A stretch of 64,000 nucleotides of DNA from Flavobacteriaceae bacterium PS02334. Lineage in GTDB: Bacteria; Bacteroidota; Bacteroidia; Flavobacteriales; Flavobacteriaceae. Under the pieces are notes generated by a model, which saw only the letters and a list, made by a program, of their open reading frames with translations, searched no databases and was not told where the DNA came from. A program made the position numbers and the translations under genes. Location: assembly GCA_029959295.1 (NCBI GenBank), contig JASCOH010000002.1:310001-374000 (forward strand). The letters are read 5' to 3'. Every line of letters starts with the position of its first letter. The stretch's first letter is position 1. Of this stretch, positions 1 through 64,000 are shown piece after piece.

Positions 1-1425
1 GAATACCTTTTGGATGAAGGCTCTTTCGAAGAAATCGGAATGCTGGTAACCCACAGAACGACCGACTTCGGCATGGAAAAAGAACTCTATTACGGCGATG
101 GAGTCATCACCGGCTATGGAACGATTAACAACCGAATGGTTTACGTCTTTGCCCAAGATTTCACAGTCTTCGGAGGTGCGTTATCTGAAACCCACGCCGA
201 AAAAATCTGCAAGGTAATGGACATGGCGCTCAAAACCGGAACGCCAATGATAGGCTTGAACGATTCAGGAGGAGCAAGAATCCAAGAAGGTGTCCGTTCG
301 TTGGGAGGTTATGCAGACATCTTCTTCAGAAACGTGCAAGCATCGGGAGTTATCCCGCAAATCTCAGCAATAATGGGACCTTGCGCCGGCGGAGCTGTCT
401 ATTCTCCAGCCATGACCGACTTCACGATGATGGTAGAAAACACAAGCTACATGTTTGTAACCGGACCAAACGTAGTAAAAACGGTAACCAATGAAACAGT
501 AACTTCCGAAGAATTGGGAGGCGCAAGCACGCATTCCACAAAGTCAGGAGTAGCGCATATCACGTCCGCCAACGATGTAGAATGTCTGGAAGATATCAAA
601 AAACTGCTAAGCTATTTACCGCAAAGCAATACAGAAACAACGCCAAAAGTGCCTTATGAATTAGGCGACGAAGTGCGGGAACAGCTTTCGAATATAATTC
701 CAGAAAACGCCAACAAGCCTTATGACATGCACGAAGTCATCAAAGGAATCATCGATGAAGATTCATTTTATGAAGTACACAAAAACTTCGCAGAGAATAT
801 TTTAGTTGGTTTTGCAAGAATAGGAGGAAGAAGCATCGGAATCGTTGCCAACCAGCCCATGTTTTTGGCAGGAGTTTTAGATGTAAACAGTTCCATCAAA
901 GCCGCACGTTTCACAAGGTTCTGCGACTGTTTCAATATTCCGCTATTGGTATTAGTCGACGTCCCAGGCTTCCTCCCAGGCACCGACCAAGAATGGAACG
1001 GCATCATCACCCACGGAGCAAAATTGTTATACGCGCTAAGCGAAGCCACAGTGCCAAGGGTAACCGTAATCACAAGAAAAGCATACGGCGGAGCCTATGA
1101 CGTAATGAACTCAAAACACATCGGAGCCGACATGAATTTTGCGTGGCCGACAGCAGAAATCGCAGTAATGGGAGCCAAGGGAGCCAGCGAAATCATCTTC
1201 AAAAAAGAAATTTCTGAAGCACAAGACCCAACAGCAAAGCTTCTAGAAAAAGAAGCAGAATACGCAGAGAAATTCGCAACGCCTTACCGCGCCGCGCAAA
1301 GAGGTTTTATCGATGAGGTAATCCTTCCAGAAGACACAAGAAGAAAATTAATAAAAGCCTTCAGCATGCTGGAAAATAAAGTAAGCGTCCTCCCAAAAAG
1401 AAAACATGGGAATATCCCTTTATAA
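1..1425 (+). CDS. Acyl-CoA (propionyl/methylmalonyl-type) carboxylase beta subunit, 5'-truncated by window edge
   Basis: Carboxyltransferase beta subunit of a biotin-dependent acyl-CoA carboxylase, which moves carboxylate from biotin to a short acyl-CoA. The frame is open from base 1 (first residues [13 protein letters not shown]), so the start lies upstream; family members are about 510-520 residues, so roughly 40 are missing. Crotonase-fold signatures are clear: [11 protein letters not shown], then [11 protein letters not shown] in the N-terminal half, and [17 protein letters not shown] and [11 protein letters not shown] in the C-terminal half. These two oxyanion-forming regions match the PccB/AccD5 group. 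I infer propionyl-CoA as the most likely substrate in this phylum, but acetyl-CoA or a broader range is possible. A bidirectional terminator at 1521-1560 separates it from the convergent rimO. Confidence 0.9.
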
Positions 1426-1431
1426 ATTTTC

Positions 1432-1498
1432 ACCGCAGATTCGCAGATTAAAAAGGATTCAATTAAATAGATCTTTTAAAAATCTGCGAATCTGCGGT
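1432..1498. repeat. Intergenic palindrome, 18-bp perfect arms
   Basis: The left arm ACCGCAGATTCGCAGATT (1432-1449) is the exact reverse complement of 1481-1498, with a 31-nt loop. The same 18-bp arms recur at 30265-30320 and, degenerate, at 4059-4256, so this is a dispersed palindromic repeat family and not a gene-specific site. It lies just after the carboxylase stop codon. Confidence 0.85.
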
Positions 1499-1520
1499 TA
1501 CTTTTCCAAGCACAACAAAA

Positions 1521-1560
1521 AAAATCCTCTAAGCGAACCTAGAGGATTTTTATATATTTT
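1521..1560. terminator. Bidirectional rho-independent terminator
   Basis: An 11-bp stem (1521-1531 with 1540-1550, AAAATCCTCTA / TAGAGGATTTT) has an 8-nt loop, an A-tract on the left and a T-rich tail on the right. It sits between the convergent carboxylase and rimO genes and can end both transcripts. Confidence 0.85.
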
Positions 1561-1572
1561 GTAATAAAGCTT

Positions 1573-2898
1573 TTAAACTTCGTCTAAAACCGCTTCACCA
1601 TACAAATCAAATTCAGCAGCATCAGTAATGCGAACATTTACAAACTCGCCAGTCTTCAAATAAGCCTTGGTAGCGTCAATCAAAACTTCATTATCCACAT
1701 CTGGACTGTCAAATTCAGTTCTTCCGACAAAGTGAGCGCCTTCTTTTCTGTCAATTATGCAACGGAAAACTTGTCCGATCTTCTCTTGGTTCAAATCCCA
1801 AGAAATTTGAGATTGAATTTCCATGATTTCATTCGCACGCTGCTGCTTCACTTCCGCAGGAACATCGTCTTCCAATAAATAAGCATGCGTATTTTCTTCA
1901 TGAGAGTAAGCAAAACAGCCTAATCTTTCAAAACGCATTTCTTCAACCCAGTTCTTCAAAATCTGAAAGTCTTCTTCAGTCTCACCAGGATAACCCACAA
2001 TCAAAGTAGTTCTGATCGTCATTTCAGGAACACGTTCTCTGAATTCTTTAATCAATTTCGTAGTCTTCTCCTGAGTAGTTCCTCTTCGCATAGACTTTAA
2101 AATCTTATCAGAAATATGTTGCAATGGAATATCCAAGTAATTGCAAATCTTAGGCTCGCGCTTCATCAAATCCAAAACATCCATAGGAAATCCAGTAGGG
2201 AAAGCATAATGCAGACGAATCCACTCAATACCTTCAACTGCCGCTAAATTTTCTAATAATTCAGCAAGATTTCTCTTTTTATATAAATCAAGACCATAAT
2301 AAGTCAAGTCTTGTGCAATCAAAATCAATTCTTTAACGCCGTTTTTAGCCAAACCTTTCGCCTCATTAACCAACTTTTCAATCGGTTGGGAAACGTGTTT
2401 GCCGCGCATCAACGGAATCGCGCAAAAACTGCAAGGACGGTCGCAACCTTCTGCAATTTTCAAATACGCATAATTCTTCGGAGTCGTAGTCAATCGCTCT
2501 CCAAGCAACTCATGACGGTAATCTGCACCAAGCGCTTTTAATAATCCAGGCAATTCCGTAGTCCCAAAATATTGATCCACATTCGGAATCTCCTTCATTA
2601 AATCTGGCTTGTAACGTTCAGACAAACATCCGGTTACAAAAACTTTGTCAACAATTCCTTGCTCTTTTTTGTCAACATAATTCAAAATCATATTCACAGA
2701 TTCTTCCTTTGCATTGTCAATAAAACCGCAAGTATTGATCACAATAATGTTCCCTTCGCGTTCTGCAGGTGCCTCATGCTCAACATCTTTGCCACTGGCG
2801 CGCAATTGCCCCATCAGCACTTCACTGTCATAAACATTTTTAGAACACCCTAAAGTGATTACATTGATTTTGTTTTTCTTTAACGTCTTGGTTCTCAT
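1573..2898 (-). CDS. rimO: Ribosomal protein S12 methylthiotransferase RimO
   Basis: Radical-SAM methylthiotransferase that adds a methylthio group to an aspartate of ribosomal protein S12 in the cytoplasm. The 441-residue length is normal for the family. The N-terminal UPF0004 domain carries the three auxiliary-cluster cysteines Cys18, Cys57 and Cys91. The radical SAM motif CDRPCSFC supplies Cys152, Cys156 and Cys159. A C-terminal TRAM-like region follows (about 375-441). The QDLTYYG and GYPGETEEDF segments favour RimO over the tRNA enzyme MiaB. A single-gene unit: its own -7 box lies at 2934-2941 and a shared terminator lies downstream. Confidence 0.95.
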   Translation of the reverse strand: MRTKTLKKNKINVITLGCSKNVYDSEVLMGQLRASGKDVEHEAPAEREGNIIVINTCGFIDNAKEESVNMILNYVDKKEQGIVDKVFVTGCLSERYKPDLMKEIPNVDQYFGTTELPGLLKALGADYRHELLGERLTTTPKNYAYLKIAEGCDRPCSFCAIPLMRGKHVSQPIEKLVNEAKGLAKNGVKELILIAQDLTYYGLDLYKKRNLAELLENLAAVEGIEWIRLHYAFPTGFPMDVLDLMKREPKICNYLDIPLQHISDKILKSMRRGTTQEKTTKLIKEFRERVPEMTIRTTLIVGYPGETEEDFQILKNWVEEMRFERLGCFAYSHEENTHAYLLEDDVPAEVKQQRANEIMEIQSQISWDLNQEKIGQVFRCIIDRKEGAHFVGRTEFDSPDVDNEVLIDATKAYLKTGEFVNVRITDAAEFDLYGEAVLDEV

Positions 2899-2910
2899 AG
2901 AATTGTAAAT

Positions 2911-2941
2911 CTCGTTATTTTTTAACGAGGGTGCAAAATTA
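2911..2941 (-). promoter_or_regulatory. Promoter -7 box and 5'-leader hairpin of rimO
   Basis: On the minus strand TAATTTTG (2934-2941) fits the Bacteroidota -7 consensus TAnnTTTG; no good -33 box is seen. Between it and the ATG, 2911-2917 pairs with 2923-2929 (7 bp, CTCGTTA/TAACGAG) to form a small leader hairpin. Its role is unknown. Confidence 0.5.
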
Positions 2942-3017
2942 AGCTTTTTTATTTAAAATTAAGCCGTTTGTAGGGCTATTTGTAATTCTTCTAAAAAAGC
3001 ACCTTCCAATTTATTTT

Positions 3018-3130
3018 TTTTGAAGCGAAACAGCAGTACTTTTAGAAACACCAGTCCCGCTTTCTGCAGTAGCTTTTCTCCAATGAAAAATTGAAGAAAA
3101 GGCTACTGCCACCAATCGGGGCTAGCGAAA
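3018..3130. repeat. Flavobacterial-type long palindromic intergenic element
   Basis: The gap 2942-3245 holds no gene. It contains an imperfect long hairpin: GCAGTAG..TTTTCT (3066-3079) pairs with AGAAAAGGCTACTGC (3095-3109), with one bulge. Flanks include AGTCCCGCTTTC and ATCGGGGCTAGCGAAAA. Elements with these words (cccgctttc, gccccgatt, ttttctcca) recur between genes in Flavobacterium genomes in my experience; only one clear copy is seen here. Confidence 0.6.
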
Positions 3131-3245
3131 ATATTCAGTGCATTTATAGGCTTTGAGCTAGATGGCGTACTCTTTTGTATATAATGAAATGCTAAATTAT
3201 GACTAACCTTTTGATATTTAAGTCTGAATGTTTACGTTTACAATC

Positions 3246-4055
3246 ATGAAAAAGTCATTTTTACTATTCCTGCTTATTGTGCCAATATTTCTTTTTGCCC
3301 AGCAAAGAGACGTGCGCGTTTACAGAGAATTCATCGAAGGAAAAACTGTAGTTTTTGCCGATAATAATGAATTCTGCCCCGTTTCTGTAGTCATGCGAAC
3401 TGAACTAGAAAACATGAAAAGCAGCTTAAAAGGAATCTACGTTTTAGTTCCAGCGCAAGCAAAAAGATTTGTAGTAACCGAAATCTCTGTCATCAACTTA
3501 AAGAAAAAATTCAATTTTAAATACCAAAATTCATTCTATTTAGGAGATATCGACCTAAAAAAATACGATATTAATTATCCATACGAATTGCCATACAATC
3601 AAGGCCAAGAATACATAATAGGGCAGGGTTACAACGGAAAAATCTCCCACCACAACGAATTTGCTCTAGATTTCATCATGCCTGTCGGAACTGAAATTCT
3701 AGCCTCAAGAGACGGAATAGTGGTCGATGTTCAAGATAAAAATACAGAAACCTGTACCAATAAGGCTTGTGCAGAATTCAATAATTTTATAGTAATCTAC
3801 CACGAAGATGGCACCTTTGCAGAATATACGCACATTGACACAAATTCAGCTTTAGTCAAAAAAGGAGATGTTGTAAAAACAGGCGATAAAATTGCCTTAA
3901 GCGGCAACATCGGCTGGTCATCCGGACCGCATTTGCATTTTTTTACTTTTGTTCCAGACATTGAAAAAGGAAGAATTTCTATTAAAAGCAAATTCAAAAC
4001 TGTAGGGAACAAGCTAGAATTTTTGAAAGAAAAAGAATCTTATATAAAGGAATAA
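3246..4055 (+). CDS. M23 family metallopeptidase (LytM-like), secreted
   Basis: Probable zinc endopeptidase acting on peptidoglycan cross-links in the periplasm. I chose the ATG at 3246, not the one 18 nt upstream, because it gives a clean signal peptide (MKKSFLLFLLIVPIFLFAQ, cut near residue 19). The catalytic domain spans about residues 115-240. The zinc-site signatures are HHNEFALD (His135/136 and Asp142), the YTH motif (His196) and GPHLHF (His229, His231). The N-terminal 110 residues resemble no domain I can name. It stands alone between two palindromic repeat regions, so it is probably monocistronic. Catalytic residues look intact, so an active enzyme is likely rather than a LytM regulator without activity. 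Confidence 0.88.
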   Translation: MKKSFLLFLLIVPIFLFAQQRDVRVYREFIEGKTVVFADNNEFCPVSVVMRTELENMKSSLKGIYVLVPAQAKRFVVTEISVINLKKKFNFKYQNSFYLGDIDLKKYDINYPYELPYNQGQEYIIGQGYNGKISHHNEFALDFIMPVGTEILASRDGIVVDVQDKNTETCTNKACAEFNNFIVIYHEDGTFAEYTHIDTNSALVKKGDVVKTGDKIALSGNIGWSSGPHLHFFTFVPDIEKGRISIKSKFKTVGNKLEFLKEKESYIKE

Positions 4056-4058
4056 TTT

Positions 4059-4256
4059 ACCGAAGATTCACAGATTTTTTATTGACGATTTCTGCAAAAA
4101 AAATATTTTGTAATTGAAACTGCCCCTCGACTGCGCTCGGGGTGACAAGTAGATTGTATATAAGAGTAATTTGTAGCACAAAGTTTTTTTGTCACCCCGA
4201 GCGCAGTCGAGGGGTCATAAACTGAATAAGATTTTAAAAATCCTAAAATCTGCGGT
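4059..4256. repeat. Nested palindromes: degenerate ACCGCAGATT element around a 25-bp perfect inverted repeat
   Basis: The outer halves (4059-4076 and 4247-4256) are a diverged copy of the palindrome at 1432 and 30265. Inside them, 4123-4147 is the exact reverse complement of 4190-4214 (25 bp, core CCTCGACTGCGCTCGGGG) with a 42-nt loop. The GC-rich inner arms stand out from the AT-rich context. It fills the spacer between the convergent M23 and thioesterase genes and could act as a bidirectional transcription barrier. Confidence 0.8.
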
Positions 4257-4259
4257 AAA

Positions 4260-4646
4260 CTATTTTATAATAGAGATAGGCTCTTTATTCTCATTAACCG
4301 CCACAAAAGTAAAATTACCTGTAATCGCTCTTTCTCTTTCCAAAGAATACATTTTTTCAACGTAAATTTCCACGTGAACTTGCATGCTTGTGTTTCCGAT
4401 GTGGGTTACTTTTCCAATTAATTCGGCGAAAGTTCCAGCTGGAATTGGTTTTTTGAAGTCAATTCGGTCACTGCTCACCGTTACCACTCTTTGACGGCTG
4501 AAACGCGTTGCGGTAATAAATGCCACTTCGTCCATCAATTGCATTGCCGTTCCGCCAAATAAAGTGTCGTAATGATTTGTCGTATTTGGAAAAACTGCTT
4601 TAAAAATATGCGTTTCTGCAGCATCTATTTTTTCTTGTAATGTCAT
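4260..4646 (-). CDS. Hotdog-fold acyl-CoA thioesterase (YciA/BACH type)
   Basis: Small (128-residue) single-hotdog thioesterase that hydrolyses acyl-CoA to free acid and CoA. The signature NTTNHYDTLFGG..MQLMDEVA (residues 21-42) contains the conserved Asn and the catalytic Asp39 of the YciA group. The strand with SSDRIDFKKPI also matches the family. The start ATG overlaps the upstream ketoacyl synthase stop by one base (TAATG), a sign of translational coupling. The pairing suggests a role in trimming or releasing acyl chains made or used by the neighbour. Substrate chain length cannot be told from sequence. Confidence 0.85.
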   Translation of the reverse strand: MTLQEKIDAAETHIFKAVFPNTTNHYDTLFGGTAMQLMDEVAFITATRFSRQRVVTVSSDRIDFKKPIPAGTFAELIGKVTHIGNTSMQVHVEIYVEKMYSLERERAITGNFTFVAVNENKEPISIIK

Positions 4647-5662
4647 TATGATAGTTGTTGTTTAGGTCTTAAATTTCCCCATTTTAAATACGTGCTTCCC
4701 CAAGTAAATCCGGCTCCGAATGCGGTAATCAGCAAGTTTTGTCCTGCTTTAAAATCTTCCTTGAAATCCCAAAGGCAAAGTGGAATCGTTGCTGCAGTCG
4801 TATTTCCATACTTTTCAATATTGATTTTTACCTTCTCGATCGGGAAATCTAAAGCATCGCTCACGGCCTGAATAATTCTCAAATTAGCCTGATGCGGAAT
4901 AATCCAATCTACTTTTTCAGAAGCCAAATCATTTCTTTCCATAATTTCTTTGCAAGCCGAACTCATTCCTTTGATGGCGTTTTTGAAAACCGTTCTTCCG
5001 TCTTGTTGCACGAAATGTTTTTTGTTAGCTACCGTTTCCTCTGAAGCAGGGAAAAGTGAACCTCCGGCGGGAACTGAAAGAAATTGGGTTCCGTTTCCAT
5101 CGGTTTTAAAAATATTGTCAATTAGGCCTAAATCGCCAGAAGTTGGTTCTAACAAAACTGCGCCGGCGCCGTCTCCAAAAAGCACGCAGGTATTTCTGTC
5201 TTCATAATCTACGATGGCGCTCATTTGATCAGCCCCGATAACCAAAACTTTTTGATATCTGTTGCTTTCAACCAGACTTGCTCCGACAGAAAGCGCATAT
5301 AAAAAACCAGAACATGCGGCGTTCAAATCAAATCCCCAAGCGTTTTTCAAGCCTGCTTTTTCACAAACCATGCTTGCCGTAGGCGCTAAAATGTGGTCGG
5401 GAGTTGAGGTTGCTAAAATGAGGCAATCTATTTCTGAAGGTTCGATATTTGAATTTTCGATGAGGTTTTTTATGGCGAAAGCCGCCATGTCTGAAGTAGC
5501 TAAAGATTTGTCGGAAAGTAGTCGCCTTTCTTTTATTCCGGTTCGGGAAGTAATCCACTCATCAGAAGTATCAACCATTTTTTCTAGCGTTTTGTTGTCT
5601 AAAATGGTTTCTGGAACATAGCCTCCAATGGCTGTAATCGTTGCGTTTGTCTTGGTGTTCAT
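4646..5662 (-). CDS. 3-oxoacyl-ACP synthase III (KAS III, FabH-like)
   Basis: Condensing enzyme of the thiolase fold that joins an acyl-CoA primer to malonyl-ACP. From the ATG at 5662 it is 338 residues, the normal length; a further in-frame ATG 48 nt upstream would add a tail that does not look like a FabH N-terminus. The catalytic triad is intact: Cys117 (AACSGF), His257 (IIPHQAN) and Asn287 (YGNTTA). It ends in GFTWGSTYLKWG, typical of FabH. It is not in the usual rpmF-fabH-accB context, so it may be a second copy with a special role. It is coupled to a thioesterase and preceded by a cobalamin riboswitch (5837-5996) with a 175-nt gap, which is unusual for this family. Confidence 0.9.
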   Translation of the reverse strand: MNTKTNATITAIGGYVPETILDNKTLEKMVDTSDEWITSRTGIKERRLLSDKSLATSDMAAFAIKNLIENSNIEPSEIDCLILATSTPDHILAPTASMVCEKAGLKNAWGFDLNAACSGFLYALSVGASLVESNRYQKVLVIGADQMSAIVDYEDRNTCVLFGDGAGAVLLEPTSGDLGLIDNIFKTDGNGTQFLSVPAGGSLFPASEETVANKKHFVQQDGRTVFKNAIKGMSSACKEIMERNDLASEKVDWIIPHQANLRIIQAVSDALDFPIEKVKINIEKYGNTTAATIPLCLWDFKEDFKAGQNLLITAFGAGFTWGSTYLKWGNLRPKQQLS

Positions 5663-5836
5663 TATTAGGTAAAAGGTTGGGCAGACTATGCGAATAGTCA
5701 AATTTGTCATGAAAAGCGCTTGCTTTATTTCATATACTTACGAAGAAAATCAGGAATAGATTTTAGGAAAAAGCATACTTCTTCCGTAGAAAATATAACC
5801 AAAAGCTTTAGATCGCGAAAGCAATGTCAATGTGAA

Positions 5837-5996
5837 AAAGGCAGGTCTCCTGACTCGCAGCATTTTTATCTTCCTTCCCAAGAAATTAAATTCTCAGTGG
5901 ATTTTTTTTGATAAAAACTTTTGGAGCTGCTTACAGTTGCGCGACAGTTCGTGATTTTCACACGATTCCCTATTATCTCTGAACTAACGGAGGCCT
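5837..5996 (-). promoter_or_regulatory. Cobalamin (AdoCbl-type) riboswitch
   Basis: Read on the minus strand, the class hallmarks appear in order: GGCCTCCGTTAG, AATAGGGAATCGTG, a TGAAAATCAC turn, AACTGTCGCGCAACTGTAA (core helix region), and finally the B12 box GAGTCAGGAGACCTGCC (about 5838-5854). These match the conserved core of Rfam family RF00174 as I know it. It would control downstream expression when cobalamin binds. The next gene on this strand is the KAS III gene at 5662, followed by the thioesterase. I see no terminator hairpin with a T-tail after the B12 box, which points to translational control or to a leader separated from its original target. Confidence 0.88.
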
Positions 5997-6027
5997 TTTC
6001 TTGAGAGAAATAATTTAAGAACTGGTG

Positions 6028-6035
6028 CAAATATA
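6028..6035 (-). promoter_or_regulatory. -7 promoter box of the riboswitch leader
   Basis: Minus-strand TATATTTG is a perfect TAnnTTTG -7 box. Transcription would start near 6022, just before the riboswitch core, so the leader appears to have its own promoter. The -33 region is a T-run and not a clear TTTG. Confidence 0.55.
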
Positions 6036-6082
6036 CCAACTATAAATTATAAAAAAATCCCAAATTTTAAGTGTTCTGACAT

Positions 6083-6107
6083 AAAAAAACCATCCGATTT
6101 GGATGGT
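6083..6107 (-). terminator. Rho-independent terminator of the FadL-type gene
   Basis: A 7-bp stem (ACCATCC 6089-6095 with GGATGGT 6101-6107) and 5-nt loop are followed on the minus strand by a T-run (6083-6088). It lies 23 nt after the stop codon at 6130. Confidence 0.75.
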
Positions 6108-6129
6108 CTTAAATAGTATTCTTTGTGTC

Positions 6130-7569
6130 TTACATTTCAAAAAGCAATGTCAATGAAACGGTGTTGCTGACTGATTTTATATTCGCTCTATCAGTGAAAC
6201 CTTGTGTAAAATATTGCAATTGAGAGTCTCTTTTGGCATAAGCATAAGCGGCATCAACTCTGATCGGGCCAAAATTATACCCTAAACCACCAGAAACACT
6301 GTTTAAATCTCCAATAGTTTTTCCATCTTTGTAAGGGCTTTGCTCAAAACGGTAACCGCCACGGAAACTCCATTTTTTATATCTTGTTTCTGCACCAATT
6401 CTTACTTCAGAAGTCGCGTCTAGCAAAGATTCCATTTGGTCGTTTCTCGAAGAGAAGAAATCGTCATTTGGCTTAAATTTAGTGTTGCTGTAATCTTTCA
6501 TGGCATAATCGACGCTGATCAATCCTATTTTTCCAAAAACGTAAGCTAAACTTGCTGTATATTTTCCTGGTGTTTGAAGCCTGTAATCAGGATAAGTGAT
6601 TGTTCCGGTATCCAAACCTCCCAAATTTGAAGCGATCGATTGACGGAAATCTTCTGTAAAACGATACCAAGTAGGCGATTCATAAGCAAAACCGGCTCTC
6701 AAATCGCTTGTAACTTTGGCGATGGCTCCGACCTGGAAAGAGAATCCGTTTCCATAGCTGTAAAGTTCATTGACAAATCTTGAAGATTGAAGATCAGTTG
6801 GAGCGCCAGGAGTGTCAAGATAATCTTCGTAAAAACTCGTTTTTCTTGTATAATCTGTGAAGTGAGAATTTAGGTTCAATCCAAAATAAAATCTGTCATT
6901 ATATTGTGCTGCTAAATTGAAGGAAAGCTTTCCGTTATAGCCGCTGGTGTTTACGTAGTTTTCTTGGTAATAATTTCCGCCTGTAGGCGTATTTCTTGTG
7001 TAAATAGCATTACCACTTCCGTCATTTCCTAAATTAATTAGGAAACCTTGATATCCTAAATCAGTTTGCTGTTGGCTGAAATCTCCAAAATTATTTCCGT
7101 TTGCATAGCTTAAGAAATAATTTGAAATTGAATTATTTGGATTGTGGCCTTGTGAATAAATGGTGTTGTCAAAGTTGGAAACGTTGTCGTAATTCGCGCC
7201 GATCGTAAATCTTTTCCAACCCGAATTAGAGTCATTATTTTCAAAAACCCAGATCGCGCCCAATTGGTTCAGGTCAAAACTGTTGTCGTTTTCTTTTGTT
7301 CCGGTTCCAAAATATTGTGATTTGTTGCTTAAGCTGCGGTTGCTCAAAGTTACTGCAATCTGGCTCGAAGTAAAAACAGCGCCACCTGCAGGATTTACAT
7401 TTAAAGCTGAGAAATCACCGCCCAAAGCTCCAAAAGCACCGCTCATTCCTCGAAATCTTGCAGTTCCGTTTAAATTATCTTGGGCATATCTCATGGCATC
7501 AGAAACTTCTTGAGCCTGTAAAGAACTTATGGCAAGTCCTGTTATTGCTAGTAAAAGATATTTTTTCAT
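6130..7569 (-). CDS. OMPP1/FadL/TodX-family outer membrane channel
   Basis: Outer-membrane beta-barrel of the FadL group, whose members take up hydrophobic compounds such as long-chain fatty acids. I start it at the ATG at 7569 because that gives a signal peptide (MKKYLLLAITGLAISSLQAQ); the upstream in-frame extension is not signal-like. After it comes AMRYAQDNLNGTARFRGMSG and FGALGGDFSALNVNPAG, the N-terminal plug/hatch pattern common in Bacteroidota members. Alternating aromatic strands follow to the C-terminal VSLTLLFEM, which ends barrel-like. Length 479. It lies 87 nt after the lipoprotein gene at 7657-8712 on the same strand and is probably cotranscribed. Substrate unknown. Confidence 0.85.
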   Translation of the reverse strand: MKKYLLLAITGLAISSLQAQEVSDAMRYAQDNLNGTARFRGMSGAFGALGGDFSALNVNPAGGAVFTSSQIAVTLSNRSLSNKSQYFGTGTKENDNSFDLNQLGAIWVFENNDSNSGWKRFTIGANYDNVSNFDNTIYSQGHNPNNSISNYFLSYANGNNFGDFSQQQTDLGYQGFLINLGNDGSGNAIYTRNTPTGGNYYQENYVNTSGYNGKLSFNLAAQYNDRFYFGLNLNSHFTDYTRKTSFYEDYLDTPGAPTDLQSSRFVNELYSYGNGFSFQVGAIAKVTSDLRAGFAYESPTWYRFTEDFRQSIASNLGGLDTGTITYPDYRLQTPGKYTASLAYVFGKIGLISVDYAMKDYSNTKFKPNDDFFSSRNDQMESLLDATSEVRIGAETRYKKWSFRGGYRFEQSPYKDGKTIGDLNSVSGGLGYNFGPIRVDAAYAYAKRDSQLQYFTQGFTDRANIKSVSNTVSLTLLFEM

Positions 7570-7656
7570 GTTGTAAAATTTTAAGCTTATTTCAAAAAAA
7601 TACCCATGTTCGTGACTTGTGATCAAAAAACATAGGCATTTCAATATGGTAAATTA

Positions 7657-8712
7657 TTAACCTCTTCTTCCGCCTCCGCCACCGCCGGATCTTCCACCGC
7701 CACCGCCAGATGAACCGCCTGAAGATCTTCCGCCACCATAAGAAGATGGACTTGGACTGCTATATGATCTTGTTGGCGTTACGCTTTGGCTTCTTGGTGT
7801 AGAGCTATTTGTGCGTGTTGAGTTATAATTGTAATTATTGTTTGTGCTATTTCTTGTAGTGTTATAACTGTTGTTTCTAGTTCCGCTATAATCACTTCTT
7901 GTAGAATTTCTTGTTCCAGAATAAGATGATCTTGTACCCGCATTATTTCTAGTTCCAGAGAAAGAATTCGCGCTTCTCACATTTCTAGTGGAATAAGTTG
8001 TGCCTGAGCTTCTTCTTCCGCCAGCGTAATCAACTCTTCTTCCTGAATTGTAATTTCCTCTTCCGGCAACATTTGATCTTGAATAGCCACCGCCACGAAT
8101 GCCGTTTTCATAATTTCCTCTTCTTCCATTAGCGTAGTTACTTCTATAATATCCATTTCCATGCCAATTGTTCCATCCTCCGCCATAATAGCCTCCGTAG
8201 TATCCGCCATAATAAGGACTGTACCAGTTATTCCAACCCCAGCCGTATCCCAAGCCCCAGCCTGGGCCATACCAGTTATTCCAGCCCCAGCCGCCATAAC
8301 CCCAGCCTAGACCTAATCCCCAGCCACCGCCATAAAATCCATTGTAGCCCCAACTGTTGTCATAAACATTTACGGTTACATTTTCAGAATCGCTTCCCCA
8401 TGCCGCATAACCATTTTGAGTTTCAGCAATAGAATCGTTAGCTTCTCTGTTGTAAACTGGCGAAGTATAAGCATTTGGGTCAGTAAAGATTTCTGGATCT
8501 TCTTGTAGTGAAGAGAAATATTCTTTGTATTCGTTCGATTGATTGTTTGAATTTGATGCTGTTTCAGTTCTTCTTTGGGAATCTGCATACACGCCATCAT
8601 TGTCATAATAAGAAGAATTTTGGTAAGATCCGCAGGAAGTCACCAAAATTGTCAGCAGTCCAAGCAATGAATAAATGGAGGCTGATTTTGATTTGAGATA
8701 ATAAGTTTTCAT
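7657..8712 (-). CDS. Gly/Trp/Tyr-rich repetitive lipoprotein, function unknown
   Basis: From the ATG at 8712 the product has a lipoprotein signal peptide ending in LTILVTSC (Cys near residue 27), so it should be lipid-anchored in the envelope. An acidic, Ser/Asn-rich region follows. Then comes a strongly biased stretch (about residues 120-190) of Gly, Trp, Tyr and Asn with repeats like GWGWNNWY and YYGGYYGG. The C-terminal half is basic and rich in Arg/Ser/Asn/Gly (repeated SGTRN), ending in a poly-Gly/Arg tail. No catalytic domain is visible. The bias suggests a sticky or self-associating surface or periplasmic protein. It probably forms an operon with the FadL-type gene downstream. Related Flavobacterium genes are usually left as hypothetical. 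Confidence 0.75.
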   Translation of the reverse strand: MKTYYLKSKSASIYSLLGLLTILVTSCGSYQNSSYYDNDGVYADSQRRTETASNSNNQSNEYKEYFSSLQEDPEIFTDPNAYTSPVYNREANDSIAETQNGYAAWGSDSENVTVNVYDNSWGYNGFYGGGWGLGLGWGYGGWGWNNWYGPGWGLGYGWGWNNWYSPYYGGYYGGYYGGGWNNWHGNGYYRSNYANGRRGNYENGIRGGGYSRSNVAGRGNYNSGRRVDYAGGRRSSGTTYSTRNVRSANSFSGTRNNAGTRSSYSGTRNSTRSDYSGTRNNSYNTTRNSTNNNYNYNSTRTNSSTPRSQSVTPTRSYSSPSPSSYGGGRSSGGSSGGGGGRSGGGGGGRRG

Positions 8713-8741
8713 ATCTATAGCAATTTTATTGTTGGACAATA

Positions 8742-8749
8742 CAAAAATA
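8742..8749 (-). promoter_or_regulatory. -7 box upstream of the Gly/Trp/Tyr-rich lipoprotein gene
   Basis: Minus-strand TATTTTTG matches TAnnTTTG and sits 30 nt before the chosen start codon. No convincing -33 box was found. Confidence 0.5.
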
Positions 8750-8812
8750 GTTAGTTTTGCTGAATTATTTAGTTAATTTAAGTTAAACAATATTTGTGCC
8801 AAACTATTATAT

Positions 8813-10291
8813 ATGAGTAAGAACCTTACCAAAAGATCAGAAGATTATTCCAAATGGTATAATGAATTGGTCGTTAAAGCAGATTTAGCCGAAAATTCAG
8901 GAGTGCGCGGTTGTATGGTCATCAAGCCATACGGTTATGCAATCTGGGAAAAGATGCAGGCAGAACTAGACAGAATGTTCAAAGAAACCGGACATCAAAA
9001 CGCCTATTTCCCATTGTTCGTGCCCAAAAGCATGTTTGAGGCTGAAGAAAAAAATGCCGAAGGTTTTGCAAAAGAATGCGCTATCGTAACTCACTATAGA
9101 TTAAAAAATGATCCAGACAAGCCTGGAAAATTAATGGTAGATCCAAATGCCAAATTAGAGGAAGAATTGATTGTTCGTCCAACAAGCGAGGCGATTATTT
9201 GGTCAACTTATAAAGGATGGGTGCAATCTTACAGAGATTTGCCTTTGCTGATCAACCAATGGGCAAACGTGGTTCGCTGGGAAATGAGAACGCGCTTATT
9301 TTTAAGAACTGCAGAATTTTTGTGGCAGGAAGGGCATACGGCTCATGCAACAAAAGCTGAAGCCATTGCAGAATCAGAACAAATGATGAATGTGTATGCT
9401 GATTTTGCCCAAAATTTTATGGCAATTCCAGTTATAAAAGGATTGAAAACAGAAACCGAGCGTTTTGCCGGAGCGGATGAAACCTATTGTATCGAAGCTT
9501 TGATGCAAGATGGAAAAGCGCTTCAGGCAGGAACTTCGCATTTCTTAGGACAAAACTTTGCAAAAGCATTTGATGTCAAATTCGCTAATGCCGAAGGAAA
9601 GCAAGAATACGTTTGGGGAACTTCATGGGGAGTTTCAACGCGTTTGATGGGCGCTTTGGTCATGACGCATTCTGATGACAACGGATTGGTTTTGCCTCCA
9701 AATTTAGCTCCGATTCAAATCGTAATTGTGCCAATTTATAAAACAGATGAAGAATTCGCTGCGATTTCAGAAGTAGCCCATACGTTAGTTTCGCAATTCA
9801 AGAAATTAAGAATCTCGGTTAAATTTGACGATAGAACAACTCAAAAACCAGGATTTAAGTTTGCTGAATGGGAATTAAAAGGAGTTCCGGTGAGAATTGC
9901 TGTTGGTCCAAAAGATTTAGAAAACGGAACTTTTGAAGTTGCCCGAAGAGATACTTTGACAAAAGAGGTAGTTTTGAAGGATGGAATCGTAAATTATGTG
10001 AGTGATTTGCTAGAAAAAATTCAAGAAGATTTATTTAATAAGGCCTTAAATTATAGAGATACTCACATCACGGAAGTGAATGATTTTGAAGAATTTAAAG
10101 ATGTTTTAGAGAATAAAGGAGGCTTTATTTCGGCTCATTGGGACGGCACTGCAGCAACCGAAGAAAAGATAAAAGATCTTACAAAAGCAACAATCAGATG
10201 TATTGCTTTAGATAGAGTAGAAGAGGCGGGAACCTGCGTATTCACTGGTAATCCATCTGCTGGAAGAGTGCTTTTTGCTAAGGCATATTAA
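8813..10291 (+). CDS. proS: Proline--tRNA ligase (short, ProS type 3)
   Basis: Class II aminoacyl-tRNA synthetase that charges tRNA-Pro in the cytoplasm. At 492 residues it lacks the inserted editing domain of the long bacterial form and matches the archaeal/eukaryal-like class common in Bacteroidota. Visible motifs: the motif 2 region [20 protein letters not shown] and [20 protein letters not shown] for proline/ATP binding, and [20 protein letters not shown] as motif 3. The anticodon-binding domain follows (about 300-410), with the extra C-terminal domain of the class ending in AKAY. It stands alone on the strand. Confidence 0.96.
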
Positions 10292-10328
10292 AAAGAATAA
10301 AAAAAAATTAAATTTTTTTAAGGTAGCT

Positions 10329-10359
10329 ATTGCACAAATAAAAAATAGTTGTATTTTTG
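10329..10359 (+). promoter_or_regulatory. Promoter of the tRNA-Glu genes
   Basis: ATTG (10329-10332) and TATTTTTG (10352-10359) are separated by 19 nt, matching the Bacteroidota TTTG-N19-TAnnTTTG pattern. It lies 20 nt before the first tRNA. Confidence 0.75.
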
Positions 10360-10379
10360 CAACCGCAATAGAGAAGCAA

Positions 10380-10451
10380 GGCCCGTTCGTCTATCGGTTA
10401 GGACGCATGGTTTTCATCCATGTAAGAGCGGTTCGATTCCGCTACGGGCTA
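10380..10451 (+). tRNA. tRNA-Glu (anticodon TTC), copy 1
   Basis: The cloverleaf folds by eye: acceptor GGCCCGT/ACGGGCT with a G-T first pair, D arm GTC..GAC, anticodon stem CATGG/CCATG around loop TTTTCAT (anticodon TTC), T arm AGCGG-TTCGATT-CCGCT, discriminator A. The CCA end is not encoded. Identical in sequence to the copy at 10500-10571. Confidence 0.95.
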
Positions 10452-10499
10452 CTACTTTTTAAAAACGCATAAGTTCTCCTTAACTATAAAAAGGAAAAT

Positions 10500-10571
10500 G
10501 GCCCGTTCGTCTATCGGTTAGGACGCATGGTTTTCATCCATGTAAGAGCGGTTCGATTCCGCTACGGGCTA
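10500..10571 (+). tRNA. tRNA-Glu (anticodon TTC), copy 2
   Basis: Base-for-base identical to the tRNA at 10380-10451, placed 48 nt after it, so it is a tandem duplication. The two are probably one transcript from the promoter at 10329-10359, ended by the hairpin at 10598-10629. Confidence 0.95.
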
Positions 10572-10597
10572 CAAAATTAGTTGTAAATTAGTTTTAT

Positions 10598-10629
10598 AAA
10601 ATAAAGACTGGTGTCTCGGTCTTTATTTT
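10598..10629 (+). terminator. Terminator after the tRNA-Glu pair
   Basis: An 11-bp perfect stem (AAAATAAAGAC 10598-10608 with GTCTTTATTTT 10619-10629) with a 10-nt loop and a T-rich 3' arm. Confidence 0.75.
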
Positions 10630-10722
10630 ATTAGTTAAAACCAAAGTGACATTTTAAGTTGTGGGAGGTTTTTCTTTTTTAACTAGTATTTATAATAATT
10701 ACATCTAAAATTAAAAAACAAA

Positions 10723-10974
10723 ATGGCAAATCATAAATCAGCCCTTAAAAGAATCAGAAGTAACGAAAAAAGAAGAGTATTAAACAGATACCAACACAAA
10801 ACAACTCGTAATGCTATCAAAGCTTTGCGTCTTGCAACTGAAAAATCTGATGCTTCTGCAAAATTATCTGGTGTTATTTCTATGATTGATAAATTAGCTA
10901 AGAAAAACATCATCCACAGCAACAAAGCTTCTAATTTAAAATCTAAATTGACAAAGCACGTTTCTGCTCTTTAA
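10723..10974 (+). CDS. rpsT: 30S ribosomal protein S20
   Basis: Small basic helical protein that binds 16S rRNA in the 30S subunit. The 83 residues show the family pattern: MANHKSALKRIRSNEKRRV at the start, NRYQHKTTRNAIKAL, and the C-terminal IHSNKASNLKSKLTKHV motif in which Asn, Lys and Ser are conserved. Monocistronic, with a strong terminator at 10995-11028. Confidence 0.97.
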   Translation: MANHKSALKRIRSNEKRRVLNRYQHKTTRNAIKALRLATEKSDASAKLSGVISMIDKLAKKNIIHSNKASNLKSKLTKHVSAL

Positions 10975-10994
10975 TTAGAAAGAAAATAATAAAT

Positions 10995-11028
10995 AAAAAA
11001 CTCTACTGATTTCAGTAGAGTTTTTTTT
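10995..11028 (+). terminator. Rho-independent terminator of rpsT
   Basis: The stem CTCTACTG (11001-11008) pairs with CAGTAGAG (11013-11020) around loop ATTT. It is flanked by an A-run on the left and eight Ts on the right. It can also act in the reverse direction for the response regulator at 11047. Confidence 0.85.
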
Positions 11029-11030
11029 AT

Positions 11031-11054
11031 GCCTTTAATCTGCAGATTAAAGGC
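11031..11054. repeat. 24-bp perfect palindrome overlapping the response regulator stop
   Basis: GCCTTTAATCTG followed at once by its reverse complement CAGATTAAAGGC. The stop codon of the convergent response regulator (11047-11049) lies inside it. With the rpsT terminator next to it, it may help terminate minus-strand transcription. A dimeric protein site is the other reading. Confidence 0.6.
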
Positions 11055-11445
11055 GTTCTTTTAACTTTTCAAGCATATCTTTGGTTACAGGCTTTGAAAT
11101 GAAATCCATGATTATAGGGTAATTTTTTACCTTTTCAATATCTTTTGGGTCAATTGTAGAAGAAAGCACTATGATTTTAGTTTTCTCATTGAAAGGCTTG
11201 AATTTCTGGTCAATAAAATTATCTAGAAATTCCCAACCGCCCATGACAGGCATGTTTAGGTCTAAAAAAATCAATTGAGGATAATCTTCAGAATCTTCAG
11301 ATCTCAGGCTTTCATAGTATTCTAAAGCCTCCTGTCCGTTTTTTGCCACGATTACGGTTTCTGCCAATGTCGCTTTCGCGATTACCATTTTGTATAACAT
11401 CAAAGTTATTGGATCGTCATCAACGCATAATATTTTCTGTATCAT
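11047..11445 (-). CDS. Single-domain (CheY-like) response regulator
   Basis: A receiver domain with no output domain, 132 residues. Asp10/Asp11 form the acidic pocket, Asp62 (IFLDLNMP) is the phosphoacceptor, Ser95/96 the switch residue and Lys118 (ISKPV) the conserved lysine. It starts 4 nt after the stop of the large PAS kinase gene, so the two are surely cotranscribed and the kinase is its likely partner. With no DNA-binding domain it must act by protein contact or as a phosphorelay shuttle. Confidence 0.92.
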   Translation of the reverse strand: MIQKILCVDDDPITLMLYKMVIAKATLAETVIVAKNGQEALEYYESLRSEDSEDYPQLIFLDLNMPVMGGWEFLDNFIDQKFKPFNEKTKIIVLSSTIDPKDIEKVKNYPIIMDFISKPVTKDMLEKLKERL

Positions 11446-11449
11446 TTTT

Positions 11450-14400
11450 TTAGTAGTTATTGAATGTTAGGGTAAATTTGGTTCCTTTGTTTACTTCGCT
11501 TTGGGCTTCAATTGTGCCTCCCATAGTCTCTACTTGAGATTTTACGAGATACAATCCTAGACCTTTGCTGTCAGGATAATTATGAAATCTTTGGTAGAGC
11601 CCAAAAATTTTATCCTTATTTCTTTCCATGTCAATGCCAATTCCGTTGTCTTCAAAAATCAGCAAGATTTTGTCTCGCTTTATTTTTGTGGTAATGGTAA
11701 TATTAAGCTTTTTCGACGGATTTCTATACTTAATTGCATTTGTAAGTAGGTTTAACAAAATGCTTTCAAGGTATGCTTTGTTGATGTTTGGCAGTGAATC
11801 TTTTCCGAGTTTTATCTTTATGATCGGCTTGTGCTGGTCGATTAGGTAATTTAATTGTACAAAAACGCTCTCAAAAACTTCGCTGAAAGTCACTTCTTCT
11901 TTTTTGATGGAAGGATTGTCCTTAATAATTACAACTTTGACCAAGTCATTGATCGTTTCGTTTAGCAAGTGCGTCGATTTTGAAAATCCGTTTAAAATAA
12001 GTTTCAAGTCGTTGTTTTCTATCGGAATATCTTCGATAAGATTTAATAATCCGGTTAGATTTGACAACGGCGCTCTCAAATTATGAGATGTAATATAAGA
12101 AAATTGCTTCAAATCTTTGTTGTTTTGAGTCAATTCTCGAATAAGCTGTTCTTTTTCCTTTTCCTGCTTTTTTTGTTCGGTAATATCTCTTTGGATGGAA
12201 ATCCAATGTGAAATTTCTCCCTCCTTGGCGCTGATCGGAATCATTGAAAAGCTTACCCAATACTGTTCTTTATTTTTTTTGTAGCTGATTGTTTCAACTT
12301 TTGTTTCCTGCTTGTTTTTAATAAAATCAGATAATCTTGCGTATTCTTTTTTGTCGGTATTAGGTCCGTTGAAAATAATCGGGGATTTTCCAATTACTTC
12401 TTCGGCGCTGTAGCCAGACATTTCTGAAAAAGCCTGATTTACAAATACGATCTTCGGAATTGGATTTTCTGAAATATCATTGTCGGTAATCATCACCGCG
12501 TCTTTGGCGTGCGTAATCACGGTTTCCATTAATCTCAAGCGCTGTTCTTCTTCCTTTTGCTTGGTCACGTCTTGCATCGAGCCAATCATTCGGCTAGATT
12601 TTCCGCTTTCATCTTTGATTAAAAATCCGCGGTCGAAAACGAATTTGTAAGTGCCGTCAGCACATCTGAAACGGTATTCGTCTTGCCATTTTTTGACTCT
12701 CTTTTCAAGAAAATTATAAAGTTTTACCGATACGCGGATGCTGTCTTCAGGATGAATTCGGTCAAACCACCATTTTGAAACATTTTGAACATCTTCGGGC
12801 TGATAGCCAAACATTTCTGTAATTCCTTTGTTCCAAATAAAATTGTCTTCCTGAATTTTCCAATCCCAAATAGTATCGCTGGTTGCTTTTGCGACAATTT
12901 CATAGCGATTGATTGCTTCTTTTAATTCTTCTCCCGATCTGCGGTTTTCCATCAAGACACCTACCAGGCTTGCCGCTCTTTCAAAAAGATAAATTTCGTT
13001 TTCCGTAGGATTTTTTTGTTTTTTATAATGTATGACAAATGCGGCGGTCATGATTCCGTCTGTTTTTCGAATTGGAATCGACCAGCAAGATTTTATGCCA
13101 AATTCATTTGCAATTGGTGCATACTTACTCCAAACTTGGTCTTTTTCCATGTCTGGAATAAAATTATTATGCTCAGGAAAAGCATTCATGTCGGTTTCTA
13201 ATCCGGCAATAACCAAAGAGCTTATGTAATTTTCTGGCAGTGTTTCGCCGGCAATGTGGACCATCCTGTTGTTTCGCAATTCTGCAATACAGCAAATCGA
13301 GCCTAGAATCATTTTCTCTAAAAATTCAATTATCTTGTCTAAAACGATCTTAAGCGTTGACTGTTGCGACGAATTGAGTTTGTAGATGTCTTTTTCAAAA
13401 GCAAGAATAGTTTCCTGAAATTTTCTGGTGGTAATATCTTGAAGCGCTCCAATCTTTTTTGCCTGCACGCCATCTTCCCAAATGATTGAAAATCGGTCTA
13501 AAACATGTGCATAAGTATCGTCTTGCCTTCTGAATCTGTACTCGATTTCATAATGAGAATTGGGTGTTCCGGGTTTTATCGAAGCAATTTGCTCTGAAAC
13601 CCGTTTTTTCTCTTCAGGATGCAGTCTTGAAATCCAAAATGACATGTCTAGAGATTGGTCTTTTTCGCCAAACCCAAAGATTTTGCTGTAATTTGAGCCC
13701 GTAATATAGATTTTTTTAGTAGCCGCATCAAACTCATAGATGGCATCACTGGTCGCTTCAGCTACAGCTTCATACCTAAGGTTGCTTTTTTTGATTAGCA
13801 TCTCGCTTTCAATCCTTTCGGTTACATCGCGAGCATTCATTACAATTCCGTTAACGGCAATATTGTCTGTCATGTCAATGATGCTGGCTTCGAGCCATCG
13901 CCATCTTCCGTCTATATAAATATATCTAAAAGGCTTGGTGGCAAAGCGCTTTTTTATTTTCAGCTTTGAGAATTCTGAGATAAAAAACGGGGCATCGTTT
14001 GGATGAAGCAAGTCAAAAGCATTTACTCCTATATATTCTTGTGGGTCGATCCCATAGTTTCGTTCCAAATTCGGACTTATATAAATAAAATGGCCTTTCG
14101 AATCTATAATAGAAATCAATTCTGATCCGTCTTGAACTAATGCCTTGAAGCGCTGTTCGGTAAGCTGGCTGTCTTTTTCAGCTTTTAATTTTTCAGTTAC
14201 ATCGGTAATTAATACAAGTCTTGCCCTTCTTTCATTGAATTCGATTTCATTGCTTTGCGTGATTATATCAATAGTTTTGCCTGTTTTCGTTACCGTTTTT
14301 AGAAAAGATTCTGAGAAATCTGTTCCTTGTCTGGCAATTTCTAATTGGCGCATGGCATTTTCATAATCATTTGGCTCAATGAGATGAAAACTTTTTAGCT

Positions 14401-14944
14401 GTAGCATTTCTTCTTTCGTATACTCATATTTTTTGAGGAAAGAATCATTTAGGTCTAAAATTTTGAGCGTCTCAATATCATAAATAAACTTTGGATGCGG
14501 ACTCGAATAAAATAAGTTTTGGTTTTTCTCTTCTGATTCTTCCAGCTTTTTTTCTAATTGATGCCTGCGAATGCTGTTTTGTATTGTCTTTGAAAGTAAA
14601 TTATTGTTGCTGCTTCCTTTTAAAATATAATCGGAGACTTTGTCTGACAACAATCGATTGCATAATTCTTCTGTCTCAGAATCGCACAACAAGATTATAG
14701 GAAGGTCAAAATTTGAGCATACGTATTCTAGGAGACCTTTGTCTGCATCAAAAATACTTGCGTCAATAAGAATAATATTCAAAAGAATCGTGCCTTCCAG
14801 AAATTCTTTAGCCTCAACGATTGAGTTCGCCATAAAAAACAAAGACTCAGAAAATACTGATTTTAATTGTTCTTTTATAGCTTCTAAGTCGCTCTGATTG
14901 CTTTCGATTATCAGAAAATTAATGTCTTTTTTCTGAAAATTCAT
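11450..14944 (-). CDS. Multi-PAS/GAF sensor histidine kinase with N-terminal receiver-like domain
   Basis: Cytoplasmic sensor kinase of 1164 residues with no membrane segment. Order by eye: degenerate receiver-like domain (1-125), five PAS domains (about 140-255, 262-380, 390-510, 680-798, 805-925) with a GAF domain between the third and fourth (about 515-665), a dimerisation domain with His954 in ITSHNLRAPL, and an HATPase domain (LLNLLTNAIKYR; DNGIGID; SKGLGLYLVK). PAC-type endings such as DVTERIE, DITTRK and DVTKQKE mark PAS borders. The receiver-like domain keeps Asp61 and Lys109 but has Glu14-Ser15 where an acidic pair is usual. Signals are unknown; several cytoplasmic ligands or redox cues are possible. 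Cotranscribed with the response regulator. Confidence 0.92.
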   Translation of the reverse strand: MNFQKKDINFLIIESNQSDLEAIKEQLKSVFSESLFFMANSIVEAKEFLEGTILLNIILIDASIFDADKGLLEYVCSNFDLPIILLCDSETEELCNRLLSDKVSDYILKGSSNNNLLSKTIQNSIRRHQLEKKLEESEEKNQNLFYSSPHPKFIYDIETLKILDLNDSFLKKYEYTKEEMLQLKSFHLIEPNDYENAMRQLEIARQGTDFSESFLKTVTKTGKTIDIITQSNEIEFNERRARLVLITDVTEKLKAEKDSQLTEQRFKALVQDGSELISIIDSKGHFIYISPNLERNYGIDPQEYIGVNAFDLLHPNDAPFFISEFSKLKIKKRFATKPFRYIYIDGRWRWLEASIIDMTDNIAVNGIVMNARDVTERIESEMLIKKSNLRYEAVAEATSDAIYEFDAATKKIYITGSNYSKIFGFGEKDQSLDMSFWISRLHPEEKKRVSEQIASIKPGTPNSHYEIEYRFRRQDDTYAHVLDRFSIIWEDGVQAKKIGALQDITTRKFQETILAFEKDIYKLNSSQQSTLKIVLDKIIEFLEKMILGSICCIAELRNNRMVHIAGETLPENYISSLVIAGLETDMNAFPEHNNFIPDMEKDQVWSKYAPIANEFGIKSCWSIPIRKTDGIMTAAFVIHYKKQKNPTENEIYLFERAASLVGVLMENRRSGEELKEAINRYEIVAKATSDTIWDWKIQEDNFIWNKGITEMFGYQPEDVQNVSKWWFDRIHPEDSIRVSVKLYNFLEKRVKKWQDEYRFRCADGTYKFVFDRGFLIKDESGKSSRMIGSMQDVTKQKEEEQRLRLMETVITHAKDAVMITDNDISENPIPKIVFVNQAFSEMSGYSAEEVIGKSPIIFNGPNTDKKEYARLSDFIKNKQETKVETISYKKNKEQYWVSFSMIPISAKEGEISHWISIQRDITEQKKQEKEKEQLIRELTQNNKDLKQFSYITSHNLRAPLSNLTGLLNLIEDIPIENNDLKLILNGFSKSTHLLNETINDLVKVVIIKDNPSIKKEEVTFSEVFESVFVQLNYLIDQHKPIIKIKLGKDSLPNINKAYLESILLNLLTNAIKYRNPSKKLNITITTKIKRDKILLIFEDNGIGIDMERNKDKIFGLYQRFHNYPDSKGLGLYLVKSQVETMGGTIEAQSEVNKGTKFTLTFNNY

Positions 14945-15434
14945 CTAGTTCGGTTTAATCGATTGAACATTTAAGATTCCAATATACTATGCAATCGATG
15001 ATTTTCAGTAATTTATTTTTTAGATAGGGGAAGATGTGTTTAATCATAGGGGGCTGTAAATCAAGGTGTAATATTCTTTTTAGTAGGTTCTCAAAAACTT
15101 CCCTAGCATTATTTCGTTAAGCTCCATTTTCGCGTTTTTTGATAAATAAATTTTAAAATGGTACATATGGTGCATAGATTTGGGTTTAACAAATATATGA
15201 AAACTATTTTGATGCCGTAAAATAAAAAATACACACTTCTTATTTCGGTTTTGATAAAAATTTATGAATTATTTATGTTATTTAAAAAATCCTATAAATT
15301 ACCGCTTGTGTAGCATTCTGAATCAATTGTAAAATCTATAAGTTACTTCCTTATTATGAATAAGTTAAGTCCTATGGAAAAAACATTTTTTATATCAAAA
15401 TAATGTGTACATTTGCAGCTTCTAAAAAAATCGA
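14945..15434. other. 490-bp AT-rich divergent spacer with the typA promoter
   Basis: No gene or RNA is seen here. TACATTTG at 15408-15415 is a perfect TAnnTTTG box 20 nt before the typA start; its -33 region (ATTT, 15385-15388) is weak. The kinase gene on the other strand must also start from this spacer, but no clear box was found for it. Confidence 0.6.
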
Positions 15435-17231
15435 ATGGAATCTATCAGAAACATTGCAATTATTGCCCACGTCGATCACGGTAAAACTACTTTGGTTGAT
15501 AAAATCATGTACCACTGTCAACTTTTTCGTGATAACGAAAACACGGGAGACCTTATTCTTGACAACAACGACTTAGAGCGTGAAAGAGGTATTACAATTA
15601 CTTCAAAGAACGTTTCAGTTCAATATAAAGGAACAAAAATCAACATTATCGATACTCCTGGTCACGCGGATTTCGGTGGAGAAGTAGAGCGTGTATTGAA
15701 CATGGCCGATGGTGTTTGCCTTTTGGTAGATGCTTTTGAAGGACCGATGCCTCAGACTCGTTTCGTTTTGCAAAAAGCGATCGACTTAGGGTTGAAGCCT
15801 TGCGTTGTAATCAATAAAGTAGATAAAGAAAACTGTACGCCAGAAGAAGTTCACGAAAAAGTTTTTGACTTGATGTTTGAACTTGGAGCAACTGAAGAGC
15901 AATTGGATTTCCCAACTGTTTACGGTTCTGCAAAAAACAACTGGATGTCTGACGATTGGAGAAATCAAACTGACAATATCGAGCCATTATTAGACATGGT
16001 AATCAAAAATGTGCCACCACCAAATGTTGGTGAAGGAACACCGCAAATGTTGATTACATCTTTAGATTTCTCTGCTTTTACAGGTCGTATCGCTATCGGT
16101 CGTCTTGAAAGAGGAGTACTTAACGAAGGAATGCCAATTTCTCTTGTAAAAAGAGACGGTACTATCGTTAAATCAAGAATCAAAGAATTGCACACTTTTG
16201 AAGGACTTGGTCGTAAAAAAGTAGCACAAGTAATTGCAGGAGATATCTGTGCCATCATTGGTGTTGAAGGTTTTGAAATTGGAGATACAATCGCTGATTT
16301 TGAAAACCCGGAAGGTCTAAAAACAATTGATATCGACGAACCTACTATGAGTATGTTGTTTACAATTAATGACTCTCCTTTCTTTGGAAAAGAAGGTAAA
16401 TTTGTAACTTCTCGTCATATTAGAGAACGTTTGACAAAAGAATTAGAGAAAAACTTAGCGATGAAGTTAGGTGAAACTGATTCTGCTGATAAATTTATGG
16501 TTTTTGGTCGTGGTGTACTCCACTTATCTGTTCTTATTGAAACAATGAGAAGAGAAGGATATGAACTGCAAATCGGTCAGCCACAAGTTATCATCAAAGA
16601 AATTGATGGTCAAAAATGTGAGCCAATTGAGGAATTGACAATCGATTTACCAGAATCACTTTCAGGTAGAGCGGTAGAGTTTGTTACTATGCGTAAAGGT
16701 GAAATGTTAAGCATGGAAACGAAAGGGGAACGTATGATTGTAAAATTCAATATTCCATCACGTGGAATTATTGGATTGCGTAACCAATTGCTTACTGCAA
16801 CAGCGGGTGAGGCTATTATGGCACACCGTTTCATAGGATACGAGCCTTACAAAGGAGAAATTGCTGGACGTAACAAAGGTTCTTTGATTTCTATGGAAAA
16901 AGGAAAAGCTATTCCTTATTCTATCGATAAATTGCAAGATCGTGGTAAGTTTTTCGTTGAACCAAATGCTGAAATCTATGAAGGTCAGGTAATTGGAGAA
17001 AACTCTCGTGGCGATGACATGTGTGTTAACGTAACCAAAGAGAAAAAACAATCTAACGTTCGTTCTTCTGGAAATGATGAAAAAGCGAGAATCATCCCGC
17101 CAATCATTTTCTCTCTTGAAGAAGCTTTAGAATACATTCAAAAAGATGAATATGTGGAAGTTACACCAAAATCTATCCGTTTGAGAAAGATTTATCTAAC
17201 TGAAACTGAAAGAAAGCGTTTTAAATTCTAA
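15435..17231 (+). CDS. typA: Translational GTPase TypA/BipA
   Basis: Ribosome-associated GTPase related to EF-G, linked to 50S assembly and stress or cold adaptation. 598 residues, normal length. G1 is AHVDHGKTTL (residues 10-19), G2 lies around RERGITITS, G3 is DTPGHADFGG and G4 is NKVDK. The beta-barrel domain, the EF-G III/V-like domains and the C-terminal domain unique to BipA (ending with RKIYLTETERKRFKF) follow. Monocistronic, with terminator 17254-17280. Confidence 0.96.
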   Translation: MESIRNIAIIAHVDHGKTTLVDKIMYHCQLFRDNENTGDLILDNNDLERERGITITSKNVSVQYKGTKINIIDTPGHADFGGEVERVLNMADGVCLLVDAFEGPMPQTRFVLQKAIDLGLKPCVVINKVDKENCTPEEVHEKVFDLMFELGATEEQLDFPTVYGSAKNNWMSDDWRNQTDNIEPLLDMVIKNVPPPNVGEGTPQMLITSLDFSAFTGRIAIGRLERGVLNEGMPISLVKRDGTIVKSRIKELHTFEGLGRKKVAQVIAGDICAIIGVEGFEIGDTIADFENPEGLKTIDIDEPTMSMLFTINDSPFFGKEGKFVTSRHIRERLTKELEKNLAMKLGETDSADKFMVFGRGVLHLSVLIETMRREGYELQIGQPQVIIKEIDGQKCEPIEELTIDLPESLSGRAVEFVTMRKGEMLSMETKGERMIVKFNIPSRGIIGLRNQLLTATAGEAIMAHRFIGYEPYKGEIAGRNKGSLISMEKGKAIPYSIDKLQDRGKFFVEPNAEIYEGQVIGENSRGDDMCVNVTKEKKQSNVRSSGNDEKARIIPPIIFSLEEALEYIQKDEYVEVTPKSIRLRKIYLTETERKRFKF

Positions 17232-17253
17232 GACATTTTCATCCTTAAATAGT

Positions 17254-17280
17254 AAGCCATTCTGAAAAGAGTGGCTTTTT
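17254..17280 (+). terminator. Rho-independent terminator of typA
   Basis: A 10-bp stem (AAGCCATTCT 17254-17263 with AGAGTGGCTT 17268-17277, one G-T pair), tetraloop GAAA, then a T-run. Confidence 0.85.
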
Positions 17281-17317
17281 TTATTTCTATTTTTGAGATA
17301 AAAATTTTCAAAAAAAG

Positions 17318-17347
17318 TTTGCCGATTCAATTATTTAAATAACTTTG
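17318..17347 (+). promoter_or_regulatory. Promoter of the XrtN/VIT operon
   Basis: TTTG (17318-17321) and TAACTTTG (17340-17347) are spaced 18 nt apart, a good Bacteroidota promoter. It lies 36 nt before the start of the VIT gene. Confidence 0.75.
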
Positions 17348-17383
17348 CAATTCAAAGTACTTTTAAATAATTAAGCTTAAAAT

Positions 17384-19882
17384 ATGAAAGTAAATTCAGA
17401 ATCACTTAAAAATTACGCGAGCCAAGTTGGAGTAAAAGCAAGCATTGGTGTAACGCTTTTCAGTATTTCAATGCTGATTATCGCATTGGTAGGAATTAAA
17501 TTAGAGAATGATGCTTTAGAATCGCTTTGTTTCTTTAGCCTGATTGTCGAATTTATTTACGGAGTTATTCTCTGTTTCAATATTCTAAAGAAAAGAGAAA
17601 AGTATAATCATCTCGTTCCGTTTCTTTTTCTAAATTGGTTTATCGGATGTTTTTGTACAAACGTTTTGGTTAATGTTTTTGAAAATCTTCCGGTTTGGGT
17701 TTACGTCGTTACTTTCCTATTTTGTATTTCCAACTTTTTTATCTACAGTGATTTAAAGCAAAAATTTGTTACTCCAATTTCTTATTTCGTAAACGGATTT
17801 TCTTTCTTGCTGATTATTTATTATGCGATTTATCTTATTCCAATCGCCCCAATGTCAGTATTGGGAATTCTAGCTTTAGGACTTGGTTTCTACGGTTTAG
17901 TCCCGATGATTGTTTTGATAAGTCATTCGATAATCTTGGTTAAAGTCTTGTCTGAAAATAAAAAGAATACGCTTTTGTTTGCAATAGGAATGGTTTCCGT
18001 TTTCATCGGAATGCTATTTTTTACCATAATGCTGAATGCTCAAAGTAAAAAAATTGGAGCGAGTTCAGTTACAAAATCCTGTGAAAATAATGAAGATTTG
18101 CCAACTTACATTACGATTTCCCAAAATCTGAAACCTAATTTCTTCAACGAAATTCTGCTGAAAAAAGATATTGTTTATAGCAGTACCGATAATTTCTTTG
18201 AATTCAGAAGTTTTGACAATTTTGGAGGAAAACAATACAATGAAAGAAAAGTGCACAATCCATTGATTAATATAGCTTATCTCTTTACTCAAGATTTAGA
18301 TTTAAGTGCTGACGACAGAATTAATATCTTGAAATCCAACTTTGATAAGCGTCTCGAAACTGAAGAACAATTGTGGAGCGGCCGGGATTTGATTACGAAA
18401 AATATAAAAGAAGATATAAAAATTTATGTCAGCGAAAGATTAGCCTACACCGAAATCACAATGGATATTGCTTGTGATGAAGACACTTGGGGACAAAAAG
18501 AAGCCATTTATTCCTTCCAATTGCCTGAAGGCTCTGTAGCAACTTCGCTTTCTCTTTGGGTAAACGGAATCGAGCGCAAAGGTGTTTTAACAACAAAAGA
18601 AAAAGCTGAAAAAGCGTACAGGCAAATCGTTGGAGTAGAAGCTCGCGATCCGTCATTGATGCAATGGAAAGAAGGAAATAAAGTGGTTGTAAGAGTTTTT
18701 CCGATTACTCATGACTTGCCAAGAACTTTCAAATGCGGTTTCACAACGCCTTTAAAAGTAGAAGGCCAGGAGATGAAATATCAAAGTTTAGATATCAAAG
18801 GACCAAATATTTCTAATGCAGAAACGGTTTCTAGAATTCAGATGGTTGGCAACGAAAAGTTTAAAGCTGACAAAAAATTTGAATTAAAAAATAACTTTTA
18901 CATTAATGAATCTAAAGGTTTGGATAAATGGGAAGCTGTTATGCCTTTAAGCAATCAAACGTATTCAAATTCATTTGCCTGGAAAGATAAAGTCTATGAA
19001 ATTAAGCCAATTCAAAAGCAAATTTCAACTTTTACGCCAGCTGAAATTGTTCTGGATTTGAATAGCAATTGGAATTTGGATGAAGTGAAAACTCTTGTAA
19101 ATCAAATAAATAAAAAGTATTATGTGTTTGCAAATAATCAAAAGCAAGAGATTACTTCGACTAATTATGAAGAAGTATTTACACAATTTGAAAACTTGCA
19201 TTATTCCTTATTGCCACTTTTCAAATTAACTGAAAATAGCTTGGTCATTACAAAATCAGGAACATTTTCAGCCAATTTCGAAGAGCTAGAAACTTCTAAA
19301 TATTTAGCAAAACTGAAGAGCAATACTAAGCAAAAACAGTTGAAAGTCATTAATATTTCTGAAGAAATCAATCCGTTTTGGCAGACAGTTAAAGAGCAGA
19401 AATATGTAGAATATTTAAAAACAGATTTAAAAAATTGCTTGGAACTGGTTAATAAAAATCAATTTATATCTTTTCAATCTGCAGAAAACACAGTGAATAT
19501 TGAGCCTTCCAATGTTTCCATTCAAGAAAAACCGATTACTTCTGAATCATCAAATAATGGCTCAAATCATATTTATAGAATGTATGCTTTTGGAAAAGTT
19601 TTAGAGGAGCAGGTTAAAATTCAAGGAGATTCTTTTGCTGAAAACCAATATGTTTCTTTGGCTAAAGAGGCTAATATTGTGACACCGATTTCTTCCTTGA
19701 TTGTTTTAGAAACTGACGAAGATTATGAAAAAAACGGAATTGAGAAAAATGTCGACACTTTAGGAAATGCTTCCATAAATAATGATGGCGCTGTTCCCGA
19801 ACCGCATGAATGGTTGCTGATTATCACCGCACTTGTTTTGCTGTTTTTCTATTATAAAAAATCTAAAAAACAAACTGCATAA
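17384..19882 (+). CDS. XrtN-system VIT domain protein with PEP-type C-terminal sorting signal
   Basis: Membrane protein of 832 residues, the probable sole substrate of the exosortase encoded next. The N-terminus has about six hydrophobic segments (residues 20-220). A VIT (vault-protein/inter-alpha-trypsin) domain follows at about 345-460, seen as ERLAYTEITMDIAC and LPEGSVATSLSLWVNGIERKG. No MIDAS-bearing VWA domain, the usual partner of VIT, is visible. The C-terminus is a textbook sorting signal: PEP at 805-807, a hydrophobic helix LLIITALVLLFFYY, then KKSKKQTA. Its stop codon TAA directly abuts the ATG of the exosortase gene. This matches the described XrtN-sorted VIT family (TIGR04477, as I recall). 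Its cell role is unknown. Confidence 0.9.
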   Translation: MKVNSESLKNYASQVGVKASIGVTLFSISMLIIALVGIKLENDALESLCFFSLIVEFIYGVILCFNILKKREKYNHLVPFLFLNWFIGCFCTNVLVNVFENLPVWVYVVTFLFCISNFFIYSDLKQKFVTPISYFVNGFSFLLIIYYAIYLIPIAPMSVLGILALGLGFYGLVPMIVLISHSIILVKVLSENKKNTLLFAIGMVSVFIGMLFFTIMLNAQSKKIGASSVTKSCENNEDLPTYITISQNLKPNFFNEILLKKDIVYSSTDNFFEFRSFDNFGGKQYNERKVHNPLINIAYLFTQDLDLSADDRINILKSNFDKRLETEEQLWSGRDLITKNIKEDIKIYVSERLAYTEITMDIACDEDTWGQKEAIYSFQLPEGSVATSLSLWVNGIERKGVLTTKEKAEKAYRQIVGVEARDPSLMQWKEGNKVVVRVFPITHDLPRTFKCGFTTPLKVEGQEMKYQSLDIKGPNISNAETVSRIQMVGNEKFKADKKFELKNNFYINESKGLDKWEAVMPLSNQTYSNSFAWKDKVYEIKPIQKQISTFTPAEIVLDLNSNWNLDEVKTLVNQINKKYYVFANNQKQEITSTNYEEVFTQFENLHYSLLPLFKLTENSLVITKSGTFSANFEELETSKYLAKLKSNTKQKQLKVINISEEINPFWQTVKEQKYVEYLKTDLKNCLELVNKNQFISFQSAENTVNIEPSNVSIQEKPITSESSNNGSNHIYRMYAFGKVLEEQVKIQGDSFAENQYVSLAKEANIVTPISSLIVLETDEDYEKNGIEKNVDTLGNASINNDGAVPEPHEWLLIITALVLLFFYYKKSKKQTA

Positions 19883-21124
19883 ATGTATCCGCTATTCCAA
19901 AATAAAAATATATTGGCTTTGCTTGCCATAGTTTTGCTTATAGCACTGAATTTTGATATTATCAAATCAGGCATTGATAGTGACTTTTTTGGAATATTTT
20001 TCTCTATAATTTTATTTCTTGTAGGCGGTAGAAAAACAAATTTTAAGGTAAATTATTTATTGGTTGGAATAATTTTAATTCTTGAATTTGTCGCCTACCG
20101 CCTTCATACGAAATCATTACATTTCTTAGCAATAGCAATGTTTATCTGCTTGATTTATTATGGTTTTACCAAGAAATTTTCGTTTATAGCTTTTATCTGT
20201 ATCCTGTTGTTTTCTACGGTTTTCAATAAGTTTTTCGAACATTTGACTGCAGAAATAAAACAGGCTTTATGTGAAAACGTCTATTTTTTGCTAAAGAATT
20301 TCATCAAAATAGATAAAATAGAAGGCGTAAATTTTTATATAAATGGAGCTAAAATTTCAATCGATACTGCCTGCATGGGATTGTCAATGTTTAAAACAGG
20401 ATTGCTTACAGGTGCTATTTTATTGACTTTGGAAGAAAGAAAACAGAAATTGTATTTTTCAATTTTCCAAATTATTCTTTTTTCTGTGATAGTAATTCTT
20501 CTGAATATTATATCGAATTATTTCAGAATTATCACTTTGATTCTGTTGAATTGCACTGAAGAAAATGTACTTCATTACACGATTGGATTGCTTTGTTTTT
20601 TGCTATACCAAGTTGTTCCGATGGTGATTCTTATTCGTTATTTCAAGCCTAAAAAACAGAAAATAGATAATGAAATTTTCAAAACTAAATCATTGCAGAT
20701 TTTATCGGTTCTTACGATTTTAGTGATAACAAGCTGTGAATTGAAAAATAATCAGAATCATAATTTACTAGAAAATATAAATCCGAAATACAATTTAAAA
20801 CAAGGAAAATGGGTAACGGAAGAAGTTTTTAAGATTGAAACGCCAGAAAAATTGATTTACATAAAAACGCCCGTGCATAAACCGCTAATTTGCTGGACGG
20901 GTTCTGGCTATAAAATTACCGAATCGCGAGAAATAATCCTTAATGGAGAAAAAATTTGGTTTAATATTATGGAAAAAAATAATCTAAAATATAAATCGCT
21001 TTGGTGGTATGAATGTGGAGATAAAAAATATACTTCTTTTATTCAAGTAATGTTTTTGAAGCTGCTTTATAATGAGCCGATTCGGTTGATAAACGAAACA
21101 AGTGAAATCAGCGAACCAAGCTAA
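19883..21124 (+). CDS. xrtN: Exosortase N with fused EpsI-like C-terminal domain
   Basis: Polytopic inner-membrane transpeptidase predicted to cut and process the PEP-type C-terminal signal of its partner. Of 413 residues, about 1-255 form the exosortase core with eight or so hydrophobic segments. The Cys/Arg/His triad is visible as Cys164 (SIDTACMGLS), Arg215 (SNYFRII) and His231 (VLHYTIG). After another hydrophobic segment (270-285) comes a periplasmic domain with ICWTGSGYKI (about 334-343), like the conserved CxPGSGW of EpsI/DUF3485 proteins, which in other exosortase systems is often a separate or fused module. It starts right after the VIT gene stop, giving a two-gene operon. Its 3' end overlaps the convergent T9SS gene by 17 bp. 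Confidence 0.88.
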   Translation: MYPLFQNKNILALLAIVLLIALNFDIIKSGIDSDFFGIFFSIILFLVGGRKTNFKVNYLLVGIILILEFVAYRLHTKSLHFLAIAMFICLIYYGFTKKFSFIAFICILLFSTVFNKFFEHLTAEIKQALCENVYFLLKNFIKIDKIEGVNFYINGAKISIDTACMGLSMFKTGLLTGAILLTLEERKQKLYFSIFQIILFSVIVILLNIISNYFRIITLILLNCTEENVLHYTIGLLCFLLYQVVPMVILIRYFKPKKQKIDNEIFKTKSLQILSVLTILVITSCELKNNQNHNLLENINPKYNLKQGKWVTEEVFKIETPEKLIYIKTPVHKPLICWTGSGYKITESREIILNGEKIWFNIMEKNNLKYKSLWWYECGDKKYTSFIQVMFLKLLYNEPIRLINETSEISEPS

Positions 21125-23858
21125 AATGTCCTTTTATGGTTCGACCGTTGTCTAATTTTACAACATACCAATAATCTGTGGAAGGCAATGGCTGGCCGTT
21201 ATAAATTCCATTCCAGCCGTTGCTTAAAGGATTTATGTCGGCTAAAAGTTTTCCGAATCGATCAAAAATATAAATCTTGGATTTGGCATAAAATTTAGGG
21301 CTCATTCCCACAATATCCCAAGTTTCATTACGGCCATCACCATTAGGAGTGAAGAATTTTGGGACTTTTAGGATAGAAATTTCTTCAGAAACCGTTCCGC
21401 ATCCTCTATCATCATAAACATAAATAGTATGAAATCCAGGCGCAATATTTTCAAAATGATTTGATTCTTGAAAAGGTCCGTTTGGCGCATCGATACTATA
21501 TAAATAATTTCCAATACTAGAATTCGTGAGGTAAATTGTAGCGGTATTATTTTCAGTATTATCAACAATATCTATATCTTTTATCGTAGCGTTATTGGAC
21601 GGAAGAACAGTGATGGTGCGTATTTTTTCACAGCCTAAACTATTTGTAACCTTTACAGTATAAATTCCTGCCAAATTCACATTTATCGTAGCCGTTTTTT
21701 GTCCAGAAGACCAATCATATTGCAGGTTAGGAAGATTTCCAGACAACAATCCTGCAGTTAGTGTTATGTATTTATTAGGAAGATTGGTACAAATGTAATC
21801 AGTCGCCTCAGTCTCAATTTTCGGCAAAGACAGCACATTAAGATGAACCGGAAAAATCCCTAGACATTGGCGGGCATCTTGAATCCGGACATAAATTGTC
21901 TGTGAATTTGGATTCGTATTTGTAAACCGCTGTCCAACATTATTTTGCTCTAATAAAGCTTCATCAATACTTTTATAATAGGAAATCATAGCAGTTGAAA
22001 CGAAATCTGAAGCAATTTGAGCATCAGAAAGATCAAAATTATAAAATCCATCTTCCGTGCCGTCATCATCGCAATGGTCAATTAAATAGGGAGAAATCGT
22101 TGCTACATTTGCCCTAAGTTCCAATTCTGTTAAAGAATAGCAGCCAGTTTTCAAATCGGTAACTTTTACATGCAAAATCTGTGGATTTGAGGTATTTCTA
22201 TAATTTGTAGGTTGCGGGTCGTTATTATTTTCTGCGTCGCTTTTTGAAAGAAAAAAAGTTGTTGTTCTGTCAGGAATTCCAGCTGTCAAATCGCTATTTG
22301 CTTTGCTAAGATTGAATAGGATATTAGTCTGAGTTCCGTCAGGGCTGCATTGTGTCAAGCTTGAAGCAACAGCTTGCGGCAACGGATTTATTTGTATTGT
22401 TTTTCGACTTACAACTGGATTTCCTTGAATAATTATATCTGCTTTTACAGTATATGTTCCCGGATTTAAATAAGTATGCGTCGGAGAATTAGCCAGGGAA
22501 GCCGTACTTCCGTCGCCAAAATTCCAAATTACAGAATCTACAGTTCCATTTACATCCAGAGAAAAAGTAGTCGGCGTTTTTTCGCAAAAATTGTCAGCCA
22601 AAATAGCCGAACTGAAAACAGAAGTGATGAAAGGAGGAAGGCCAAAAGTCGACAAGCCATTTTGTAGAAAAACCGCTCTTGTTTGAAAATTACACGCCAG
22701 GCCATCCAATTCCGGATTATTAATCACGTCCAAATAATTTTGGTCAGAATTAATATTGGCTTTATAAATCTTTTGATCCGGACCTAATTGCAAGGCCGAA
22801 TAGCTGCGTCTCGAAATTTGAACAACAGAATTCGGAATATCTCCAGCCAAAAGATCAAACTGATAAAGGCCGCTTTCTGCCGAAGCATATAATTTTTTTG
22901 TTTCCGCAGAAAATTCTATCCCATAAGGAATTGCATTTTCCATGATTGAAATTCCGTTGCTGACAATGCCTGTTTCATTATCAAAATCATACAGATAAAC
23001 GACGCCGTTATTTTCACTTCCGCCAGTAATTGTTCCTAATTGATTGTGAGCTACGGCAATTTTTTTTCCATTTGGAGAAACTTTCAAATAGCCAATTGAA
23101 TTCCTCCGATAGCCAGAAACCGGAACCATCGGGTTAATTTGTGTAATTATCGGAGTAGCATTGACGCCATTCAAGTCAATTTTAAAGGCATAAAATTTAT
23201 CAGTAAAATGCGTAATTACCCAATAGCCATCACTGTTTTTTGTCTTGACAGCAGTAACTTTTTCAGAACATTTATACTTTATTTCTTCACCTAAAGGATT
23301 TGTATCATAGGTAATCAGAGGATTATTTCTGCTGATGATATCGCCAACGCTTCCATTGCTTCCTGAGAGAGAAATATCTACGATAGAATAATTCAAGCCG
23401 TTATTAAATCCGTCGTCTTCTTGAGGAAATCCTGAACTTGTATTTTGATTTGGATAAACGGCCGCATTGTCATGGTGCGGCTCGTCAACGGTAAAAATGT
23501 AAAAGATATTTGGATTGCCAGGTTTAGGTATAATTATTCCAGATTGCGTGCTTGAAGGATCGCCAAAAAGGCCAGTTCCTGCATTGTAATCTCCCCCTGG
23601 CATAGTCAAGTGATTTTGGTCCCAAACCGTTCTTCCGTCAGTGTACAAAAGCAGATTTCCATCTTTGTCAGAATAAGAACTGCAGCCTTCACTGGTGCTG
23701 ATTCTGATTGGATTTGGAGGCGTAGACAAAACTTCAATCGTGTTGTCATTATTGAATCGAATTCCGGCACGATTTCCAAAAAACCAATTAGAAGCTTCTC
23801 CTTGTGAAAAGGATTTCAGGCTGACCAAAAGTGCAAAAAGGAGGAATTTTGTTTTCAT
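21108..23858 (-). CDS. Large secreted protein with PKD domain and T9SS type B sorting domain
   Basis: 916 residues, exported by Sec then by the type IX system. Signal peptide MKTKFLLFALLVSLKSFSQ. The N-terminal 400 residues look like a beta-propeller-type module (starting ASNWFFGNRAGIRFNN, with repeated YxxDFxxxTG patterns). A PKD domain follows (about 445-490, WNFGDGSTASLANSPTHTY), then Ig-like segments. The last 80 residues, from KFFTPNGDGRNETWDIVG to GHFSLVR, are the type B C-terminal domain (TIGR04131), which directs secretion without the surface attachment of type A. It lies 30 nt after another type B protein gene and is probably the last gene of a four-gene unit. Confidence 0.9.
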   Translation of the reverse strand: MKTKFLLFALLVSLKSFSQGEASNWFFGNRAGIRFNNDNTIEVLSTPPNPIRISTSEGCSSYSDKDGNLLLYTDGRTVWDQNHLTMPGGDYNAGTGLFGDPSSTQSGIIIPKPGNPNIFYIFTVDEPHHDNAAVYPNQNTSSGFPQEDDGFNNGLNYSIVDISLSGSNGSVGDIISRNNPLITYDTNPLGEEIKYKCSEKVTAVKTKNSDGYWVITHFTDKFYAFKIDLNGVNATPIITQINPMVPVSGYRRNSIGYLKVSPNGKKIAVAHNQLGTITGGSENNGVVYLYDFDNETGIVSNGISIMENAIPYGIEFSAETKKLYASAESGLYQFDLLAGDIPNSVVQISRRSYSALQLGPDQKIYKANINSDQNYLDVINNPELDGLACNFQTRAVFLQNGLSTFGLPPFITSVFSSAILADNFCEKTPTTFSLDVNGTVDSVIWNFGDGSTASLANSPTHTYLNPGTYTVKADIIIQGNPVVSRKTIQINPLPQAVASSLTQCSPDGTQTNILFNLSKANSDLTAGIPDRTTTFFLSKSDAENNNDPQPTNYRNTSNPQILHVKVTDLKTGCYSLTELELRANVATISPYLIDHCDDDGTEDGFYNFDLSDAQIASDFVSTAMISYYKSIDEALLEQNNVGQRFTNTNPNSQTIYVRIQDARQCLGIFPVHLNVLSLPKIETEATDYICTNLPNKYITLTAGLLSGNLPNLQYDWSSGQKTATINVNLAGIYTVKVTNSLGCEKIRTITVLPSNNATIKDIDIVDNTENNTATIYLTNSSIGNYLYSIDAPNGPFQESNHFENIAPGFHTIYVYDDRGCGTVSEEISILKVPKFFTPNGDGRNETWDIVGMSPKFYAKSKIYIFDRFGKLLADINPLSNGWNGIYNGQPLPSTDYWYVVKLDNGRTIKGHFSLVR

Positions 23859-23888
23859 TGCAACATAATAACTCCCAAAGATAGCTAA

Positions 23889-26207
23889 TTAACGCAAAAG
23901 GGAGAAGTGTCCTTTAATTTCTCTGCCAGATTGCAATGTAATTTTAAACCAATAATCTGAAGCAGGAAGTGTTTTTCCGTCATGCGTTCCATTCCAGCCT
24001 TGCTGATTTCCTTTGAAAAAATACACAAGCTTTCCATAGCGGTCAAAAATAGAAACCGTTGCATTTGGCTGTGAACTTAAATACGGAACTTTCCAAATTT
24101 CATTATATCCGTCACCATTCGGCGTGAAAAATTTTGGATAATCCATTACGAAAAACGGATAAGGCTTGGCGCTTCCGCATAAATTTCTGTCGATTACATA
24201 AGCCGTATATTCTCCAGATCTTACATTTGAAAACGTAGGACTTTGTTGAAAAGATACGCCGTCTATTGAATATTCATAGTCTCCGATGCTTTCTGGCGTA
24301 ATATTTATGGTAACCGAATTATTTCCTCCATTAAAATCATTTACTGAAACAGAAGTAATTTCAGCTTTGTTGGAAGCTTTCACGTGAAATGTTTTTGTTC
24401 CTTCGCAATTATTTGAATTGGTAACAGTTACCGTGTAAGTTCCTGCATCTCTAACACTGATAATTTGCGTGAATTTTGGCGGAGTCGTGTTCCAAGTATA
24501 AGTTGAAAAACCGCTTCCTGCATTTAAAGGAACGTCACTTGCTTCGCAAACAATGGCATCCTGGTCGTTAAGGCTTGTTCCGAAAGAATTTACTATAATC
24601 TTAAATTTAGCAATTCCATAGCAATCAATACCACTGCTTAATTTAGCATAAATCATTTGTTCAAAAGCAACCGAATTTACAAAATTTGCAGGATCAGGAA
24701 TTGCATTTATTCCAGCCAAAGCATCGTTATTGCTGGTAAAATAATTTACATTTCCAGAAGGAAAATTGTCTAAAATTTCTGCTTCTTTTTCTCTAAGATT
24801 AAAACTAAAAAATCCGTCTGAAGTGTTAGAATCTACATCACATTCTGTTAATGGCAAAACAGGATCTGTGATACTGTTATTGGAAACATTTAGTGTAACT
24901 TCAGAAATTCCGAAGCAACCGAATTGATTTTCAGCTCTTGCAAAAACGGGATTGATCGTATTTTCAAAAGCTGTTTCATTCGTAATTGGATTGCTGTCAT
25001 TCAAGGCATCAGTTCGAGTTTTGAAATAAATTGGTGAGGATAAGCCCGTATTTCCAGCAGTAATTTGCGCCTCAGCTTGTGTCAAGTTAAAAAAAGCCAA
25101 GCCGTCATTATTTTCATCGCATTGCACCAAAGTTGTATTTGACAAAATAATTGCAGGTGCATATTCGATTTTTATTTCTCCATTAGAAATGCAAGTCCCG
25201 CCAAGTCCGACTTCTACAGAATAAGTAGCATTTTCGTTAACTGTAATTGCGAATTGATCAGTAGTAGCGCCGGTTTGCGGCACTCCGTTTTTAAACCATT
25301 GATAGCTGATTGCAGTTGGGTTTGTAGCTGTTAAAGTCAAAGGTTCGCCTTGGCAAAGCGCAGTTCCGTCGGAAAGCAATTTAGGGTTTCCTAAATCAGT
25401 TTCTATTTTAAAACTGCCTCCTCCAAGGAAAATAGCAGAATCATATCTGTAATTTCCTTCATCGGCAATCACCAATTTTATATGATAAGTTTGACCAGGA
25501 ATTACGTTAGCTTGCGCCTTCATTACTTTTGTCTGGCCGTTGAAATTTGTAGGATGTTCATTTCCATTAAAACCTCCAAAATATTCTTCATTTTTTGCGA
25601 TGCAACTCTCCGAAATATAAGGACGAATATTCATTGTGTTTACCGCTGTTGTTGTTCCTGGAATAATAGCCAAATTTTGATAGCCAGAGGTGCTTCCGAC
25701 TTGCTTAAGCAAAAATGCAAAACCATCAGCATAGTTACACGGTGCCGTGTCATGGTATTCTTCGGATGAAAGAAGGTAATCAAAACTGATTTTAGTGCTT
25801 AGCGGTGTGAAATCAAATTCTAGAATTGTGGCATCGGTTGTTCGTCCAGCTCTTAATACTTGTTCTAAATCTTGATCGCCTGGCCAATTCATTCCACGGC
25901 CATCATCTGAAAGGCTTGTATTAGGGCCTTGGGCTATTTTTGCTCTTCCGGTGCTTAAAATAATTCCTTCTGCGAAAGGAAAAGAACTTGTTCCAGCATT
26001 AAAATATCCATAGCTATTCTCGCGACCTCCAAAATCACCTCCAGTAACAGAAAAATTTGAAACCGAAGCACAGTCGCTGTCAATTAAAACATCTTGAACT
26101 AAACGTTGAGCAGTATAAGTATCGTCAACTAGAATATACTGTGCTTTTAATTGGGAAGAAAAGCACAGTACTAATAGAATAAAAAGGTGGTTTTTCATTA
26201 TTTTCAT
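23889..26207 (-). CDS. Choice-of-anchor L domain protein with T9SS type B sorting domain
   Basis: Secreted protein of 772 residues (769 if the ATG at 26198 is used, which gives the neater signal peptide MKNHLFILLVLCFSSQLKAQ). Residues about 25-280 fit the choice-of-anchor L domain: LVQDVLIDSDCASVSNFSV, FAEGIILSTG, SFDYLLSSEEY, ADGFAFLL, YHIKLVIADEGNYRYDSAIF. Ig-like and bacterial repeat regions follow. The tail KFFTPNGDGYNEIWKV..GHFSLLR is a type B sorting domain almost identical in layout to that of the downstream gene. It begins 16 nt after the ABC permease stop, so it looks cotranscribed with a transporter, which is unusual. Adhesive or matrix role is only a guess. Confidence 0.9.
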   Translation of the reverse strand: MKIMKNHLFILLVLCFSSQLKAQYILVDDTYTAQRLVQDVLIDSDCASVSNFSVTGGDFGGRENSYGYFNAGTSSFPFAEGIILSTGRAKIAQGPNTSLSDDGRGMNWPGDQDLEQVLRAGRTTDATILEFDFTPLSTKISFDYLLSSEEYHDTAPCNYADGFAFLLKQVGSTSGYQNLAIIPGTTTAVNTMNIRPYISESCIAKNEEYFGGFNGNEHPTNFNGQTKVMKAQANVIPGQTYHIKLVIADEGNYRYDSAIFLGGGSFKIETDLGNPKLLSDGTALCQGEPLTLTATNPTAISYQWFKNGVPQTGATTDQFAITVNENATYSVEVGLGGTCISNGEIKIEYAPAIILSNTTLVQCDENNDGLAFFNLTQAEAQITAGNTGLSSPIYFKTRTDALNDSNPITNETAFENTINPVFARAENQFGCFGISEVTLNVSNNSITDPVLPLTECDVDSNTSDGFFSFNLREKEAEILDNFPSGNVNYFTSNNDALAGINAIPDPANFVNSVAFEQMIYAKLSSGIDCYGIAKFKIIVNSFGTSLNDQDAIVCEASDVPLNAGSGFSTYTWNTTPPKFTQIISVRDAGTYTVTVTNSNNCEGTKTFHVKASNKAEITSVSVNDFNGGNNSVTINITPESIGDYEYSIDGVSFQQSPTFSNVRSGEYTAYVIDRNLCGSAKPYPFFVMDYPKFFTPNGDGYNEIWKVPYLSSQPNATVSIFDRYGKLVYFFKGNQQGWNGTHDGKTLPASDYWFKITLQSGREIKGHFSLLR

Positions 26208-26223
26208 AGCATCGGCAAAGATA

Positions 26224-27063
26224 CTACAAATCTCGTTTTTTCAGAATTTTATAGGACATTAACATAAAAATAACGGTCCAAACCAACACGATTGCAATTT
26301 CTGTAAGATGAACGCTATAATCTTTTGGAGCGCTTGCGCCAGAAACTTGATTTTCAATTGCTTTGTAAGCTTGAAAGCGTGTCACAGGCTCTTTGATTAA
26401 ATTTGCCATCGATTCTAAAGGAAAGAAAGCTTTGATTTTGTCGACTTGTTCTGAACTTGAGAATATAGTAATCCGCAATAAACCTCCAATTATCCCTTCG
26501 ACAACATACCAAAGAAATAAGAATCCGATAGCAAAAGCGGAACGTTTGATTAGAATTCCTAAAAATAAACAGAAAGAGAAAAAGGCAACAAGCTTGATGA
26601 AATAAGCCAAAAGATATTCTAAATCTGAAAAAACAATGGCACTTTCTGTGTAAGATGAAAAGCTATAACCGAGAATTAATGTCATGATGAAGACATAAAT
26701 GCAGGATAATATGGCAAAAAGAAATACGGTAAAAAACTTAGAAAGTATAAATTCTTTTTTGCTTAAACCGTCGATTAAATTCTGTTTTAAAGTTCCGTAG
26801 CTATATTCGTTTGCCATCATGGAAACGATAATTACGGCCAAAAAGAATTTTAATATAGAAGCCATGTAGGTATTAAAATGCCAAATAAAAGGAAAGTTGA
26901 AAATTCCCATATCTGCCATTCGGAAATCTAGGCCTACGAAATTAAAATTGATAGAAGCAATTAAGGCCACTGAAGAAAGCAGTATGAAATAAGTCAGCGT
27001 CAAGATTCTGCTGGCTCTATTTTGCCAAATTTTTTGTAGTTCTATTGAGAGTAATCGTTTCAT
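26224..27063 (-). CDS. ABC-2 type transporter permease
   Basis: Inner-membrane subunit, 279 residues with six predicted hydrophobic segments. After MKRLLSIELQKIWQNRASRIL (amphipathic start typical of ABC-2 permeases) come ILTLTYFILLSSVALIASI and later LKFFLAVIIVSMMANEYSYG; the NEYSYGTLKQNLIDGLSK loop is characteristic of the BcrB/lantibiotic-immunity-like group. It follows the ATPase gene by 10 nt. Substrate unknown; such pairs often export peptides or lipophilic antibiotics, or move envelope components. Confidence 0.85.
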   Translation of the reverse strand: MKRLLSIELQKIWQNRASRILTLTYFILLSSVALIASINFNFVGLDFRMADMGIFNFPFIWHFNTYMASILKFFLAVIIVSMMANEYSYGTLKQNLIDGLSKKEFILSKFFTVFLFAILSCIYVFIMTLILGYSFSSYTESAIVFSDLEYLLAYFIKLVAFFSFCLFLGILIKRSAFAIGFLFLWYVVEGIIGGLLRITIFSSSEQVDKIKAFFPLESMANLIKEPVTRFQAYKAIENQVSGASAPKDYSVHLTEIAIVLVWTVIFMLMSYKILKKRDL

Positions 27064-27073
27064 TTTCTGAGAA

Positions 27074-27964
27074 TTATTTGTTATTGGTCAGTTCAAGGAA
27101 TTGTTCTTCAAGACTATGTTTTCTTTTCACGAGATGATTCAAAAAGATATTTTTTTCAAAAAGATATCTGTTGATTTCTGAAGCTTCAAGATTGGCATAG
27201 ACAAATAATTTTCCTTCATATTCTTCAATTCTTTGAACAGAAGGGTGAAGGCTTAAAGCTTCTCGCAACTCGATAATTTTGTCAGACTGAAGCTCAAAGA
27301 AACCTTCGTTTGAATTCATTCCGTCGACAGTTCCTGAATATAAAATTTCACCTTTTCTCAAAACCAATACGTGAGAACATACTTTTTCAACTTCATCCAA
27401 AAGATGGGAAGCCAGAAGAATTGTGGTTCCTTGGGAAGCAATCACCCTGATAATGTCACGAATCTGGCGAATTCCCTGCGGGTCTAAACCATTTGTAGGT
27501 TCGTCTAAAATCAAAATTTCAGGATCGTTCAAAAGGGCAGAAGCAATGGCAAGCCTTTGTTTCATTCCTAAGGAAAAAGTCCTGAATTTGCTGTCTTTTC
27601 TTTCTAAAAGGCCTACGATTTCTAACTTCTCAGCAATCTTATCATAGCTCGTTCCTTTGATTTTACAAACTAACTGCAGATTTTGCTGTGCCGTCATGTA
27701 AGGATAGAAATTTGGGCGTTCAATGATCGCGCCCACTTTTTTCAAAGCATCGTGCGTTTCCATCTTTCCGCCGAACCAGCTGTAGTTACCGGCTGTTTTA
27801 TTGACAACATTTAAAACGATTCCGAGGGTTGTAGATTTTCCGCTTCCGTTCGGACCTAAAATTCCGTAGACATTTCCTTTTTGGATGCTTAAAGAAACAT
27901 TTTTTACGGCTTGGACTTTGCCGTAATTTTTATAGAGATTTTCAATGGTAAGAATTGTTTCCAA
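27074..27964 (-). CDS. ABC transporter ATP-binding protein (BcrA/CcmA type)
   Basis: Cytoplasmic ATPase, 296 residues. Walker A GPNGSGKST (about residues 39-47), signature FSLGMKQRLAIASALL, Walker B EILILDEPTNGLDP, and H-loop LLASHLLDEVE are all intact. The C-terminal 80 residues are the usual variable tail of the ABC-2 group. First gene of a minus-strand set with the permease and, at short spacing, two T9SS type B proteins. Upstream (28041-28071) a terminator closes the preceding gene, so its promoter must lie in the short gap 27965-28040. Confidence 0.92.
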   Translation of the reverse strand: METILTIENLYKNYGKVQAVKNVSLSIQKGNVYGILGPNGSGKSTTLGIVLNVVNKTAGNYSWFGGKMETHDALKKVGAIIERPNFYPYMTAQQNLQLVCKIKGTSYDKIAEKLEIVGLLERKDSKFRTFSLGMKQRLAIASALLNDPEILILDEPTNGLDPQGIRQIRDIIRVIASQGTTILLASHLLDEVEKVCSHVLVLRKGEILYSGTVDGMNSNEGFFELQSDKIIELREALSLHPSVQRIEEYEGKLFVYANLEASEINRYLFEKNIFLNHLVKRKHSLEEQFLELTNNK

Positions 27965-28040
27965 AATGGTTGATTTATTGGTTTATAAGTAGGACGAACT
28001 AAAAGGAATTTTGTTACGAAGAAAGTTGATAAAAATAAAA

Positions 28041-28071
28041 AATCCTCAATTACGATTTGTAATTGAGGATT
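28041..28071 (-). terminator. Terminator of the nucleoid-associated protein gene
   Basis: A 13-bp perfect stem (AATCCTCAATTAC 28041-28053 with 28059-28071) with a 5-nt loop. The A-rich run 28031-28040 gives a T-rich tail on the minus strand. Confidence 0.85.
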
Positions 28072-28090
28072 GATATTGAAATTTGAAAAC

Positions 28091-29149
28091 TTATGATTTT
28101 TGTTCTTTATTGAAGTAAACTAAGTAATAATACATCTGTTTTTCTTCATCCCAGCCTTTTTCTACATACTTTTCAGCACTTTCTGGATTGATAAAATCTA
28201 GCTTGATTTGAATGTTTGTATCTAAATTGATTACGTTTTTAATCTTCTTTCTAGCATCAGAAACCGCAGCATTTGCAATCGGGAAACTCGTCACGTCTTC
28301 AATGCTGTATTTTTCTCCTTTATCAACTTTATAGTTCTTGAATTCTGACATTAAATCAGGATTGTCAAGTACTTCGTTCAAGAAATTCTGTTCTTCGAAA
28401 TCATCGTTTTTAGCAAAATAATTTACCGAACGGTTCATGAACATTACTTCCTCTTTCTTGTCTTCTGCCGGAAGCACTACATCTTTTGCGAAATCTTGAC
28501 AAAATTTCAAGTATTTTTTAGTGATGAAGTTTTCGTCTTGAAAAGCATCCACAGAAAGAAAATGCTCTAACCAATAGCGCGCGTCATAACGGTTGCTATC
28601 AACAGTTAAAATCTTATAGCCTTCTTCTTTTTTGTAGTTGAAAATCAAACAACCTTTATCTAATTTATTCAAGTTGATTCCTTGTTGGAGGATCATTTCA
28701 AGGTTGCTGTCTTTTTCTTCAAACTGCAAGAAATCAGACTGCAATTCGCTTTTGAAAACTCCGATAGCGTCAACAACATTATTGTCGATGCTTAAGTTTG
28801 TCAAATAAGTTACATACACTTCTCCGTTTTTAATATGCGGATGGTTGGACTGCTCAAACAAATGTTTGGTGATGTTTTTAGAAATCTCATGTGCCTTGTC
28901 TGGATTTGTAAATATCTCTGAAGCAAACTTGTACATTTCATTATAATCTAAATCTACATCGTGAGCAAATTGATAATAATTTTCTTCTTTTTCACGGAAA
29001 GATTTAAAGAAAAATTCTTTTAAAAGCGGCATAATTTCATCGTTCAAGTTGTATTTTGAATCTGATAAAAAGAAGGCCTCGTTACGGCTTTTATTCCCAA
29101 CTCTGTGAACGCTAAGAGTTTCGATGTGTGTGTTGAATAAGTTGATCAT
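28091..29149 (-). CDS. Nucleoid-associated protein (NdpA/YejK family)
   Basis: 352 residues matching the 37-kDa nucleoid-associated protein family (PF04245 as I know it), which binds the chromosome. Supporting segments are the N-terminal IETLSVHRVGNKSRNE followed by LNDEIMPLLKEFFFKSF, the middle LDKGCLIFNYKKEEGYKIL, and the region DARYWLEHFLSVDAFQDE with ITKKYLKFCQDFAKD, all typical of this family. The C-terminal third resembles INPESAEKYVEKGWDEEKQMYYYLVYF. Single-gene unit with its own terminator. Exact role in this phylum is not known. Confidence 0.85.
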   Translation of the reverse strand: MINLFNTHIETLSVHRVGNKSRNEAFFLSDSKYNLNDEIMPLLKEFFFKSFREKEENYYQFAHDVDLDYNEMYKFASEIFTNPDKAHEISKNITKHLFEQSNHPHIKNGEVYVTYLTNLSIDNNVVDAIGVFKSELQSDFLQFEEKDSNLEMILQQGINLNKLDKGCLIFNYKKEEGYKILTVDSNRYDARYWLEHFLSVDAFQDENFITKKYLKFCQDFAKDVVLPAEDKKEEVMFMNRSVNYFAKNDDFEEQNFLNEVLDNPDLMSEFKNYKVDKGEKYSIEDVTSFPIANAAVSDARKKIKNVINLDTNIQIKLDFINPESAEKYVEKGWDEEKQMYYYLVYFNKEQKS

Positions 29150-29160
29150 AGTGTAAGTTG

Positions 29161-29200
29161 CTAAGGTTTTTAAGATGCTGAGGCGCTAAGATTTTAGCAT
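29161..29200. repeat. Downstream boundary repeat of the four-helix-bundle gene
   Basis: Contains CTGAGGCGCTAAG (29178-29190), near-identical in inverted orientation to the repeat at 29590-29606 on the other side of the gene. Its reverse complement matches 36286-36320 over about 35 bases with few differences. The gene's stop codon (29194-29196) lies inside the repeat. Confidence 0.75.
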
Positions 29201-29553
29201 CTTTCTTTTACTTTTTTGATAAAGGAAATAAGCATTCTTTCTAGTTCTCGAGTATCTTCGTATTGTTTGTTAAATTGTTCTTGTGTAAGGTAATCTATGT
29301 TTTTTGCAATTTCTAATTGTGTCTGAAGTTCGAAAAGAGAACCTATAGAAATGTTTAAAAATCTGACATATTCTTTATCGCTCTCTCGTCCTGAACCTTC
29401 AGCAATATTGCTGGGAATCGAAATTGAACATCTTCTCAATTGAGAAGTCAAGCCAAATAATTCTTCTTTAGGAAATGATTTCGTAGTTTGATATACCGTA
29501 GTGACTAAGGTCATTGATTTCTGCCAAATAAGCAGCGTTCTGAAATGGCTCAT
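29194..29553 (-). CDS. Four-helix-bundle protein (S23/23S rRNA-IVS family)
   Basis: 119-residue helical protein of the family first found in intervening sequences of 23S rRNA genes (TIGR02436 as I recall). Signature features: LLIWQKSMTLVTTVYQTTKSFP, EELFGLTSQLRRCSISIPSNIAEGSGR, then ISIGSLFELQTQLEIAKNIDYL. Members form pentameric four-helix barrels related to Avd of diversity-generating retroelements; biochemical role is unknown. The gene is framed by inverted CTnAGGCGCTAAG repeats and has a -7 box (TATATTTG, 29567-29574 minus) inside the unit, so repeat, promoter, gene and repeat form one compact cassette of about 465 bp. No rRNA gene is nearby. Confidence 0.9.
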   Translation of the reverse strand: MSHFRTLLIWQKSMTLVTTVYQTTKSFPKEELFGLTSQLRRCSISIPSNIAEGSGRESDKEYVRFLNISIGSLFELQTQLEIAKNIDYLTQEQFNKQYEDTRELERMLISFIKKVKERC

Positions 29554-29589
29554 ATAAATTGTTTTTCAAATATAGTATATTATACCTCA

Positions 29590-29625
29590 AAAACTTAGCG
29601 CCTTAGAACCTTTTTTTCTCAGAAC
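29590..29625. repeat. Upstream boundary repeat of the four-helix-bundle gene
   Basis: CTTAGCGCCTTAG (29594-29606) is the inverted partner of CTGAGGCGCTAAG at 29178-29190 (one mismatch). It is followed by two AGAACCTTT words. It lies between the four-helix gene and the next gene's stop codon. Confidence 0.75.
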
Positions 29626-29635
29626 CTTTCTTGGC

Positions 29636-30172
29636 CTAATTCCAGTTTTCTTCGAAGCCGTAATCTTCAAAATTATCACCGCCGTCAAGCATGTCTAGAT
29701 CGTCTTCATCATAGTCGTCTTCGTCAAAATCAAAGTCATTTCCTGCGGTATCGCCAAAATCTTTGTCTGGTGCTTCTGCCGGAAGTTCTCCGATTGAGAA
29801 TAATACTTGTGGATAAGTCTGTCCTGGTTCGTGCTCTTCGATTGCAGCCAATTCTACTAAGAAAGTCCACATGTTGATGAAGTCATAAACATAGATAATC
29901 TTAGTGTTTTCTTCGTCTAAAATAGAATTTAAGATGTAATCAGCCATCGTTCTTTGCTCTCCAGGAATATCTCCGGTGTCAAACATCGGAATTTCTTCTT
30001 CTTGGTTCCAAGTGTCGTCGCTGGTGTAAAAAGAAGCCACTTCCATTCCGTCGAAACCAAAAGCATTAACGATTGCATTGTGCAGATCTTCTAAAGTATC
30101 ATTCTCATCTATGGCGATATCTCTGAAAACATCTTCCTCGGCATCAAGAATTGCCCTGAATTTATAAATCAT
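29636..30172 (-). CDS. PRiA4-ORF3/TnpR-like domain protein with acidic tail
   Basis: 178 residues. The first 130 fit the pRiA4b ORF-3-like fold (PF07929): MIYKFRAILDAEEDVFRDIAI, LEDLHNAIVNAFGFD, EVASFYTSDDTWN, and IIYVYDFINMWTFLVEL. From about residue 130 it becomes strongly acidic (many Asp/Glu, e.g. FDEDDYDEDDLDMLDGGDNF). Family members are common as chromosomal genes in Bacteroidota despite the plasmid/IS name, and no transposase is present. Function unknown. It follows the VOC gene with a palindromic repeat between. Confidence 0.8.
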   Translation of the reverse strand: MIYKFRAILDAEEDVFRDIAIDENDTLEDLHNAIVNAFGFDGMEVASFYTSDDTWNQEEEIPMFDTGDIPGEQRTMADYILNSILDEENTKIIYVYDFINMWTFLVELAAIEEHEPGQTYPQVLFSIGELPAEAPDKDFGDTAGNDFDFDEDDYDEDDLDMLDGGDNFEDYGFEENWN

Positions 30173-30264
30173 CTCTTTGTATTTTTTTGAAAGGTCAAAG
30201 GTAAAATATAAATTCCGATTTTCAGATTTTGGTTTCTCGGAATTTTATATAGGAGAAATAAATT

Positions 30265-30320
30265 ACCGCAGATTCGCAGATTTTTAAAGAATTTATTTTT
30301 TTAATCTGCGAATCTGCGGT
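30265..30320. repeat. Intergenic palindrome, second perfect copy of the ACCGCAGATTCGCAGATT family
   Basis: Left arm 30265-30282 and right arm 30303-30320 are the same 18-bp sequences as at 1432-1498, with a shorter (20-nt) loop of different sequence. Arms identical, loop different: conserved stem, free loop. Confidence 0.85.
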
Positions 30321-30342
30321 GGAAATTATTGTCTAAACTAAA

Positions 30343-30732
30343 TTAAGATTGATAAAATTCAATCGGCAAATCATCTGGATCGCTGATAAACGTGAATTTT
30401 TTCCCTGTAAATTCATCAATTCGTATGGGCTCAGGGTTTAGATTCTGAATTTTTAAATATTTTACCGTTTCTTCCATGTTGTCGACTTCGAAAGCAATGT
30501 GGCGCAGGCCTAAACCTTCCGGTCTTGAAAGCCTTTTTGGAGGATTTGGGAAAGAAAAAAGCTCGATGCAATAAGTATCGTTTAAGGAAAGATCAAGTTT
30601 GTAAGAGTCTCTTTCGGCTCTGAAAGTTTCGGCTTTTATTTCAAAACCCAGCACTTTTGTATAAAAATGTTTTGACACTTCATAGTCAGAACAGATGATG
30701 GCAACATGATGTATTTTCTTTAGATTAAGCAT
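30343..30732 (-). CDS. VOC-fold metalloprotein, YaeR/SMU1112c type glyoxalase-like
   Basis: 129-residue single VOC module. The N-terminal KIHHVAIICSDYEVSKHFYTKVLGF carries the first metal-site His. LGLRHIAFEVDN carries the second His. FISDPDDLPIEFYQS ends with the metal-binding Glu. The pattern matches the YaeR group. A glyoxalase-like or other metal-dependent activity is likely; substrate unknown. Short genes around it face the same way, but spacing of 50-170 nt leaves the operon open. Confidence 0.85.
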   Translation of the reverse strand: MLNLKKIHHVAIICSDYEVSKHFYTKVLGFEIKAETFRAERDSYKLDLSLNDTYCIELFSFPNPPKRLSRPEGLGLRHIAFEVDNMEETVKYLKIQNLNPEPIRIDEFTGKKFTFISDPDDLPIEFYQS

Positions 30733-30784
30733 TTTGAAAAGGGTATAAGGGGTTGGATATAGGGTGAAAGTGGAAAGGCAAAAC

Positions 30785-31138
30785 TTATTGCTTTTCTTTT
30801 TCTTCTTTGACTAAATTGGCTAGTTCTCTAATTTTTTCCAAGGGAAGTTCGTGCAACAAAGCATTGATTTCTGCAGTTTTTTCTTCTCTTTTTAAAGCCA
30901 TCAAAGGATGATTTTCGGGCAACGGATTCTTGAGATTTGGCTTGTACTCAAATAAATCATTGGGCGTGCAGTTGAATTCGATGCAAAGACGCTCTAATTT
31001 TTCTGGAGTTACTGACAAAAGTGCGTTTTGAGACATTTTTGAAGCTGTGGCTCTTGAATAGCCAAGGCTCATGAAGTGAGAAAAAGGTTTGCTGATGCCT
31101 TTTATCTTTAGTATTCGCGGAATATTGAATTGTAACAT
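30785..31138 (-). CDS. XRE-like helix-turn-helix regulator
   Basis: 117 residues from the ATG at 31138 (chosen over one 21 nt upstream because it begins the HTH domain cleanly: MLQFNIPRILKIKGISKPF). HTH in residues 10-65, with LGYSRATASKMSQNAL as turn and recognition helix and LCIEFNCTPNDLFEYKP as the usual Cro/CI end. The C-terminus is a helical tail EINALLHELPLEKIRELANLV. The leader upstream holds repeated TAGTATT words and an inverted repeat next to the promoter, which fits autoregulation. Confidence 0.82.
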   Translation of the reverse strand: MLQFNIPRILKIKGISKPFSHFMSLGYSRATASKMSQNALLSVTPEKLERLCIEFNCTPNDLFEYKPNLKNPLPENHPLMALKREEKTAEINALLHELPLEKIRELANLVKEEKEKQ

Positions 31139-31502
31139 GGCGTATAATTTAAAAGTCATATCAAATATAAGTATTTTATTCTTTCAGAAACAAATAATAG
31201 TATCATAACGGAAAATACTATTCTCTTAAAAGGAAATGTCATTATAGTAAGAAAATATGCGGTTATGATAAAGTGAAATATAATTATCTGCTATAAAAAT
31301 ATAGTATTCTTAAATAAATATTTTGTTATGCAAAATACAAACTTTAGTATTTAATTTAAAAACTTTGTTATGTAAAAATAAAATAGTGTTATTATATCAG
31401 AAACTTACATAGAAGTTAATGAGAATAAGGCCTAAGAAGTAAAACGTAGACTATTCTGGACTATATATCCTTTAAAAAAGTAAAATTTTGGGAGATTAAA
31501 AT
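31139..31502 (-). promoter_or_regulatory. Leader region of the HTH gene with promoter and possible operator
   Basis: No gene is seen in this 364-bp AT-rich gap. On the minus strand TATATTTG (31162-31169) is a -7 box, with TTTG (31191-31194) 21 nt upstream as a possible -33. Directly beyond it lies the inverted repeat AATAGTA (31196-31202) / TACTATT (31216-31222). More TAGTATT words occur at 31302-31308 and 31345-31351. A direct repeat, TTTGTTATGCAAAATA and TTTGTTATGTAAAAATA, starts at 31322 and 31364. Confidence 0.5.
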
Positions 31503-31880
31503 TTAAAGTCCTAATGCTTGATTAATCCACCATTGGTTTCCGAAAGGATCTTCGAAACCTGCGGTGTAACCATAGTCTTGCTGAATGGGTTCTTGGAGGC
31601 TCTTTGAACCTTTTTGGATGGCTAGATTGTAAACATTGTCTACGTTTTCTACATAGAGGAACATGCCGGCTGTTTTTTGGTGCCAATGTTCGGTAGATTG
31701 CGCTATCATTATAATGGCATCGCCTATCTTAATTTCACCGTGCATAATGGATTTGTCTTCTCTGGGAACGATCAATTGCTCTTTTGCATTAAAAATTGCC
31801 TTTGCGAAGTCGAGGAAATCGGCTGACTTGTTGAGAATCAGATAAGGCATGACCGGAAGATATTGTGGCGGAATTTTCAT
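31503..31880 (-). CDS. VOC family protein (PhnB/glyoxalase-bleomycin-resistance type)
   Basis: 125 residues. N-terminal YLPVMPYLILNKSADFLDFAKAIFNA matches the PhnB-like start. The middle has MHGEIKIGDAIIMIAQSTEHW, and the end has GYTAGFEDPFGNQWWINQAL, typical of the family. Metal-ligand positions seem partly replaced, so it may bind rather than catalyse. Function unknown. It is alone between two gaps. Confidence 0.82.
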   Translation of the reverse strand: MKIPPQYLPVMPYLILNKSADFLDFAKAIFNAKEQLIVPREDKSIMHGEIKIGDAIIMIAQSTEHWHQKTAGMFLYVENVDNVYNLAIQKGSKSLQEPIQQDYGYTAGFEDPFGNQWWINQALGL

Positions 31881-32013
31881 CTTGCTTATTTTTAATGTTA
31901 CTTAAAGATAAGAGAAAATATTTTGTTTTGCAATTGGATTTGGGGATTTTATTTGGATGTATTTTGGTAAGTTGAATGTAGATTTCTCTCACTTTCGAAC
32001 GCAGATTTTACTA

Positions 32014-32595
32014 TTATTTGCCTTTTGTCAATTGTCTTTTGCCGATTTTCTTCGTTGGATAGCTTCTTTTTGAAGTCAAATTATTGAAAATCAAAGCGGT
32101 TACCAGCAAAATCAAAGCGCCTGAAAGCACAGGAGAAATTACGTAGAAATAACCCAGACTTTTAATTTGCGGAGAAGCCGTCGCAGCAATCAAAGCGGTG
32201 GCGCCACCAGGCGGATGCAGTGTTTTGGTAATCTGCATGAGCACGATGGAAAGCGAAACGGCAAGCGGTGCGGCAATCCATAAGATGTCTGGGATTAATT
32301 TTTGGATGGTGACACCGACAAGAGCAGAAACAACGTGGCCTCCGATAAGATTTCTTGGCTGGGCAAGCGGACTCTGGATTACGCCGTAAACCAAAACGCA
32401 AGATGCGCCGAAGGAACCGATGAGAAGCACCATATCGGTATTTGAAAAGGTTTTATATTGCAGGAAAGCGATGATTCCCATGCCTACAAATGAGCCTATG
32501 AAAGCCCAGAAATGTTCGGTAAAATCTACAAGCGTTTCTTTGTAGAGCACATATTTTGTCTTGCGATAAGTTCGCTTGATTCTTTTGACAGGCAT
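32014..32595 (-). CDS. HPP family membrane protein
   Basis: 193 residues with four predicted membrane helices (about 30-50, 58-78, 85-130, 150-175). It contains the defining motif HPPGGATAL after ITKTL. HPP proteins have been linked to nitrite transport in plants and cyanobacteria; in Bacteroidota the role is not settled. Its start codon overlaps the ClC gene stop by one base (TAATG), so translation is coupled to the chloride-channel gene, which suggests a joint role in anion movement. Confidence 0.88.
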   Translation of the reverse strand: MPVKRIKRTYRKTKYVLYKETLVDFTEHFWAFIGSFVGMGIIAFLQYKTFSNTDMVLLIGSFGASCVLVYGVIQSPLAQPRNLIGGHVVSALVGVTIQKLIPDILWIAAPLAVSLSIVLMQITKTLHPPGGATALIAATASPQIKSLGYFYVISPVLSGALILLVTALIFNNLTSKRSYPTKKIGKRQLTKGK

Positions 32596-33872
32596 TATTT
32601 TGCTAGGCTTTCTTTATAGGAATACACGGTGAAAGGGTAGATTTTTTGGGCCGTGTATTTTGAAACCAGACAGACCAAAAGAATCGGGAAGAACAAAGTG
32701 TAATCATTGATGACACCGCAAACTAAAAATAAGGCGGTGAAAGGCGCGTGGATGCTGGCGCTTAACATGGCGGCCATTCCGATGATCATGAAATTAAGCG
32801 GAATGACGTTTGCGCTGAAGAAAGTATTGACGCAAAGTGCGGTTAATAATCCTAAAAAGGCACCGATGAAAAGGCTTGGTGCAAAAACGCCACCGTCGCC
32901 ACCTGCTGAAAGCGTGATCGAAGTAACGATTGGCTTCATCACTAAGATTGCCAAGATAGTCAAGGTCAATGAAACGGTCAAGACATCAGTGTTTGCTGAA
33001 AGAATGCTGTGTTTGATGGCATGATAACCGTCACCATAAAGCTGTGGCAAGACAAGTAAAGAAACCGTTAAAATAATGGCGCCAAGGATGATCTTGTGGT
33101 AATGAACTTGGATTTTTGAGAACTGCTTTTTAAAGAATAAAACGCATTTGGTTAAGTAAATGGAGTTCATTCCGGCAATGATTCCCAAGAGAATAAAGTA
33201 GGGAATCGCGTGGTAATGCCAAGTGTTTATTGCGACTTCAAAAAGCGGTTTTTCGTCTAAGACCAAAAGAAATGCGCTGGCAATGGTGATGGAAATCAGT
33301 ATTGTAATTAAGAATACTTTTGAAAGTTTTTTTGAAATGACCTCATAAGCGAAGAGCAGGCCGGCCAATGGGCTTGAAAAGAGGGCTGTTATTCCGGCAG
33401 CTACGCCGGCGCAGATTAGTTCGGTTTTGTATTTTTTGAAAAAGTTTTCTTTAGTGTGGGCTACAGAACCAATTGTTGCGGTTGCGACTACGGTAGAAAC
33501 TTCAATTCCAGTAGAACCTCCAAAAGCAACTGTAATCAAGCCGTTTATGAAATGCGAAGGAATTTTATATAAAGGCAAATTTTTAGAAGAGGAAGTACTT
33601 TCAAAGACTTCCTTTATGCCTTTGTTTTCTTTCTTTTTAAAAAGGTATTGTCTTAAGAAGTAAATTATGGATAGTCCAAAAATTGGAAAAATCAGCAAGA
33701 ACAGAAAGTTTTCCTGCGTTTTGGCAAAGAAAATTTCTTCATAATGTTCCGTAATATGTTTTAAGGAAACGGCTAAAAGTGCGGCTAAAAATCCGATCAG
33801 AATAGAGACGATTGTCAGTTTTTGCCATTTGATCCGGTTGTAGTTTTTTTTGATAGAAGTGTGTGTGCTCAT
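32595..33872 (-). CDS. ClC family voltage-gated chloride channel / H+-Cl- antiporter
   Basis: 425 residues from the ATG at 33872 (the upstream ATG adds 11 residues unlike a ClC start). About ten hydrophobic segments. ClC selectivity regions are visible: GGSTGIEVSTVV (counterpart of GREGP, with the gating Glu retained but the proline absent) and GGDGGVFAPSLFIGAFLG (counterpart of GGxxGxFxPSLxxGA). It has no C-terminal CBS pair. Upstream start of a two-gene unit with the HPP gene. Channel versus antiporter cannot be told here. Confidence 0.88.
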   Translation of the reverse strand: MSTHTSIKKNYNRIKWQKLTIVSILIGFLAALLAVSLKHITEHYEEIFFAKTQENFLFLLIFPIFGLSIIYFLRQYLFKKKENKGIKEVFESTSSSKNLPLYKIPSHFINGLITVAFGGSTGIEVSTVVATATIGSVAHTKENFFKKYKTELICAGVAAGITALFSSPLAGLLFAYEVISKKLSKVFLITILISITIASAFLLVLDEKPLFEVAINTWHYHAIPYFILLGIIAGMNSIYLTKCVLFFKKQFSKIQVHYHKIILGAIILTVSLLVLPQLYGDGYHAIKHSILSANTDVLTVSLTLTILAILVMKPIVTSITLSAGGDGGVFAPSLFIGAFLGLLTALCVNTFFSANVIPLNFMIIGMAAMLSASIHAPFTALFLVCGVINDYTLFFPILLVCLVSKYTAQKIYPFTVYSYKESLAK

Positions 33873-33981
33873 TCTAAATCTTTTGAAAAAAATAGTGGAA
33901 CACAAAGATAAGAAAAGAAAAAGCTAAAGGATGTTTTTTAAGATTCTTTAGCTTTGAGATAGGAATCTTTTATGCAAAAAA

Positions 33982-34053
33982 ACAATTCATCCTTGAAATT
34001 TTACAGTTCAGTAATGAAGTTTGTGAAAAAGTAAATTTATAATAGCAAATTTG
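33982..34053 (+). promoter_or_regulatory. LytTR-type operator and promoter of the TonB receptor gene
   Basis: Two 9-bp direct repeats, ACAATTCAT (33982-33990) and ACAGTTCAG (34003-34011), are spaced 12 bp apart (21 bp start to start). The second fits the LytTR consensus [TA][AC][CA]GTTN[AG][TG] exactly; the first differs by G to A. AGCAAATTTG at 34044-34053 is the -7-like region. The whole layout is repeated in front of the TPR gene (36327-36397). Confidence 0.75.
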
Positions 34054-34074
34054 CTCCAACAAAAACAACCAATC

Positions 34075-36228
34075 ATGAAACTGACCTTTACTATCTTGCT
34101 CTTATTTGTTTTCCAACTGGGTTTTTCGCAACACGTTATATCTGGAAAAGTAACTGACGCAAAAGGAAAAGCGATTGCTGGAGCCAATATTTTTATTGAA
34201 GGAACTTATGACGGCAATTCTTCAAACGAAGAAGGGAATTTCAGCTTTGAAACTTCAGCAAAAGGACAGCAGACATTGGTTGTCAGCTTTCTTACTTATG
34301 AAACTTTAAACCAAGTGATCAATGTGGAAGATTTTAAAGGAAAAACGCTAAAACTTAACGAATCAGTAAATACGCTTGACGCTGTTGTCATTACCGCAGG
34401 AATGATGGAATCGGGCGATAAAGCAAGGGTTTCTGTCTTAAAACCTTTGGATATTGTGACAACTGCGGGAGCGACGGGCAATATTGTGAGCGCTTTGCTG
34501 ACGCTTCCAGGGACGCAGACTGTTGGTGAAGATGGCCGTCTTTTTGTTCGCGGCGGTGAGGCCGATGAAGCGCAGACTTATGTGGACGGACTTCGTGTAG
34601 CGCAGCCTTATGGCGCTACGGCAAATAATTTGCCTACTAGAGGACGCTTTTCGCCTTTTCTTTTTAGTGGGATTTCGTTTTCAACAGGCGGTTATTCTGC
34701 AGAATATGGCGAAGCCTTGTCTAGCGTTTTGCTTTTGAATACAATTGAAGAACCGGACCAAAATCGTACAGATATTTCTTTGATGACTGTTGGTTTAGGC
34801 TTGAGCAATACTCAAAAATGGGACAAGAGTTCGCTGAGCGTGAATACTTCTTATATCAATTTGGCACCTTATCAAGTGGCTCTTCCGCAGGCTGTGGACT
34901 GGAATAAGCCTTATGAATCACTTTCGGGAGAAACGGTTTACCGCTATAAATTTAACAATGGAACTTTGAAAACTTATCTGGCTTTTGATGCGGCTAATTT
35001 TGACTTAAATCAAGAAAATATAAATAAACAGGAAAAAGTAAGAGTAGATATGAAGAATAATAATTTCTATTTGAATTCTTCTTATAAAGGTTATTTCGGA
35101 AGCAATTATCAATTGACGACAGGCTTGAGCTATGGCTATTCCCAGAATAAAATTAATCTTGATGAAGACCGCGTGAAAAATGCTGAAAACGCCTTTCATT
35201 TAAAGTTGAAGGTAAGCAAAAAGCTTTCGGAAAGAGTACAATTAAGTGCGGGAACCGATTATTTCATCACGAAATTTGATGAAGATTTTACCGAATACCA
35301 CTCTGCAACTTTTTCATCTGGTTATGACAATAATATTGCTGGAGCTTATGCAGAAAGCGATATCTTTTTCTCTAAAAACTTTGCTTTAAAAGCGGGTGTC
35401 AGAGCTTCTTATTCTGATTTATTGGAAGAATCGCATGTTTCTCCAAGAGCTTCTTTGGCGTATAAATTTTCTCAAAACAGCCAGTTTTCTTTTGCTTATG
35501 GCGATTTTATTCAGTCTCCGAAGCAAGACTATTTGAAATATTCGAGTCAATTTGAAAGCGAGAAAACGTCGCACTATATTTTGAATTACCAATATAACAA
35601 GACAGGAAGAACCTTCAGAGCGGAAGCTTACTTCAAAGATTATCGTGATTTGGTAAAATATGATACCCAAGTTTCGCAGTTTGATTCTCAGTTTAACAAT
35701 AACGGAAAAGGCTATGCAAAAGGACTGGATTTCTTTTGGAGAGATAATACTTCCATCAAAAATTTAGAATATTGGATTTCGTACTCTTATATCGATACGG
35801 AAAGAGATTATAAAAACTATCCAAAGCAAGTGACGCCGAGCTTTGTTGCCGATCATTCGCTGTCAATTGTTACAAAATATTGGATTAATGATTGGAGATC
35901 GCAAGTAGGTTTCACGCACAGTTTTAATTCGGGAAGACCTTATAATAACCCAAATGAATCGGCTTTCATGAATGGAAAGACGAAATCTTACAATAATTTG
36001 AGCTTCAACTGGGCTTATCTGATTTCACAGCAGAAGATTCTTTATTTCTCGGTTTCAAATATTTTAGGAACTGATAATGTCTTTGGTTATGACTATGCAA
36101 ATAATCCAGATGCTAGCGGTCAATTTCCAAGACAGGCAGTAAAACAGCCGGCAGACAGATTTTTCTTCGTAGGATTCTTTTGGACAATCAGTGATAATAA
36201 AAAGGAGAATCAGTTGAAGAATTTGTAA
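34075..36228 (+). CDS. TonB-dependent receptor with carboxypeptidase-like N-terminal domain
   Basis: Outer-membrane active transporter, 717 residues from the ATG at 34075, which gives signal peptide MKLTFTILLLFVFQLGFSQ. Residues about 21-100 are a CarboxypepD_reg-like domain (HVISGKVTDAKGKAIAGANIF, SNEEGNFSF). The plug domain has VSALLTLPGTQTVGEDGRLFVRGGEADEAQTYVDGLRV, and GYSAEYGEALSSVL ends it. A beta-barrel follows to FFVGFFWTIS; the extra 12 residues after that strand are unusual. No SusD partner is nearby, so it is probably not a Sus-type glycan system. Its operator matches that of the TPR/kinase/LytTR cluster downstream, so it is likely a regulon member. Substrate unknown. Confidence 0.9.
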   Translation: MKLTFTILLLFVFQLGFSQHVISGKVTDAKGKAIAGANIFIEGTYDGNSSNEEGNFSFETSAKGQQTLVVSFLTYETLNQVINVEDFKGKTLKLNESVNTLDAVVITAGMMESGDKARVSVLKPLDIVTTAGATGNIVSALLTLPGTQTVGEDGRLFVRGGEADEAQTYVDGLRVAQPYGATANNLPTRGRFSPFLFSGISFSTGGYSAEYGEALSSVLLLNTIEEPDQNRTDISLMTVGLGLSNTQKWDKSSLSVNTSYINLAPYQVALPQAVDWNKPYESLSGETVYRYKFNNGTLKTYLAFDAANFDLNQENINKQEKVRVDMKNNNFYLNSSYKGYFGSNYQLTTGLSYGYSQNKINLDEDRVKNAENAFHLKLKVSKKLSERVQLSAGTDYFITKFDEDFTEYHSATFSSGYDNNIAGAYAESDIFFSKNFALKAGVRASYSDLLEESHVSPRASLAYKFSQNSQFSFAYGDFIQSPKQDYLKYSSQFESEKTSHYILNYQYNKTGRTFRAEAYFKDYRDLVKYDTQVSQFDSQFNNNGKGYAKGLDFFWRDNTSIKNLEYWISYSYIDTERDYKNYPKQVTPSFVADHSLSIVTKYWINDWRSQVGFTHSFNSGRPYNNPNESAFMNGKTKSYNNLSFNWAYLISQQKILYFSVSNILGTDNVFGYDYANNPDASGQFPRQAVKQPADRFFFVGFFWTISDNKKENQLKNL

Positions 36229-36253
36229 GGGAAGGCGCTGCGTTTGTAAGGAA

Positions 36254-36320
36254 CTTAGGCACTAAGGTTTTTAGCTAGGATTTACCTTAGCGCCTTAGCA
36301 TCTAAAACCCTTAGCATCTT
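36254..36320. repeat. Third copy of the CTTAGCGCCTTAG repeat
   Basis: 36254-36267 and 36285-36298 form an inverted repeat (12 of 14 bases, CTTAGGCACTAAGG / CCTTAGCGCCTTAG). The segment 36286-36320 matches the reverse complement of the boundary repeat at 29161-29200. It lies between the TonB receptor stop and the next operator; no four-helix gene is present here. Confidence 0.7.
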
Positions 36321-36326
36321 TAAAAA

Positions 36327-36397
36327 ACAATTCATCATCAAAATTCTACAGTTCAGCAAAAGTATTTTTTATAGGAACATATTTAGAAGCAAATTTG
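36327..36397 (+). promoter_or_regulatory. LytTR-type operator and promoter of the TPR-kinase-2TM-LytTR cluster
   Basis: Same 9-bp repeats as at 33982: ACAATTCAT (36327-36335) and ACAGTTCAG (36348-36356), again 21 bp start to start. AGCAAATTTG follows at 36388-36397, 42 bp after the second repeat (43 at the other site). Conservation of words and spacing across two promoters 2.3 kb apart argues for one regulator; the LytTR regulator at 39258 is the obvious candidate. Confidence 0.75.
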
Positions 36398-36443
36398 TAT
36401 CAGAATTAACAACCAACATACTAACAACTTAAATTTAGAAATC

Positions 36444-37067
36444 ATGACAAGACTAATTGTAACATTCGTATTTTTTATCACCAGTTTAGTTTCGGCGCAA
36501 AGCCAATATGAAACCGGAATGCAGAAAGCATTTGGGCTTTGGGGCGAAGGAAAAGACGCAGATGCTTCGGCAATGTTTGAAAGAATTGCCTCGGCAGAGA
36601 AGGATAACTGGCTGCCGAATTATTATGTGGCCTTGGTGAATTCGACTTCTGCATTTAAAACCAAAGACAAAACTCAGATTTCGGCATTGTTAGGAAAAGC
36701 GCAAGAAGCTTTGGATAAAGAACTAGATAAAAATCCGAATAATGCAGAATTGTTGGTTGTTCAGGCTTTGATAAATACAGCTTGGGTTGTAGCAGATCCG
36801 ATGACAAACGGGATGAAACTTTCGGCAAAAACAGTTGAAATTTATAATAAAGCAATTGCTATTGAGCCAAATAATCCGAGAGCTGTGTTTGGAAAAGCAG
36901 AATTCGAAATCGGCGGCGCCAGATATTTTGGAAGCGACACAAAACCAATGTGCGCCCAAATTGACAAAGCAATTGAACTTTTTGCTACTTTTAAACCGCA
37001 AACTCCGTTTCATCCAAATTGGGGATTAGAAAGAGCCTTGGAAGCGCAAAAAGAATGCAAAAAATAA
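36444..37067 (+). CDS. Secreted tetratricopeptide-like protein
   Basis: 207 residues with signal peptide MTRLIVTFVFFITSLVSAQSQ, so periplasmic. Helical repeats are TPR-like: GMQKAFGLWGEGKDADASAMFERIASAEKDNWLPNYYVALV (first unit) and AVFGKAEFEIGGARYFG later, with a middle segment rich in Asn/Lys (DKNPNNAELLVVQALI, AIEPNNPRAVFGKA). First gene after the LytTR-type operator, 53 nt before the kinase. It may be a periplasmic partner of the TonB receptor or a sensor input for the kinase; neither is shown. Confidence 0.85.
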   Translation: MTRLIVTFVFFITSLVSAQSQYETGMQKAFGLWGEGKDADASAMFERIASAEKDNWLPNYYVALVNSTSAFKTKDKTQISALLGKAQEALDKELDKNPNNAELLVVQALINTAWVVADPMTNGMKLSAKTVEIYNKAIAIEPNNPRAVFGKAEFEIGGARYFGSDTKPMCAQIDKAIELFATFKPQTPFHPNWGLERALEAQKECKK

Positions 37068-37120
37068 GAAATCATTGCTGTAATTTATAAAGCAATTCAG
37101 AATAGTTAAGCAAAAATAAT

Positions 37121-38476
37121 ATGCAAAAAATCACCAAATATTTTTTTAAATCGCTGCTTCGTGGATTTGTCGTGAGCATTGTTATTGCAGGTTTGTTTAT
37201 TTCTTTGGAAATTGTTTTTGGGCGAAAAGTGCATGTAAACGCCGACCTTTTTATAGAAATCGGATACTATTGTTTGTATGGCGTTACTCTGACATTGCTG
37301 AACGGAATTTTCTTTGACTATTTAAATCATGAAATTGTTTGGAACAAATACAAGAAATTTAGAATTATCATCGGAGTTTTAGGAAGCATAATTCTTACTA
37401 TCATCGGCATATTTTTCTTAAGGTTTTTCATAAAAGTTTTTCTTGAAAACAGCAGCCTTGCCGATTTTATACAAGGTGAGAATATCAAGAATTATTTTAT
37501 TTCTATACTGATTACGCTGGTGGTTTCTTTGTTTTTCCATACGCTTTATTTCTATAAAAAATCGCAGGAGAACAAAGTCAAAGAACAGAAAATTATTGCG
37601 GGAACAGCTTCCGCGAAATTTGAAAGCCTTAAGAATCAGATTGATCCGCATTTTCTTTTTAATAGCTTGAACGTTCTTTCGTCATTGATTGAAGAAAATC
37701 CTGATAATGCGCAGCGGTTTACGTCGTCGCTTTCAAAGATTTACAGATATGTTTTAGAGCAGAAAGACAAAGAATTGGTAAGCGTGGAGGAGGAATTGTC
37801 GTTTGCAAAAACCTATATGAATTTGCTGAAAATGCGTTTTGAGAATAGCGTTTTTTATGAAGTTCCAGAGCATATTTCAAATTTAGAAGCCAAGGTGGTT
37901 CCGTTATCACTGCAATTGCTTTTGGAAAATACGGTAAAACATAATATTGCCAGCGAAAGCAAGCCATTGCATATCAAAATTTATGAAAAAGGAGATTATC
38001 TGGTCATCGAAAACGATTATCAAAAGAAGGAAGTGCTGCAAGATAGAAAAGGCGTAGGGCTCCAAAACATCATCAACAGATATTCAATTATTACAAACAG
38101 AAAAGTCAGGATTGAACAAAACGAAAAGTATTTTAGAGTGGAAATTCCAATGCTGACCAAACAAATTTCGATTATGAAAACAGATTATTCAAACCAGCAA
38201 AATATATACTTAAAAGCTCAAAAACGAGTAGAAGATATCAAAGGATTCTATGGAAACCTAACTATGTACATGGTTGTCATTACTGGATTGGCAATTTTAA
38301 ATATAACAACCAGCGCCCAACATCTTTGGTTTCTTTATCCTGGAATAGGGTGGGGAATCGGCGTCTTATTTCACGGAATGTCAGTTTTTAATGTAATTCC
38401 TTTTTTAGGGAAAGACTGGGAAGAAAGAAAAATCAACGAATTGATGCAAAAAGACAAATCGGATAAATGGCAATGA
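37121..38476 (+). CDS. LytS-like sensor histidine kinase with C-terminal 2TM domain
   Basis: 451 residues. Four predicted N-terminal membrane helices (about 14-33, 46-66, 80-102, 126-147), then a His_kinase domain with His177 in NQIDPHFLFNSLN and a compact HATPase region (PLSLQLLLENTVKHNI; GVGLQNIINRY). Unusually, the catalytic part is followed by a 2TM domain (about 365-450: KAQKRVEDIKGFYGNLTMYMVV and PFLGKDWEERKI), the same module that forms the next two genes. The catalytic core therefore sits between two membrane blocks. It overlaps the next gene by 4 nt. Likely phosphorylates the LytTR regulator at 39258. Confidence 0.9.
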   Translation: MQKITKYFFKSLLRGFVVSIVIAGLFISLEIVFGRKVHVNADLFIEIGYYCLYGVTLTLLNGIFFDYLNHEIVWNKYKKFRIIIGVLGSIILTIIGIFFLRFFIKVFLENSSLADFIQGENIKNYFISILITLVVSLFFHTLYFYKKSQENKVKEQKIIAGTASAKFESLKNQIDPHFLFNSLNVLSSLIEENPDNAQRFTSSLSKIYRYVLEQKDKELVSVEEELSFAKTYMNLLKMRFENSVFYEVPEHISNLEAKVVPLSLQLLLENTVKHNIASESKPLHIKIYEKGDYLVIENDYQKKEVLQDRKGVGLQNIINRYSIITNRKVRIEQNEKYFRVEIPMLTKQISIMKTDYSNQQNIYLKAQKRVEDIKGFYGNLTMYMVVITGLAILNITTSAQHLWFLYPGIGWGIGVLFHGMSVFNVIPFLGKDWEERKINELMQKDKSDKWQ

Positions 38477-38805
38477 TTAAAACTGTAACGATGGAAGATT
38501 TTGATAAAAAAGAATTCAGATATGAAAAGGCCAAAAAGAAAGCCAAAAACCTGCGCGGTTTTTATTTCAATTTGATGTCTTATTGCGTTGTAATTCCAAC
38601 ATTAATTACTGTCAATTTAATTTATATGCCAGAATTTCATTGGTTTTGGTTCTCAATGTTAGGCTGGGGTACAGGAATTTTAGCGCATGGAATGGAAGTT
38701 TTTCAGTTCAATCCTTTTTTAGGAAAAAACTGGGAAGAAAGAAAAATGCAGGAATTTATCGATCAAGAATTAGAGAAACGTAAAAAAACAAATAATCAAT
38801 ACTAA
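38473..38805 (+). CDS. 2TM domain-containing protein (first)
   Basis: 110 residues from ATG 38473, whose ATGA overlaps the kinase stop codon. An ATG 6 nt upstream is also possible. A single 2TM domain (PF13239 as I know it): EKAKKKAKNLRGFYFNLMSYCVV, two helices joined near YMPEFHWFWFSMLGWGTGI, then HGMEVFQFNPFLGKNWEERKMQEF. Nearly the same architecture as the kinase's C-terminal domain. Inferred role: membrane partner that binds or tunes the kinase. Confidence 0.85.
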   Translation: MIKTVTMEDFDKKEFRYEKAKKKAKNLRGFYFNLMSYCVVIPTLITVNLIYMPEFHWFWFSMLGWGTGILAHGMEVFQFNPFLGKNWEERKMQEFIDQELEKRKKTNNQY

Positions 38806-38812
38806 ACAAATT

Positions 38813-39130
38813 ATGGAAAATTTAAACTTTACCGAACAGCAACGATTTGAAAGAGCCCAAAAAAGAGTAAAGAAAATCTCAGGTTTTTACAAGCACTTGA
38901 TGGCGTATGTTTTAGTGAATTTATTTTTAATCACTTTGCAATATTTTAATTTAGATAAAGGAGAAAATTTTCTTAAGTTTTCAACATTTTCAACTGCCTT
39001 TTTCTGGGGAATTGGTTTGACTTTTCATGCGGTTTCCGTTTTTGGAAAAAACATTTTCTTAGGCAGTAATTGGGAAGAAAAGAAAATCCAACAATTTATG
39101 GAGAAAGAAAAAACCAGCAAGTGGGAGTAA
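38813..39130 (+). CDS. 2TM domain-containing protein (second)
   Basis: 105 residues, 7 nt after the preceding gene. Pattern matches: RFERAQKRVKKISGFYKHLMAYVLV, two membrane helices, then GKNIFLGSNWEEKKIQQFMEKE. Diverged from the first copy but clearly paralogous. Three 2TM copies in sequence suggest they assemble together in the membrane. Confidence 0.85.
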   Translation: MENLNFTEQQRFERAQKRVKKISGFYKHLMAYVLVNLFLITLQYFNLDKGENFLKFSTFSTAFFWGIGLTFHAVSVFGKNIFLGSNWEEKKIQQFMEKEKTSKWE

Positions 39131-39140
39131 AGTAATTTAG

Positions 39141-39250
39141 AGATTTTTGATTTAAGATTTATGAATTTGTAGGCTTAAACTCTTAAACCTTCAATCAAAA
39201 ATCTTAAAGCGACAGAACAAAAATCATAAGTCATAAATCATAAATCATAA
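39141..39250. repeat. Spacer with inverted repeat and short tandem repeat before the LytTR gene
   Basis: AGATTTTTGATT (39141-39152) is the reverse complement of 39193-39204, a 12-bp inverted repeat with a 40-nt loop. It is followed by several 7-bp TCATAAA units (about 39224-39250). The hairpin has no clear T-tail, so read-through into the LytTR gene is possible. Confidence 0.5.
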
Positions 39251-39257
39251 ATTGTAA

Positions 39258-40013
39258 ATGAATATCATCATCATTGAAGACGAAAAGCCTTCAGCAAGAT
39301 TGCTCCAAAGAAAGATTGAAAAACTCGGATTTCAGGTCAATACGCTTTTGCATTCTGTTGAAGAAGCTATAAATTGGTTCAAAAATAACACGCATCCTGA
39401 CTTGATTTTCTTGGATATTCAGCTATCTGACGGACTTTCTTTTGAAATTTTTGATTCGGTAGCTATTAAAAGTGCAATCATTTTTACGACAGCTTATGAC
39501 GAATATGCGCTTCGTGCTTTTAAATTGAACAGCATCGATTATCTTTTAAAACCAATTGATGAAGATGATTTGGAAGTTGCCGTAAACAAATTTAAAGCGC
39601 GACAGCCAAAGCCAGAATCAGTGCCTTTTGATATTGAAATGATTAAAAAAATGCTCGTGAGTCCGGAAGTGAAAACCTATAAAAAACGTTTTACCATCAA
39701 AACCGGACAGCATTTGAAAGTAATCAATATCGAAGAAGTAGAATGTTTTTACAGCGAAAATAAAGGAACTTACCTGCACACTTTCGACAACCGAGATTAT
39801 CTTTTGGAAGGAACTCTAGAGCAATTGGAAGTAGAATTAGATCCAAAAGATTTCTTCCGCGTAAGCCGAAAATTCATTGTTCCCATGAAAGGAATTAAGG
39901 ATATTGTGGTTTACAGCAATTCTAGATTGAAAGTAATTCTGCCAACTTACAAAGAAGATGAGGTTATCGTGAGCAGGGAAAGAGTCAATGATTTCAAAAC
40001 TTGGATTGCATAA
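39258..40013 (+). CDS. LytTR family response regulator
   Basis: 251 residues. Receiver domain 1-120 with acidic Glu7/Asp8, phosphoacceptor Asp53 (LIFLDIQLSDG), switch Thr (IIFTTAYDEYAL) and Lys (YLLKPIDEDD). LytTR DNA-binding domain about 145-251: KRFTIKTGQHLKVINIEEVECFYSENKGTYLH, then FFRVSRKFIVPMKGI, which contains the conserved HRS-like position (here VSRKF). Probably partnered with the kinase at 37121 and the likely binder of the two matching operators at 33982 and 36327, one of which precedes its own cluster. Confidence 0.93.
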   Translation: MNIIIIEDEKPSARLLQRKIEKLGFQVNTLLHSVEEAINWFKNNTHPDLIFLDIQLSDGLSFEIFDSVAIKSAIIFTTAYDEYALRAFKLNSIDYLLKPIDEDDLEVAVNKFKARQPKPESVPFDIEMIKKMLVSPEVKTYKKRFTIKTGQHLKVINIEEVECFYSENKGTYLHTFDNRDYLLEGTLEQLEVELDPKDFFRVSRKFIVPMKGIKDIVVYSNSRLKVILPTYKEDEVIVSRERVNDFKTWIA

Positions 40014-40171
40014 AAAAACTGTTTCAAAAGCTATCAAAATCTTGACAATGTTTATGAAACAGTTTTAAAAAATGAATGCATTTTAGTCTATTTTTTCAAC
40101 AGGTTTTAATCATTATTGTATTAATTTCGGTTGAAAGGTGCAATAAAAATGGATTCAATTATATTTAATTT

Positions 40172-40354
40172 TTAGTCGAAAAGCGATTTGATTTCCTTTT
40201 CAGTTTTTCCTAATTTTTGTTGCAATTTTCCCCACATTTCGTCTTCTTTTCCTTCTTCGTAAAGTAAATCGTCATCAGTCAATTCAGCATATTTTTGCTT
40301 TAATTTTCCTTTAAACTCATTCCAGTTTCCTTTAATTTCTTTTGAATTTGGCAT
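40172..40354 (-). CDS. CsbD family stress-response protein
   Basis: 60-residue hydrophilic protein. The CsbD pattern is plain: KEIKGNWNEFKGKLKQKYAELTDDDL followed by EDEMWGKLQQKLGKTEKEI. Members are general-stress proteins of unknown mechanism; Bacillus csbD is under sigma-B. Monocistronic and convergent with the LytTR gene. Confidence 0.93.
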   Translation of the reverse strand: MPNSKEIKGNWNEFKGKLKQKYAELTDDDLLYEEGKEDEMWGKLQQKLGKTEKEIKSLFD

Positions 40355-40434
40355 AACAAATATTTTTGTGATTAATAGTATTGTAAAGTTACTTTTTACA
40401 CAGGCAATTTATGTTACAGCATTTTAAGAAAGAG

Positions 40435-41463
40435 TTACACGATTTGCTTTTCAGTTGTTTTGCTTTCTAAAATTAAATAAAATTGGGTTCCGAACAGCAA
40501 CGAAGCAATAACCAAATGAAGCGTTTGCGAACCAAAAGGGAAGTCATACCAATACATAGAAATGCCTGACAAGATTTCAATTGCCAAAAGCCATAAAACC
40601 CAGTTAATTTTCTTAAATCCTAATTGCAATTTTCGATTTCTGGTAATCAAAATCACATTGATGGCAAGAACCACAAACGAAAAAGTTCTATGGAAATAAA
40701 AACCGATAATCGGGTTAACAAGAATTTGGTTCATCCCGTCATAACCTACGATTTTCACTTGTTCATCAACATATTGACGGACTTGAGTTCCTAAAATAAT
40801 CTGCGTAAGCGTCAAAATCAAAGAAATAATTAAAACGCTATCGAAGACTTTATCAAATTTTTGAGCCGTAATTTTTGGCTTAACTAAGTGTAAAATGTAC
40901 AAAATTACACTTACAATTAAAAGCGCCACAACCATATGAACCGTTATTTTTACTGGATTTAAAACCGAATAGACGACTGTTGCGCCAAGCCAAGCCTGAA
41001 ATCCCATCAAAAAAACAACCAGCCAAGAAAGAAGCGTTACTTTCTTATTTTCCTTCCAGTAAAAGAAAGAGAAAATTGCCATTACCAAACAAGCTAATCC
41101 AGCTAGGGCGCCAAACAAACGATTGATATATTCCACCCAAGTATGCGTTGGGTTGAAAGTCGCGTAATCGTGTTTTGTATACGCTTGCCAGTGATTGTCT
41201 TCGAAAGTTTCACCAGATTTAAAATCTTCCTGTGCGACTAAAAGTTTTTCGCCACGAATAATTACTTGTCCTTTTTCAAATTCCCGATTCGGAGTCCAAG
41301 TCAGTTCAGAAATATTTGTCGGCGGAATATAATATCCAAAGCATTTCGGCCAGTCTGGACAGCCCATTCCTGAGCCTGACATTCTTACGACTGCGCCAGC
41401 AATTATTACTAAATAAACTAAAACTAAAGCCGTTTTTGTAATTGAGGGGAAGTATTTTTTCAT
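40435..41463 (-). CDS. ctaA: Heme A synthase (COX15/CtaA)
   Basis: Inner-membrane enzyme that converts heme O to heme A for aa3-type cytochrome oxidase. 342 residues, eight predicted helices. The N-terminal RMSGSGMGCPDWPKCFGYYIPP carries the conserved Glu/Cys region, and the heme-ligand His residues sit in TWVEYINRLFGALAGL, VKITVHMVVALLIV, FYFHRTFSFVVL and SQTLHLVIASLLF. The large extracytoplasmic loop between helices 1 and 2 is longer than in Bacillus, as usual in Bacteroidota. Neighbours give no further cytochrome oxidase gene. Confidence 0.94.
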   Translation of the reverse strand: MKKYFPSITKTALVLVYLVIIAGAVVRMSGSGMGCPDWPKCFGYYIPPTNISELTWTPNREFEKGQVIIRGEKLLVAQEDFKSGETFEDNHWQAYTKHDYATFNPTHTWVEYINRLFGALAGLACLVMAIFSFFYWKENKKVTLLSWLVVFLMGFQAWLGATVVYSVLNPVKITVHMVVALLIVSVILYILHLVKPKITAQKFDKVFDSVLIISLILTLTQIILGTQVRQYVDEQVKIVGYDGMNQILVNPIIGFYFHRTFSFVVLAINVILITRNRKLQLGFKKINWVLWLLAIEILSGISMYWYDFPFGSQTLHLVIASLLFGTQFYLILESKTTEKQIV

Positions 41464-41540
41464 TGTTTGTTATTTTCAGTAAAGTTCATTTCACTTTTGT
41501 TATGATGAAATGATATTTATTAGGTTTTAGAAAATAGAAT

Positions 41541-42962
41541 TTAGTTGCCAACTTTTTTTAAACCCAGCTTTTCAGCTCTTTTCAGCATAAATTCATAAGC
41601 GGCATCATATTCATTCGGAATTTCTCCCTCCAAAATAGCTTCTTTAATCGCTTCCTTCAAAACCCCGATTTCGCGTCCAGGTTTTAAGTTGAAAATCTCC
41701 ATAATTTCTTCTCCGGTAATCGGAGGCTGAAATTGTCTGACATGGTCGCGTTCTTCGACTTCCACGATTTTTTGGCGTACAATCTTGAAATTATTGTGGT
41801 ATTTCTTGAATTTATTCGGATTTTTCGTGGTAATATCGGCTTCACACAAAGTCATCAAATCTTCAATATCTTCGCCAGCGTCAAAAACCAATCTTCTGAC
41901 AGCCGAATCTGTGACCGTATCTTGCGACAAAACTATCGGGCGCGAACTCATCATGACCATTTTTGAAACATATTTCATCTTGTGGTTCAATGGCATGTGC
42001 AATCTTTCGAACAATTTTTTGACCATTTTCCCGCCCACAAATTCATGTCCGTGGAACGACCAGCCGTTCTTTTTGTGGTGGCGTTTCGTTGGCGCTTTTC
42101 CAATATCATGAAGCAAAGCCGACCAGCGCAACCAAACATCTTCTGTATTTGGAGCAATATTATCTACAACTTCCAACGTATGATAAAAATTGTCTTTGTG
42201 GGTTTGCCCTTCCGATTCATCGACTCCTTCTAAATCGGTCAATTCAGGAAGAATAATATGTAAAAGCCCAGTTTTATGTAATAATAAGAATCCAACAGAA
42301 GGTTTTTCTGTCATCAGAATTTTGTTCAATTCATCGACAATTCTTTCTCCAGAAATAATTTTGATTCGTTCTTTGTTTCTTTCGATTGCTTTTAGCGATT
42401 CTTCTTCAATTTCAAAATTCAATTGGGACGCAAAACGAATCCCGCGCATCATCCGAAGCGGATCATCTGAAAAAGTAATATCTGGATCTAAAGGCGTTTT
42501 GATAGTTTTGTTTTGCAAAGCTTCCAATCCATTAAAAGGATCAATGAGCGCTCCAAAATTATTTTCATTCAACGAAAGTGCCAATGCATTGATCGTAAAA
42601 TCACGGCGGTTTTGGTCGTCTTCAAGCGTTCCGTTTTCCACAACCGGATTTCTGCTTTCAAAATGATAGGATTCTTTTCTGGCACCGACGAATTCAATTT
42701 CAGTATCTTCAAAACGCAACATGGCTGTTCCGTACGTTTTAAAAACCTGTACTTTTGGTTTCTTCGGAAGCATTTCTGAAACTTTCAAAGCCAGTTCGAT
42801 ACCGCTTCCCACGGCAACAATGTCAATATCTTTTTTGAAATCTCTTTTCAAAAGCAAATCCCTGACAAATCCTCCAATGACATAACTTTCGACGTTAAGT
42901 TCTTTGGAAGCTTCCGAAATTACTTGAAAAATTTTATTGCTTAATGCTTCTTTGTAGTTCAT
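41541..42962 (-). CDS. CCA tRNA nucleotidyltransferase with HD domain
   Basis: 473 residues. The nucleotidyltransferase head shows YVIGGFVRDLLL and the catalytic DIDIVA (Asp pair about residues 46/48), then RRDFTINALALSLN and the RNA-binding GIRFASQLNFEIEEESLKAI. A C-terminal HD domain has RWSALLHDIGKAPTKRHH and RPIVLSQDTVTDSAVRRLVFDAG. This is the CCA-adding/poly(A)-polymerase class II type with a metal-dependent phosphohydrolase. It probably adds CCA to tRNAs, needed here because the tRNA-Glu genes do not encode CCA. Confidence 0.92.
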   Translation of the reverse strand: MNYKEALSNKIFQVISEASKELNVESYVIGGFVRDLLLKRDFKKDIDIVAVGSGIELALKVSEMLPKKPKVQVFKTYGTAMLRFEDTEIEFVGARKESYHFESRNPVVENGTLEDDQNRRDFTINALALSLNENNFGALIDPFNGLEALQNKTIKTPLDPDITFSDDPLRMMRGIRFASQLNFEIEEESLKAIERNKERIKIISGERIVDELNKILMTEKPSVGFLLLHKTGLLHIILPELTDLEGVDESEGQTHKDNFYHTLEVVDNIAPNTEDVWLRWSALLHDIGKAPTKRHHKKNGWSFHGHEFVGGKMVKKLFERLHMPLNHKMKYVSKMVMMSSRPIVLSQDTVTDSAVRRLVFDAGEDIEDLMTLCEADITTKNPNKFKKYHNNFKIVRQKIVEVEERDHVRQFQPPITGEEIMEIFNLKPGREIGVLKEAIKEAILEGEIPNEYDAAYEFMLKRAEKLGLKKVGN

Positions 42963-43025
42963 TATTTTAGTTTAAAGTTTTTAGCTTAAAGTCATTGCTT
43001 CAAACTAAAAACTGTATACTGAAAA

Positions 43026-43595
43026 CTATTTACGGATTATTTTCACCTGACTGTCATTAGTCAATTTGATAATTGCCGAAGGCTTTCCTGTCATTTTTTC
43101 GTTCTGCAAATTTACGACATAGTCGACACCTTTTAAAATCTCTTGGCTTATTTCTTTGAAAGTATTTGGCGTTGGTTTTCCTGAAATATTCGCTGAAGTC
43201 GAAACGAGCGGTTTTTTCATCCTTTCTAATAATTTAAAGCAAAAAGGCTCTTTTACGATTCTCACACCCAATGTTTTATCAGAAGCAATTAGATTTGCAG
43301 CCACATTTCTCGGATTGTCTAAAATCAAAGTCGTCGGTTTTTCAGATAAATCTAAAATCTGCCAAGCGACTTCTGGAATGTCTTTAAAAACATTATACAT
43401 CATCTTTTCGGCATTCATCAGCACGATCATCGATTTGCTTTCTTCACGTTGTTTTAAAGCGTAAATTTTGGCAACAGCTTCTGGATTTGAGGCATCACAA
43501 CCAATTCCCCAGACCGTATCTGTGGGGTAAAGAATGATTCCTCCATTTTTAATTACTTCAAAAGCATTATAGATTTCTGTATTTATATCTTGCAT
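43026..43595 (-). CDS. L-threonylcarbamoyladenylate synthase (Sua5/TsaC/YwlC)
   Basis: 189 residues, cytoplasmic. Makes threonylcarbamoyl-AMP for the t6A37 modification of ANN-decoding tRNAs. Family motifs: GGIILYPTDTVWGIGCDAS (substrate pocket), KQREESKSMIVLM, and PLVSTSANISGKPTP. No Sua5 C-terminal domain, so it is the short TsaC form. Start overlaps the upstream glycosyltransferase stop by one base (TAATG), so it is coupled to a surface-glycan gene although the functions are unrelated. Confidence 0.94.
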   Translation of the reverse strand: MQDINTEIYNAFEVIKNGGIILYPTDTVWGIGCDASNPEAVAKIYALKQREESKSMIVLMNAEKMMYNVFKDIPEVAWQILDLSEKPTTLILDNPRNVAANLIASDKTLGVRIVKEPFCFKLLERMKKPLVSTSANISGKPTPNTFKEISQEILKGVDYVVNLQNEKMTGKPSAIIKLTNDSQVKIIRK

Positions 43596-44596
43596 TAGAT
43601 TTTCAGCGGATTTAATAATAATTTTATGATTCTTCTTTTTTCTGTAACATTCAAATTAGAAAACTTAAAAACAGGATGTAAAAATAACTTCCAAGCTTCT
43701 TGAAAATTTTTATGGTGCAAAATTAATTCAATCCAAATCTTGAAAAAAATATTTTCAAAAAGAGTTTTGTCATAAATTTTTAAATTGTTATTCTGTTTTA
43801 TGATATCATTAAAAAAAGGAAAAATATCTTTTTTGTTAATGTCATTGTTATTTTTATGAAATAATAAATAGGGAATATATTCTAAAGCCTTGTCAATGCT
43901 CAAATTTTTATATTGGTATGCCAGAATTTCTTTTTCCGCAATTGCATATAAATCTTTTTTAGTCCTTGAATCGCTTCCACTGTGCATTCTGTAAGAAACT
44001 AACTTTTCATCTAAATTAGTTGTTTTATATTTTTCAGCTATTCTCACAAATAAATCATAGTCTTCTGCAATTGGTTTTTTATATCCTCCGACCTCAAGCA
44101 TTACGTCTTTTCTACAAAGTACAGAAGAATTAATAAATTGATTTGCAAAAAGCAATAGTATTTTTATTAAATCAGGATTGCCATTTAAAGCATGCGTGTG
44201 GGCAATTTCATTATCGTTTTCGTCTATAAATTTAGCATTACTGCCGCACAAAACTATTTCTAGATTGTTTTCTAAAAATAAGAATTGCTTTTCTAATCTC
44301 ATGGGCATTGCTAAATCATCAGAATCTAAAATGGCAATGTATTTTCCTTTAGCTTCTTCAATGCCTCTTTGCCTTGTCAAGCATATACCCTTGTTAGTGT
44401 CATTGTGAATTAATCGAATTCTATCATCGTTAATACTATTGACTACATTGACACTCTTATCTGTTGAAGCATCATTTATTATTAAGATTTCAAAATTTTC
44501 AAACGTTTGATTTAGAAGGCTTTCTATGGTTTTCTTAATGTATTTCTCAGAATTATATAATGCGATTAATACAGTAATATCAACTGTATGGTTCAT
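43595..44596 (-). CDS. Glycosyltransferase family 2
   Basis: 333 residues, GT-A fold. DITVLIALYNSEKYIKKTI, then INDASTDKSVNVV (nucleotide-sugar site) and the metal-binding DxD-like AILDSDDLAMPMRLEKQ. Acceptor-side segment GGYKKPIAEDYDLFVRIAEKY. The Lys-rich C-terminus ends in RIIKLLLNPLKI and may contact membrane. Faces away from the + strand glycosyltransferases that follow. Sugar donor and acceptor unknown. Confidence 0.9.
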   Translation of the reverse strand: MNHTVDITVLIALYNSEKYIKKTIESLLNQTFENFEILIINDASTDKSVNVVNSINDDRIRLIHNDTNKGICLTRQRGIEEAKGKYIAILDSDDLAMPMRLEKQFLFLENNLEIVLCGSNAKFIDENDNEIAHTHALNGNPDLIKILLLFANQFINSSVLCRKDVMLEVGGYKKPIAEDYDLFVRIAEKYKTTNLDEKLVSYRMHSGSDSRTKKDLYAIAEKEILAYQYKNLSIDKALEYIPYLLFHKNNNDINKKDIFPFFNDIIKQNNNLKIYDKTLFENIFFKIWIELILHHKNFQEAWKLFLHPVFKFSNLNVTEKRRIIKLLLNPLKI

Positions 44597-44708
44597 AAAT
44601 AAGTTTATTTAGATTTTATTACAAATAAACCTTTTTATCTTGATTTTGACAATAAAAGGGATGTTTTTAATTAAAACAAATTTCATTTCTTTGTATAAAT
44701 TTAATAAA

Positions 44709-45740
44709 ATGATTTCTGATAAAATTTTAGTTTCAATTATAGTTCCGATTTATAATGTAGAGAGTTTCATAGCAGAAACGATTGAAAGTATTATCAGCCA
44801 AAGTTTTAAAGAAATTGAAATCATTTTAGTAGATGACGGGAGTAGTGACAATTCATATGTAATTTGTGAAAGCTATGCCTTGAGAGACAATAGAATAAAG
44901 CTGATTAAACAAGAAAATTCAGGAGTTTCGATTGCCAGAAATAATGGTTTATCACAAGCTGAAGGCGAGTATGTCTTCTTTATGGATTCTGATGATACTA
45001 TTGATTCTGAATATATTAGTTCCTCTTATGAAATAGCAAAAAAAGAAGATTCAGATATTGTAGTAATTGGTGAATATTATTGCGATCGATTTTCAAAGGT
45101 TTTAGTCTTGCCTACATGCGCTCAATTTATTAAGTTAGATTTTTTGAAAGCGCACAACGATATACGATTTCCTGAAAAAATTCAGCCTTGCGAAGATGGC
45201 TTGTTTTCGCACCAATTACTTTGCCTGACTACAAAAGTAGGATTAAATCCGGATGGAATTTATCACTACCGCCAGCATGAAAATCAAAACCATCATAAAA
45301 TTAATGAAAATGCTGTAAAAGTTCTCAAGCAGATACCCAAATGGCTTGAAATTTTAGAGAATTTCTATGAAAAGCATGATTTGTTTAAAGCTCATGCTCT
45401 TGATTTGGCAAAATTCATTGAGCACGAACCTTATGAATTTAGATATTTGGCTATGCCTTTGAATGCTGTTCAAAAAGAAGAATTGCATAGCTTGATCAAA
45501 AACTTTATGCTTAAAAATGTAGTTCCTTATCTAAATAAAGAAGGCAAGAAGAAATTGAGTGAGCATTTTTTAATTTTTATGAGTTCTAAAAATTCTTCTG
45601 TATTTGATAGTAGATACAAAACCTATTTATTAAAGAAAAAGACTAAATTCAAAACCAGCCTTTTTTTGATCAATTTCATACCCATTACTAAAATTAGAAA
45701 ACGCCTAAGGGATATTATTTACCAAAATTATAGAAAATGA
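44709..45740 (+). CDS. Glycosyltransferase family 2
   Basis: 343 residues from the ATG at 44709, which begins MISDKILVSIIVPIYNVESFI as GT2 proteins usually do; an upstream TTG start would add 23 residues. Motifs: EIILVDDGSSDNS and YVFFMDSDDTID. The C-terminal third is rich in basic residues and ends KFKTSLFLINFIPITKIRKR, suggesting membrane contact. Stop codon overlaps the next gene start by 4 nt (ATGA). Donor and acceptor unknown. Confidence 0.9.
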   Translation: MISDKILVSIIVPIYNVESFIAETIESIISQSFKEIEIILVDDGSSDNSYVICESYALRDNRIKLIKQENSGVSIARNNGLSQAEGEYVFFMDSDDTIDSEYISSSYEIAKKEDSDIVVIGEYYCDRFSKVLVLPTCAQFIKLDFLKAHNDIRFPEKIQPCEDGLFSHQLLCLTTKVGLNPDGIYHYRQHENQNHHKINENAVKVLKQIPKWLEILENFYEKHDLFKAHALDLAKFIEHEPYEFRYLAMPLNAVQKEELHSLIKNFMLKNVVPYLNKEGKKKLSEHFLIFMSSKNSSVFDSRYKTYLLKKKTKFKTSLFLINFIPITKIRKRLRDIIYQNYRK

Positions 45741-46984
45741 AGATTTTACTTATTCAACACCTTAATTTTATTAATGGATCTGGCGGCACTGAAAAAATTT
45801 GTAGCTTTTTAGCCAATGGTTTTAAACAAAATAAACATGAAGTAGAAATAGCTACCAATCAAAATATTTCTGGAAAGCCTGTTTTTCAATTAGATCCAGC
45901 TATTAAAATTACGAATATATTTTCTCCAAATATTCTCCAAAAAGAACTTAAGCCGATTTACAATTATAAAGGTAAAAATCCATTTTTCTGGCTAAAACAT
46001 AAAATTGCTAAAAAGAGTACAAAAAACTTTAATAAAGCTTTATTAAGGGAAATGTCTGGCGAGGAAGAATTGTATAAATTTAATTTGAGTCAAAGGGCAA
46101 AAGCTTGGGGAACTTATATTTTAGAGGCTAAACCTGATGTGATAATTACAATGTCAATCGGTTCGCTACTAGAAATTACTTATAATAATCAGCTTACTAT
46201 TCCCATAATTAATTCTGTAAATGGAAGGCCTGATTATGATTATACTGATATTTTGTGGTATCGTTCAAAAACAGAAATGTCTTTGCTACAGGAATCTTAT
46301 AAAAATTTAAGCGCTATTCAAGTTCTTTTTGAAAGCTATGTTGATTATCTGCCGGCTACCTTTTCTGGTAAAAGTTACGTAGTTCCAAATCCAGTTTTTC
46401 AGATTGGTGATGATGAAATAGTTTTACATAGCAATAATAAGGAAAGATATAAAATAATCAATATTGCTTCTTTAGTAGCAAGCTGTAAGCAACAAGATAT
46501 TGCCATTTCTGTTTTTTCTAAATTGGCAGAAAAATATCCAAATTGGGACTTGTATTTCTGGGGAACAGGAAACGATAATGCGATGTTGCAAAATCAAATT
46601 GATCAATTAAACCTCCAAAATAGAATATTTTTAATGGGTTTTACTGATGATCCAATAGGAAAGCTAAAAGATGCCGATGTTTTTATTTTCCCAAGTAAAT
46701 ATGAAGGATTTCCATTGGCGCTTTCTGAAGCGATGTCGGTCGGACTTCCTTGTTTGGGTTTCCAAAGTTGCTCTGGCGTAAATGAATTAATTGAAAATGA
46801 AGCGACTGGATTGTTGTCTAATGATAGTTCAGAAATGCAAAATCATTTGGAAAGATTAATTACTGATAGCGATTTGCGAGCTTTACTAGGAAAAACATCT
46901 CATGAATTTATGAAGAAATTTACGTCTGAATTTGTTCTGGACAAATGGCTGGATTTGCTTCATGACGTAACCAAACAAAATTAA
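45737..46984 (+). CDS. Glycosyltransferase family 4
   Basis: 415 residues, GT-B fold. The N-terminal domain starts MKILLIQHLNFINGSGGTEKICSFLANGFKQ. The C-terminal donor-binding domain has YFWGTGNDNAMLQNQIDQL and the EX7E element KYEGFPLALSEAMSVG, with GLPCLGF after it. Related to GalNAc/glucosyl transferases of polysaccharide loci. Coupled to the preceding GT2 by a 4-nt overlap. Confidence 0.9.
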   Translation: MKILLIQHLNFINGSGGTEKICSFLANGFKQNKHEVEIATNQNISGKPVFQLDPAIKITNIFSPNILQKELKPIYNYKGKNPFFWLKHKIAKKSTKNFNKALLREMSGEEELYKFNLSQRAKAWGTYILEAKPDVIITMSIGSLLEITYNNQLTIPIINSVNGRPDYDYTDILWYRSKTEMSLLQESYKNLSAIQVLFESYVDYLPATFSGKSYVVPNPVFQIGDDEIVLHSNNKERYKIINIASLVASCKQQDIAISVFSKLAEKYPNWDLYFWGTGNDNAMLQNQIDQLNLQNRIFLMGFTDDPIGKLKDADVFIFPSKYEGFPLALSEAMSVGLPCLGFQSCSGVNELIENEATGLLSNDSSEMQNHLERLITDSDLRALLGKTSHEFMKKFTSEFVLDKWLDLLHDVTKQN

Positions 46985-47089
46985 AATAACTCAAAATAAG
47001 CGCAATTTAGTTTGAATAAAATTTTCAAAAGAGTATTTTCGTCTTTTGCTTTTCAATTCAAAATTTATAACAGTTTGCATCCAAAATAT

Positions 47090-48229
47090 ATGAAAGTTCT
47101 TTATTATTACCCTGAAAATCCTTTGCTTCTTAATCAAGGAAATAACGCCCGAGCATTGTCATTATTGAAATATTTTAAAGACAGAAAATTTGAAGTAGAT
47201 CTAGTAGGAGAAAGGGCAAATAATTTTACAGAGGAAAGCATAAGCCAATTAAAAGAGCAGCAATTAATTTCTGAAGGATATCTGCTGAAAGATTTCAAAA
47301 GAAAGAAAAATCAGTTGAAATACTTCTTCTTTTATTCTTTGCCTAATAAAATTTCAGGGAAATTAAAAGATTTTGACCGAAGTCGTTTTGGACAAAAGAA
47401 GCATTTTAATGATATTTTAGAAAAAAGCAAATATGATTTTATCATCATTTCATACGTTTATTGGGCAAGCTTGATTAAGGACAATCCTAATGTTAAAAAG
47501 GCAAAATTAGTTATCGATACGCACGATTTTTTAACCTCTCAATTCCAAAATCAGAAAAAATTTGATCTGGGCAAATATTTTTATAAAGAGATAAATACGT
47601 TAAATCTTTTTGATAAAGTTTTGGTCATATCCAACGAAGAAAAGTATATTTTTTCTCAGTTTGTAAAAAAAGAAATTGCGATTGTCACGCATACAATTGA
47701 ACAAAAAATCAGCAATATAGAAATTGCAGACAGAAAATATGATTTAGTATATGTCGCCAGCAATAATGAGCACAATGTGAAGTCAGCGAAATGGTTTTTT
47801 GAAGAAGTTTTTCCAAAAATAGACAAGAATATTACTATTTGTGTTGTTGGAAGAATTACAGCCTATTGTCCTGATGGCTCAAATATTTCTAAGCTGGAAT
47901 ATGTAGAAAATCTTGATTCAATTTATCAAAATTCAAAGATCGCAATATGCCCAATGTTGAGCGGTACAGGATTGAAGATAAAGGTTGTCGAAGCACTATC
48001 GTTTGGATTGCCGATTGTTTGCAACGAGCGTGGCGTAGACGGAATGATTAACAAGACAAACAATGGCTGTCTAGTAACAAATGATCCTGTGAAATTCGCA
48101 AATTATATTTCTAGGCTTTCTACTGATCTAGATTTTTATAAAGAAAATTCAGTTAAAGCCAAACAATTTTTCGCTGAAAATCATTCCGTAGAAACCGTTT
48201 ATGATACTTTAGATGAGATATTTAATTAG
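47090..48229 (+). CDS. Glycosyltransferase family 4
   Basis: 379 residues from the ATG at 47090 (MKVLYYYPENPLLLNQGNNAR, the expected first beta strand). An in-frame TTG at 47012 would add 26 residues and cannot be excluded. C-terminal domain: YDLVYVASNNEHNVKSAKWFFEE, then MLSGTGLKIKVVEALSFGLPIVCNERGVDG, the donor-site element. Similar to the GT4 half of the fusion protein encoded on the opposite strand next to it. Ends overlap by 4 bp, tail to tail. Confidence 0.88.
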   Translation: MKVLYYYPENPLLLNQGNNARALSLLKYFKDRKFEVDLVGERANNFTEESISQLKEQQLISEGYLLKDFKRKKNQLKYFFFYSLPNKISGKLKDFDRSRFGQKKHFNDILEKSKYDFIIISYVYWASLIKDNPNVKKAKLVIDTHDFLTSQFQNQKKFDLGKYFYKEINTLNLFDKVLVISNEEKYIFSQFVKKEIAIVTHTIEQKISNIEIADRKYDLVYVASNNEHNVKSAKWFFEEVFPKIDKNITICVVGRITAYCPDGSNISKLEYVENLDSIYQNSKIAICPMLSGTGLKIKVVEALSFGLPIVCNERGVDGMINKTNNGCLVTNDPVKFANYISRLSTDLDFYKENSVKAKQFFAENHSVETVYDTLDEIFN

Positions 48230-50190
48230 ATTTCTAAAATAGTTTCTCTCAATTTTTCTTTCGAAAACGGATAAAGACTTTTTTCAGAATTGTTCCTGAG
48301 TTTCTCCCAAAGCGCTTTATTTTGGTATAATTCAATGATGCTGTTGGCAAAATTCAAGGCATCGTCAGCAATGAGTGCATTTTCTCCGTTTTCAAGGAAC
48401 ATTCCTTCAGCGCCTATTTCTGTAGTTACTACAGGCAAATAATATTCAAAAGCCTGGCCTATTTTTCCCTTGACTCCAGCGCCATAGCGAAGTGGAGCAA
48501 CCATCATTTTTACATCATTGAAAATTTCTTCAATATTTTGTACATAGCCTAAAAATTGAACATTTGGGTGATTAATATCATTAATATGCTCATTTACATT
48601 GCCAACAATTTTTAAATTGACACCAGGAAGTTTCTCCCAAACTAGTGGCATGATTTCTTGATATATATAATAAATGGCATCAATATTTGGAGTGTGCGCT
48701 GAACCAATAAAAATCAAATCGCTTTTGTCTTCAAATGACTTTACGTCTGCCAATTGTGTTTTTGGATAGTGGATATTTGAAATTGTAATAATCTTTGCTT
48801 CATCTAAATACTCACTCATTACCTTTTTCTCAATGTCAGAAATGGCAACAACCAAATCTACATTTTTAGCAATTTGAGTTTCTATGAAAAAATATTTCTT
48901 ATATCTTTTTATGATAGAAATTCTATTCGGATGCAACTCTAAAGCTCTTTTATATCTAAGAAAATGTACATCAATCATATCAAAAATAGTTTTTGAGTCA
49001 CTGAAATTTTTCTCAATGGTATTGAAATACTTTTTCATCGAATTTGGCCCATAAAACCAAACCTTTTCAGGATTCAGCTTTTGGTTTTCAATATACTTTT
49101 CGGTAGAAATTTTATCGTCGTGCTCATAGAAAACACTGATTCCCATTCTTAAATATCTTTCAATATATGGGTTTTCAAAAAGTGTATTTTTCGAAACGAT
49201 CGTAACCAAATAACCTAAATCATAAAAACCTTCAATGATTTCTTTCAGCCTGTTTGAGCCAGAATCTTTGTCATGCTCTGGAAAAATACCGCTAAAAAAG
49301 ATTATAGACTTATTTTTATACAATTCTTCAATTCGTTCGTCAGCAGTTTTTGATTTTATGGTTTGAATAGCATCTTTCCACTTGGCAATAAATTTATCTG
49401 AATTTGAAAAGCTTTTAATTCCGGTTTTTAATCCGTAAACTTTTGAAAAAGGAGTAAGGTAAGCTTGCTTGTGTTGTCTAAATTTATAGTCGAAACATAA
49501 ATCTGCGATAGCAAAAGATGTTGTTCCAAGGGTTTCATTCAGTTGAATTACTTCGCCAAAATCATTTGTTCTTTTAATCAAGAAACTAAATTCAGAGAAA
49601 AAATCGACACGGCGCACGTGATTTAAATCAGGGTAATAAGCCGGTTTTGGTTCTGATTCATTCAATTTTCCATCAAAAAATAATCCTTGGCTTGCAGTTC
49701 CTTTTGAAATAATCTGTGAGCCTACAATTCCTGCATCAGGAAAATTATTAAAGATGGAAATAGCCTCCTCCAAATAATTTTCACTTACGACAAGCTGATT
49801 GCTTAAAAAATAAAGATATTCTCCTTTTGCAATATGAATCGCATGATTTATCTTTTCAATGAAATTTTCATTTTTATCTAGCAGGGTAATTGCTCCAAGT
49901 TTTGAAAAATCATATTTGTCATTTGAATTTTCAGCAACAACAATCACTTCAAAGTTAATATTTGAAGAAGTCCTTTCTTTTAAAGCATGAAAGAAAAAGT
50001 CTGGACGTATTTCTTTATTCCAGCAAATTATAATTGATACAAGAGGTTTTTCAGGAGAATTAAATGAAATTGTCTTTTTATTACCGCTATTTTTTAAAGC
50101 TTTTGTCTCTTTTTCAGAAAAATCTTTTTTTAGGGCTTCAATCTTTTTAATTCTTGCAAAATAATTTTTGAATTTGGTCTTAAGTCCCAT
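48226..50190 (-). CDS. Two-domain glycosyltransferase: GT2-like N-terminus fused to GT4 C-terminus
   Basis: 654 residues. Residues about 45-280 are GT2-like (KPLVSIIICWNKEIRPDFFFHAL; GEYLYFLSNQLVVSENYLEEAI), but the usual DDGS and DxD motifs are degraded (VVAENSND, FLSNQ). Residues about 290-654 are a GT4 unit starting IIFFSGIFPEHDKDSGSNRL, with VDLVVAISDIEK, SDLIFIGSAHTPNIDAI and the donor site APLRYGAGVKGKIGQAFEYYLPVV. A second enzyme activity or a scaffold role for the first half is possible. Start overlaps the upstream GT2 stop by one base. Confidence 0.88.
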   Translation of the reverse strand: MGLKTKFKNYFARIKKIEALKKDFSEKETKALKNSGNKKTISFNSPEKPLVSIIICWNKEIRPDFFFHALKERTSSNINFEVIVVAENSNDKYDFSKLGAITLLDKNENFIEKINHAIHIAKGEYLYFLSNQLVVSENYLEEAISIFNNFPDAGIVGSQIISKGTASQGLFFDGKLNESEPKPAYYPDLNHVRRVDFFSEFSFLIKRTNDFGEVIQLNETLGTTSFAIADLCFDYKFRQHKQAYLTPFSKVYGLKTGIKSFSNSDKFIAKWKDAIQTIKSKTADERIEELYKNKSIIFFSGIFPEHDKDSGSNRLKEIIEGFYDLGYLVTIVSKNTLFENPYIERYLRMGISVFYEHDDKISTEKYIENQKLNPEKVWFYGPNSMKKYFNTIEKNFSDSKTIFDMIDVHFLRYKRALELHPNRISIIKRYKKYFFIETQIAKNVDLVVAISDIEKKVMSEYLDEAKIITISNIHYPKTQLADVKSFEDKSDLIFIGSAHTPNIDAIYYIYQEIMPLVWEKLPGVNLKIVGNVNEHINDINHPNVQFLGYVQNIEEIFNDVKMMVAPLRYGAGVKGKIGQAFEYYLPVVTTEIGAEGMFLENGENALIADDALNFANSIIELYQNKALWEKLRNNSEKSLYPFSKEKLRETILEI

Positions 50191-51116
50191 TATTGTATTT
50201 TTCTTATTTTTTGCTTTAGTTTTAATGATCTTGAAATTGGCGCACCGCTAAGTACTAAAAAAAACAAGGACCAATTTTTCGGCTTCAATATACTGCTGAA
50301 AAAATATTTTATAGTTAAAAACATCTGAACTGATTTGTATCCAAAATAGCCATAATGTTTTCGAATAATATATAGGAGGGAAATTTTCAATTCCTTTTTA
50401 ATGGCGGGTGATTTTTCTGTGCTCGCGCCATGAAAATGAATAAATTCTGCCTTTGGGATCAGGTAAGCATCTTTTGAGATTTTCTTCAAGCGCTTGCACA
50501 AATCTGTTTCTTCATAATAGAGGAAAATGTTCGTGTCAAATCCTCCGATTTCAAAAAAATCTTCAGATCTCACAAACATAAAACTTCCTGGGACAAAATC
50601 AACCTTTACAGGATTTATATATCTTTTCTTTCTCTTTGGATATTCTTTTTTATTGAGGCTTTCTAAAAATCCGCGTCCTAAAATTTCTCTTGCGGGCGAG
50701 GCAAAATGATCTAGCGAAACCATGAAATTATCATTCTCATCGAAAGCCTGTGCGCCCGCAATGCCAATATAATCGTTGGTTTCGAATTCATGCTTTATAA
50801 TAGAAAGGCAGTCGTTCTTGAACAAGGTGTCATTATTTATAAAAGCCAAGTATTTTGCAGATGAAAACTGAACACCAAACATGTTCCCCGCGCCAAAACC
50901 TGAATTTATACTGTTTCTGTAAAGATGAAGGTTTTGCAAATTGGTTGCGTTGCAAAACTGTTCTAACTTTAAATAATCTTCTTCTTGAGAACAATTATCA
51001 ACTGCAATTATTTGATAATTAATGTTTTTTGAAGTTTTTTCGACTATTGACTGAATGCAGTTTATACTATGTTGGCTCGAATTATAATTAATTAAAATAA
51101 TAGCAATGTCAAACAT
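50190..51116 (-). CDS. Glycosyltransferase family 2 (rhamnosyltransferase-like)
   Basis: 308 residues from ATG 51116 (MFDIAIILINYNSSQHSIN), one base after the upstream gene stop, so start choice fits tight coupling. GT2 features: IIAVDNCSQEEDYL, then YLAFINNDTLFKNDCLS (variant DxD) and VDFVPGSFMFVRSEDFFEIGGFDTNIFLYYEETDLCKRLKK, typical of dTDP-rhamnosyl transferase-like enzymes. A hydrophobic C-terminal segment (about 255-300) suggests membrane association. Confidence 0.9.
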   Translation of the reverse strand: MFDIAIILINYNSSQHSINCIQSIVEKTSKNINYQIIAVDNCSQEEDYLKLEQFCNATNLQNLHLYRNSINSGFGAGNMFGVQFSSAKYLAFINNDTLFKNDCLSIIKHEFETNDYIGIAGAQAFDENDNFMVSLDHFASPAREILGRGFLESLNKKEYPKRKKRYINPVKVDFVPGSFMFVRSEDFFEIGGFDTNIFLYYEETDLCKRLKKISKDAYLIPKAEFIHFHGASTEKSPAIKKELKISLLYIIRKHYGYFGYKSVQMFLTIKYFFSSILKPKNWSLFFLVLSGAPISRSLKLKQKIRKIQ

Positions 51117-51117
51117 T

Positions 51118-51915
51118 CTATAAATACTGGTTGATTCCTTTTTCAATATGAGTAAGTTTTTTTTCTACAGTCTCTTTCTCGATATTGTTGTTAATTTCAA
51201 GATGACTCTTTGATTGTTCTTTATGGTAAATATGATATGCGATTCCGGCAAACTTTAACCTTTTTCCTTTGATTCCTAAATTGTGCAATCTCTCAATCAT
51301 TTCTGAGTCGTCAATTCCCCATCCAACAAGGCTTTCATTAAAACCATTGATTTTAATAAAATCCTCTTTCCAAAATGACATGTTGCAACCGCGCAATTTT
51401 GACGACCTTTTTTCAACTGATTTTGAAAAATTCATTAAAAAAGGAATTCGTATCGTTCTGCCGCGTTTTTTGATGCCTTTAGAAAGTATATTGAAGTTAA
51501 GAATTTTTTCTCGAAAAACTTTAGGCAAAATACCTTCTTTTATATTGACTCTCGATCCATATAAATAATGGCCTTTTTCGGCAAAAGTAAGATGGTCTTT
51601 TATGAAATTTTTATTCATGATAATGTCGCCGTCAATTTCAATGATATAATCATATTTTGACTTCGCAATTGCCTTATTCATGATTTTTGGCTTCCTGTTT
51701 TTAACATCTTCATGCCAAATATGGACTAAAGGAATAGGAAAATCCTTCTGAAATTGTTCTATAAGTTGTCTCGTGTCTTCCCTAGATCCGTCATCGGCAA
51801 CGATAACTTCATCAGGATAAACAGTCTGATTTTTAATACTTAATAGTAGTAATTCCAAGGCTTCCGGCCAGTTGTATGTAGGCGTAACCAAGGAACACGA
51901 AGAAAGCTTTTTCAT
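51118..51915 (-). CDS. Glycosyltransferase family 2 with galactosyltransferase-like C-terminal domain
   Basis: 265 residues from ATG 51915 (MKKLSSCSLVTPTYNWPEAL). DEVIVADDGSREDTRQLIEQF and YIIEIDGDIIMNKNFIKDH give donor and metal sites; the second half, KLRGCNMSFWKEDFIKINGFNESLVGWGIDDSEMIERLHNLG, matches the Glyco_transf_7C pattern. Close in layout to the gene at 52933. First gene of a three-gene minus-strand set with the next GT2 and the GT2/GT4 fusion. Confidence 0.9.
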   Translation of the reverse strand: MKKLSSCSLVTPTYNWPEALELLLLSIKNQTVYPDEVIVADDGSREDTRQLIEQFQKDFPIPLVHIWHEDVKNRKPKIMNKAIAKSKYDYIIEIDGDIIMNKNFIKDHLTFAEKGHYLYGSRVNIKEGILPKVFREKILNFNILSKGIKKRGRTIRIPFLMNFSKSVEKRSSKLRGCNMSFWKEDFIKINGFNESLVGWGIDDSEMIERLHNLGIKGKRLKFAGIAYHIYHKEQSKSHLEINNNIEKETVEKKLTHIEKGINQYL

Positions 51916-52126
51916 AGCGCATGAATTGATGGGCAAGTTAAGATTATTTTTTATATTTGTAAAAAAATCATAGTTTGGTTTATAATTGTTTTTAATACAT
52001 AAATTTTGATGGAAATGAGATCGAAATAACATCCCTATTTATAAAAAAGCCATCAATTTAAAATCATCCGATTTAGTCACAAAAACACAAAAAGAAAAGA
52101 TTTTTTCTCTTCACATAAAATTTGCT

Positions 52127-52888
52127 ATGACATTTGAATATCAAAAAAATCCCCTTATTCCAGCAGAAAAAATTAAAAATCTAATATCCAATTTTAATAA
52201 TTCGGGTATGCTTTTTGGAAATGGGAAGAGAAATAAAATCAAATTGTTTGAAGTTGACGGAAAAACCATCAACATCAAATCATTCAAAATTCCGAACCTA
52301 ATTAATAAGATTGCTTACCGATATTTCAGAAAGTCAAAAGCAAGCCGTTCTTTTGAATATGCCAATAAACTGCTTGATTTCGGATTTGGTACGCCACAGC
52401 CGATCGCTTTCTCTGAAAACCATGATTTGATCGGATTGAGAGACAGCTATTATGTCAGCGAACATCTGCAGGCCGATTTGACGTATAGAGAATTGGTTGA
52501 AATTCCAGATTTTCCTGACCATGACAATATATTGAGACAGTTTACTAGATTTTCTTATGATTTGCACCAAAAAGGAGTGGAGTTTAAAGACCATTCGCCA
52601 GGAAATACTTTGATTAAAAAGGCTTCTGACGACAAATATGATTTCTTTCTGGTAGACTTAAACCGTATGGAATTTCACGATTCGATGCCTTTTGAACTTC
52701 GCATGAAAAATCTCTGCCGTTTGACGCCTCACAAAGAAATGGTGAGAGTCATGAGCAATGAATATGCAAAGGCTTCTGGAGAATCTGAAACGCTTATTTT
52801 TGAGACGCTGTGGAAAATGACGGCCGATTTTCAATACCGCTTTCACAGGAAGAAAAGAATCAAAAAGAAATTATTCTTCTGGAAGTAG
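52127..52888 (+). CDS. Lipopolysaccharide kinase (WaaP/Kdo kinase family, InaA-like)
   Basis: 253 residues with a protein-kinase-like fold. INIKSFKIPN carries the Lys-type ATP site, SRSFEYANKLLDFGFGTPQPI forms the N-lobe, YVSEHL the hinge, and DLHQKGVEFKDHSPGNTLI the catalytic loop (D/H/N arrangement like HxDxxxxN). FFLVDLNRM is the DFG counterpart. Expected to phosphorylate a lipid A-core sugar such as Kdo or heptose at the inner membrane's cytoplasmic face. Adjacent to GT2 on the same strand, 44 nt away. Confidence 0.85.
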   Translation: MTFEYQKNPLIPAEKIKNLISNFNNSGMLFGNGKRNKIKLFEVDGKTINIKSFKIPNLINKIAYRYFRKSKASRSFEYANKLLDFGFGTPQPIAFSENHDLIGLRDSYYVSEHLQADLTYRELVEIPDFPDHDNILRQFTRFSYDLHQKGVEFKDHSPGNTLIKKASDDKYDFFLVDLNRMEFHDSMPFELRMKNLCRLTPHKEMVRVMSNEYAKASGESETLIFETLWKMTADFQYRFHRKKRIKKKLFFWK

Positions 52889-52932
52889 TATTTCTCAAAA
52901 AAAATAGTATTTTTCCATTCTCAATATTTTAA

Positions 52933-53745
52933 ATGAAAGTCTCCATTATTATCACTACTTACAATGCCGAAGAATGGTTGCGAAAAGTCCTCATTGGCTT
53001 TAGCGTTCAGTCTGAAGAAGATATTGAAATTGTGATTGCTGATGATGGTTCTACTCCAAAAACCAAAGAAATAGTTGATGCTTTTTCTTCCAAATTTAAG
53101 CATCCGATTGTGCATGTTTGGCAAGAAGATGACGGTTTTCAAAAGTCTAAAATATTGAACAAGGCCATTTTAAAGGCAAATTCTGATTATCTTCTTTTTA
53201 CGGATGGCGACTGTATTCCGAGAAAAGATTTCGTGGCTTTGCATTTGAAAGAAAAAGAAGAAGGTTATTTTTTATCTGGAGGCTATTTCAAGCTCCCGAT
53301 GGCAATTTCCGAACTGATTTCTGAAGAAGATATCCTGTCCCAAAAGTGTTTTGACGTTTCTTGGCTGCGCTCAAACGGACTCAAAATGAACTTTAAAATC
53401 ACCAAACTGACGCACAATAAGATTTTTGCATCATTCATGAATTGGGTAACGCCGACGAAAAGATCGTGGAACGGCCACAATTCTTCGGGTTTCAAAAGTG
53501 ATATTTTGCAAGTAAACGGTTTTAACCACGAAATGAAATATGGCGGTTTAGACAGGGAATTAGGCGAAAGGCTTTTTAATTTAGGATTGCTTTCAAAACA
53601 AATCAGGTACAGCGCCATCTGCCTGCATTTAGACCACGCACGCGGTTATTCAAGCCCAGAAATCTGGAAAAAGAACAATGCAATCCGTGCCTTCAACAGC
53701 AAAAATAAAATCATCGCTATTGAAAACGGAATAAGTTCGCTATAA
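52933..53745 (+). CDS. Glycosyltransferase family 2 with galactosyltransferase-like C-terminal domain
   Basis: 270 residues. MKVSIIITTYNAEEWLRKVL, IVIADDGSTPKTKEIVDAF, LLFTDGDCIPRKDFV and RSWNGHNSSGFKSDILQVNGFNHEMKYGGLDRELGERLFNLG. Very similar in plan to the product of 51118-51915. Cotranscribed with the LPS kinase (44 nt) and overlaps the convergent GT9 gene by 6 bp at the 3' end. Likely adds a sugar to the LPS core. Confidence 0.9.
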   Translation: MKVSIIITTYNAEEWLRKVLIGFSVQSEEDIEIVIADDGSTPKTKEIVDAFSSKFKHPIVHVWQEDDGFQKSKILNKAILKANSDYLLFTDGDCIPRKDFVALHLKEKEEGYFLSGGYFKLPMAISELISEEDILSQKCFDVSWLRSNGLKMNFKITKLTHNKIFASFMNWVTPTKRSWNGHNSSGFKSDILQVNGFNHEMKYGGLDRELGERLFNLGLLSKQIRYSAICLHLDHARGYSSPEIWKKNNAIRAFNSKNKIIAIENGISSL

Positions 53746-54807
53746 AACTTCCTTAAAGAAAGCCCCCAATTTCTCTAAAATCAAAGCCAGCGGATATTCG
53801 TCAAAATATTTGAAAGTATGCTCCTTGATATACTTTTCGTCATGCTGTTCATAGATTTCAGGCTTCAAATCTTTTAAATGTATAGAGACATTTTCTTTCT
53901 CATTTTCAAAAATCTGCCAAGTCTCTTTATCCACCGAAGGTGAAAACAATGAAAACGTAGGAACGCTCAAGGCTTTCGCCATATTTACAGCACCGCCTTC
54001 ATTTCCGATAAGCATATCGCATTGCGACAGCAAAGCCAAAAACGAACGCAATCCTTCGCTATACAAGTCTAAATGGATGTGTTTTTGCGTTTCTGGCGTA
54101 CACAAATTGTAGAGTTTATTTGCGTCTTCTTTTTGGGAAGGAATATAATTGAAAATAATATCAGCTTCCAGTTTTTCAACCGTATAATCAATGATTTTCG
54201 CCATATTTTCAAGCGGATAAGTTTTGTACCATTCGCTTCCTAAAATCCCGAACATGATCAAAGGCCTTTTCTTCTCTTCGATTCCGAATTTGGAAAGCAA
54301 AGATTTGGCGCCTTGAATTTCAGTTTGTGTCAAAAATATTTTCGGTTTGTAATCTGTAATTGTTTCTTTTATAAGCGGTTTTAAAAGCAATAATCGGTTG
54401 TCAATCGCTAATCCCAAATCAGATTTTGTGCCGTTTTTAAAACGTTTTACCGTATGGTTGTAAAAAATGTTAGAATAGCCTTTATGGTAAGAAATTTTAT
54501 ATTTTGCTCCAGAAAAAGCCGTAATCAAATTGGTTTCCAGCTTGCTGTAAGCATCGATAACTGCGTCATATTTTCTTTTTCGGATGCTTAAAATGAATTG
54601 CATCAATTTCGGATATGACTTTCTGACTTCATTAGAAAGCGTGATGATCTCGTCAATATTTGGATTTTCTAGCAAAACATCAACGCTATTCGGGTAGCAC
54701 ATATAGTCAATCGAAGCTTCAGGATAAAACTTCTTCAAGTTATTGCACAAAATAGTACTCGTTAAAACGTCTCCGATTCTTTTTTGCTGAATGACCAATA
54801 TTTTCAT
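53740..54807 (-). CDS. Glycosyltransferase family 9 (heptosyltransferase-like)
   Basis: 355 residues from ATG 54807 (MKILVIQQKRIGDVLTSTIL, the classic GT9 start). The C-terminal domain holds MLIGNEGGAVNMAKALSVPTFSLFSPS, counterpart of the GNDSGPxHLA motif, here with Glu-Gly-Gly in place of Asp-Ser-Gly. Family members add L,D-heptose to Kdo or heptose in LPS core, but Bacteroidota versions may use other sugars. Divergent from the WaaE-like gene at 54928. Confidence 0.88.
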   Translation of the reverse strand: MKILVIQQKRIGDVLTSTILCNNLKKFYPEASIDYMCYPNSVDVLLENPNIDEIITLSNEVRKSYPKLMQFILSIRKRKYDAVIDAYSKLETNLITAFSGAKYKISYHKGYSNIFYNHTVKRFKNGTKSDLGLAIDNRLLLLKPLIKETITDYKPKIFLTQTEIQGAKSLLSKFGIEEKKRPLIMFGILGSEWYKTYPLENMAKIIDYTVEKLEADIIFNYIPSQKEDANKLYNLCTPETQKHIHLDLYSEGLRSFLALLSQCDMLIGNEGGAVNMAKALSVPTFSLFSPSVDKETWQIFENEKENVSIHLKDLKPEIYEQHDEKYIKEHTFKYFDEYPLALILEKLGAFFKEVL

Positions 54808-54874
54808 ACCCACTTTTTTTTGAAGCGCTAAAATACGAAGTATTTGAAGATGCCAACAATACAAATTGAAATAA

Positions 54875-54905
54875 CCTGAAAATAGGCTTAAAATTTATAT
54901 TTTTG
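54875..54905 (+). promoter_or_regulatory. Promoter of the WaaE-like glycosyltransferase gene
   Basis: TATTTTTG (54898-54905) matches TAnnTTTG, 23 nt before the ATG. CCTG (54875-54878) lies 19 nt upstream at the -33 position. The same CCTG-N19-TATTTTTG layout occurs before the toxin-antitoxin pair. Confidence 0.6.
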
Positions 54906-54927
54906 CACTTCCTAAAAATAAATTCAA

Positions 54928-55677
54928 ATGGCAATTAGCGGTTTAGTTATCACCTTTAATGAAGAAAAAAATATTGGCAAGTGCATTGACGCACTTTTCA
55001 AGGTTTGCGACGAAGTGATTATTGTCGATTCTTTAAGCAAAGACAGAACCGTTGAAATTGCGCTCGAAAAAGGAGCAAAGGTGATTTCGCAAGCTTTTTT
55101 AGGAGACGGTCCGCAAAGAACACACGGACTGCCTCATTGCAAAAACGACTGGATTTTAAACCTCGATGCCGATGAATTTCTAGATAAAGATGCCGAAGAT
55201 TTTATTTTAAAAGGAAAATATATTCAAGACGAATATGATGCTTTCAGTTTTAGGGTAAAAAATTTCTTGGGCGACAAGCTGATTGATTTCGCCGGATGGT
55301 ATCCCGATCACAAGGTTCGTTTCTTTAATAAAAAGAAGGCTCATCCTTCTGATTCAAAAGTACACCAGAAAATTATTACACAGAATGAGAAAAAAGTTTC
55401 TGTCCATATTTTGCATTATGGCTGGGATTCTTTCGACCAAATCGTAGCGAAGAAAAACCAATATTCGACTTGGCACGCACAACAGCTTTTTGACCAAGGA
55501 AAAAGAGTTACCGCATTCAAGCCATTCGTGAACGGAACAATTGCTTTCTTAAGATGCTATTTCTTCAAAAAAGGTTTTTTAAACGGCATCGACGGACTCA
55601 CAATTTCCATGATTCAAGGATTTTTCTCGCACATGAAATATGCGAAGCTGATTAAATTGCAGAAGGAAAATAAATAG
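54928..55677 (+). CDS. Glycosyltransferase family 2, LPS core type (WaaE/KdtX-like)
   Basis: 249 residues. MAISGLVITFNEEKNIGKCID, then DEVIIVDSLSKDRTVEI and WILNLDADEFLDKDAEDFI; the RVKNFLGDKLIDFAGWYPDHKVRFF and KVHQKI segments match the WaaE group of beta-1,4-glucosyltransferases acting on LPS core heptose. Short basic C-terminus. Monocistronic from the promoter at 54875-54905. Confidence 0.9.
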   Translation: MAISGLVITFNEEKNIGKCIDALFKVCDEVIIVDSLSKDRTVEIALEKGAKVISQAFLGDGPQRTHGLPHCKNDWILNLDADEFLDKDAEDFILKGKYIQDEYDAFSFRVKNFLGDKLIDFAGWYPDHKVRFFNKKKAHPSDSKVHQKIITQNEKKVSVHILHYGWDSFDQIVAKKNQYSTWHAQQLFDQGKRVTAFKPFVNGTIAFLRCYFFKKGFLNGIDGLTISMIQGFFSHMKYAKLIKLQKENK

Positions 55678-55726
55678 TATTCTAACAGGTTTTAGGCCTT
55701 TTGGCGATTAAACAATATTTAACTAA

Positions 55727-55757
55727 CCTGAAAATTCAAAATAATTTCTTATTTTTG
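55727..55757 (+). promoter_or_regulatory. Promoter of the toxin-antitoxin pair
   Basis: CCTG (55727-55730), 19 nt, then TATTTTTG (55750-55757), a perfect -7 box; the antitoxin ATG follows 18 nt later. No inverted repeat clear enough to call an operator was seen. Confidence 0.65.
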
Positions 55758-55775
55758 AGTTATAAAAGTATTGCT

Positions 55776-56012
55776 ATGGACATGACTGCTCAATTAAAAA
55801 ACAATTTGATTTCAAGGATAAAAGATTCTAAAGATTTGAATTTTCTTAATGCCTTGCAGACAATTTTTGACTCTTCTGAACAAGCGTTATATCAATTATC
55901 TCCAGAACAACAATCTTCAATTGAGATTTCTAGAAATGAAATTCGAAAAGGAAAATTTCGTAAAAATGATGAGGTAATTTCAGATATGAGAGAATGGCTA
56001 AAAAAGAAATAG
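55776..56012 (+). CDS. Type II antitoxin-like protein
   Basis: 78 residues from ATG 55776, the first start after the promoter. Helical, acidic/polar: TAQLKNNLISRIKDSKDLNFLNALQTIFDSSEQALYQLS, then SSIEISRNEIRKGKFRKNDEVISDMREWLKKK. The last part, with ISRNEIRKGKF and EVISDMREWL, is typical of small antitoxins paired with RelE/ParE toxins. It overlaps the toxin gene by 19 nt. No DNA-binding motif could be placed with confidence. Confidence 0.8.
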   Translation: MDMTAQLKNNLISRIKDSKDLNFLNALQTIFDSSEQALYQLSPEQQSSIEISRNEIRKGKFRKNDEVISDMREWLKKK

Positions 56013-56293
56013 TTTGGTCAAATCTTGCCGAAATTCAACTTCAAACAGTACTAGAATTTTATTTTAAGAGAAATGAAAATCCAAATTATAGTCTCAAAAT
56101 TTTAGATGAAGTTGAAGATTTATTAGAAATAATTTCAAATGCAGAGCTTATTGGACGATTGGCATCTAATAAATTTACTAGAGTAATTCCAATGAAAACT
56201 TATTTGATATTCTATGAAGTAAATATTGACAGAATTGAGATTGTTTCTTTTTGGGATAATCGGCAGGATTTAGAAAATAGAAAAATCAAGTAA
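55994..56293 (+). CDS. RelE/ParE-type toxin
   Basis: 99 residues. The ParE/RelE core is seen in IVWSNLAEIQLQTVLEFYFKRNENPNYSLKILDEVEDLL, then GRLASNKFTRVIPMKTYLIFYEVNIDRIEIVSFWDNRQDLENRK. The terminal WDNRQDLEN motif is common in Bacteroidota ParE/RelE proteins. Likely a ribosome-dependent RNase (RelE) or gyrase inhibitor (ParE); the sequence does not decide. Sits inside a run of envelope genes. Confidence 0.85.
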   Translation: MAKKEIVWSNLAEIQLQTVLEFYFKRNENPNYSLKILDEVEDLLEIISNAELIGRLASNKFTRVIPMKTYLIFYEVNIDRIEIVSFWDNRQDLENRKIK

Positions 56294-56375
56294 TTCAGCT
56301 AAAGTACTTTAAGAATCAGGTAATGAATTTAGTATAAAAACTTTTGTCTTTATTATTTATTTAAAATAAACATAA

Positions 56376-58250
56376 TTACTTCGCCGTCAATTTATTATCA
56401 ATCACTCTTTTGTTGAAAGATTGGATGTAGGCCTTGATAAAACGCTCCATTTCTTGGGCTGTTTTTTTGTCTTTCTCAAGCAGATTATCTTTCAATAATT
56501 CATCTTTTTTGAAATTGTACAAACTCAACGCTTTATTTCCATCAAAAGCCATGTAAAAATCATTGTTTACATAATGGTAAATATTGTCTAGATAGTAAAC
56601 TGCAAAATTCTTTTCTGATCGAAATGATTTTCCAAAAGTGACCATTTTCGTTTTGATATTCAGATAATCCACAATACTCGGCATGATGTCAATCTGTTGG
56701 AAATTCTTCTCGTCAACGCCTTTCAATTCTGGATTTGAAGGATCAAAGAACAAAATCGGAATATGGAATTTTCCAACATTTGTCTTCGATTTTGCTTCCA
56801 CAGGTTCTGAAGAAGTGTGGTCGGCCGTGATTACAAAAAGCGTGTTTTTATACCAAGAAGACTTTTGCGCCGTCTTGAAAAATTGCTTTAAAGCATAATC
56901 CGAATAGCCAATGCTTTCCGCAATTTTGGTTTTCCCTTTAGGGAATTTTCCCTTATATTTTTCTGGAATTGTATAAGGATTGTGCGACGAAATCGTAAAT
57001 AGCGTAGAGAAAAAAGGCTGTTGCGAAGCGCTCATCTGCTTTGAAAAATACTGCAGGAATTCTTCGTCAAAAATGCCCCATTTTCCATCAAAAGCTTCGG
57101 GTCCGTCATATTCGTTTTTACCATAATAAGCTTCAAAACCAGCTACTTTGCAATATTGGTCGAAGTTTTGGCTTCCGTTGAAAGCGCCGTGAAAGAAGGC
57201 CGTTTTATAGCTGTTGTCTTTTAATATTTTTGGCAGGCCATAAATTTCATTCAGAGAATAGCTTGACGAAATCAGCGAATTGTTCATCAAGCTCGGGATG
57301 CTTGACAAAGTTGAAGGAACGGCATCGATAGAAAGCTTTCCATTGGCAAAGCCGTTTTTGAAATAATGCGATTGCGTAATCAGTGAATCTAAAAAAGGAG
57401 TGTAGCCTTGGTGTATGTTTTCATCGCCAAAACTCTCCAGAATCAAAATCACGACGTTCTTTTTTGTAGGCAGGCCTTGTGGCTGTGTTTCAACTACGGG
57501 ATTAAAAATAGCATCAAGTTCTTCTGGTTTGTAAAAGTTAGGATTTTTCAAGTCGCCTTTTTTTCCGACTGTTTTTAAAATACAGAACGGAGTATTCAAA
57601 ATAACAGGTCCGTTTATTGTGCCGCAATAATTAATGGCATCCACAATACGCAAAGGTTTTTTTCTGAAACCGCCACGAGCCATCAAAAGCCCTACTGCTA
57701 CGCACAAAATCATAATTCCGGATTGTTTGAATATCGCTTTTGCAGTTGTTTTCTGCGTGTCTTTCTGTAGTTTTACCTTGCCGAGCAATTTCCAAAAAAG
57801 AATACTTAAGGCTACAAATATCAGAGGAATATACCAAAATTCAGAAAGAAAGGATATAGTAAGGCCGCCAATTTCATTTTCCATTCCCGAAGCCGTAATC
57901 AGGCTGAAAGTACTTCGCCTTCCGGTGAATTTGAAATATTCGAAATCAACGAAATTTGTAGCTACGAAAATTAAATTGACTGCATAAAAAGCAATTTTCA
58001 GCACTTTTTGATACGTGTCATTATACTTTAAATTTCCAGGAAGAAAATGTGCCGCTATAAAAATAAGATTGATATAGCCTATCGCCGCAATATCAAATTG
58101 AAGACCACCTAAAAGAGCCTTGAAAGAAAGCGGTTCAAATGCGCCACGGTTAAAATAAAAGAATAAAATCCTCGAAATTTGGAATAAGGCTAAAACAATA
58201 AGAAGCCTTTTGCTTACTATTTTTACCAGTTCTTTATAGGTGCTCTTCAT
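56376..58250 (-). CDS. LTA synthase-like sulfatase-fold phosphoglycerol/phosphoethanolamine transferase
   Basis: 624 residues. Five predicted N-terminal membrane helices (about 10-200), then an extracytoplasmic sulfatase-fold domain. VVILILESFGDENIHQGYTPFLDSL gives the first metal site (Glu/Ser area), then FKNGFANGKLSIDAVPSTLSSIP holds the nucleophile region (Ser in place of the usual Thr), and FVITADHTSSE carries Asp/His metal ligands with HGAFNGSQNFD upstream. In a Gram-negative, this family usually decorates LPS or lipids with phosphoglycerol or phosphoethanolamine, which fits the LPS genes next door. Confidence 0.88.
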   Translation of the reverse strand: MKSTYKELVKIVSKRLLIVLALFQISRILFFYFNRGAFEPLSFKALLGGLQFDIAAIGYINLIFIAAHFLPGNLKYNDTYQKVLKIAFYAVNLIFVATNFVDFEYFKFTGRRSTFSLITASGMENEIGGLTISFLSEFWYIPLIFVALSILFWKLLGKVKLQKDTQKTTAKAIFKQSGIMILCVAVGLLMARGGFRKKPLRIVDAINYCGTINGPVILNTPFCILKTVGKKGDLKNPNFYKPEELDAIFNPVVETQPQGLPTKKNVVILILESFGDENIHQGYTPFLDSLITQSHYFKNGFANGKLSIDAVPSTLSSIPSLMNNSLISSSYSLNEIYGLPKILKDNSYKTAFFHGAFNGSQNFDQYCKVAGFEAYYGKNEYDGPEAFDGKWGIFDEEFLQYFSKQMSASQQPFFSTLFTISSHNPYTIPEKYKGKFPKGKTKIAESIGYSDYALKQFFKTAQKSSWYKNTLFVITADHTSSEPVEAKSKTNVGKFHIPILFFDPSNPELKGVDEKNFQQIDIMPSIVDYLNIKTKMVTFGKSFRSEKNFAVYYLDNIYHYVNNDFYMAFDGNKALSLYNFKKDELLKDNLLEKDKKTAQEMERFIKAYIQSFNKRVIDNKLTAK

Positions 58251-58259
58251 TAAGTTTAA

Positions 58260-58373
58260 AAGTTTTTAAAGTCGAAACTCAAAATGTAAAAAGTCGAAAG
58301 TGAAAATGTCTAAGAAGTCTAAAAATCTAAGCTGTCTAACAATCGAAAAATCCAACAATCGAAAAATCTAAGT
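58260..58373. repeat. Short simple repeats between LtaS-like and dapD genes
   Basis: A low-complexity spacer with near-repeated words: AAAAGTCGAAA variants (58265-58300) and a 15-bp unit AACAATCGAAAAATC in tandem (about 58338 and 58353). No gene or terminator is seen. Such runs are common between flavobacterial genes. Confidence 0.45.
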
Positions 58374-59189
58374 TTAAACCGCCACGTCATATTCACGCAA
58401 CGCATTGTTCAAAGAAGTCTTCAAATCTGTAGAAGGTTTTCTTTTTCCAATAATCAGCGCGCAAGGAACTTGGAATTCTCCCGCCGCGAATTTTTTAGTA
58501 TAGCTTCCAGGAATCACAACCGAACGAGCCGGAACAATTCCCTTCATCTCCACCGGAGTGTCGCCAGTCACGTCAATAATTTTTGTAGATGCCGTCAAGC
58601 AAACATTTGCACCTAAAACAGCTTCCGTTTCCACGCGAACGCCTTCCACAACGATACATCTTGAACCGATGAAAGCGCCGTCTTCGATAATTACCGGAGC
58701 CGCTTGCAATGGTTCTAAAACGCCGCCGATTCCGACACCGCCGCTTAAGTGTACATTTTTGCCGATTTGAGCACAGCTTCCAACCGTTGCCCAAGTGTCA
58801 ACCATCGTTCCTTCATCGACATAAGCGCCGATATTTACATAGCTTGGCATTAAGATCACGCCGCTTGAAATATAGGCTCCGTGTCTTGCCACAGCATTTG
58901 GGACTACTCTGATTCCTTTTGCGGCATAATTTCTTTTCAACGGAATTTTATCGTGGTATTCAAAGATTCCGGCTTCTAAAGTTTCCATTTTTTGAATAGG
59001 GAAGTACATTACGACTGCTTTTTTTACCCATTCGTTTACTTGCCAGCCGTCAGTAACTGGTTCGGCAACACGAAGTTTTCCGGCATCTAAAAGGTCGATT
59101 ACCTCACGAATGGCAGTTGTAGTTTTTTCTTCTTGAAGCAAGGCGCGGTTTTCCCAAGCCTGCTCTATGATTGTTTGTAAAGTATTCAT
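58374..59189 (-). CDS. dapD: 2,3,4,5-tetrahydropyridine-2,6-dicarboxylate N-succinyltransferase
   Basis: Cytoplasmic enzyme of the succinylase branch of lysine/diaminopimelate synthesis. 271 residues from ATG 59189 (MNTLQTIIEQAWENRALLQE). The N-terminal domain ends near KRNYAAKGIRVVPNAVARHGAYI, and left-handed beta-helix hexapeptide repeats follow: GVILMPSYVNIGAYVDEGTMVDTWATVGSCAQIGKNVHLSGGVGIGGVLEPLQ, with the substrate-binding VDEGTMVDTW motif. Feeds meso-DAP into peptidoglycan. Own -7 box upstream. Confidence 0.96.
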   Translation of the reverse strand: MNTLQTIIEQAWENRALLQEEKTTTAIREVIDLLDAGKLRVAEPVTDGWQVNEWVKKAVVMYFPIQKMETLEAGIFEYHDKIPLKRNYAAKGIRVVPNAVARHGAYISSGVILMPSYVNIGAYVDEGTMVDTWATVGSCAQIGKNVHLSGGVGIGGVLEPLQAAPVIIEDGAFIGSRCIVVEGVRVETEAVLGANVCLTASTKIIDVTGDTPVEMKGIVPARSVVIPGSYTKKFAAGEFQVPCALIIGKRKPSTDLKTSLNNALREYDVAV

Positions 59190-59204
59190 TTGTATAAATT
59201 TTTG

Positions 59205-59212
59205 CAAAGATA
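59205..59212 (-). promoter_or_regulatory. -7 box of dapD
   Basis: Minus-strand TATCTTTG matches TAnnTTTG, 16 nt before the chosen dapD start. No clear -33 box. Confidence 0.55.
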
Positions 59213-59286
59213 GTTTTTTTACGGTATGTTGTGATAGTATTAAATTTTTGTAAAGAATTTTCTATGGCTTTTTATTTACAATAAAT

Positions 59287-59319
59287 AAGAAAGTCCGACA
59301 GATGATGCCGGACTTTCTT
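59287..59319 (-). terminator. Terminator of the DUF3861-like gene
   Basis: An 11-bp perfect stem (AAGAAAGTCCG 59287-59297 with CGGACTTTCTT 59309-59319) and 11-nt loop, about 40 nt after the stop codon on the minus strand. Confidence 0.75.
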
Positions 59320-59356
59320 TCACTAAATATATAAAGGCTAACGCAACAAACTTACG

Positions 59357-59665
59357 TTAGGAATTTCCTTCTTTTATTGCTGCTTTTAATTTTTTCATAA
59401 AGGCTCCAAACGCGGGCAAGAATTCTTCAAACAATGGATTTTCTCGATTTTTCAGCATCACTTCGCTGAATAATTTCAGTCCGAGGGCAAATTCAGTCGC
59501 CTGGCTTTCCTTTTCAAACGGATTATTTTCCCTAATTCTTTCTATGATCGAAAAAACTTCGTCGTGGTTTTCAAATTCAAAATCAATCGTTTCATTCAGG
59601 CCTAAATCCTTTGGAGAATGCAGGTGTTCTAGCGTGATTCTGTATTTATTATGTTTCTTTTCCAT
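59357..59665 (-). CDS. DUF3861-type small protein
   Basis: 102 residues, no signal peptide, no membrane helix. The N-terminal KHNKYRITLEHLHSPKD pattern matches what I know of DUF3861. The rest is helical with charged segments (ETIDFEFENHDEVFSIIERIRENNPF, LGLKLFSEVMLKN). Function unknown. The 21-bp repeat array lies between its start and the emrB end. Confidence 0.75.
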   Translation of the reverse strand: MEKKHNKYRITLEHLHSPKDLGLNETIDFEFENHDEVFSIIERIRENNPFEKESQATEFALGLKLFSEVMLKNRENPLFEEFLPAFGAFMKKLKAAIKEGNS

Positions 59666-59706
59666 ACTATTATTTGTACTGTTTTGACGTAATTAAGTTC
59701 TTTCTA

Positions 59707-59895
59707 AGGCCGAATTCATTTTAGCATAGGCCGAATGTATTTTCAAATAGGCCGGAAGCACTTTTATATAGGCCGGAACCGTTTTTGCATAGGCCGAATG
59801 GATTTTTACCAAGGCCGAATGCTTTCTGATATAGGCCGAATGGATTTCTGCATAGGCCGGAAGCATTTTTATATAGGCCGAAGCAATTTTTGCAT
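59707..59895. repeat. Nine-unit 21-bp tandem repeat array (ATAGGCCGAA..)
   Basis: AGGCCG starts at 59707, 59728, 59749, 59770, 59791, 59812, 59833, 59854 and 59875, each exactly 21 bp after the last. The unit is roughly TAGGCCGRA(T/G)(G/C)NNTTTTTNCA. The core AGGCCG is invariant, as is its trailing A or G, while the rest varies. It fills the spacer between emrB and the DUF3861-type gene. Because 21 is a multiple of three, a spurious plus-strand frame encodes repeated IGR words. Confidence 0.9.
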
Positions 59896-59905
59896 TCCTC
59901 TAAAA

Positions 59906-61492
59906 TTAGTGCATCGCATCCGCCGGATTGATTTTATTCTTTCCTCGCTTGATAAAGAAAATAATCGGAATGCAGCAGAGGAACATAATTCCCAAATACA
60001 TAAAAATATCCATATAAGAGAGAACCGTAGCCTGTTTCATGACTGAAATATCTAGCACTTGGTAGGCTTTGCCCAAGGCTTCACTCGCTGAAAATCCTTT
60101 TGACATGAATCCCTGTTGCAATTGGTGGACTCTGTTTTGAACCTCCAATTTATCCATGCTTAGGTTGGAAACCAAATTCACTCGGTGTTCTTGGCTGAAG
60201 CGGGTGATGAACGTCGTGATGATGGCGATTCCAAAAGAACCACCTAATTGGCGCATCATTCCGGTAAAAGCGGCGCCTTCTCCGATGTTTTTTCCTTTCA
60301 AAGTTGATAAGGCTAGCGTCGTAATTGGTACGAATAGCAATCCCAAACCAACTCCTCTTAAAATCAGCGGCCAAAACATATGCTCTGTTCCGGTATCTGG
60401 CGTAATGACGTTGTGCATCCAGAAAGTGAATATGAAGAAGACGAAAAATCCTAATCCGACCAAATAGCCTTGCGGTACGCCTTTTTGCAACAGGTTTCCG
60501 ATAATCGGCATCATGAAAGCGGTGGTAATCGAACCCGGAATCAGTAACAATCCGGCGTCTAAAGCCGTCCATCCTAAAACAGACTGCGTGTAAATCGGCA
60601 GAATTAATGTGGAACCGTATAATCCGAAACCTAGTATGAAACACATTACGGTTCCGATTCGAAGGTTTCCGTCTTTTAAAACGCTTAGATTTACGATTGG
60701 ATGTTTGTAGGTCAATTCCCTCCAAATAAATAATACCAATCCGAAAAGGCTGACGATTGAAAGTGTTACGATCAAACCGTCATCAAACCAGTCGTCTTGC
60801 TGGCCGTGCTCTAAAACGAACTGCAGCGAACCGATAAAAGCGGCGAGCAGAATAATTCCCCACCAGTCGACTTGGCTGGCTTTGAGTTTTTCTCCATATT
60901 TTGGACTTTTTACATAGGTAATTGTCAAAAACGTCGCGATAATTCCTAAAGGGATATTGATGTAAAAGATGTAAGGCCAAGAATAATTTTCAACCAGATA
61001 ACCTCCCAAAGGGGGGCCTAAAGTTGGTCCGACAATTACTCCCAAACCGTAAATTGCCTGTGCCATGCCGCGTTTTGCAATCGGGTAGCTTTCGGTAATG
61101 ATGGTTTGTGCAGTCACTAATAATGCGCCGCCGCCAAGTCCTTGGACAAAACGGAATGCGACGAGTTCCCAGATGTTTGAGGCGTTTCCGCATAAGAAAG
61201 AGGAAACGGTAAATATGACGATAGACACGGCGAAATAATTTTTTCTGCCGAATTGTTGCGACAGCCAGCTCGTCATCGGAATCACGATTACGTTGGCAAT
61301 GGCGTAAGCGGTGATTACCCAGGCGACATCGGTCAATGTGGCGCCGAGGCTTCCTCGCATGTCAGTCAAAGCGACGTTCACGATGGTGGTATCGACGATT
61401 TCCAGCAGCGCACAAAGCACCGCCGTGATCGTAATAATCACCCTTCTGAAGCCGTATTCAACTAAACTGTCTTCTCCTGAAGTTGCTTCCAT
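59906..61492 (-). CDS. emrB: DHA2-family MFS drug efflux transporter (EmrB type)
   Basis: 528 residues, 14 predicted helices. Motifs: IVNVALTDMRGSLGATLTDVAWVITAYAIANVIVIP in helices 1-2, SQQFGRKNYF (motif A), LGVIVGPTLGPPLGGYLVENYSWPYIF (motif C of antiporters). Proton-driven inner-membrane exporter working with the adaptor EmrA and the outer-membrane TolC encoded upstream on this strand. A 168-nt spacer with short repeats separates it from emrA. Drug range unknown. Confidence 0.93.
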   Translation of the reverse strand: MEATSGEDSLVEYGFRRVIITITAVLCALLEIVDTTIVNVALTDMRGSLGATLTDVAWVITAYAIANVIVIPMTSWLSQQFGRKNYFAVSIVIFTVSSFLCGNASNIWELVAFRFVQGLGGGALLVTAQTIITESYPIAKRGMAQAIYGLGVIVGPTLGPPLGGYLVENYSWPYIFYINIPLGIIATFLTITYVKSPKYGEKLKASQVDWWGIILLAAFIGSLQFVLEHGQQDDWFDDGLIVTLSIVSLFGLVLFIWRELTYKHPIVNLSVLKDGNLRIGTVMCFILGFGLYGSTLILPIYTQSVLGWTALDAGLLLIPGSITTAFMMPIIGNLLQKGVPQGYLVGLGFFVFFIFTFWMHNVITPDTGTEHMFWPLILRGVGLGLLFVPITTLALSTLKGKNIGEGAAFTGMMRQLGGSFGIAIITTFITRFSQEHRVNLVSNLSMDKLEVQNRVHQLQQGFMSKGFSASEALGKAYQVLDISVMKQATVLSYMDIFMYLGIMFLCCIPIIFFIKRGKNKINPADAMH

Positions 61493-61518
61493 TTGATTTT
61501 ATTTTAGCCAAAAGCCAT

Positions 61519-61655
61519 TAGGCAAGAGGCAAAAGTTTATATTGATTGTGGGTAATAGAAATTAGTGAATAGGCAAGAGGCAAAAGTTGTTCAGACTAAT
61601 GAAAAGCAGTACCCGCAAAGAAACTAGCTTTTGCCTCTTGGCTATTTACTCTTGC
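61519..61655. repeat. Direct and inverted repeats in the emrA-emrB spacer
   Basis: TAGGCAAGAGGCAAAAGTT occurs at 61519-61537 and 61570-61588 (19 bp identical). A near-inverse copy, AGCTTTTGCCTCTTGGCTATTT, is at 61626-61647, so hairpins can form within the operon. No promoter was identified, so transcript read-through or processing is possible. Confidence 0.75.
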
Positions 61656-61660
61656 CTAAA

Positions 61661-62749
61661 TTATTTCAAATGTACATCGATGTCAACGTTCATTCCTGGG
61701 CGAAGATTTTCTACTTTCTTTGGATCATTTTCTTTATCCAGGCTGATTTTTACAGGAAGCCTTTGGATGGTTTTCACGAAGTTTCCGGTTGCGTTGTCAG
61801 GAGGAAGCAGTGAGAATCTTGCTCCAGTTGCTGGAGAAAATGATGTGATTGTGCCTTTGAATTCATAGTCAGGGTAAGCATCAACGTGAATTCCTACTTT
61901 TTGACCAATAACCATTTTGCTTAATTGCGTTTCTTTGAAGTTTGCAATAACCCAAGCTTCGCTGTTGTTTATGATGTAGAACAAAGATTGTCCCGGCGCC
62001 ACCAATTGTCCTGGCTGGATGTTGATTTTTGAAACTTGGCCGTCGATTGAAGCGGTTACAACTGTGTAGCTCAAATTCAATTTTGCAGCGTCTAAAACGG
62101 CTTGAGCTCTTTTGATATTTGCAGCGGCAACTTCAGTCTGTTTGCTTGAAACATTGGAACGAGAAGCGGCGATGCCTTTTTGGTAGTTGCTTGCTTTTTG
62201 TTGCTGCTGCAAGATTTTCACTTCGTTGTCGGCTTCTAGTTTTGCAGCTTCGGCTTGTTCGAATTGCTGTTTTGTAATCGATTTGTTTTTGTATAAATTT
62301 TGGTAACGCACATAATCATTATTCGCTCTGTTGGCTCTGATTTTTGCGCTTTCGATATTTCCTCCTGCAGAAGAGAAGTTTGCTTCAGAAACGGAGATGT
62401 TTGCTTGCGCGCCGCTGATATCCGCTTTTGAAACTTCAAGGCTTCCTTGTGCTGAAACCAAAGCAGCGTTTGCTTCTTCCACGCGAACTTGGTAATCTTT
62501 GTCATCGATTGTGAAAAGCGTATCGCCTTTTTTCACGAAGTCATTGTCTTTTACAAAAACTTTTGTCACATAACCCGTCACTCTTGGAATGATCGGATTC
62601 ATATTTTTTTCTACTTGCGCGTCATCAGTAGTTTCGTGCGCCAAAGAGTGAACATATTTGTAAACTCCATAAATTATCCCAATGATTACAAGGGCTCCAA
62701 GTATGTACTTGAATTTATTGTTTGTTGCTTTCTTTTCTGTATTTTCCAT
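61661..62749 (-). CDS. emrA: HlyD-family membrane fusion protein (EmrA type)
   Basis: 362 residues. One N-terminal membrane helix (about 15-33: YILGALVIIGIIYGVY), then the lipoyl/biotinyl half-motif (PRVTGYVTKVFVKDNDFVKKGDTLFTID) and a long coiled coil with repeated Ala/Gln/Asn (about 85-210). The second half-motif is YTVVTASIDGQVSKINIQPGQLVAPGQSL. Periplasmic adaptor that links EmrB to TolC. Eleven nt after the tolC stop. Confidence 0.93.
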   Translation of the reverse strand: MENTEKKATNNKFKYILGALVIIGIIYGVYKYVHSLAHETTDDAQVEKNMNPIIPRVTGYVTKVFVKDNDFVKKGDTLFTIDDKDYQVRVEEANAALVSAQGSLEVSKADISGAQANISVSEANFSSAGGNIESAKIRANRANNDYVRYQNLYKNKSITKQQFEQAEAAKLEADNEVKILQQQQKASNYQKGIAASRSNVSSKQTEVAAANIKRAQAVLDAAKLNLSYTVVTASIDGQVSKINIQPGQLVAPGQSLFYIINNSEAWVIANFKETQLSKMVIGQKVGIHVDAYPDYEFKGTITSFSPATGARFSLLPPDNATGNFVKTIQRLPVKISLDKENDPKKVENLRPGMNVDIDVHLK

Positions 62750-62760
62750 TGTGAAAGAAA

Positions 62761-64000
62761 TTAGTTTTTAGGTGTAAGATTGAATGAGTCAGTTAATTTT
62801 CCGGATGCGTTCAGCAATTCATAATAGCTTTGCGCGATGTCAGCTTTTGAGAAAGCTTCGTTTAATTTGGCCTGCAAGTCTTGAACATCGGCTTCTAGCA
62901 AATCATTTGTGTCTGAAAGTCCGTTGTCATATTTGTCTTTTACGATTCTGTAATTTTCATCCGCTTGAACAACCGCTTCTTGGTACACTTTGAATTGTTT
63001 TAAAGACAAAGCATAATTTTCTTGGGCTTCTTGCACTTCCACTTTAATTTGATCAGTTAAAATGTCAGCAGATTGTTTTGTTTCAGAAGCAATGCTTCTT
63101 GCTAATTTTACATCCTTTCCATTTTTGAAGATAGAAGAAAGATCATACGAAACGCCAACTCCAAAATTCATGGCATTTTTTACCTCAAGCGCATTTTTTA
63201 AATTCAAGGCTGCATATCCTCCCAATAAATTCACAGATGGATAATAATTTCCTTCGGCTTTCTTTATATCCAGCTCAGAAGCTTTTTGAAGCCATTTTAA
63301 AGACTCTAAATCACTTCTGCCTGAAAGAGCGTCACTTTCGGTAACTGAAGCTCTCTGAGCCAAAGAATTTGCGAAAACAGATTCTTCGGGAATGATTTGC
63401 GTGCCTTCGTTCAATTTCAAAAGATTTACCAATTGATAATTGATTGTTGAAACTTTCTTTTTAGCATCTTCCAGCGAAAGCTCGATGTTTGAAGATTGCA
63501 ATTGCGATTTCAATAAGTCGTTTCTCGCAATCAATCCGTTTTCTTCCATTGCCGTAAAATCTTTTACGCGCTGTTGTGCCGATTTCAAGTTTTCTTGAAT
63601 CAACGAAACCGACTGTTGCGCTTTGTAAAGATTTACATAAAGAATCACCGCATTCATCGCCAACTGCTCTTTTGTGTTTTTTGCATTAAAAACTTCAGCT
63701 TGGTATCTGTTTTCAGACGCCTTGATGCTGTTGGTAATTTTGAATCCAGAAAAAACCGGAACTGAAAGACTCGCTTGTCCTAAAATCAATTGGTCGACTT
63801 TTGGCGAAGCTGCGGCAGGTTCTCCATCGGCAGGTTCTGAGCTTCCTAATTTCGAAGTTACTTCGGCACCGGTCAAACGCTGAAATTGTCCGGAAAGTTT
63901 TAGGCTGGGGTAGCGCGAGTTTTTGATGGTCTGCGTTTCATACTTTGAAGTCGCAATTTTAGTATCGGCCAAAGTGGCTTGATTACTCTGTGTTGTGGCC
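62761..64000 (-). CDS. TolC-family outer membrane efflux protein, 5'-truncated by window edge
   Basis: The frame is open to base 64000, so the start lies beyond the window; about 413 residues are visible. Two OEP repeats are seen, with long coiled-coil helices: SIKASENRYQAEVFNAKNTKEQLAMNAVILYVNLYKAQQ in the first and DQIKVEVQEAQENYALSLKQFKVYQEAVVQADENYRIVKDKYDNGLSDTNDLLEADVQ in the second. Trimeric outer-membrane exit duct. First gene of the tolC-emrA-emrB operon; signal peptide not visible because it is cut off. Confidence 0.9.
   Translation of the reverse strand, partial: ATTQSNQATLADTKIATSKYETQTIKNSRYPSLKLSGQFQRLTGAEVTSKLGSSEPADGEPAAASPKVDQLILGQASLSVPVFSGFKITNSIKASENRYQAEVFNAKNTKEQLAMNAVILYVNLYKAQQSVSLIQENLKSAQQRVKDFTAMEENGLIARNDLLKSQLQSSNIELSLEDAKKKVSTINYQLVNLLKLNEGTQIIPEESVFANSLAQRASVTESDALSGRSDLESLKWLQKASELDIKKAEGNYYPSVNLLGGYAALNLKNALEVKNAMNFGVGVSYDLSSIFKNGKDVKLARSIASETKQSADILTDQIKVEVQEAQENYALSLKQFKVYQEAVVQADENYRIVKDKYDNGLSDTNDLLEADVQDLQAKLNEAFSKADIAQSYYELLNASGKLTDSFNLTPKN

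Follow-up and report, generated by a model that had tools for sequence, protein, structure and literature searches.

Two identical copies of a paired 9-bp direct repeat precede a gene for a TonB-dependent receptor and a gene cluster that encodes a LytS-type kinase and a LytTR response regulator, and one sensor-controlled regulator very likely turns on both the receptor and its own gene cluster. The window, the whole stretch of DNA that was analyzed, comprises 64,000 nucleotides of Flavobacteriaceae bacterium PS02334 (contig JASCOH010000002.1, positions 310,001 to 374,000), and the putative repeat-pair switch that it carries is shared by most of the Flavobacteriaceae sampled. The sites, their conservation, their fixed geometry and their co-occurrence with the regulator are direct observations, and we are highly confident that they are best explained by a two-component LytTR activator that would feed back positively on its own operon and serve a small regulon, also in trans. 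The features of the locus are the following:

33982..34011, + strand: putative operator 1, ACAATTCAT-N12-ACAGTTCAG, 9-bp direct repeats upstream of the TonB receptor
34020-34023, + strand: possible -33 TTTG of the receptor promoter, from the sequence
34044-34053, + strand: first copy of AGCAAATTTG, from the sequence
34046..34053, + strand: -7 box CAAATTTG of the receptor promoter, TTTG at 34050-34053, 5/6 specified bases of TAnnTTTG
about 34058, + strand: predicted transcription start of the receptor promoter, from box placement
34075..36228, + strand: TonB-dependent receptor, 717 aa (Pfam PF13715, PF07715, PF00593)
36327..36356, + strand: putative operator 2, repeats identical to operator 1, upstream of the TPR-kinase-2TM-regulator cluster
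36367-36370, + strand: -33-like TTTT of the TPR promoter, from the sequence
36388-36397, + strand: second copy of AGCAAATTTG, from the sequence
36390..36397, + strand: -7 box CAAATTTG of the TPR promoter, TTTG exactly 37 nt after repeat 2
about 36402, + strand: predicted transcription start of the TPR promoter, from box placement
36444..37067, + strand: TPR-like protein, 207 aa (Pfam TPR matches just under the curated cut-offs)
37121..38476, + strand: LytS-type histidine kinase with a C-terminal 2TM domain, 451 aa (PF06580, PF13239)
38467..38805, + strand: 2TM-domain membrane protein, 112 aa (PF13239)
38813..39130, + strand: 2TM-domain membrane protein, 105 aa (PF13239)
39258..40013, + strand: LytTR response regulator, 251 aa, proposed activator (PF00072 and PF04397, above cut-offs)

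Pfam agrees with the gene calls of an earlier, sequence-only reading of this DNA, which had named a TonB receptor and a TPR/kinase/2TM/LytTR cluster. The kinase family test (37121-38473, E=1.7e-25) lies above the Pfam cut-off, the N-terminus of the receptor is a CarboxypepD_reg-like domain according to Pfam, and that of the TPR-like protein resembles, by eye, a signal peptide. The TPR-like protein was matched in 71 of the 101 genomes of the genus Flavobacterium (E<=1e-3), including four distant matches of 34-36% identity. At the structural level, the AlphaFold model of the receptor is poor (mean pLDDT 62.4, residues 97-225 below 50), a PDB sequence search with the receptor returned one match, an 85-residue chain of a SusC homologue (residues 19-85 only), and the only plausible match of a LytTR profile search of structures was 3d6w (E=0.0034). 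Next to the receptor, in divergent orientation, are the genes of a chloride channel of the CLC type and of a membrane protein with an HPP domain (32014-33869, - strand); some relatives likewise have the CLC gene close to the cluster. Clusters differ in how many 2TM-domain genes separate kinase from regulator (window 37121-39130; family clusters L274-L293).

The two 9-N12-9 repeat pairs that the sequence-only reading had placed at 33982-34011 and 36327-36356, with repeat starts 21 bp apart, were both recovered. When up to three mismatches were allowed, the window held two matches, both exact, against a shuffle mean of 0.04 and with two matches in 0/100 shuffles. A genome-wide scan for the repeat pair, which that reading had proposed as a check, found two exact matches in 4.585 Mb, both in the window, and with <=3 mismatches the same 4.585 Mb yielded 12 matches versus 3 for a reversed control. 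A chance origin of the repeat pairs is thus rejected by the window, genome and upstream-region counts relative to their controls. Under the operator model described below, the two sites scored E=1.8e-9 (receptor) and E=7.7e-13 (TPR) in the window's genome.

The sequence AGCAAATTTG follows each repeat pair at 41 bp (receptor site) and 40 bp (TPR site) from the first base of repeat 2, the 42-43 bp reported earlier being a miscount; counted from the last base of repeat 2 the distances are 33 and 32 bp, and the bases between repeat 2 and TTTG number 38 and 37, respectively. We considered AGCAAATTTG as a second operator and rejected it: it contains the -7 box CAAATTTG at its expected place, and is therefore better read as promoter than as operator. 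The Flavobacterium sigma-A -7 box is described in PMC9723704 as TAnnTTTG, placed from -12 to -5, and CAAATTTG matches this Bacteroidetes element with one mismatch.

Conservation was assessed in the best 80 of 307 loci retained by a regulator scan, nearly all of them titled Flavobacterium or Flavobacteriaceae, among which the gene order receptor-TPR-kinase-2TM-regulator is widely kept. For each gene, 350 bp of upstream sequence was scanned for the segment closest to the 18 repeat bases of the window, whose own sequence was the scoring reference; a score of at least 14 was counted, and genes with a start beyond reach or too near a contig end were left out. Among these best 80 of 307 loci the repeats lie upstream of the receptor in 58/58 scanned genes (59/59 with the window) and upstream of the TPR gene in 65/69 (66/70 with the window), while a score of 14 was reached by 1/295 and 0/350 shuffles in the receptor and TPR scans, respectively. 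The control upstream regions carried a site in 2/80 (RR), 1/79 (second 2TM), 0/22 (COX15) and 0/13 (CLC) cases, and the three kinase genes with a site among the 74 scanned belong to loci where no TPR match was found (L043, L088 and L114). In the four loci that count as TPR misses (L101, L102, L110 and L120) the site stands 632-773 nt ahead of the TPR gene and directly precedes a DUF2141-like ORF of 135-137 aa just upstream of it, which resembles, by eye, the Pfam-confirmed DUF2141 protein that the G088 cluster encodes between its receptor and TPR genes. The site is present in 72 of the 80 loci (best 80 of 307), the remaining eight (L044, L059, L076, L091, L105, L109, L113 and L117) being loci whose contigs begin inside the cluster. 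Loss of the repeats before orthologous genes was an outcome that the sequence-only reading had named as contradicting its proposal; they are conserved there, in the genus and in the family.

The spacing of these sites is nearly invariant. A -7 TTTG or TTTA stands 37 nt after repeat 2 in 66/66 TPR sites (window included) and in 58/59 receptor sites, the sole receptor site off this distance among the 59 being that of the window, at 38 nt. At this fixed place TTTG is found in 49/66 TPR sites, the remainder having TTTA, and in 58/59 receptor sites, whereas the full TAnnTTTG occurs in 30/66 and 10/59, respectively. The spacing of the ACANTTC pair is 21 nt in 53 TPR and 30 receptor cases, with other spacings in the range of 9-60 nt seen once. 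A T-rich, -33-like element begins 10 nt downstream of repeat 2 and, given a TAnnTTTG at -12 to -5, the repeat pair is centred near -60.

A recent copying of one promoter segment to the other place could also produce two identical sites, with no shared regulatory code, and the window itself lends this some colour: its repeats are 18/18 identical and its 12-nt gap is 67% identical. The comparison of many genomes contradicts it, since sites from the same genome (n=55 pairs, window included) have similarities of 0.87 in the repeats, 0.56 in the gap and 0.32 in columns 43-62, while sites from different genomes have 0.86, 0.58 and 0.31. Likeness outside the repeats is no higher within genomes than between them, and we consequently reject the copying of one promoter to the other and regard a recent copy as very improbable.

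For the preferred reading, that of a LytTR activator, we propose the following sequence of events. The kinase (37121-38476) would phosphorylate the LytTR regulator (39258-40013), and a regulator dimer would then bind each pair of 9-bp repeats, whose centre lies some 60 bp ahead of the predicted transcription start. From this position, which leaves about 10 bp to the -33 element and keeps the helical phase constant, the dimer would activate a sigma-A-type promoter; one such promoter would drive the TonB receptor and the other the TPR-kinase-2TM-2TM-regulator cluster, presumably read as a single transcript from TPR to regulator. Because the regulator's own cluster would be under its control, the system would amplify itself. 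The regulator would also act in trans on unlinked genes, which in many relatives include the receptor itself and DUF2141 genes.

That LytTR regulators activate transport genes and the operons encoding them is already known from ComE, AgrA, BtsSR/YpdAB and HdrRM. In the ComE system the regulator controls its own operon and the kinase senses a secreted peptide, AgrA receives a quorum-sensing input, and the ComE system is not known to include 2TM proteins. The ComE box of mitis-group streptococci is given as aCAnTTcaG-12-aCAgTTgaG, lying 31-32 bp from the -10 in most of the rows shown and 42 bp in one (PMC6001120); the repeat described here is nearly identical, with the same 12-bp gap and 33 bp to TAnnTTTG. 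It differs in belonging to another phylum and another sigma factor, and ComE targets early competence genes and no TonB receptor. More generally, a spacing of 12 bp is reported for most LytTR repeats, together with a marked preference for a position 10 bp upstream of -35 (PMC6193735). The HdrRM and BrsRM systems treated in the same source resemble the present one in repeat geometry, in positive-feedback autoregulation and in having membrane proteins in the operon, but differ in that their membrane protein is inhibitory and they are set apart from two-component systems (PMC6193735); the locus studied here has a receiver domain and a kinase, and not an inhibitory membrane protein in place of the kinase. 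In S. aureus P2/P3, an AgrA dimer binds two direct repeats with a centre at about -60 (PMC4227749), a placement near -60 and ahead of its own operon's promoters that is shared by our sites, while the targets and promoter type differ. In BtsSR and YpdAB, two-component LytS/LytTR systems of gamma-proteobacteria, conserved promoter motifs mediate the induction of a transport gene (PMC5552118); as described there, they differ in being pyruvate-responsive and in targeting the putative transporters YjiY and YhjX. The regulator is not recognized as their orthologue, its best NCBIfam match being BtsR at 98.7 bits versus a cut-off of 246, and YpdB is absent from the NCBIfam matches listed for it (best 25 of 41).

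The analogy with these systems bears on a different reading of the same sites, in which the regulator binds them and represses, or merely sets basal expression, so that the loop would be negative. The fixed distance upstream of -33 is like that of the promoters controlled by ComE, AgrA and HdrR, and overlap with the core promoter would be commoner for repressors; by this comparison, we give such a negative loop only a small chance. In the passages covered here, the Flavobacterium and family genome papers PMC5395568, PMC7440613 and PMC11278836 do no more than count LytTR genes or mention them by name, and no description of this LytTR regulon, or of the use of such a code with a Bacteroidetes promoter, was found among the matches listed from open-licence PMC full texts. 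The repeat pair, its 12-bp gap and the 37 nt to the -7 box provide a code that can be searched in any Flavobacteriaceae genome; defined from sequence alone, it points to one conserved TonB receptor and its DUF2141 partners.

We analyzed the co-occurrence of site and regulator with an operator model derived purely from the letters of 47 operator-promoters hand-picked from the fetched loci, the window excluded; training loci and test genomes overlap in part, and some loci are probably identical to test genomes. The thresholds (E<=1e-85 for the regulator, 1e-4 for the site) were chosen after the lists had been viewed, E<=1e-85 corresponding to a gap in the genus list, and the genomes are related, so that the counts are not independent events. 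A regulator orthologue (E<=1e-85) is present in 77/101 Flavobacterium genomes, and a model site (E<=1e-4) in 76/77 genomes with the regulator and in 2/24 without it. The one genome with a regulator below the site threshold, G058, has a model site at only 5.6e-4 and a repeat pair ahead of its kinase. The two genomes with a site and no regulator are G044, whose contig stops immediately after the receptor and the site that follows it, and G021, which is 86% complete and has a truncated receptor. The other 22 regulator-less genomes of the genus have no model match better than E=0.0026, and G019 retains a regulator remnant with stops and has no site. An exact-pattern scan matched 43/101 Flavobacterium genomes, with zero control matches.

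Among 299 Flavobacteriaceae genomes, the regulator was found in 228 (E<=1e-60) and the site in 227 (E<=1e-3): 222 have both, 66 neither, 6 the regulator only and 5 the site only (11 discordant of 299), for a Fisher value of 9e-53 that ignores shared ancestry and in which many of the listed regulator-less genomes are small. Three of the regulator-only genomes (G304, G111 and G161) have repeat pairs with 13-15 of 18 bases before the receptor, the kinase or both, and the other three (G216, G289 and G356) have weak model matches (E 0.0036-0.017). Of the site-only genomes, G151, G212 and G389 are 64-89% complete, and G369 (99% complete) has a weak site at 2.0e-4, with no orthologous regulator found. 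The fifth, G106 (99% complete), is a real exception: its best LytTR regulator is 35% identical and not orthologous, and it keeps three model sites, two of which (G106:C8; L334, L335) stand ahead of a DUF2141 gene and of a DUF2807-type gene that is 60% identical to a DUF2807 gene.

G106 also counts in favour of a reading in which another LytTR regulator, or several, mainly binds these sites and the neighbouring regulator has other targets. The window's genome encodes 12 LytTR genes, and a third site with exact geometry, listed below, lies near a paralogous kinase-regulator pair, both of which could suit such a reading. It is at odds with the tracking of the orthologous regulator by the sites across the 101 genus and 299 family genomes, and with ten genomes (G014, G020, G022, G027, G041, G050, G072, G076, G018 and G058) whose regulator operon has no TPR gene or receptor in the fetched stretch and where the site stays with the kinase-regulator operon, directly before the kinase. 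In addition, the fetched 17 kb around distant sites in seven genomes contain no ORF that is similar either to the regulator or to its paralogue, and the regions of ten of the eleven other LytTR genes have no comparable site, the best match there being 12 of 14 in two regions. We consider binding mainly by other regulators quite improbable, and the claim of the sequence-only reading that the same LytTR regulator serves both receptor and cluster appears well supported by sites that track the regulator and stay with its operon. A generic operator for every LytTR regulator of the cell likewise finds no support in these ten regions, the exception being near one paralogue. Two further sites in the window's genome are the following:

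G000:C22:435057-435127 (locus L172 3128), - strand: third site, TAGTTTTG without mismatch and at the fixed distance, upstream of a lipoprotein gene of redoxin/thioredoxin-like type
G000:C68:267991-268061 (locus L168), + strand: fourth, weaker candidate, with 2 mismatches and with TTTG at 37, upstream of a gene that by eye is alpha/beta-hydrolase-like

The paralogous LytS/LytTR pair near the third site has its kinase at a distance of 2.6 kb and its regulator, 33% identical to the proposed activator, at 3.6 kb; given this proximity, cross-binding between the paralogous pair and these sites is possible.

The site also follows the system when its genes are dispersed. Receptors that are unlinked keep it, on another contig in G055 and G090 and split off in G097, and in the second, diverged clusters of G058 and G020, with TPR and receptor 35-37% identical, a repeat pair precedes the TPR gene in one and is absent from the other. 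Among family clusters picked by hand, 20/20 have the site before the cluster or the receptor, L288 being without a recognised kinase. Forty further hand-picked family sites include three that precede cluster genes (TPR 2, kinase 1), and the other 37 precede a receptor orthologue (16), a DUF2141-type gene (15, L303 counted, grouped by similarity with three Pfam-checked), a PF00144 serine-hydrolase-fold gene (5, one Pfam-checked) or a DUF2807 gene (1); where the position of the regulator is listed, these 37 sites are at least 9 kb away or on another contig. The local transport regulon with feedback that had been proposed thus stands in so far as the receptor and the regulator's own cluster share the site; it is not confined to the locus, given that the site also stands before DUF2141 genes, receptor genes that are unlinked, and further genes.

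A broader generalization would make this a core positive-feedback switch of the Flavobacteriaceae, never described, in which the regulator (228/299 family genomes) controls a single orthologous TonB receptor wherever it is located, together with DUF2141 proteins, and in which the co-transcribed 2TM proteins are built-in anti-activators that fuse two-component and HdrRM-type logics. We put this forward as a speculative and rather unlikely possibility.

Two further gene types have the site upstream in large Flavobacterium genomes, one encoding a protein of ~351 aa (L182, L184, L187, L188) and the other a membrane-like protein of ~219 aa (L183, L185, L186, L235, L236); one of each, scanned against Pfam, gave no match, and the stretches fetched around them showed no ORF resembling the regulator. 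In other genera an extra site is located within the operon, just before the 2TM genes (L285:10191, L293:10246, L291:9621 and L283:2111), a position that suggests a separate control of the 2TM proteins.
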